Assembly: GCA_001399705.1 (NCBI GenBank)
Contig: LJCR01000009.1
Span: 1-20,913, forward strand
Origin: Kouleothrix aurantiaca
GTDB lineage: Bacteria; Chloroflexota; Chloroflexia; Chloroflexales; Roseiflexaceae
Direction of reading: 5' to 3'
Length of the DNA: 20,913 nt
In this document: one piece after another, positions 1-20,913 of the stretch
Layout: each line of letters opens with the position of its first letter
Position numbering within the stretch: the stretch's first letter is position 1
Program-made: the position numbers and the translations under genes
The notes under the pieces: model-generated
Database searches by the model: none
Told to the model about the DNA's origin: nothing
The model's input: the letters and a program-made list of their open reading frames with translations, nothing else

Positions 1-1052
1 GCCAGACCCGCGCGAGCCAAGGCCGCAGCCGGGGGTGGCAATGTGGCGAGGTGGCCATCAAAGGACTCAGTCGTGAGAAACTCGAATAAGGTCTCCGCGT
101 AGTTCAGCGACTCCAGCAGTTCGCGATAGTGGTAGATCAGCGACCCGAGCATCCCCGACAAGAGCGCCATGCCAGGCACCAGGACGGCCAGGCTGGCCAG
201 GCTGATCTGCCCACGACGGATGAGCTCCCCTGCCGCAGTGAGCGCCAGGCCGAAACCCAGCACTTGTACCAGCACCGCGCCGCTCCGCAAGCCTAGGAAG
301 CGCCTCGTCAGTTGCTTGAGCTGCGCTAGATAGGCATCAGCGAGCGCGCCATGCTCGCGCGCGATCAGATTGCTGCGGTAAACTCGCACATCGCGCTGCC
401 AGGGCGCGTCCACCTGCATATTGGTCAGCGCCTCCATCCGCAGCTGGTTCGGCGCCGTGTGTTCCTGCAAGGCGTACATGGCGTTGCTGAAGCGCCGCTC
501 GATGAAGCCGGCCGGGATCGCGATCAGCACCATCGCAAGCACCATCAGCGGTGCGATCGTGAAGAGGGTGATCGCCAGCCCGAGCAGCCCGAAGAAGATC
601 GGCGCGGTCGAGAGCAGCGAGTCGACCAGCGTGATCGAGCGCTGGGCCGCTTCGCGGATCACCAGCCCATAGCGGGCTTGGAAGGCATTGTTTTCGAAGA
701 GCGGGTAGGGCACGGAAGGCAACTTCTGCATGATCCGCTTGCTGATCACGACCCAGGCCTCCTGGCGCAGGATGGTCGAGGAAGCGTCGCGGACAATAAT
801 GCCGAGGCGCTGCACCAGGAGTAAGGCCAGCAGGCCGATGCCAAGTTGGATCACGGTGGGGGTGATCTGCATGGCGCCGCCGGCCGTGATGTGCTGCAAC
901 AGACGCTGCAGGAGCAGGATGAAGGCGGGAAAGAAGAGCGGCTCGGCAAGCGAGGCGACCGCGCTGACCACAAATGCCCGCGGCTGGCTGCGATAGAGCA
1001 GGCGGATCGTCGCGCGAAGGGTATGCAGGCGCGCAGAGCGGAGTTGTCGCAT
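1..1052 (-). CDS. ABC transporter transmembrane (permease) domain, C-terminus cut by window edge
   Basis: Reading the minus strand from the ATG at 1052 gives about 350 uninterrupted residues that run off the left edge. The protein starts MRQLRSARLHT and is preceded by a strong AGGAGGT ribosome site eight bases upstream. At least four long hydrophobic stretches are visible (roughly residues 28-50, 64-85, 140-175 and 265-310), separated by charged amphipathic segments such as the one containing PLFENNAFQARYG. This is the pattern of the TMD of a type-I ABC exporter; the ATP-binding domain with Walker A/B would lie beyond the window. It is transcribed divergently from the mer operon and has its own promoter with an overlapping palindrome. 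Substrate cannot be told. It could be a multidrug, lipid or peptide exporter; no mercury link is evident from sequence. Confidence 0.8.
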   Translation of the reverse strand, partial: MRQLRSARLHTLRATIRLLYRSQPRAFVVSAVASLAEPLFFPAFILLLQRLLQHITAGGAMQITPTVIQLGIGLLALLLVQRLGIIVRDASSTILRQEAWVVISKRIMQKLPSVPYPLFENNAFQARYGLVIREAAQRSITLVDSLLSTAPIFFGLLGLAITLFTIAPLMVLAMVLIAIPAGFIERRFSNAMYALQEHTAPNQLRMEALTNMQVDAPWQRDVRVYRSNLIAREHGALADAYLAQLKQLTRRFLGLRSGAVLVQVLGFGLALTAAGELIRRGQISLASLAVLVPGMALLSGMLGSLIYHYRELLESLNYAETLFEFLTTESFDGHLATLPPPAAALARAGL

Positions 1053-1125
1053 CGAGCCCACCTCCTAGCGAACCCAGCACGACGACCTGGCGACCGCGCA
1101 ACGGGTTGTCTCGGCAAACAAAATG

Positions 1126-1167
1126 AATGATTAGTCATTATAGTAGCAGACCCCTGGATGCTGTCAA
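1126..1167 (-). promoter_or_regulatory. Promoter of the ABC transporter with overlapping inverted repeat
   Basis: On the minus strand a TTGACA (1167-1162) and a perfect TATAAT (1142-1137) are separated by 19 bases. The inverted repeat AATGA-N4-TCATT (1126-1139) overlaps the -10 box. This is a typical layout for a TetR- or MarR-like repressor site, but no such regulator gene is in the window. The -10 and -35 boxes are seen directly; the operator role is inferred. Confidence 0.55.
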
Positions 1168-1189
1168 GTCGGGCAAACCAAAGCAGCAC

Positions 1190-1220
1190 TTGACATTCTT
1201 AGAAATATCATTATGATATT
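1190..1220 (+). promoter_or_regulatory. mer operon promoter with ArsR-type operator
   Basis: TTGACA (1190-1195) and TATGAT (1212-1217) have a 16-base spacer. A perfect inverted repeat AATATCAT-T-ATGATATT (1204-1220) covers the -10 box. AT-rich palindromes of this kind over the promoter are the usual operator of ArsR/SmtB repressors, which fits autoregulation by the gene that starts 30 bases downstream: metal would release the repressor and open the promoter. Confidence 0.7.
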
Positions 1221-1250
1221 CGCTTATCAGAATATGATAGGAGTATCGTG

Positions 1251-1625
1251 ATGACGACCGCTGCTGTACTTCCTGATCAGCCGTCCACTTCCACACAATC
1301 CGACACCGCAGCCCAGTTGCTCGCCCGCGTGTTTGCCGGTATGAGCGATCCCACCCGGCTGCGTATTCTGCTGTTGCTCCTGGAGCGGGAGCACAATGTC
1401 AGCGAATTGGTTGAGGCTGTCGGTACATCTCAAGGCCGTGTGTCCATGCATCTGCAATGTCTGCGCTGGTGTGGCTTTGTGACGAGTGAGCGGCGCGGCA
1501 AGTTCGTGTACTACCGCGTGTGTGACCCACGCGTGCGGGAGCTGATCAAGCTGGCGCAGGATATGGTGGTCCTGCATGGCGAGCAGCTTGCCACTTGTTC
1601 GGTTCTCAATACGGCAAACGAGTAG
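1251..1625 (+). CDS. ArsR/SmtB-family metalloregulatory repressor, CmtR-like
   Basis: A 124-residue winged-helix protein. The ArsR signature GMSDPTRLRILLLLL is near residues 30-44, followed by the helix-turn-helix NVSELVEAVGTSQGRVSMHL. Within the recognition helix is HLQCLRWCG (Cys70 and Cys74). The C-X3-C in this position is the hallmark of the Cd/Pb sensor CmtR, whose third ligand is a Cys near the C-terminus; Cys116 (LATCS) could serve that role, and Cys91 is also present. ArsR-type repressors control mer operons in some Gram-positive bacteria. A GTG at 1248 directly precedes the ATG at 1251; the ATG is preferred because AGGAG (1239-1243) lies 7 bases before it. It is first in the mer operon and probably represses it, sensing Hg(II) or another thiophilic metal. 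Confidence 0.85.
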   Translation: MTTAAVLPDQPSTSTQSDTAAQLLARVFAGMSDPTRLRILLLLLEREHNVSELVEAVGTSQGRVSMHLQCLRWCGFVTSERRGKFVYYRVCDPRVRELIKLAQDMVVLHGEQLATCSVLNTANE

Positions 1626-1650
1626 GCTGAAAGGGAATAGGGAGGCTCCT

Positions 1651-1944
1651 ATGCGACGTTCCATCGGCTCCTCTCTCTTGCTCATCACGGGGTTTCTGGC
1701 CTGTCCCTGTCATGTATCCCTCACCTTGCCGCTTCTTGTTGCGCTCTTTGGTCGGACAGCCCTCGGCACCTGGCGCTCAACCCATACTGGCCTTGTGATC
1801 GGGTTGAGTGCCGGCTACTTTCTCGCCGCGATTGTTCTCGGCATCTGGCTTCTGAAACGACCTAGCCCAGAGAGTGGCGTATCGTGCTCATCTCCACAGC
1901 GCCATCAACCCCAATCGCTCGTTGAAGATCGGAGACTCCCTTGA
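1651..1944 (+). CDS. merE: MerE-like small mercury transport membrane protein
   Basis: A 97-residue protein with two hydrophobic segments (about residues 8-33 and 46-67). The first contains ACPCH (Cys18, Cys20, His21). MerE, the broad mercury/organomercury transporter of mer operons, carries the same CPCH in its first membrane segment and has a similar two-helix layout, although it is a little shorter. The hydrophilic tail (residues 71-97) is not part of that model. The ATG at 1651 has GGGAGG five bases upstream. The stop overlaps the TTG start of merA by four bases (TTGA), so the two are translationally coupled. No merT or merP is present, so this would be the only recognisable Hg importer of the operon. 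Assignment rests on motif, topology and context; overall similarity is low. Confidence 0.65.
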
Positions 1945-3404
1945 GTACACCTCAGATATATGACTTGGTGATTATGGGCAGCGGTTCAACAGCCTTTGCT
2001 GCGGCGCTCAGAGCTGCAGAGCTGGGCAAACGAGCCGTGATGACCGAGGCACGAACGCTCGGTGGTACCTGCGTCAACCGCGGCTGTCTGCCCTCGAAAA
2101 ACCTGATTGAGGCAGCAAAAATCATCTTTGATGCCCGCAATCCGCGCTACCCTGGTATTGCCCCCCACGAACCAGTGTTCGACTTCGACCAGCTCATCGC
2201 TCAAAAGGATGAGCTTGTTTCGAGCTATCGCGACAAGAAGTATCAAAGCATCATCGGTAAAGATCAGGATATCGATGTGGTGTATGGGCGCGCGCGGCTT
2301 CTGGACCCGCATACTGTCGCGGTGGACGGGCCGGAGGGTACGACCGAGCTTCGCGGAAACAAGATATTGATTGCCCTTGGCTCAAGCCCCACGCTTCCAT
2401 CTATCGAAGGGCTTGAGGAAACGCCGTACCTGACAAGCGACCTGCTCACGAGCCAGGAGGAGATGGAGCTGAAAGAGCTGCCCTCCTCGCTGATCATCGT
2501 GGGTGGTGGATATATTGCCCTGGAGCTTGGCCAGATGTTTGCTCGCTTTGGTACGCGGGTCACCATCCTTGAGCGCAATACCAGGGTGCTACGGCATGGC
2601 TATGAGCCTGAAGTCGGCATCACCATTCAACGCATTCTTCGAAACGAAGGTATCAATGTGCAGACGAAGGCTGAGGTGGTGCGCGTCTCAGGCGATGAGC
2701 GCGAAGTGAGCGTGACCGCCCGTGTGGATGGTCAAGAGCAAGCGTTCCGGGCTGCTCGGCTGCTGATTGCAACGGGACGCGAGCCCAACACCCGCAATGT
2801 TGGCCTTGAGGCCGCTGGCGTCGAGCTGGTAGACGGGGGAGCGGTCAAAGTTGATGAGCATCTGCGCACCTCTGTGCCGCACATGTTTGCTGCTGGCGAT
2901 GTGATCGGCGCACAGCACGGCAATCAGCTTGCGACGCCGGTTGGGGCACACGACGGCGTTATTGTCGCCCACAACGCCTTTGCCGAGGAGACAGGCCGCA
3001 CGCCGCGTGTGGTTGACCATCGGGTTATTCCACGCACGATCTTTACCGACCCGCAGATCGGCATTGTGGGTATAACCGATGCGGAAGCGAATGCTGCCGG
3101 TCACCGCTGCTGGTGCAACACCATTCCAATGGAGTTCGTTCCCCGTGCTGGAGCCATCCGCGATACGCGTGGGATGATCAAGATGGTGATCGACGACGAT
3201 ACTAAGGAGGTCCTGGGCGTCTCGATGGTGGGTGCCAACGCCGGCGAAGTCATTCACGAGGCGGCGATGGCGATGCGCTTTCGCGCAACGATTGACGACT
3301 ACATCGATATGATCCACGTCTATCCGACGATGGCCGAGGCGCTCAAGATTGTGGCGATCTCGCGCTACAAAGACCCGTCGAAACTGAGTTGCTGTGCAGA
3401 ATAG
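1941..3404 (+). CDS. merA: Mercuric reductase MerA
   Basis: A 487-residue flavoprotein disulfide reductase that reduces Hg(II) to Hg(0) with NADPH in the cytosol. The N-terminal FAD fold starts [13 protein letters not shown], as is characteristic of MerA. The redox pair is in [14 protein letters not shown] (Cys44, Cys49). The NADPH-binding fold is at [17 protein letters not shown] motif 2 is FAAGDVIG. The dimer domain holds the [11 protein letters not shown] and [10 protein letters not shown] segments. The C-terminus ends SCCAE (Cys484, Cys485), the vicinal Cys pair that delivers Hg(II) to the partner subunit's active site and separates MerA from lipoamide dehydrogenase. The N-terminal NmerA metallochaperone domain is absent, as in many short MerAs. 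The start is a TTG overlapping the merE stop, with GGAG six bases upstream. merB follows after eight bases. Confidence 0.97.
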
Positions 3405-3412
3405 GAGGGCGT

Positions 3413-4066
3413 ATGGATGAGACTGAGCTGACGGCGTTGGGGCAGATTCTTGCTGAGCGCATCTGCGGTACGAATGAAGCATTCTGTTTTCAGCTTCTCC
3501 GGCTCTTAGGTCAGGGCCAGCCGGTATCTGCCGCTCAGATGGGCGCGGCCCTTGGTATATCTGACATCGCGGTCACAGAGACCTTCCAGCGCATGCCGGA
3601 CATCGAGCGTGACGAGATCGGACAGGTCGTCGGCTGGGGCTTGTCATTACAGCCAACCCCACATCAGTTTCGTATCAATGGGCACACGCTCTATACCTGG
3701 TGCGCCCTAGATGCGCTGACGTATCCCATTCTCCTGGAACAAACCGCGCAGGTCGAGTCCATCTGTCCGATCACACAGACATCGATCCAGCTACGTGTCG
3801 GTCCTGAAGGTGTGAGCGCCCTTGATCCCGCCACGGCGATGGTCTCACTCAGCATCCCCGATACCGGCCCAGACGCCTGTAACCGGGCAAGCTTTTGCAA
3901 CCAGGGGCATTTCTTCGCTTCGCCTGAGGCCGCCGCGAGCTGGCAGGCGGACCATCCGCAGGCACGTGCGCTGCCGGTGGAAGCGGTCTACCAGCTCGGG
4001 CGCATCATTGCCGCGCGTCGCCAACATCTCTCAACACAGCAATCTCCCGCAGCTCATACGCAGTAA
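3413..4066 (+). CDS. merB: Organomercurial lyase MerB (copy 1, canonical)
   Basis: A 217-residue alkylmercury lyase that protonolyses the C-Hg bond and hands Hg(II) to MerA. The N-terminal winged-helix-like part (about 1-75) is followed by the catalytic MerB fold. Catalytic residues are Cys97 and Asp100 (TWCALDALTYP) and Cys162 (SFCNQGHFF), matching Cys96/Asp99/Cys159 of the R831b enzyme. Cys118 (ESICPITQ) matches its structural Cys117. The conserved PTPHQF segment precedes the active site. The ATG at 3413 is chosen because AGGAGG lies at 3403-3408 just after the merA stop; the reading frame is open further upstream but there overlaps merA. This copy is complete in every key residue and is probably the working lyase of the operon. 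Confidence 0.95.
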   Translation: MDETELTALGQILAERICGTNEAFCFQLLRLLGQGQPVSAAQMGAALGISDIAVTETFQRMPDIERDEIGQVVGWGLSLQPTPHQFRINGHTLYTWCALDALTYPILLEQTAQVESICPITQTSIQLRVGPEGVSALDPATAMVSLSIPDTGPDACNRASFCNQGHFFASPEAAASWQADHPQARALPVEAVYQLGRIIAARRQHLSTQQSPAAHTQ

Positions 4067-4090
4067 GGTTACTCGTAGGAGGTCACTGCG

Positions 4091-4693
4091 ATGAAGAAAC
4101 GAATCATTGCGCTGCTCGTCCCCCTGCTCGGCGGGTTCGTTGCATTGCTGCTGCTGTTTGTGCTGCCCTCAGCACAACGAACGACACCCGGCAGCATGGC
4201 GGGAAACGGCACGCTCACTGCGCCTGCTCCAGTCTTGACCGATATGCAGCACATCGAAGACCTCCAGACCCGTTTCAATCGAGATGCTGGAGCACCACGA
4301 CTGATCTTGCTCTTGTCACCGACATGAGGCGTCTGCCAGGAAGGTGCCCGTTGGGTACAGCAGGAGATTCTCGCCAAGCACCCGACTGCCAACCTTCGCG
4401 TATATGTGGTCTGGTTTTCAATGCTCCCCGGTGATAGGCGAAGTGCCTGGGATACAGAGGTGATGCCCGACCGGCGGGTCACACATCTCTGGGATGAGCA
4501 GCGCCTCACTGGTCGGTGGTTTGCCCAGCATCTCAATAACGCGCAAGAGATCATCTGGGATGGCTATTTGCTGTACGGCCCGGATGCGAAGTGGGAGACG
4601 CTCCCTGAACCGCTGATTGGTTCAAGCACAGGAACGGTCATCGGGAGTGGTGAAGTACTCCAACAACAAATCATACCACTGCTGAAAGAGTGA
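4091..4693 (+). CDS. Membrane-anchored thioredoxin-like protein with in-frame TGA at the redox site (candidate selenoprotein)
   Basis: One frame runs from ATG 4091 (AGGAGG eight bases upstream) to the stop at 4691-4693 and would encode 200 residues, broken only by a TGA at 4325-4327 (codon 79). Residues 1-30 form a Lys-rich start and hydrophobic helix (KKRIIALLVPLLGGFVALLL), a signal anchor. At the TGA the context is LILLLSPT-U-GVCQEGARWV. A strand followed by C-x-x-C is the thioredoxin-fold active site, so TGA sits exactly where the first Cys is expected, with Cys82 as partner. The downstream part (WDEQRLTGRWF, YLLYGPDAKWE) is intact for 121 codons. A hairpin 22 bases after the TGA could be a bacterial SECIS. 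Likely role: extracytoplasmic thiol/selenol redox or mercury binding. The alternative is a nonsense-mutated pseudogene. Confidence 0.6.
4328..4375 (+). promoter_or_regulatory. Candidate bacterial SECIS-like stem-loop after the in-frame TGA
   Basis: GTGCCC (4344-4349) pairs with GGGTAC (4353-4358; six pairs including one G-U) around a GTT loop at 4350-4352. Lower stems CTGC/GCAG (4333-4336 with 4360-4363) and GGCG/CGCC (4328-4331 with 4372-4375) can extend it. The apical loop begins 22 bases after the TGA and its first base is G. This agrees with the known bacterial SECIS model: loop roughly 16-37 bases downstream and a G among the first two loop bases. The loop is small and short hairpins are common in GC-rich coding DNA, so this is only suggestive. 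Confidence 0.35.
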
Positions 4694-4694
4694 T

Positions 4695-5210
4695 ATGGGT
4701 TGGGTCAGCTCACTCTCATCGGCACCCCAACAGAGCAACAGGGCTGACCAGGTCGAAAGCGGTGTCCAAATGATGTTAACGAAACCAATGACAATCGGGC
4801 AACTGTCGCGGCGGACGGGTGTGCCGATCAAAGCCTTACGCGAATACGAACAGCTCGGGTTGATCTACACGCTTGGCCGCAGTGAGAGTAACTACCGCCT
4901 CTTTGATGAGGAGGCGCTGTGGTGTGTACAGGTTATTCGTACCATGCGCTCACTCGGGCTGACCCTCAAAGAAATCCAGGACCTGACTGCTCTCTATCTT
5001 GAGCGCCCAGGCGAGCCGATTGGACCGCATTTCGGTGAAAAACTGGAGGCCGCGCTCACGCGCATCGAAGCCCGGATCACTGACTTGCAGGCGCTACAGC
5101 AGCGCATTCGTGATTTTCAGTGTGCTCACGCCGCGGAGCTGGCGGGAGAGACTGAGTTAGACCTCCTCGCCTCAGACCCGCGCCAGACAGTCGCCAAATT
5201 CTCCTCTTGA
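4695..5210 (+). CDS. MerR-family transcriptional regulator
   Basis: Up to 171 residues. The MerR DNA-binding domain starts at MTIGQLSRRTGVPIKALREY (residues 32-51) with the wing in SESNYRLFDEEAL. A long dimerisation helix (about 115-145) follows. MerR proteins usually begin just before the MTIGQL segment, so ATGs at 4770, 4773 or 4788 are also possible starts; no strong ribosome site decides. Tn501 MerR senses Hg with Cys82, Cys117 and Cys126. Here only Cys77 (within the DNA-binding domain, ALWCVQV) and Cys143 (DFQCAHA, near the Cys117 position) exist, so the classical Hg site is incomplete. The stop codon overlaps the -35 box of a MerR-type promoter driving the next merB. It is probably an activator of that promoter; its inducer is uncertain. 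Confidence 0.85.
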   Translation: MGWVSSLSSAPQQSNRADQVESGVQMMLTKPMTIGQLSRRTGVPIKALREYEQLGLIYTLGRSESNYRLFDEEALWCVQVIRTMRSLGLTLKEIQDLTALYLERPGEPIGPHFGEKLEAALTRIEARITDLQALQQRIRDFQCAHAAELAGETELDLLASDPRQTVAKFSS

Positions 5211-5250
5211 CTCTGCCTGTGGGGTGAGGGTGTATGCTGCACTTGCATAC
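5207..5250 (+). promoter_or_regulatory. MerR-type promoter/operator, copy 1
   Basis: TTGACT (5207-5212) and TATGCT (5233-5238) are separated by 20 bases. This overlong spacer is the mark of promoters activated by MerR-family proteins through DNA untwisting. The spacer holds an imperfect dyad (ACTCTGCC...GGTGAGGGT). A second inverted repeat, GTATGC-N7-GCATAC (5232-5250), overlaps the -10 box and start region. It directs merB copy 2. The TTGACT box overlaps the TGA stop of the preceding merR-like gene. Confidence 0.75.
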
Positions 5251-5274
5251 TCTACCACACGAGGAGGATAGTCA

Positions 5275-5918
5275 ATGACAACGGAAAACCGACTTGAGGA
5301 ACTGGCGGCGACCTTGTATCGTAGTATGCACGAAGGGGTCGATCAGAATGATCCCTTACTCTTTCGACGCTTGGTTGTCCTTCTCTCTGATGGGCGCCAA
5401 TCTCCCCAGAACGCCTTGCTGCGAACCTTGGACGGTCGCGTGAAGACGTTGTGGCGGTACTTCGCAAACGGCTGAGCCTCGAATGGGATGCGGCGGGCAA
5501 CATCGTCGGCGCCGGGCTGACCCTGAATCCCACCCCGCACCGCTTCGAGCTGGATGGGCGGCTGCTGTTTACCTGGTGCGCCCTCGACTCACTGATGTTT
5601 CCTGGACTGGTTGGACAAACGGTCCAGGTTCAGTCACCGTGCGCCAGCACCGGCACCCCGATCCGCGTTACGGTCACCCCGCATGGGGTGGAGCAGGTCG
5701 AACCGCCAGAGGCGGTGGTCTCCCTCGTCACCCCCGAAGCGTCAGCTGACATCAGGCGCGTGTTTTGCGACTACGTACACTTCTTCCGCTCGCCCCAAGC
5801 CGCTTCCGCATGGCTTGACCAACATCCCGGCGCAACCATTTTGCCCGTCGGTGATGCCTACCAGGTTGGTAAGTATCCGGTCGAATGGAATGATGACCGC
5901 GGCGAAGTGGGGCAGTGA
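5275..5918 (+). pseudogene. merB: merB copy 2, frameshifted
   Basis: ATG 5275 has AGGAGG seven bases upstream. The first frame reads MTTENRLEELAATLYRSMHE and stops at 5475. The MerB sequence continues in another frame through SREDVVAVLRKRLSLEWD to the stop at 5918. Inserting one base at about 5428-5432 (ttgga to ttggga) would restore a normal MerB N-domain (RTLGRSREDVV). All catalytic positions survive in the second frame: TWCALDSLMF (Cys codon 5577, Asp codon 5586), QSPCASTG (Cys117 equivalent, codon 5640) and VFCDYVHFF (Cys codon 5766). Its PTPHRFE segment also matches copy 1. It is either a recent one-base deletion, a sequencing error or, less likely, programmed frameshifting. The preserved active site suggests recent loss. 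Confidence 0.85.
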
Positions 5919-6251
5919 AGTACCTAGGCCGCGCGTAGCACATCCGGTGAACGCGGATTGACGATTCACTGCCGACTAGCACACCACCGGCATCCAGAAC
6001 CTGGTGGGGCAGCCCACTGCCATCGGGGCCCTGCTCGCCTGCTATCGCAGCGAGGCGGCCGAGCAATTGAACTCGCACGCCTGGCGCTAGCTAGGCTGCC
6101 CCAAGGCGCGGTCTTGATGAGGGCCATGCTGACGCTTACTATTGTCCTGAATCAGGCCGATCCGTTGGGCTGCAGAGTGAACCGGCTTCACCAAAAGCGA
6201 CGACGAGCCAGGACGAGCTGGCCGATTATGTACGAGGTCTGAATCTCCCGC
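5919..6251. other. Gene-poor stretch between merB copy 2 and the second MerR-type promoter
   Basis: About 330 bases without a convincing gene. Short open frames exist (one from 5958 to 6242) but lack a ribosome site and recognisable protein character. The neighbouring fragments suggest this is decayed coding DNA; I could not identify a parent gene with confidence. Confidence 0.5.
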
Positions 6252-6283
6252 TTGACTCTCCCCCCGCGGTGAGGGTGTAGACT
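6252..6283 (+). promoter_or_regulatory. MerR-type promoter/operator, copy 2 (orphan)
   Basis: TTGACT (6252-6257), a 20-base spacer ending GGTGAGGGTG, and TAGACT (6278-6283) closely resemble the promoters at 5207 and 9042. No ribosome site or intact gene follows directly: it now leads into a fragment of a flavoprotein gene and then the CPBP protease gene. It may still drive the latter. Its -10 box is weaker than in the other two copies. Confidence 0.6.
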
Positions 6284-6301
6284 GCGCTCACACCGTCCGG
6301 A

Positions 6302-6481
6302 GCCTATGCGGCTCGCTTCGAGCTTGCGGTGCAGCTCGGGGCGCCACTGGACGAGCTTACACCAGACGGCGACCGCTAGCTGATCTCGGCCGGAGCGCGG
6401 CGCTGGAAGCAAACCACGTGGTGGTCACTGGGGTCTCTGCCACTACACCAGTGGCTAGCTTCGCCGACCGGCTCGATGTGC
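6302..6481 (+). pseudogene. Internal fragment of a flavoprotein monooxygenase gene
   Basis: About 180 bases resemble 7833-8012 of the intact flavoprotein gene downstream, with matching runs such as gtgcagctcgggg, tggacgagcttacac and cttcgccgacc. The fragment contains a stop (gaccgctag where the intact gene has gaccgctac) and base changes that break the frame. It corresponds to the middle of that protein, the AYAARF...VQLG...VDELT region up to FADQLD. It is therefore a decayed duplicate, not a functional gene. Confidence 0.75.
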
Positions 6482-6520
6482 GGAAGAAGCGATGCCATTG
6501 TACAAGGAGGACTGTCGATC

Positions 6521-7450
6521 ATGATCAAGAGTTCAATCAGAGCAGGAAATATGGTGATTGCCATCGCCTGGTTCGCACTTCTGGCGAGTAGTGACATTCC
6601 TTATATCCTGCTCGACACGCTTTTCTCTCTGAGCAGCATCCCTACTGGATCGGCATTGTGGTCGGATATCGCGAGAGTTGCGATACTCGGCGTGTTGTCT
6701 GTAATCATATCGTCCCAGCCGGATCTGCGTCCGATCAGGGGCTTCTTGATCGCCCTGTTCGCATTTTCGTCTGGCTATCTTTTTATACATCTATTTAAAC
6801 AGAGCCCGTATTGGATACAGTTTCGCACTTCGACCCTGACCTACCAATGGACCATGGTGAATGCGTTGCTCCAATCGGTTCCTGCGTTGTTCATGCTCAT
6901 GGCTGCCTTTGCCCACGGACGAACCAGAAACGATCTGTTTCTCACCAAAGGCGATCTATCGGTCGCTTCCAAATGGCGGTTGTTTGGCTCAAACACCTCA
7001 TGGTATAGATTGACGCCCATTTTTTCGATCCTCATGCTCTGTACCGGGGGATTTCTTGCGATACGACTCAAGGGGAGTATCAATGATGACTTTGCGACCA
7101 ACTTGATCGCGGCGCTTCCGGTCATCATTTTGTTTCCGCTCATAAACGCTATTGCTGAGGAAGTAAGCTATCGGACTGTGCTGTTAGCTGAAGCAGAATA
7201 TGTGGTCGGTGGCGATGTAGCTCTGTTCATGACAACGCTTCTGTTTGGACTGAATCACTTCGATTCATTTCTGGGCATGTCTGGTCCAGGCGGGAGCTTC
7301 CTTGCAGGTTTCGTTTATGCTCTGGGAGCGACTTTTTTGGGCTGGATCGCGGGGAGAAGTCTGTTAGAGACGCGGGGAGTTCTCGCGGCGTGGATCATCC
7401 ACGCCAGCGCAGATCTTATCATTATTCTGGGCTATGTCCTGGCGAGCTGA
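6521..7450 (+). CDS. CPBP-family intramembrane metalloprotease (CAAX protease/Abi-like)
   Basis: A 309-residue polytopic membrane protein with about eight hydrophobic helices. In the C-terminal third it has the three conserved elements of the CPBP family: AEEVSYRTVL (Glu213, Glu214, Arg218), LLFGLNHFDSF (His246) and AWIIHASADLI (His294, Asp297). These Glu and His residues form the presumed metal site. ATG 6521 is selected because AAGGAGG lies at 6504-6510. Members process prenylated or peptide substrates or act in bacteriocin immunity; the substrate here is unknown. Its base composition looks less GC-rich than the neighbouring genes, and it sits between a flavoprotein gene fragment and the intact flavoprotein gene, which suggests a separate origin from the mer genes. 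Confidence 0.85.
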   Translation: MIKSSIRAGNMVIAIAWFALLASSDIPYILLDTLFSLSSIPTGSALWSDIARVAILGVLSVIISSQPDLRPIRGFLIALFAFSSGYLFIHLFKQSPYWIQFRTSTLTYQWTMVNALLQSVPALFMLMAAFAHGRTRNDLFLTKGDLSVASKWRLFGSNTSWYRLTPIFSILMLCTGGFLAIRLKGSINDDFATNLIAALPVIILFPLINAIAEEVSYRTVLLAEAEYVVGGDVALFMTTLLFGLNHFDSFLGMSGPGGSFLAGFVYALGATFLGWIAGRSLLETRGVLAAWIIHASADLIIILGYVLAS

Positions 7451-7559
7451 CCATAGCTCGGGTTCATCCTGCTGCTGAGTGCAGCGGCTGATGCGTGGAA
7501 TGCGCGCCAGGAGTGACATGGGCAACCTAAATCAACTGAAGAGAAAGGTGATCAAGATA

Positions 7560-8723
7560 ATGCAGCGGATAGTTGGAAAAGCGACCCAACACGTCGATAC
7601 CGTCGTGATCGGCGGTGGACAGGCCGGCCTGGCGGCCGGCTACGAGCTGGCCCGGCAAGGACGCGATTTTGTGATCCTGGACGCCCATGACCATGTCGGT
7701 GATAGCTGGCGCACACGCTGGGACTCGCTGCGGCTGTTCACTCCGGCGAGCTTGAATGGTCTGCCGGGGATGCCGTTCCCTGCGGGCAGGGAACACTTCC
7801 CCACCAGGGACGAGATGGCCGACTATCTGGAGGCCTACGCGGCGCGCTTCGCGCTCCCTGTGCAGCTCGGGGTGCGAGTGGACGAGCTTACACGCGACGA
7901 CCGCTACCTGGTCGCTGCCGGCGCGCGGCGCCTGGCGGCCAACCACGTCGTGGTGGCTACCGGCGCCTACGCCACCCCACGCCTGCCCATCTTCGCCGAC
8001 CAGCTCGATCCGGCGATCGCCCAGCTACACTCGGTCGACTATCGGAACCCCGGCCAGTTGCGTGCCGGTCGGGTGCTCGTCGTCGGCGTGGGCAATTCCG
8101 GCGCCGAGATCGCGCTGGAGCTCGCAGCGACACACCAGACCTGGCTGGCCGGTTGCGACACCGGTCACTTCCCCAACCTCTTTGCCCTCGGCGCCTTGAC
8201 CTACCAGGTCGGGCGCTTGGCCTTCCAAGGGCTGAAGCGGCTCACCATTGACACCTGGCTCGGACGCTCGATCATCCGGAACGCACGGGCGTTCAGGGGA
8301 GGCCACCCGCTGGCCCGTGTACAACCCAAGCACCTCTTGGCGGCCGGTGTGCAGCGGGTGGCGCGGGTGGTGGGTGTCAGCGGCGGGCAGCCGGCGCTCG
8401 CGGATGGGCGCGTCCTCGAGGTCGCCAATGTCGTGTGGGCCACCGGCTTCGTGCGTGACTACCGCTGGATGCAGCTGCCGGTGTTCGATACCAACGGGGA
8501 TCCTCTGCACCACCGCGGCGTGGTCCAGAGAGAGCCGGGCCTGAACTTCATCGGGCTGCCCTTCCAGTCCTCGCTGCTCTCCGACCGCGTCGCCGGAGTC
8601 GGCGCCGACGCCAAGTACATCGTCGAGCAGATCGCCAGGCGAGATCGGGCAGCCGGCCCGGCGTATTCAGGGAGGCTGACTGGCAATCGGCACACGACGA
8701 GCGAAGCCCAGGTCAGCTCCTGA
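7560..8723 (+). CDS. FAD/NAD(P)-dependent oxidoreductase, flavin-monooxygenase-like (CzcO-type)
   Basis: A 387-residue protein if started at ATG 7560, which has GAGAAAGGTGAT upstream; ATG 7518 (AGGAG four bases before) is an in-frame alternative adding 14 residues. It has an FAD-binding GxGxxG in VVIGGGQAGLAAGYEL (about residues 15-30), the family segment SWRTRWDSLRLFTPA, a VVATGAY strand (about 131-137), an NAD(P)-binding VVGVGNSGAEIALEL (about 174-188) and VVWATGF near the C-terminus. This architecture is that of flavin-containing monooxygenase-like proteins often annotated as involved in K+ transport or as CzcO; reaction and substrate are not known. A broken piece of a close relative lies upstream at 6302-6481, so the gene or its locus has been duplicated. 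Confidence 0.85.
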   Translation: MQRIVGKATQHVDTVVIGGGQAGLAAGYELARQGRDFVILDAHDHVGDSWRTRWDSLRLFTPASLNGLPGMPFPAGREHFPTRDEMADYLEAYAARFALPVQLGVRVDELTRDDRYLVAAGARRLAANHVVVATGAYATPRLPIFADQLDPAIAQLHSVDYRNPGQLRAGRVLVVGVGNSGAEIALELAATHQTWLAGCDTGHFPNLFALGALTYQVGRLAFQGLKRLTIDTWLGRSIIRNARAFRGGHPLARVQPKHLLAAGVQRVARVVGVSGGQPALADGRVLEVANVVWATGFVRDYRWMQLPVFDTNGDPLHHRGVVQREPGLNFIGLPFQSSLLSDRVAGVGADAKYIVEQIARRDRAAGPAYSGRLTGNRHTTSEAQVSS

Positions 8724-8760
8724 ACCATGTGCCACCCGCATTCCAGACCAGAGGAAGTAA

Positions 8761-8993
8761 ATGACACCCGGCCAGCCAACGCGTGAGATCATACCCACAC
8801 TCATCGAGTGGGCGACGGCGCGCATGGGCTGCGCGCCGTGCTGCTCACCAGCACCGGGCGATTCCTGACACCCCCATCGACCCCTTCTCCGACTATGACG
8901 TGATCCTGGTTGTGTAGGATATCCATCCGTTTTGTGGCTGATCGTACCTGGCTCAACGACTTCGCCGACCTTCTGATGGTCTACTGGGATCCG
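8761..8993 (+). pseudogene. Remnant of an ANT(6)-like aminoglycoside adenylyltransferase
   Basis: The stretch begins with an ATG preceded by GAGGAAG and reads MTPGQPTREIIPTLIEWATA. After frame corrections it continues as LRAVLLTST, then RAIPDTPIDPFSDYDVILVV (nucleotidyltransferase signature with the D-Y-D metal ligands), then DIHPFVADRTWLNDFADLLM. This is the order seen at the N-terminus of streptomycin 6-adenylyltransferases (AadE/AadK type). There are at least three defects: a frame change before LRAVLL, a missing base before RAIPD, and a TAG plus an extra T around DIHPF. It stops abruptly at about 8994, where the copied merR 3' end begins, so the rest was deleted. Not functional. Confidence 0.75.
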
Positions 8994-9041
8994 AGACCTC
9001 CTCGCCTCAGACCCGCGCCACACAGTTGCCAAATTCCCCTC
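8994..9041 (+). pseudogene. 3' remnant of a merR-family gene (duplicate of the end of the gene at 4695-5210)
   Basis: From 8994 the sequence agacctcctcgcctcagacc repeats that at 5159 with few changes and still ends in the same frame at TGA (9043-9045). It encodes only the last 15 or so residues of the regulator (LLASDPR...VAKF). The rest of this second merR copy is gone; the junction abuts the aminoglycoside adenylyltransferase remnant. Confidence 0.75.
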
Positions 9042-9085
9042 TTGACTCTCCCTGTGGGGTGAGGGTGTATGCTGCGCTCGCATAC
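9042..9085 (+). promoter_or_regulatory. MerR-type promoter/operator, copy 3
   Basis: TTGACT (9042-9047), 20-base spacer, TATGCT (9068-9073), and GTATGC-N7-GCATAC (9067-9085). It is nearly identical to copy 1. It sits upstream of a broken merB start and, about 190 bases on, the intact merB-like gene at 9261, which it may now drive. Confidence 0.75.
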
Positions 9086-9108
9086 CCTACTACACGAGGA
9101 GGATGGTC

Positions 9109-9232
9109 ATGACAACGGAAAACTAACTTGAGGAACTGGCGGCGAGCTTGCACGATAGTATGCGTGAAAACGTCGAGTGGGATGAGGCGGGTAACGTCGT
9201 CCCCCCAATTCCCGCGCTGGAACTCGTATCGT
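9109..9232 (+). pseudogene. merB: merB fragment with stop and internal deletion
   Basis: ATG 9109 has AGGAGG seven bases upstream. The reading is MTTEN, then TAA, where copy 2 has Arg-Leu. Without the stop it reads LEELAASLHDSMREN, then jumps straight to VEWDEAGNVV, skipping about 35 residues of the MerB N-domain, and ends at a TAG near 9232. The catalytic region is absent. It is the decayed 5' part of a further merB copy. Confidence 0.75.
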
Positions 9233-9260
9233 AGCTTTGTAGTTCGATGGAGGTATACAT

Positions 9261-9926
9261 ATGTCGAACCAAACAGTGTCCAACGCTGACCTACACGCCT
9301 TGGCCGATACGCTCACCAAGCTCTTTGAAGGGTCACCGCAGGAAACAACCGTCCTTCTTGCGACACAGCAGCTGCTGCTTGACGGCCAAGGAGTGGCCCC
9401 CGCACAGATCGCCGCGCGGCTGCAGCTGCCGCAAGAGACGGTCACAGCGCTGCTGCACCAGCTTGGTGTCGAGTGGGATGCGGACGGCAATGTCGTAGGG
9501 TTTGGGCTGTCGCTTACGCCGACACCGCACTCCTACATCATCAACGATCGGCAATTCTACGTCTGGTGCGCCGGCGATGCGATCACGTTTCCGGTCTTGC
9601 ACAAAACCAGCGCGGTGATCGAATCCCCCGATCCGATCAACGGCGTCAAGATCCACCTGATTGGCACGCCGGAAGGTGCGAAGCAGGTTGAGCCCAGCAC
9701 GGCGGTGGTGTCATGGATGCCAGGAACGGAGAGTCTCAACAACATCCGCGCCAACTTCTGCAACTTCACCAACTTCTTCAGCTCAGTTGAGACGGCGGCG
9801 CAGTATGTCGCGCAGCACCCCGGCCTGGTGATTATCCCTGTCGATGCGGTCTTTCAGATCGGCAAGCTGCTCTGGGAGCGCGAGCCGATCAAGTCGTTGA
9901 TTGCCGAGCTTGAGCACCAGGAGTGA
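9261..9926 (+). CDS. merB: MerB homologue (copy 3, divergent organomercurial lyase)
   Basis: A 221-residue MerB-family protein with GGAGG seven bases before the ATG. The N-terminal helical/winged domain (about 10-75) ends in GVEWDADGNVVGFG, the equivalent of the EWDAAGNIVG of copy 2. Catalytic residues are kept: Cys103 and Asp106 (VWCAGDAITFP) and Cys167 (NFCNFTNFF). The Cys117 equivalent is lost: IESPDPING has Asp124 where copies 1, 2 and 4 have Cys. In the R831b enzyme that Cys is structural and dispensable for chemistry, so activity is plausible. The His-Gln-Phe segment PTPHSY is also altered. The gene is intact and follows MerR-type promoter copy 3. It may prefer another organomercurial, or no longer be a lyase. 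Confidence 0.85.
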   Translation: MSNQTVSNADLHALADTLTKLFEGSPQETTVLLATQQLLLDGQGVAPAQIAARLQLPQETVTALLHQLGVEWDADGNVVGFGLSLTPTPHSYIINDRQFYVWCAGDAITFPVLHKTSAVIESPDPINGVKIHLIGTPEGAKQVEPSTAVVSWMPGTESLNNIRANFCNFTNFFSSVETAAQYVAQHPGLVIIPVDAVFQIGKLLWEREPIKSLIAELEHQE

Positions 9927-10013
9927 TCCGGTGAATGTCAAACACTCCGCTACCAGGTCTCTGACAATATCAACGACGAGTTCGAGAAGAACATGTTACT
10001 GAGGGGGTTCTCA

Positions 10014-10508
10014 ATGATAACCGAACAGCTCCTGCCAGCACGGCGGCGCGCGATCGGGGTGCTCGGCACGCTGGCGCGGCTCGTCGTCGGCAGCTGGATG
10101 CTCGCGAGTAACATCGCCGCTTTCCAGCTGGACGAGTGGTATGAAGGGGTGCTGGGGCTGCTCGTGTTCCCGGCGATACTGCTGCTGGGGCAGTGGCTGC
10201 GGCTGCACTCCACGTCGACCCCGCTGCGCGCGACCGGCCCGGTTGGCTATCTCGTCAATGCGGCGATCTTTCTAGCGTTGTATCTGACGCCGTGGTATTT
10301 TCCGCCCCTGGCGTTCACGAGTGATGCCGTGGTGTACTTCTACGGCGCCTCGATGCTGCTGGCTGCCGTGCGTGGCTACGCGGGGTGCGAGGTCCTGGCT
10401 GTGTCCAACTGGCTGCTCGGGCGTGACGATCAAGTCGGGTGCGTCGTCTTCTTGCCAGTGGACGCGGTTGAGACACGACTAAGTGGTGCAGCAAGGCACG
10501 AGCAGTAA
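10014..10508 (+). CDS. Small integral membrane protein of unknown function in the merB cluster
   Basis: A 164-residue protein started at ATG 10014, which has GAGGGGG six bases upstream; ATG 9993 is an in-frame alternative with a poor site. About four hydrophobic helices are visible (roughly LGTLARLVVGSWMLASNIAA, VLGLLVFPAILLLG, GYLVNAAIFLALYLTPW and FYGASMLLAAVRGY). The C-terminal part reads GCEVLAVSNWLLGRDDQVGC, with two Cys flanking a conserved-looking stretch, then VVFLPVDAVE. I do not recognise a characterised family. Its place between two intact MerB homologues, with short gaps and the same strand, suggests a role connected with them, for example transport of mercurials through the paired Cys, but that is inference from position only. 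Confidence 0.6.
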   Translation: MITEQLLPARRRAIGVLGTLARLVVGSWMLASNIAAFQLDEWYEGVLGLLVFPAILLLGQWLRLHSTSTPLRATGPVGYLVNAAIFLALYLTPWYFPPLAFTSDAVVYFYGASMLLAAVRGYAGCEVLAVSNWLLGRDDQVGCVVFLPVDAVETRLSGAARHEQ

Positions 10509-10522
10509 CAGCGCTTGCGGCT

Positions 10523-10546
10523 GATGCACACGCTTGAGTGTGCGTT
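10523..10546 (+). terminator. Hairpin after the membrane protein gene, possible terminator
   Basis: GCACAC (10526-10531) and GTGTGC (10538-10543) form a perfect six-pair stem with a six-base loop, extendable by weaker pairs. It lies 15 bases after the stop at 10508. There is no T-tract, so intrinsic termination would be weak; it could also stabilise the message end. Confidence 0.3.
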
Positions 10547-10696
10547 GCTCATCACTCACGAGTAGTAACAAACAGGCGGGGCTCATGAAGAGAAGGCATG
10601 CTCGTCTTCTAGGGACAGCATCACAAAGCCCTGGAATGACAGCTTGTATGCTACCAACACATGAGCCCTTGCTTTTCCTTCAAGGAGGAATGAAAG

Positions 10697-11362
10697 ATGG
10701 ACGACACCACCAGCCACCCGGTCGACGATTTCGATGCCGGGTGGCAAACCGTGGGCCGACAGTATCAGCCAGCTATCCAGGTGACCTCGGCGTTGATCAA
10801 GCTGAGTGGAGGGGGCGAGCGACCCGTCGAGGTTGAGCAGTTAGCCGCCGCCAGCGATCGGCCTGTGGACGAGACACTGGCTCTGGCGCGGCAGTTCCTC
10901 AAGGTAAATGTGCAGGAAGGGCTCGTCCACCTTGGCCTGTCTACGGCGGGCACATCCGCCCGCTATCGCCTCCAGATCGGCGCGCGCACGATCGATGCGG
11001 GCGGGTGCGCACCAGATATCGTTTGGATGGCGCTACTTGCCGGCACGCCGATTCACGCGCAGGCGACCTGCCCGGCGACCGGGAGTCCGATTCGCGTCGA
11101 CTTCACCCCAGATGGTGTCGAGCGCGTGGAGCCGCCCAGCAGCGTCATCGCGGTGATCAGCCCGTTTGCGCCACAGCTCCAGCAGCTCAGCAGCAGGGAG
11201 CAGGCTGAAGCGGACGTTTGCTCCCAGCAGCCATTCTTCGCTTCGGCAGAGGCGGCGGCAGACTGGCAGGCCCAGCACCCCGCCGGGCGTATCTTCCCGG
11301 TTCGGGAGTTTTTCGTGTGGTGGGGACGCTTCCTTACCGCCGTGAGCGTGGACATCCCCTGA
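10697..11362 (+). CDS. MerB-like protein (copy 4, strongly divergent)
   Basis: A 221-residue protein with AGGAGG eight bases before ATG 10697. The N-terminal part (to about 95) barely resembles the other copies and lacks the EWDxxGN and PTPHxF segments. The C-terminal half keeps the MerB pattern: GGCAPDIVWMALL (Cys104, Asp107), ATCPATGSPIRVDFTPDGVE (Cys125 at the Cys117 position), EPPSSVIAVISP and DVCSQQPFFASAEAAADWQ (Cys175), followed by HPAGRIFPV. Thus all three catalytic positions and the structural Cys persist, although the usual W/F before the first Cys is Gly-Gly. Downstream is a short CACCC/GGGTG hairpin (11372-11385) without a T-tract. It may be a lyase with another substrate, or a mercury-binding relative. 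Confidence 0.75.
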   Translation: MDDTTSHPVDDFDAGWQTVGRQYQPAIQVTSALIKLSGGGERPVEVEQLAAASDRPVDETLALARQFLKVNVQEGLVHLGLSTAGTSARYRLQIGARTIDAGGCAPDIVWMALLAGTPIHAQATCPATGSPIRVDFTPDGVERVEPPSSVIAVISPFAPQLQQLSSREQAEADVCSQQPFFASAEAAADWQAQHPAGRIFPVREFFVWWGRFLTAVSVDIP

Positions 11363-11585
11363 TCTCGGAGCCACCCAGGCGGGTGTAGGGCCTGACCGGA
11401 GTATTCTTCATCAAAATTGGGACAGTTGCATACGCGCCTGGCGTCACGCTGTAGTCTTCGGGAGGATGAGCACACTGGCACACAGCGCTCCACACGGCCA
11501 ATGTGGTATGCTACCGTGGCGACCCCTCGGCGCACCTGAAGCGCTAGCCGTTAGCCCGTCCCGACTGATCGCAATGGAGATAACA

Positions 11586-12092
11586 ATGTCGGTGTATTCT
11601 GTAGCGCGCGATGGCGAAGCGTTCGCAGTTCGCTCGAACGGGGGTGATTGGTTGATCGCCTGGCACGCTCCGACTGCAGCTCCGCAGGGTACTGCCCATG
11701 GAGCCAATGCGTTCTGTGTGACTGCCGACGATCGTGTCGTGCTGATCAGCGACGATGGCCAGCGCTGGGGCTGGCCGGGTGGTCGTCCCGAAGGTGATGA
11801 GTCCTGGGAACAGACTCTGCGCCGCGAGGTCTTGGAGGAAACGTGTGCGGCCGTGGTTGATGCGCGGCTGCTCGGCTTCTGCCGTGCCGTGTGCTTGACG
11901 GGTCCGGAGCAAGGTCTGGTGCTGGTACGCTCGGTGTGGCTGGCACAGGTCGAGTTGATGCCGTGGCAGCCGCGCTTCGAAATCGCGCATCGCCGTGTGG
12001 TCCCAGCCACCGAGCTTCTGGCGCATCTGTGGATGGAGCAGGGCTTCGAGCCGATCTATCATCGGGCGCTTGTGGAAGCCGGGCTGGTGTAG
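11586..12092 (+). CDS. NUDIX hydrolase
   Basis: A 168-residue protein. The NUDIX box GRPEGDESWEQTLRREVLEE (about residues 61-80) fits Gx5Ex7REUxEExGU except that the last Gly is Cys (EETCAA). It supplies the Glu ligands for Mg2+ in hydrolysis of nucleoside diphosphate-linked substrates. The WGWPGG segment directly before it is typical. Start ATG 11586 follows TGGAGA; ATG 11574 is an in-frame alternative adding four residues. Substrate is not evident. It begins a run of unrelated single genes on the plus strand and has no visible tie to mercury resistance. Confidence 0.85.
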   Translation: MSVYSVARDGEAFAVRSNGGDWLIAWHAPTAAPQGTAHGANAFCVTADDRVVLISDDGQRWGWPGGRPEGDESWEQTLRREVLEETCAAVVDARLLGFCRAVCLTGPEQGLVLVRSVWLAQVELMPWQPRFEIAHRRVVPATELLAHLWMEQGFEPIYHRALVEAGLV

Positions 12093-12208
12093 CGATGACC
12101 TTGGTCACGGGTGGGCGAACTCGTGATGAGAGCCGAGGCTTGCCATCACTGGCGTGGCTCAACCGCTGTATCGTTCGGTCGACTCGCACAGGGAGGTTAC
12201 TGCACACT

Positions 12209-12577
12209 ATGACACCACCAGAGATGCACACCGCAATTCCGGTTCTTCTGTCTCTCGACATCCCAGCGACCGTGGGCTTCTACACAAGCACCCTGGGCTT
12301 CACGTGTCGCTACCACGAGGAGGGCTTTGCTATCCTGCAGCGGGATGCCATTGAGCTTCATTTCACAGGATGCCCAGAGCAGCATCTCGTCGACTGGTCA
12401 TCCTGCCGAGTGGGTGTCACGGGAATCGACGAGCTGTACGCCGAGTATGCGCAACGAGGCATCCTTCATCCCAACAGCAAGCTGCATGACACGCATTATG
12501 GCACACGCGAGTTTGGCATCGTCGACCCCCAAGGCGTGCTGATCACGTTTTATGAGCGCAGGCCGAATACGGACTAA
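12209..12577 (+). CDS. Bleomycin-resistance/glyoxalase-fold (VOC) protein
   Basis: A 122-residue protein with the paired beta-alpha-beta-beta-beta pattern of the vicinal-oxygen-chelate superfamily: PVLLSLDIPATVGFYTSTLG at the start and YGTREFGIVDPQGVLITFYE at the end, the latter close to the REFxxxDPDGN motif of BLMA/Ble proteins. Bleomycin-binding members sequester the drug rather than catalyse. GGGAGG (12191-12196) lies 12 bases before ATG 12209; ATG 12224 is an alternative start. The frame is open far upstream but overlaps the NUDIX gene, so the long version is unlikely. A small inverted repeat TGACC-TT-GGTCA (12096-12107) lies upstream. Confidence 0.75.
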   Translation: MTPPEMHTAIPVLLSLDIPATVGFYTSTLGFTCRYHEEGFAILQRDAIELHFTGCPEQHLVDWSSCRVGVTGIDELYAEYAQRGILHPNSKLHDTHYGTREFGIVDPQGVLITFYERRPNTD

Positions 12578-12618
12578 CACCGGGGTAAATTGCGCTACTT
12601 GTTACGCTAGTATGACAC

Positions 12619-14421
12619 ATGGCCGAGTTCGTCGGCAACTGTTATCATGGATCACAACAAGCAGCGAATGGACCAGGTATGGCAACTGAAACGCGCGATT
12701 ACGCGGCGGTCAATCGCTTCCTCCAGTCGGTCAAGCTCCGCGAGTGCTTCACGCCGCCGCCCGCTGCGCCCGAATGGATGGGTGACAGCATTCCCTATCT
12801 TGGCTTGCGCGTCCTGACCGGGCCGTGCGTGCCGTTCGAGTCGATCTTCAACTCGCCCGAGGCCAAGATCTTCATCTCGGGGTGGACCGAGATCGAAGCT
12901 GTGTTGGCTTTCGCGCCGGAGCCCGAGTTCGACGCCGATCTGCGTGCTGTCGTGGCCGCAACGAACGAGCGGGCGCTGCGCGACGTCCTGCTGTCCTTCC
13001 CGCGCGATCGCGTCGGCTTTTTCTATGTCGGTGGAGCCTGGCCGTTGACCACCATGGCCGAGGTATTCGATGGGCAGGCCATGCCGGCGCGCGAAGGCTA
13101 TTATGCGACCCACGACACGTTTCTCCCCGACCGGACCCATCCGGTGCGCCAGCTTACCGATGCGGATTATAACCTGGTTCGTGAGCAGTGGAGCGAATCG
13201 GTTTGGCAGGAAGTCCTCGATCTCGGCTACAACGTCTTCGTCTGCCACGACGGCAGCCATCTGCAAGGGTTGTGCTTCCATTGGCCGATTGGGCCGGATC
13301 GTCATATGGTGCACGGGCTGCAAGCGATCGACGATTTCTCAACCCATCACGCGGAAAGTGTGTTTTCCGCCGCGACGGCGTCAGTGCTGAGGCAGGGCAA
13401 GCTGGCTGTCTGCGATTGCAATCTGTCCAATGCCACAGATTACCTCCAGGTGATCAAGAATGTCGGGTATCGCCGCTATTACCGGGTCGACTCCTTTCTA
13501 GGCATCAAGCGCGGCAGCGGCCAGTTCATCGCTCCCGCGCTTGACCCCTTCTATCGCGGCCAGACCAACCCCGCCGCGCGGAGGGCGGCGCAAGCTGGCC
13601 TTGGCGAGGGGCGGACGATCGCGAAAGGCAAAGACCCGATCGTCAGCCAGTATCGCGACCTGATGCACGCCGCGGGGCGGCGCGCGTACGCCCAGTGTGT
13701 CGCCGAGGGGCTGACGCTGGTGCAGCGGGCGATCGACGACGGCTTGCTCATCGACAGCATCATCTACACGGCCGATCTTCTGCGTGCGCCCGAGGGACTG
13801 GCGCTGCTGCAACGTGCCCGGCAGGCTGGCATTCATCACTATCGTGCTTCGGACGCCCTCATGGGCACACTCACCTCGACCCGCCCGCTACCCAAAGTGA
13901 TTGCTGCCGTACGCGTGCAGCTCCGTGATGCAGCCGAATTGCACGCGAACCACGTCAGCGCGCTCCTGGTCGCGGAGAACCTGCAAAATCCCGATAATCT
14001 GGGGATGGTGCTGCGAACAGCGGATGCGGCAGGCGTCGACAGTGTGGTTGTCGCCGGCGCACAGGCCGATCCGCTGCACAAAAATTGCGTGCGTGCGGCT
14101 CGTGGCGCGGTTGGACGGATCCCGATCTTTGGCTGTAGCGATCTCCCCGCCTGGCTGGTTGATCTGTGCCCCGCTGGCATCCGCGTGGTGGGTACGACGG
14201 CGCATGCACCGCGCTCGCTATTCGATGCGCTGATGCCGCTGCCACTGGCGGTCGTGGTTGGCAACGAGCAGCGCGGAATCAGCCAGGCGGTGCTGGAGGT
14301 CTGCACCGACCGCGTGCATATTCCCATGGCGCCGGGACAAGATTCGCTGAATGTCGGGGTCGCAACCGGCGTGGTGCTCTACGAACTGGTCCGCCGGCGG
14401 ATGCGCCTGCATACGCCATAG
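12619..14421 (+). CDS. Fusion of GNAT-like acetyltransferase and SpoU/TrmH RNA 2'-O-methyltransferase
   Basis: A 600-residue single frame. Residues about 30-300 resemble a GNAT-type acetyltransferase: PVRQLTDADYNLVREQW, then strands with HLQGLCFHW and HMVHGLQAID, a helix SVFSAATASVLRQGK, and NATDYLQVIKNVGYRRYYRV. Residues about 338-430 match a SpoU substrate-binding domain. Residues about 445-595 are the SPOUT methyltransferase fold with its three motifs: NPDNLGMVLRTADAAGVDSV (motif 1), LAVVVGNEQRGIS (motif 2) and IPMAPGQDSLNVGVATGVVL (motif 3). This half probably methylates a ribose in rRNA or tRNA. The start is uncertain: neither ATG 12619 nor ATG 12679 (MATETRDYAAVNRF, 20 residues shorter) has a clear ribosome site. 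The fusion is unusual; the acetyl acceptor is unknown. Confidence 0.8.
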   Translation: MAEFVGNCYHGSQQAANGPGMATETRDYAAVNRFLQSVKLRECFTPPPAAPEWMGDSIPYLGLRVLTGPCVPFESIFNSPEAKIFISGWTEIEAVLAFAPEPEFDADLRAVVAATNERALRDVLLSFPRDRVGFFYVGGAWPLTTMAEVFDGQAMPAREGYYATHDTFLPDRTHPVRQLTDADYNLVREQWSESVWQEVLDLGYNVFVCHDGSHLQGLCFHWPIGPDRHMVHGLQAIDDFSTHHAESVFSAATASVLRQGKLAVCDCNLSNATDYLQVIKNVGYRRYYRVDSFLGIKRGSGQFIAPALDPFYRGQTNPAARRAAQAGLGEGRTIAKGKDPIVSQYRDLMHAAGRRAYAQCVAEGLTLVQRAIDDGLLIDSIIYTADLLRAPEGLALLQRARQAGIHHYRASDALMGTLTSTRPLPKVIAAVRVQLRDAAELHANHVSALLVAENLQNPDNLGMVLRTADAAGVDSVVVAGAQADPLHKNCVRAARGAVGRIPIFGCSDLPAWLVDLCPAGIRVVGTTAHAPRSLFDALMPLPLAVVVGNEQRGISQAVLEVCTDRVHIPMAPGQDSLNVGVATGVVLYELVRRRMRLHTP

Positions 14422-14564
14422 GCAAAGCATTGAACCCGAGAGCGAGTGGGTTTGCGCGAAGGAGTTGGCAGAGCCCATCTAGCGACGCATGAGGGTCGGG
14501 TTTATGCAGGCTTCGGTCAGCTGCGACGAACAGCACATGTTTGTATTGGAGGGCAGTTGTTGCG

Positions 14565-15119
14565 ATGCGAGCGATCGAGATTCGCCGGCATTCCTACACT
14601 AAGAAAGGCGCCGCACGCGGCAAAGGCTCTCACCTGTCTGCGGAAGGGGTCGCCTTGGCACACACGATTGGCGCGACCATTGGCCCTTTTGACCTCGTCT
14701 TGACCAGCCCCGGTCCCCGCACCCTGGAAACGGCCATCGCTATGGGCTTTGCCGTTGACGACCAACTGGAAGCCCTGGGGGATATTTCGCCAGAGGTGGT
14801 GGACGAGATTGGGCATCATGAACGCTGGGCCTGGGAGACCCCGTTCGTCAGGTTCACCGAGATTGTGGCGCAGGGCGGCGCCACAACCCGTATGGGCAAG
14901 CGTCAGCAAGAGGCCTGGGTGCAGGCCCTGGAATCGGTCTCACCCGACGGCCAGGTTCTGGTGATCTCCCACGGGCGAGTCATTGAATCGGGCGTGGTAA
15001 CCTGCCTGCCCGACGGGGACTTTGCCGCGTGGGGTGCGCCGCTGCACCATTGTGAGGGCGTCCGCATGCAGTATGCAGTAGGGCAATTCACCGATGTACA
15101 CTTTCTACGCGTGCGATAG
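14565..15119 (+). CDS. Histidine phosphatase superfamily protein (phosphoglycerate-mutase-like)
   Basis: A 184-residue protein that starts MRAIEIRRHSYTKK. The RHS at Arg8-His9-Ser10 replaces the usual RHG; the His would carry the phosphate. HLSAEGVALAHTIG and FDLVLTSPGPRTLETAIAMG follow the RHG-family order (sxxGxxqA, then SPxxRTxxTA), and VISHGRVIESG supplies the second catalytic His. GGAGG (14548-14552) is twelve bases from ATG 14565, a long gap, but no other start fits. Substrate is unknown. It follows the GNAT-SpoU gene by about 140 bases on the same strand. Confidence 0.8.
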   Translation: MRAIEIRRHSYTKKGAARGKGSHLSAEGVALAHTIGATIGPFDLVLTSPGPRTLETAIAMGFAVDDQLEALGDISPEVVDEIGHHERWAWETPFVRFTEIVAQGGATTRMGKRQQEAWVQALESVSPDGQVLVISHGRVIESGVVTCLPDGDFAAWGAPLHHCEGVRMQYAVGQFTDVHFLRVR

Positions 15120-15373
15120 AATCACCGCTCACCGCTCTCATGTCAGGCACCTCTCGACTGGTCGAAGGATATGACCATGTTTTCCTTCTACCCCGACCGG
15201 CCTGCAGCGCATCTGGGACACCATTACGACTGAGCAGTCGTCGGCCCAGCACCAGTCTGCTGCCCAGCGTGCCATGCTTGTGCCCAGATGATAATTCTGG
15301 ATGGGTAAGTGGACGCCAACCGGCCCCGCCTCAGTACGTGCTGGTGACCTGCGGGTTGGCAGGCCGAAAGGCT
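15120..15373. other. Intergenic stretch without a recognised feature
   Basis: About 250 bases between two convergent genes. I see no open frame with protein-like character, no strong hairpin with a T-tract and no recognisable RNA gene. Confidence 0.5.
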
Positions 15374-15892
15374 TCAGACTGTTGATGCGCGCGGTGTCTC
15401 TATGACGGGTACGACCGGCTTCACCATGGTCAGCAGGGGAGTCCCAAACAAGTCGTAGGGACCATCCGTGCTCGTTTGGAAACCCAGTTGCGTGTACAAT
15501 TGAATCGCGTGCGCGAGAAACGGCGTGGTGCTGAGCACGAGCCGCGTCACAGCGTGGGCCACCGCGAACTGCTCGGCCTGCTCCATGAGACCGCGCCCGA
15601 TCCCTTGCCCACGAGCCATCGGCAGGACCGCCAGACTGCGCAGATAGAGCAGCGCATCCTGCGGCACTGCGGAGAGCGTGCCAACGATCGTGGCACGCTG
15701 CACGGCTACCCACATCGGCCCTTCGTGGAGCCTTCGCTCGATCTGGTTCGGCCTGGGCGTGGTGGCCGTGAAGGCCGCCGGTGTGTAGGCCGTCTGGTAT
15801 GCAGCGAACGACTCAGCGATTACGGAGGCAATCGCCTCAGCGTCAGTCGCGACTGCCCGACGGATGTGCATGCGCGGGGTGCGTCGTTTCAT
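15374..15892 (-). CDS. GNAT-family N-acetyltransferase
   Basis: A 172-residue protein if started at ATG 15892 (AGGT upstream, spacing long); a start at 15871 (MHIRRAVATDAEAIA) would fit the family start equally well. The acetyl-CoA motif is at LRSLAVLPMARGQGIGRGLM, with the R/Q-x-x-G-x-G/A loop as ARGQGIG, followed by the helix EQAEQFAVAH and the late strand-helix pair LVLSTTPFLAHAIQLYTQLG with F. It is convergent with the histidine phosphatase gene. Acceptor substrate is not apparent; small-molecule or antibiotic acetylation are both possible for this family. Confidence 0.85.
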   Translation of the reverse strand: MKRRTPRMHIRRAVATDAEAIASVIAESFAAYQTAYTPAAFTATTPRPNQIERRLHEGPMWVAVQRATIVGTLSAVPQDALLYLRSLAVLPMARGQGIGRGLMEQAEQFAVAHAVTRLVLSTTPFLAHAIQLYTQLGFQTSTDGPYDLFGTPLLTMVKPVVPVIETPRASTV

Positions 15893-15940
15893 AGTCACGC
15901 AACCTGACGATTCTTGGTCCTTCGAATCGCTCGAACGGCG

Positions 15941-15954
15941 ACATGCTAGCATGT
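15941..15954. promoter_or_regulatory. Perfect 14-bp palindrome upstream of the GNAT gene
   Basis: ACATGCTAGCATGT reads the same on both strands. It lies about 50 bases upstream of the minus-strand GNAT gene start, a position suited to an operator, but no binding protein can be named. Confidence 0.35.
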
Positions 15955-16148
15955 GTCCCGGAGCGAGAGAAGTGACAACGGTTGCACAGGTGGCAGGACA
16001 ATCCACACGTTCCTCCTTCTGTCCTTCGATCGTCGCCCCGATGACATCCCGTTAGGAGGGCCTGTCGATGAACGATGAACCCACACCGGATGATATGGCG
16101 TCGTGATGGCTCCGCTCCTCGCCGGCCGATCACGAGCGCACTGTTCTA

Positions 16149-16192
16149 CACCTTTTGAGCAAAAGGTGGGACTCTTTTATAGAAGGCCTTCT
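16149..16192. promoter_or_regulatory. Two inverted repeats just upstream of the sigma-ankyrin gene
   Basis: CACCTTTT-GAGC-AAAAGGTG (16149-16168) is a perfect eight-pair hairpin, followed by ACTCTTTTAT, and could be a terminator for plus-strand transcripts or an operator. Twelve bases on, AGAAGGCCTTCT (16181-16192) is a perfect palindrome 20 bases before the ATG at 16212, suitable for control of the sigma factor gene. Functions are inferred from position only. Confidence 0.4.
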
Positions 16193-16211
16193 GTCGGAAC
16201 GGTGATCCTGA

Positions 16212-17903
16212 ATGGAAGATCTCAACGTACTGATCACTCGGGCGCAAGCGTGTGATCTGGATGCCTATGGCCGGCTGGTGCAACGGTTCCAAGACATGGC
16301 CGTCGGCTACGCCTACACCATCCTTGGCGATGTGCATCTGGCAGAAGATGTCGCCCAGGAGGCCTTTGTCGAGGCATACGCCAACCTGGTCAAGCTGCAT
16401 CATCCGGCAGCTTTCTCCGCGTGGTTGCGAAAGATCGTCTTCAAGCATTGTGACCGGCTCAGACGGCGGAAGCGCATCGTAACAGTTCCGCTCGATACTG
16501 CCGCACAGGCGATTGTGGGCGAGTCCGATCCAGCGGTGATCGTTGAGGCAGCTGAGTTGCAGCGCCAGGTGATGGAGGCGATATGGGCATTGCCACCTGA
16601 CGAGCGCACCGTAACGACACTCTTCTACATCAGCGATTATTCGCAGCGCGAGATCGGTGCGTTCCTTGACGTACCCGTGATGACGATCAAGAACCGGCTG
16701 CGCACGGCGCGCACGCGACTACGCGTGAGCATGCTGGCGCTGCTCCAGGAGAACCTCTCCGACCAGCGCCCATCCCGAGACAGCACCTTCAAGGAGGCGA
16801 CCATGCAGGCACTCGACAATCTGATCCAGGCAGCATGCAGCGGCGACGTCGAACAAGCCAGACGGCTGCTCCAAGCCGATCCCTCGACGGTCCATACTCG
16901 TGACCCCTATCTGCAGAGTACGCCGCTCCACTATGCGGTGCATCGCGGCTATGTGGAGATCGTGCAGTTATTGTTGACCGCCGGGGCCGACGTGATGGCG
17001 CGTGAAGGCAGCAGTGACACGATCCCGCTACATTGGGCGGCCGAAGGGGGGCATCTGGAGGTTGCGCGGCTGCTGGTGGACCACGGCGCCGATGTCAACG
17101 CGATCGATGGCTGGCACAACCTCAGTCCAGTGGGCTGGGCCGTCGCGCTAGGGTCCGGCCAGTGTCGTCGCGAAGCTGCGCGGCACGAGGTTGCAGACTT
17201 CATGCTAAGTAGGGGCGCACAGCTCGACATCTTCTCGGCGATCGCCTGGGGCAAGCCAGATGCGGTCCAGGCGCTGATCGAGACCGATCGCGCTGTGCTC
17301 AGCCAACCGTTAGGGATCGTGGACCAACGCCGGCAGCCGCTGCACTTCGCCGTTCAGCACGGTCGGCCAGACATGGTGACATTGCTGCTGGACGCTGGCG
17401 CGGATGTGCATGCCATCACCGCCTGGGGCCTCACGCCGTTCTGCCTTGCCGTGACACACCGACAAGGACATATTGCGGAGCTTTTGCGCGCCAGGCACGG
17501 CGATGCTGATCTGTCGGCAGCAGTAGCCCTCAATCAGCTCGATCGCGCCAAAGCCCTGCTAGAGGCCGATTCGACCCTGGTCAGTCCGGCCGGCGCATAT
17601 CAGCGGCTGCTGCACTTCACCGCCCAGCAGGGCCTCGCGGAAGCGACCGCCTTGCTGCTCAGCTATCGGGCCGATCCCAACGTTGCGGCTGAGCATTTCC
17701 ACCAGGAGATCATCTGCCCGCTCTCGCCACTGCATGTGGCCGCGTGGCACGGCCACCTGGAGGTGGCGCGCGTCCTGCTCGACCATGGCGCCGATTTGCA
17801 GGCCAGAGACGCTCAGTATGAGAGCACCCCGTTCATCTGGGCGAAATGGCATCACCAGGAGGCGGTCGCCGCGCTCTTGAAACAGCGCGGGGCACAAACA
17901 TAG
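16212..17903 (+). CDS. ECF-type RNA polymerase sigma factor fused to ankyrin repeats
   Basis: A 563-residue single frame. Residues about 8-85 are sigma region 2 (DAYGRLVQRFQDMAVGYAY, GDVHLAEDVAQEAFVEAY, FSAWLRKIVFKHC). Residues about 115-172 are region 4 with the helix-turn-helix SQREIGAFLDVPVMTIKNRL. A linker (about 175-197) leads to about eight ankyrin-type units to the end; clear ones are TPLHYAVHRGYVEIVQLLL, IPLHWAAEGGHLEVARLLVD, QPLHFAVQHGRPDMVTLLLD and SPLHVAAWHGHLEVARVLLD, each with GAD-type turns. Ankyrins bind proteins, so this tail may act as a built-in anti-sigma or sensor. No anti-sigma gene is adjacent. An in-frame AAGGAGG and ATG at 16791-16805 could start a free ankyrin protein (from Met198). 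ATG 16212 has only a weak site (AACGGTGATCC). Confidence 0.9.
   Translation: MEDLNVLITRAQACDLDAYGRLVQRFQDMAVGYAYTILGDVHLAEDVAQEAFVEAYANLVKLHHPAAFSAWLRKIVFKHCDRLRRRKRIVTVPLDTAAQAIVGESDPAVIVEAAELQRQVMEAIWALPPDERTVTTLFYISDYSQREIGAFLDVPVMTIKNRLRTARTRLRVSMLALLQENLSDQRPSRDSTFKEATMQALDNLIQAACSGDVEQARRLLQADPSTVHTRDPYLQSTPLHYAVHRGYVEIVQLLLTAGADVMAREGSSDTIPLHWAAEGGHLEVARLLVDHGADVNAIDGWHNLSPVGWAVALGSGQCRREAARHEVADFMLSRGAQLDIFSAIAWGKPDAVQALIETDRAVLSQPLGIVDQRRQPLHFAVQHGRPDMVTLLLDAGADVHAITAWGLTPFCLAVTHRQGHIAELLRARHGDADLSAAVALNQLDRAKALLEADSTLVSPAGAYQRLLHFTAQQGLAEATALLLSYRADPNVAAEHFHQEIICPLSPLHVAAWHGHLEVARVLLDHGADLQARDAQYESTPFIWAKWHHQEAVAALLKQRGAQT
16791..16805 (+). promoter_or_regulatory. Internal ribosome binding site and start at the sigma/ankyrin junction
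   Basis: AAGGAGG (16791-16797) lies five bases before an in-frame ATG (16803-16805, Met198), exactly where the sigma part ends and the ankyrin part begins (MQALDNLIQAACSGDVEQA). It is a better ribosome site than that of the full gene. Either it makes a separate 366-residue ankyrin protein or it is a relic of two genes that fused. Confidence 0.45.
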
Positions 17904-17937
17904 CCGCGGTAGGCTTGTTGCGTGTAGCCGTCCAAAC

Positions 17938-17959
17938 CTCGCCAAATGATCCTGGCGAG
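17938..17959 (+). terminator. Hairpin downstream of the sigma-ankyrin gene
   Basis: CTCGCCA (17938-17944) and TGGCGAG (17953-17959) form a perfect seven-pair stem with an eight-base loop, 34 bases after the stop. No T-tract follows, so this is at best a weak or factor-assisted terminator. Confidence 0.35.
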
Positions 17960-18093
17960 ACTTGCGGCGTAAGGTCAGCAGTGGATGGTTGAGGCGCTCC
18001 CGTTGCTCTCCTAGCATAGCGTATGTCGCGCCCGCCAGTATGCTCCAATAGCTAACAAAACGCGATCGAGATCGTCACCGGCCCGCTGCTGGA

Positions 18094-18760
18094 CTACCGC
18101 CGCACCCATACGGTGAGCCGGTCGTCGATGCCATGCCATTGGGGGATGGGCACGATCGCCTGCAAGGCGAACTGTTCGCGCAGCGCCGCATAAAAGGGCG
18201 GCGTGGCCGTCGTTATGGACGATTGGCGGGTGCCGACGAGCGCCAGACACTGCCCCAGGTATTGCTGGAGCGCTTGCTCGGCCATGTTGGTTTGCGGCGG
18301 CCAGCAGAGAAACAGCGTGCGATCGGGGAATGCGACGGCCTGCTCCGGTCCGCCAGGCTGCACCGTGGTCCAGCAGGTCCCAACCGCGTCTGCGTTGCGG
18401 TGATACAGGTTGTCGTGCCCGGCGTCGATCGGCGGGCACGTGTCGAAGGCCAGGATGTCGACCCCGCGCCTCCTCAGCAGCCACGCCCAGTATCCAGTGC
18501 CGGCGCCCAGCTCCACGAGCGGCGCCAGCTCCACTAGCGCATCGAGCGCGTCCTTGTTGGGGATCGCGTGCGCGTAGCGGACCGCGAGTGTGTCGCGCGC
18601 ACTGTAACTGCTCGACGTAGCCAAGCAGGCCGGCACGATCACCCGCGGCCGCCAGCGATCGCACGACGGCCGGATCGGGCTCGCCAAAGCGTATCGCGGC
18701 CGCTTCGGTAAGGTAAGGGTTGTCGTCCGGCCCAATGGTCGTGTCTCGCGCTGCGTGCAT
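18094..18760 (-). pseudogene. SAM-dependent methyltransferase-like gene, frameshifted
   Basis: ATG 18760 (AAGAGGCGG upstream) reads MHAARDTTIGPDDNPYLTEA through GLLGYVEQ. At about 18604-18610 the protein character moves to another frame, which reads YSARDTLAVRYAHAIPNKDA and on to the TAG at 18094. The second part has the class-I methyltransferase motif LVELGAGTGYWAWLL, then GVDILAFDTCPP, RTLFLCWPPQTNMA and HGIDDRLTVWVRR. Removing one base (or adding two) at the junction gives a continuous protein of about 221 residues. It is a recent frameshift or a sequence error. It lies 21 bases after the unknown gene at 18782-19339, in the same direction, so it probably belongs to the same transcript. Confidence 0.75.
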
Positions 18761-18781
18761 GGCGCCGCCTCTTGTTCTGGC

Positions 18782-19339
18782 CTACGAACGCCTGCGTCGT
18801 TCCTGGACCGGCGTTCTGCCGATCCCGCGCGGCTGGGGCTTTTGCTCCCGCGCAGCCCGGTCGTGAAACCGAGTGTCGTACTGCGCCGCGCCCATCTCGG
18901 CGTTGTGCCGGATCTCGGCGTCGACCCGCGTCTTGCGGATCGCGGCGTCCAGGAACAGTCCGCGCAGTGCGTAGCGCAACGCAACCTCTTGGCTCGCGGT
19001 GTCGTCCGGGAACGCATCCTCCAGCGCGGCAGCCCAGGCCGCGCCGTCGGCGTAGCGAATGCCGTCGCGGACACCCGGATGGACTTGCTCCGCGAGCGCT
19101 CGCAGCGCGCCCAGCCGCATCCTGGAGAATTGGTCCATCCCAGCGGTCCGCAGTTCGGCGAAATGCTTGAACTTGGGACTGGGGTGCGCATTGAGGGCTG
19201 CGATGCGAGCGGCGACACCGCGGTTCAGCTCGACCAGGCGGACGTCGGCCAGGTATGTGCGCTCGGCGAGCTCCGGCATGACCGCGTTGCCCAGGCGCGT
19301 GAGCGCGTCGGCGTCGGTATCGAAACTTGTTTTAACCAT
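18782..19339 (-). CDS. Hypothetical protein downstream of iscB
   Basis: A 185-residue protein started at ATG 19339, with GGGAG about eight bases upstream. It is rich in Ala, Arg, Asp and Glu and looks soluble and mostly helical (MVKTSFDTDADALTRLGNAV, YLADVRLVELNRGVAARIAA, ALRYALRGLFLDAAIRKTRV), with a basic, Pro- and Arg-rich tail ending in VQERRRRS. No signal peptide, membrane segment or known motif is visible and I do not recognise the family. It begins 25 bases after the iscB stop on the same strand. Whether it is part of an iscB-containing unit or belongs to the host gene set next to the element cannot be decided here. Confidence 0.6.
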   Translation of the reverse strand: MVKTSFDTDADALTRLGNAVMPELAERTYLADVRLVELNRGVAARIAALNAHPSPKFKHFAELRTAGMDQFSRMRLGALRALAEQVHPGVRDGIRYADGAAWAAALEDAFPDDTASQEVALRYALRGLFLDAAIRKTRVDAEIRHNAEMGAAQYDTRFHDRAAREQKPQPRGIGRTPVQERRRRS

Positions 19340-19364
19340 AGCATTTCTCCCGTTCTCTGGTGTT

Positions 19365-20609
19365 TTATTGGATCGGTTTCCATCGCACGGTGCGCCCCCG
19401 CTCCAGCAACACGCAGTCTTTCGGCAGCGCCGATGGTGGCTCGCCCGTGACCCGCGCAAACGCCAACCGTCCCTGTGTGGTGGCCGTGGGTGAATAGATG
19501 CTGTAGACTTGCTTGACCCACCACCCCTTGACCCGCACGATGTCGCCCTTGCGAAAGCCGGCCAATTCCTCGTTCACCTGATAGCGCACGCGCCCCTTCC
19601 CTTTTCGGGGTAGGTCGTGAAACTGCCTCCTGGTCTGTCGCGGCCGAAAGTTGATCTGGTAGGTGTTCGGGCATTCAGGGGCGACTATCTCTCCACTCCC
19701 CAGGGTCGCAACACACAACGCGTCAGCCGTATGCGTCTTTGCCAGCCCCCTTCTCTTCCGAAACGCGCTGGTCGCGTAGCCAAACACGGTCGTGAGCGGG
19801 ACGGACGCGCCGAGGGTCGCGTAGAGATAGGTCTTGCCCTGCATACTCCGCTGGGCGATCTGGTCGAGATGGCCCGACACCCCAGTCACCGACAAGGTAA
19901 TCGTCCCATCATGGACGCGATCGTGGCAGCGTTCGCACAGCGTCAACAAGTTGGCGAGCGTGTCCTTGCCGCCATGCTCGCGGTAGACGATGTGATGGGC
20001 TTCCAGGCGGCAGTTGCCTTTACCACAGTGCCGGCAGGTATAACCGTCGCGCATCAGGCAAGCGATCCGCAGGTTCTCGTCCAGGCGGGTCGGATCCTGG
20101 TAGCGACTGCCGCGGAGCGTGGGATTGTTCAGCTGCGCGATGTCCACCTGCACATCCTCAACGACGATGCGGCTGATGGGCAGCGGAAGCTGCTTGACCA
20201 CCCGGATCACCTCCTCGACATTGGCCTTGATCGAGGGTGGCAGCCGCCCGCTGCGTGTGCTGGAGGCACGATTGGCAAAGCGCGCTGGCCGATACCACGT
20301 CCGAGCGCGCCGGCTTTTGCGGTGGGTACGGCGGATGTCGAGTTTCTCTTTCACATCGCGACGGTGGTGGATCTCGGCAGCCAGCAGGACTGCTCCGTTG
20401 CCGACACAACTGATGCCCGTCACGCTGCTGCCTTTGTCGATACCCACTGTCACGTCTTGCACATGTCCCTCACACTGCCAGGCGAGCTGGATGGTGAAGG
20501 GAGAACGAGCGACTACCCTGGCTTTCCCTGCTCGCAGCAGCTTGCGCGCTTTGGCCTCCGTACAGGGCATCAATGGTGCCCCGTCCTGATTGCGAACATA
20601 GACCTTCAT
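19365..20609 (-). CDS. iscB: IscB RNA-guided nuclease (RuvC-HNH, Cas9 ancestor family)
   Basis: A 414-residue protein with the complete IscB order. The N-terminal PLMP domain contains GAPLMPCTEAKARKLLRAGK (about residues 10-29). RuvC-I is VGIDKGSSVTGI (Asp58). An Arg-rich bridge helix follows (RRTHRKSRRARTWYRPARF, about 93-111), with RLPPS before the next helix. RuvC-II is RIVVEDVQVD (Glu151). The HNH domain has zinc ligands CRHC (192, 195) and CERC (225, 228) and catalytic EAHHIV (His205/206), with Asn220. RuvC-III is AKTHTADALC (His293, Asp296). A C-terminal domain of about 115 residues (INFRPRQTRRQFHDLPRKGK onward) would read the TAM. Such proteins cut DNA guided by an omega RNA encoded just upstream. 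No TnpA transposase is in the window. Confidence 0.9.
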   Translation of the reverse strand: MKVYVRNQDGAPLMPCTEAKARKLLRAGKARVVARSPFTIQLAWQCEGHVQDVTVGIDKGSSVTGISCVGNGAVLLAAEIHHRRDVKEKLDIRRTHRKSRRARTWYRPARFANRASSTRSGRLPPSIKANVEEVIRVVKQLPLPISRIVVEDVQVDIAQLNNPTLRGSRYQDPTRLDENLRIACLMRDGYTCRHCGKGNCRLEAHHIVYREHGGKDTLANLLTLCERCHDRVHDGTITLSVTGVSGHLDQIAQRSMQGKTYLYATLGASVPLTTVFGYATSAFRKRRGLAKTHTADALCVATLGSGEIVAPECPNTYQINFRPRQTRRQFHDLPRKGKGRVRYQVNEELAGFRKGDIVRVKGWWVKQVYSIYSPTATTQGRLAFARVTGEPPSALPKDCVLLERGRTVRWKPIQ

Positions 20610-20619
20610 ATGGCTGTAA

Positions 20620-20854
20620 GCCCTCCTTGCGGAGTAAGATGCTCCTCGCGAGTGTTCAACAGGTTTGTCATGTCCCGATCACATTCCCGTTTCCGGTAGC
20701 CTTAAACCGAAACCACAGTGCTATAGACTGGAGCGAACATCCATAGGTGTGCTGGCCTGTCGAACTGCTGCGTGCTGCCGCACGCCCGCTGGTAGTTCCA
20801 TGCGCACGAAACGATAAAACGCGATGCGTTTAGGAACTATTCTCCTCTTGAGAA
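20620..20854 (-). ncRNA. HEARO/omega RNA, predicted guide RNA of IscB
   Basis: The roughly 240 bases directly upstream of iscB hold no plausible gene but are packed with complementary segments (plus coordinates): TTCTC/GAGAA (20840-20844 with 20850-20854); a long-range perfect seven-pair stem TAGTTCC/GGAACTA (20793-20799 with 20833-20839) enclosing AAACGC/GCGTTT (20817-20822 with 20826-20831); GCGTGC/GCACGC with a four-base loop (20770-20785); an eight-pair stem with one bulge (20689-20713); and the GNRA hairpin at 20623-20634. Length, position and structure density match omega RNAs (HEARO), which end at the iscB ribosome site. The guide would be the roughly 16 bases just beyond the structured 5' end, about 20855-20872. 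Exact ends are estimated. Confidence 0.7.
20623..20634 (-). promoter_or_regulatory. Ribosome site of iscB held in a GNRA-capped hairpin
   Basis: On the minus strand CTCC-GCAA-GGAG forms a hairpin with a GCAA tetraloop whose 3' arm is the ribosome site AAGGAGG of iscB, 12 bases before the ATG at 20609. The same CTCC can pair instead with an upstream GGAG (20645-20642), which would free the ribosome site. Confidence 0.45.
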
Positions 20855-20913
20855 CGCCACCCGATCGTCCAGTCGCCGCTGACCTGGTCGAGCAGCGCGA
20901 AGACAGCGCGGCA
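20830..20913 (-). CDS. 3' end of an interrupted or adjacent gene (partial)
   Basis: From the right edge the minus strand reads CRAVFALLDQVSGDWTIGWR, which looks like genuine protein, then SQEENSS and TAA (20832-20830). The last residues coincide with the first hairpins of the presumed omega RNA, so the native C-terminus was probably replaced when the iscB element inserted. Only 27 codons are in the window and the family cannot be named. Confidence 0.45.
   Translation of the reverse strand, partial: CRAVFALLDQVSGDWTIGWRSQEENSS

Follow-up and report, generated by a model that had tools for sequence, protein, structure and literature searches.

An in-frame UGA codon in a gene of the mer cluster of Kouleothrix aurantiaca is very likely decoded as selenocysteine. 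The gene lies in a 20,913-nucleotide stretch of contig LJCR01000009.1 (hereafter the window), and its 200 codons are open at 4091-4690 with a sole internal TGA at 4325-4327 (codon 79, context LILLLSPT-U-GVC). Three lines of evidence support the selenoprotein reading: TGA and Cys exchange at this codon among homologues, the sequence is constrained on both sides of it, and a hairpin that follows it covaries. The full explanation, in which a selenoprotein with a thioredoxin fold and the motif U79-x-x-C82 would bind mercury and hand it over, is probable. Taken by itself, mercury handling by this protein is somewhat favored, judging from gene context. Together, the results suggest a role for selenium chemistry in the mercury handling of some uncultured bacteria.

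Results

An intact frame with a single internal UGA

The mer cluster of the window lies on the plus strand and consists of genes for an ArsR-family regulator, a CPCH membrane protein, MerA and MerB, followed by the TGA-containing gene and a MerR-family regulator (Table 1). An initial annotation of this DNA had described a single in-frame TGA at 4325-4327 in an otherwise intact 200-codon frame, together with a ribosome-binding site, a signal anchor and a hairpin whose loop begins 22 nt past the UGA. All of these were found again on closer analysis: the ribosome-binding site reads AGGAGGT, the N-terminus is hydrophobic by eye, and the hairpin arms occupy 4344-4349 and 4353-4358. The same annotation had described the adjacent merB as frameshifted, which proved incorrect. 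The merB directly upstream is intact, and the broken copy is another merB located beyond merR, its start in the frame 5275-5475 and its remainder in the frame 5397-5918.

Table 1. Coordinates of the UGA-containing gene, its signals and its neighbors in the window
Feature	Position	Strand	Basis or remark
ArsR-family regulator, operon head	1248..1625	+	PF01022, 60.1 bits
Small membrane protein, CPCH motif	1651..1944	+	Homologue adjoins merA in G396
merA, mercuric reductase	1941..3404	+	TIGR02053, 497.2 bits (cut-off 454.45); C-terminal SKLSCC
merB, intact organomercurial lyase, directly 5' of the TGA gene	3413..4066	+	PF03243, 126.8 bits (cut-off 27)
AGGAGGT ribosome-binding site	4077..4083	+	7 bases 5' of ATG, read directly
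Probable Sec-containing thioredoxin-like protein, 200 aa	4091..4693	+	Stop TGA 4691-4693
Hydrophobic N-terminal signal anchor, residues 1-25	4091..4165	+	Judged by eye
In-frame UGA, codon 79, UGVC motif, read as selenocysteine	4325..4327	+	TGA/Cys column in homologues
SECIS-like hairpin, 6-bp stem, 3-nt loop GUU (4350-4352)	4344..4358	+	Folding, covariation, bSECIS rules
MerR-family regulator, directly 3' of the TGA gene	4695..5210	+	PF13411, 8.5e-15

In total, four merB-like genes are present within the 21-kb window (3413-4066, 5275-5918, 9261-9926 and 10697-11362), the second of which is split by the frameshift and the fourth of which is divergent. Outside the mer cluster, the window also encodes a protein in which Sigma-70 regions 2 and 4 are joined to a long ankyrin-repeat array (16212-17903) and, on the minus strand, an RRXRR plus HNH protein (19365-20609), an architecture that we take to be IscB-like.

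TGA and cysteine occupy the same column

Homologues were found in a total of 19 genomes, counting the window's own (G000). A draw of 400 genomes from the phylum, probably Chloroflexota to judge by named relatives of another window protein, yielded homologues in 10, including the window's own, and a scan of genome contigs by short exact patterns added one locus, from a Nitrospinae genome, which also carries TGA. Two of three genomes from the phylum of this Nitrospinae genome, itself included, contained homologues, as did 3 of 29 genomes from the class of G229 (all already found) and 8 of 396 from the class of G396 (seven of them new). Plasmid and phage collections held no homologue at E <= 0.01, and a single-sequence search of 99 other relatives gave no match.

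Across these genomes, twenty loci cover the codon-79 column, leaving aside G579, whose match begins after the site. The initial annotation had proposed looking for Cys at this position in homologues, and the column indeed holds TGA or Cys: TGA in 17 loci (15 genomes, with two loci each in G000 and G396) and Cys in three (G130, G484 and G721). The second G000 copy (L017) is 48% identical to the first, has its TGA at the same codon and a lipobox-like FVACG N-terminus, and is directly followed by an intact merB. One of the TGA-bearing genomes, G396, is assembled as a single contig. In G659 (L099), TGA occurs at both motif positions (UxxU), and the third bases of the hairpin discussed below are still paired.

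Protein databases tell much the same story from the other side. We placed 146 database proteins on the family alignment; one source listing contributed the best 120 of 212 matches, the protein encoded by the window itself (P0096) is included, and P0003, P0006 and P0008, already alignment rows with Trp, Cys and Cys at the site, are not. Among the matches listed, 119 of the 146 begin past the Sec column: 105 start no more than 15 alignment columns beyond it and 14 later. Starts just past the site are the pattern expected of gene callers at a UGA-interrupted gene. The other 27 span the column, 25 with Cys and two with Trp. In a separate database entry, P0037 (89% over 27% of the query; compare window 4091-5210), a piece of the family is fused straight to a MerR protein, a joint that may reflect a deletion or faulty assembly.

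The late database starts are also what would be expected if translation stopped at 4325 and restarted downstream, for example at GTG 4406, to give two functional peptides. This two-ORF arrangement is scarcely credible, as the split would fall within one predicted domain, right at its catalytic residue, and the Cys homologues are full-length as one chain. A second alternative is that UGA is read as Trp or Cys through code reassignment or tRNA suppression, for which the Trp in three database copies (P0003, P0061 and P0062) could be cited. This Trp is probably the product of gene prediction under code 4, as far as the protein entries tell. Moreover, the gene uses TGA as its own stop, the remaining homologues that span the site have Cys rather than Trp, and the hairpin and a tRNA-Sec with anticodon TCA (see below) point to selenocysteine, which makes reassignment highly unlikely.

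A third alternative is that the TGA is a nonsense mutation of a Cys codon, and the gene a pseudogene, in a decaying mer cluster. Decay does occur within the family, because the copies in G271 (frameshift), G368 (TAG further on) and G647 (frame lost just past the TGA) are broken, and with the frameshifted merB copy downstream in the window these are the observations that speak for a pseudogene. However, the same TGA is present in 15 genomes, one of them a one-contig genome, the hairpin covaries at synonymous sites, and purifying selection continues 3' of the TGA. A comparison of dN/dS on the two sides, also suggested by the initial annotation, found no relaxation past the TGA in three pairs: upstream and downstream values were 0.225 and 0.219 for the closest pair (G100-G454), 0.285 and 0.224 for G229-G306, and 0.32 and 0.25 for the two G000 copies, where dS is saturated. 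In the three pairs compared, the part 3' of the TGA is thus at least as constrained as the 5' part. A pseudogene is accordingly very improbable, and selenocysteine insertion is the reading carried forward here.

A hairpin downstream of the UGA covaries at synonymous positions

The hairpin has a 5' arm at 4344-4349, a loop at 4350-4352 and a 3' arm at 4353-4358. Section 5 of PMC13188914 gives rules for bacterial SECIS (bSECIS) elements that include a loop of 3-9 nt, a stem of 4-16 bp, G in one of the first two loop positions, a spacing of 16-37 nt and a minimum free energy (MFE) of <= -7.5. With its GUU loop, 6-bp stem, 22 nt from UGA to loop and an MFE of -8.3 kcal/mol for the hairpin alone (4339-4362), the window's element falls within these published constraints. 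As a single sequence its folding energy is ordinary (z -0.79 for 4325-4372 and -1.39 for 4339-4362), and single-sequence folding was dropped as evidence for that reason. Rfam models reached the gathering score for no family in L016, L017, L018 or L004.

The significance of the hairpin comes from covariation and not from the energy of a lone sequence. In the window type, the six codons +6 to +11 past the UGA are GGN GCC CGT TGG GTN CAG, and they pair as G-N-G-C-C-C / G-G-G-U-N-C around the loop G-U-U. Conservation of the protein sequence here leaves most freedom to the third bases of +6 and +10, which face each other. At 13 of 13 loci these two bases form a Watson-Crick pair, and all four pair types occur (TA 2, AT 1, CG 6, GC 4). 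Such pairing was matched by 1 in 200,000 permutations and was the best of 91 third-base pairs. Three loci found later are likewise paired, all as C-G. In the hairpin counts G659 was taken with a one-codon shift, and G647 was left out, its TGA being counted. In contrast, none of the three Cys homologues has a Watson-Crick pair here (T-T, T-T and T-G), two of these controls (G130 and G484) belonging by eye to a shorter, more distant subgroup.

Over the whole helix, 94.5% of cells are paired in 11 distinct rows, as compared to 81.5% after shuffling and 20.5-56.4% when the helix is slid, and the covariation score of these rows, 0.40 against 0.112, was reached by 0 of 500 shuffles. Two other, weaker measures do not stand out: 37 of 500 shuffles attain the count of pairs changed on both sides (2), and 138 of 500 attain that of further pair types (5). 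Individual loci also deviate. For G396b a register two bases away gives the better fold, which makes its C-G pair partly coincidental, and G368, which has the TAG, forms only a weak stem. The SECIS check proposed in the initial annotation came out in favor of a SECIS-like element, one that conforms to the bSECIS rules and shows covariation at synonymous sites.

Selenocysteine machinery

Of 12 genomes with homologues, a set that includes the Cys-type G130 and is without the new genomes from the class of G396, 10 carry a tRNA-Sec that scored above the cut-off. All ten detected tRNAs have the anticodon TCA (ARAGORN). An above-threshold tRNA-Sec was missing from two: the window's own assembly, and G306, which does have a TGA gene. 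All 9 other genomes with homologues in the phylum draw have selA, and in G100 it lies beside selB. As selA also occurs in 330 of 400 genomes of the phylum, its presence is no enrichment; it was dropped as associative evidence and retained as consistency only.

The search of the source genome for selA, selB, tRNA-Sec and selD that the initial annotation had called for succeeded in part. In the window's own assembly (83.5% complete, 3,843 contigs), selA, selD and tRNA-Sec were not found, and contig C3476 begins inside the C-terminus of SelB. This fragment is 76% identical to the SelB of a same-genus genome and 64% to that of a same-family one, and the genes next to it match a same-genus contig in order when compared by eye. 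Because both identity and neighbor order match the same-genus genome, the SelB fragment belongs to the source lineage.

A predicted thioredoxin fold without the cis-proline

The AlphaFold model has a thioredoxin fold (mean pLDDT 89) near ResA and DsbE, with the redox motif predicted at the N-terminus of the helix that follows the central strand. A cis-proline, common though not universal in thioredoxin folds, usually precedes the strand opposite the active site; it is absent here. Its usual place, assigned from strand order rather than from coordinates, holds W156-D157, with Asp in 64 of 64 and Trp in 61 of 64 alignment rows (A4). Glutathione peroxidase (GPx) entries were among the Foldseek matches, and an active site of the glutathione peroxidase type was considered for this reason and because the Trp-Asp of the family resembles the Trp-Asn of GPx. 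As for metals, according to PMC2757866 a cis-proline may prevent metal binding.

Sequence libraries gave little by way of a name. Among Pfam matches at E <= 0.1, 15 members had no TlpA, ResA or AhpC-TSA model, NCBIfam scans of the window protein gave 0 families at E <= 1 and again at E <= 0.1, and in the members scanned the thioredoxin-like domain reached no cut-off in either library. The Cys homologue P0008 matched SaoT (NF040730) at E 0.15 with 11.9 bits, the cut-off being 65. A sequence search of the PDB gave nothing convincing, the best entries being 8jxg (E 0.011) and then a disulfide oxidoreductase, 1a8l (E 0.48). No entry among the Table 1 rows consulted in the 2026 selenoprotein catalogue (PMC13188914) fits the family, and no description of it was found in the literature searched, which covered parts of PMC9312934, PMC8261052, PMC2757866 and PMC12013277 and left outside most subscription papers and all bioRxiv preprints. 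Judged by sequence matches, the family is without a name in the libraries searched and spans at least two bacterial phyla.

Mercury genes flank a minority of loci

Clustering or fusion with merA or merB is a feature of a minority of loci. Flanks were read in 18 genomes, and either gene was seen in 5 of these, a count without a background rate: G000 (both loci), G396, G306, G743 and the Cys-type G130. The initial annotation had asked whether other mer-linked loci also have TGA, and several do, namely the second G000 copy beside merB, those of G396 and G306 beside merA, and that of G743 near merB. Around the copies in G125, G229, G260, G269, G368, G613, G659, G721, G484, G647, G100 and G454, neither merA nor merB was seen within the flanks covered, of which some were short.

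Two arrangements are of particular note. In G743 (L095 / L103), the frame of the TGA domain stays open into a MerA-like part; the contig breaks off there after about 100 matching residues, and merB is nearby. In G396 (L071 7119-10452), two TGA paralogues flank merA, one of them lipoprotein-like and the other without an obvious signal. Weaker links are a MerA-like match in G271 (37% over 245 residues) and a MerT-like protein in G100 (E 2.3e-4, below the Pfam cut-off) that is 83% identical to its counterpart in G454. At least three Cys homologues among the matches listed carry a heavy-metal-associated (HMA) domain, and the HMA domains of the two scanned were closest to the UxxU metal-binding, MerTP and MerP models, below their cut-offs.

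Among other neighbors, a DsbD_TM protein adjoins the G260 copy, G229 and G306 encode membrane proteins with an NPCGFALLP motif and no Pfam name, and MerR- or ArsR-like regulators are near the copies in G229 and G125. A membrane protein in the window (9993-10508, weak DUF6410) resembles by eye two neighbors of TGA genes, G125 L069 6644-7192 (weak DUF6410) and G396 L071 7688-8149.

Discussion

We propose that the hairpin at 4344-4358 would direct selenocysteine insertion at UGA 4325-4327, and that the product would be a membrane-anchored, extracytoplasmic thioredoxin-fold domain with the active site U79-x-x-C82. The selenol/thiol pair may bind Hg(II) or an organomercurial cation, and the bound species could then be passed towards MerB and MerA, as MerP or the N-terminal metal domain of MerA would do. 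CcdA/DsbD-like membrane proteins, which are encoded beside some members, might re-reduce the Sec/Cys pair.

The main rival to this mercury-binding reading is a plain disulfide reductase. The selenoprotein would then be a general extracytoplasmic thiol-disulfide reductase of the ResA, CcmG or DsbE kind, fed by CcdA or DsbD, and would ride in some mer operons since mercury oxidises or blocks envelope thiols, with mercury binding not its job. The absence of the cis-proline and the Trp-Asp before that strand argue against a general reductase, as do the in-frame MerA-like continuation in G743 and the HMA domains in three Cys homologues among the matches listed; even so, this explanation keeps a substantial chance, short of an even one. 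Extending the mercury-binding reading further, the family may tentatively be seen as a selenium-based mercury-trafficking module, a cis-proline-free thioredoxin fold whose selenol/thiol pair would take up Hg(II) or methylmercury, either outside the cell or within it, and deliver it to MerB and MerA. If true, uncultured members of at least two phyla would have in this module a substitute for MerP and the metal domain of MerA, one that would have escaped notice because gene callers truncate its gene at the UGA.

The antagonism of selenium and mercury is well known in toxicology. With a selenol apparently encoded in or beside a mer operon, it can be tested directly whether organisms exploit selenium-mercury affinity for detoxification. 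The family has also clearly been misannotated in a systematic way: 119 of 146 database copies among the matches listed consist of only the part 3' of the site. Its hairpin, covarying at synonymous sites, provides an unusually clean comparative bSECIS case that can serve as a model for finding more.

The thioredoxin-like selenoproteins listed in the catalogue rows, such as SaoT, share with the family a UxxC motif in a thioredoxin-like protein, and SaoT has its name series in common with the MerB-like organometallic lyase SaoL; the NCBIfam models for SaoT and similar proteins nevertheless miss the family, with 0 matches to the window protein. According to the table in PMC13188914, Sec also occurs in mercury- and organometal-related proteins that include SaoL, a putative mercuric transport selenoprotein, a UxxU metal-binding protein and HgcA/HgcB. 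These have a mercury link and, very likely, selenocysteine in common with the family, whose thioredoxin-like domain was without a match to such models in the scans made.

ResA, DsbE, DsbF and CcmG (TlpA-like proteins) are extracytoplasmic reductases with a thioredoxin fold, the fold predicted for the family. Unlike them, the family has probable Sec in place of the first Cys and Trp-Asp at the cis-proline place, is without such Pfam matches, and lies in part in a mer context.

The HMA domain takes the N-terminal position in some MerA proteins. Like MerP and this N-terminal HMA domain, the family can be found N-terminal to a MerA-like part (G743), has some members in mer operons and presents a site with two chalcogens. 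It differs in having a predicted thioredoxin fold instead of the HMA fold and UxxC instead of CxxC, and three Cys homologues among the matches listed carry an HMA domain in addition to the thioredoxin-like one.
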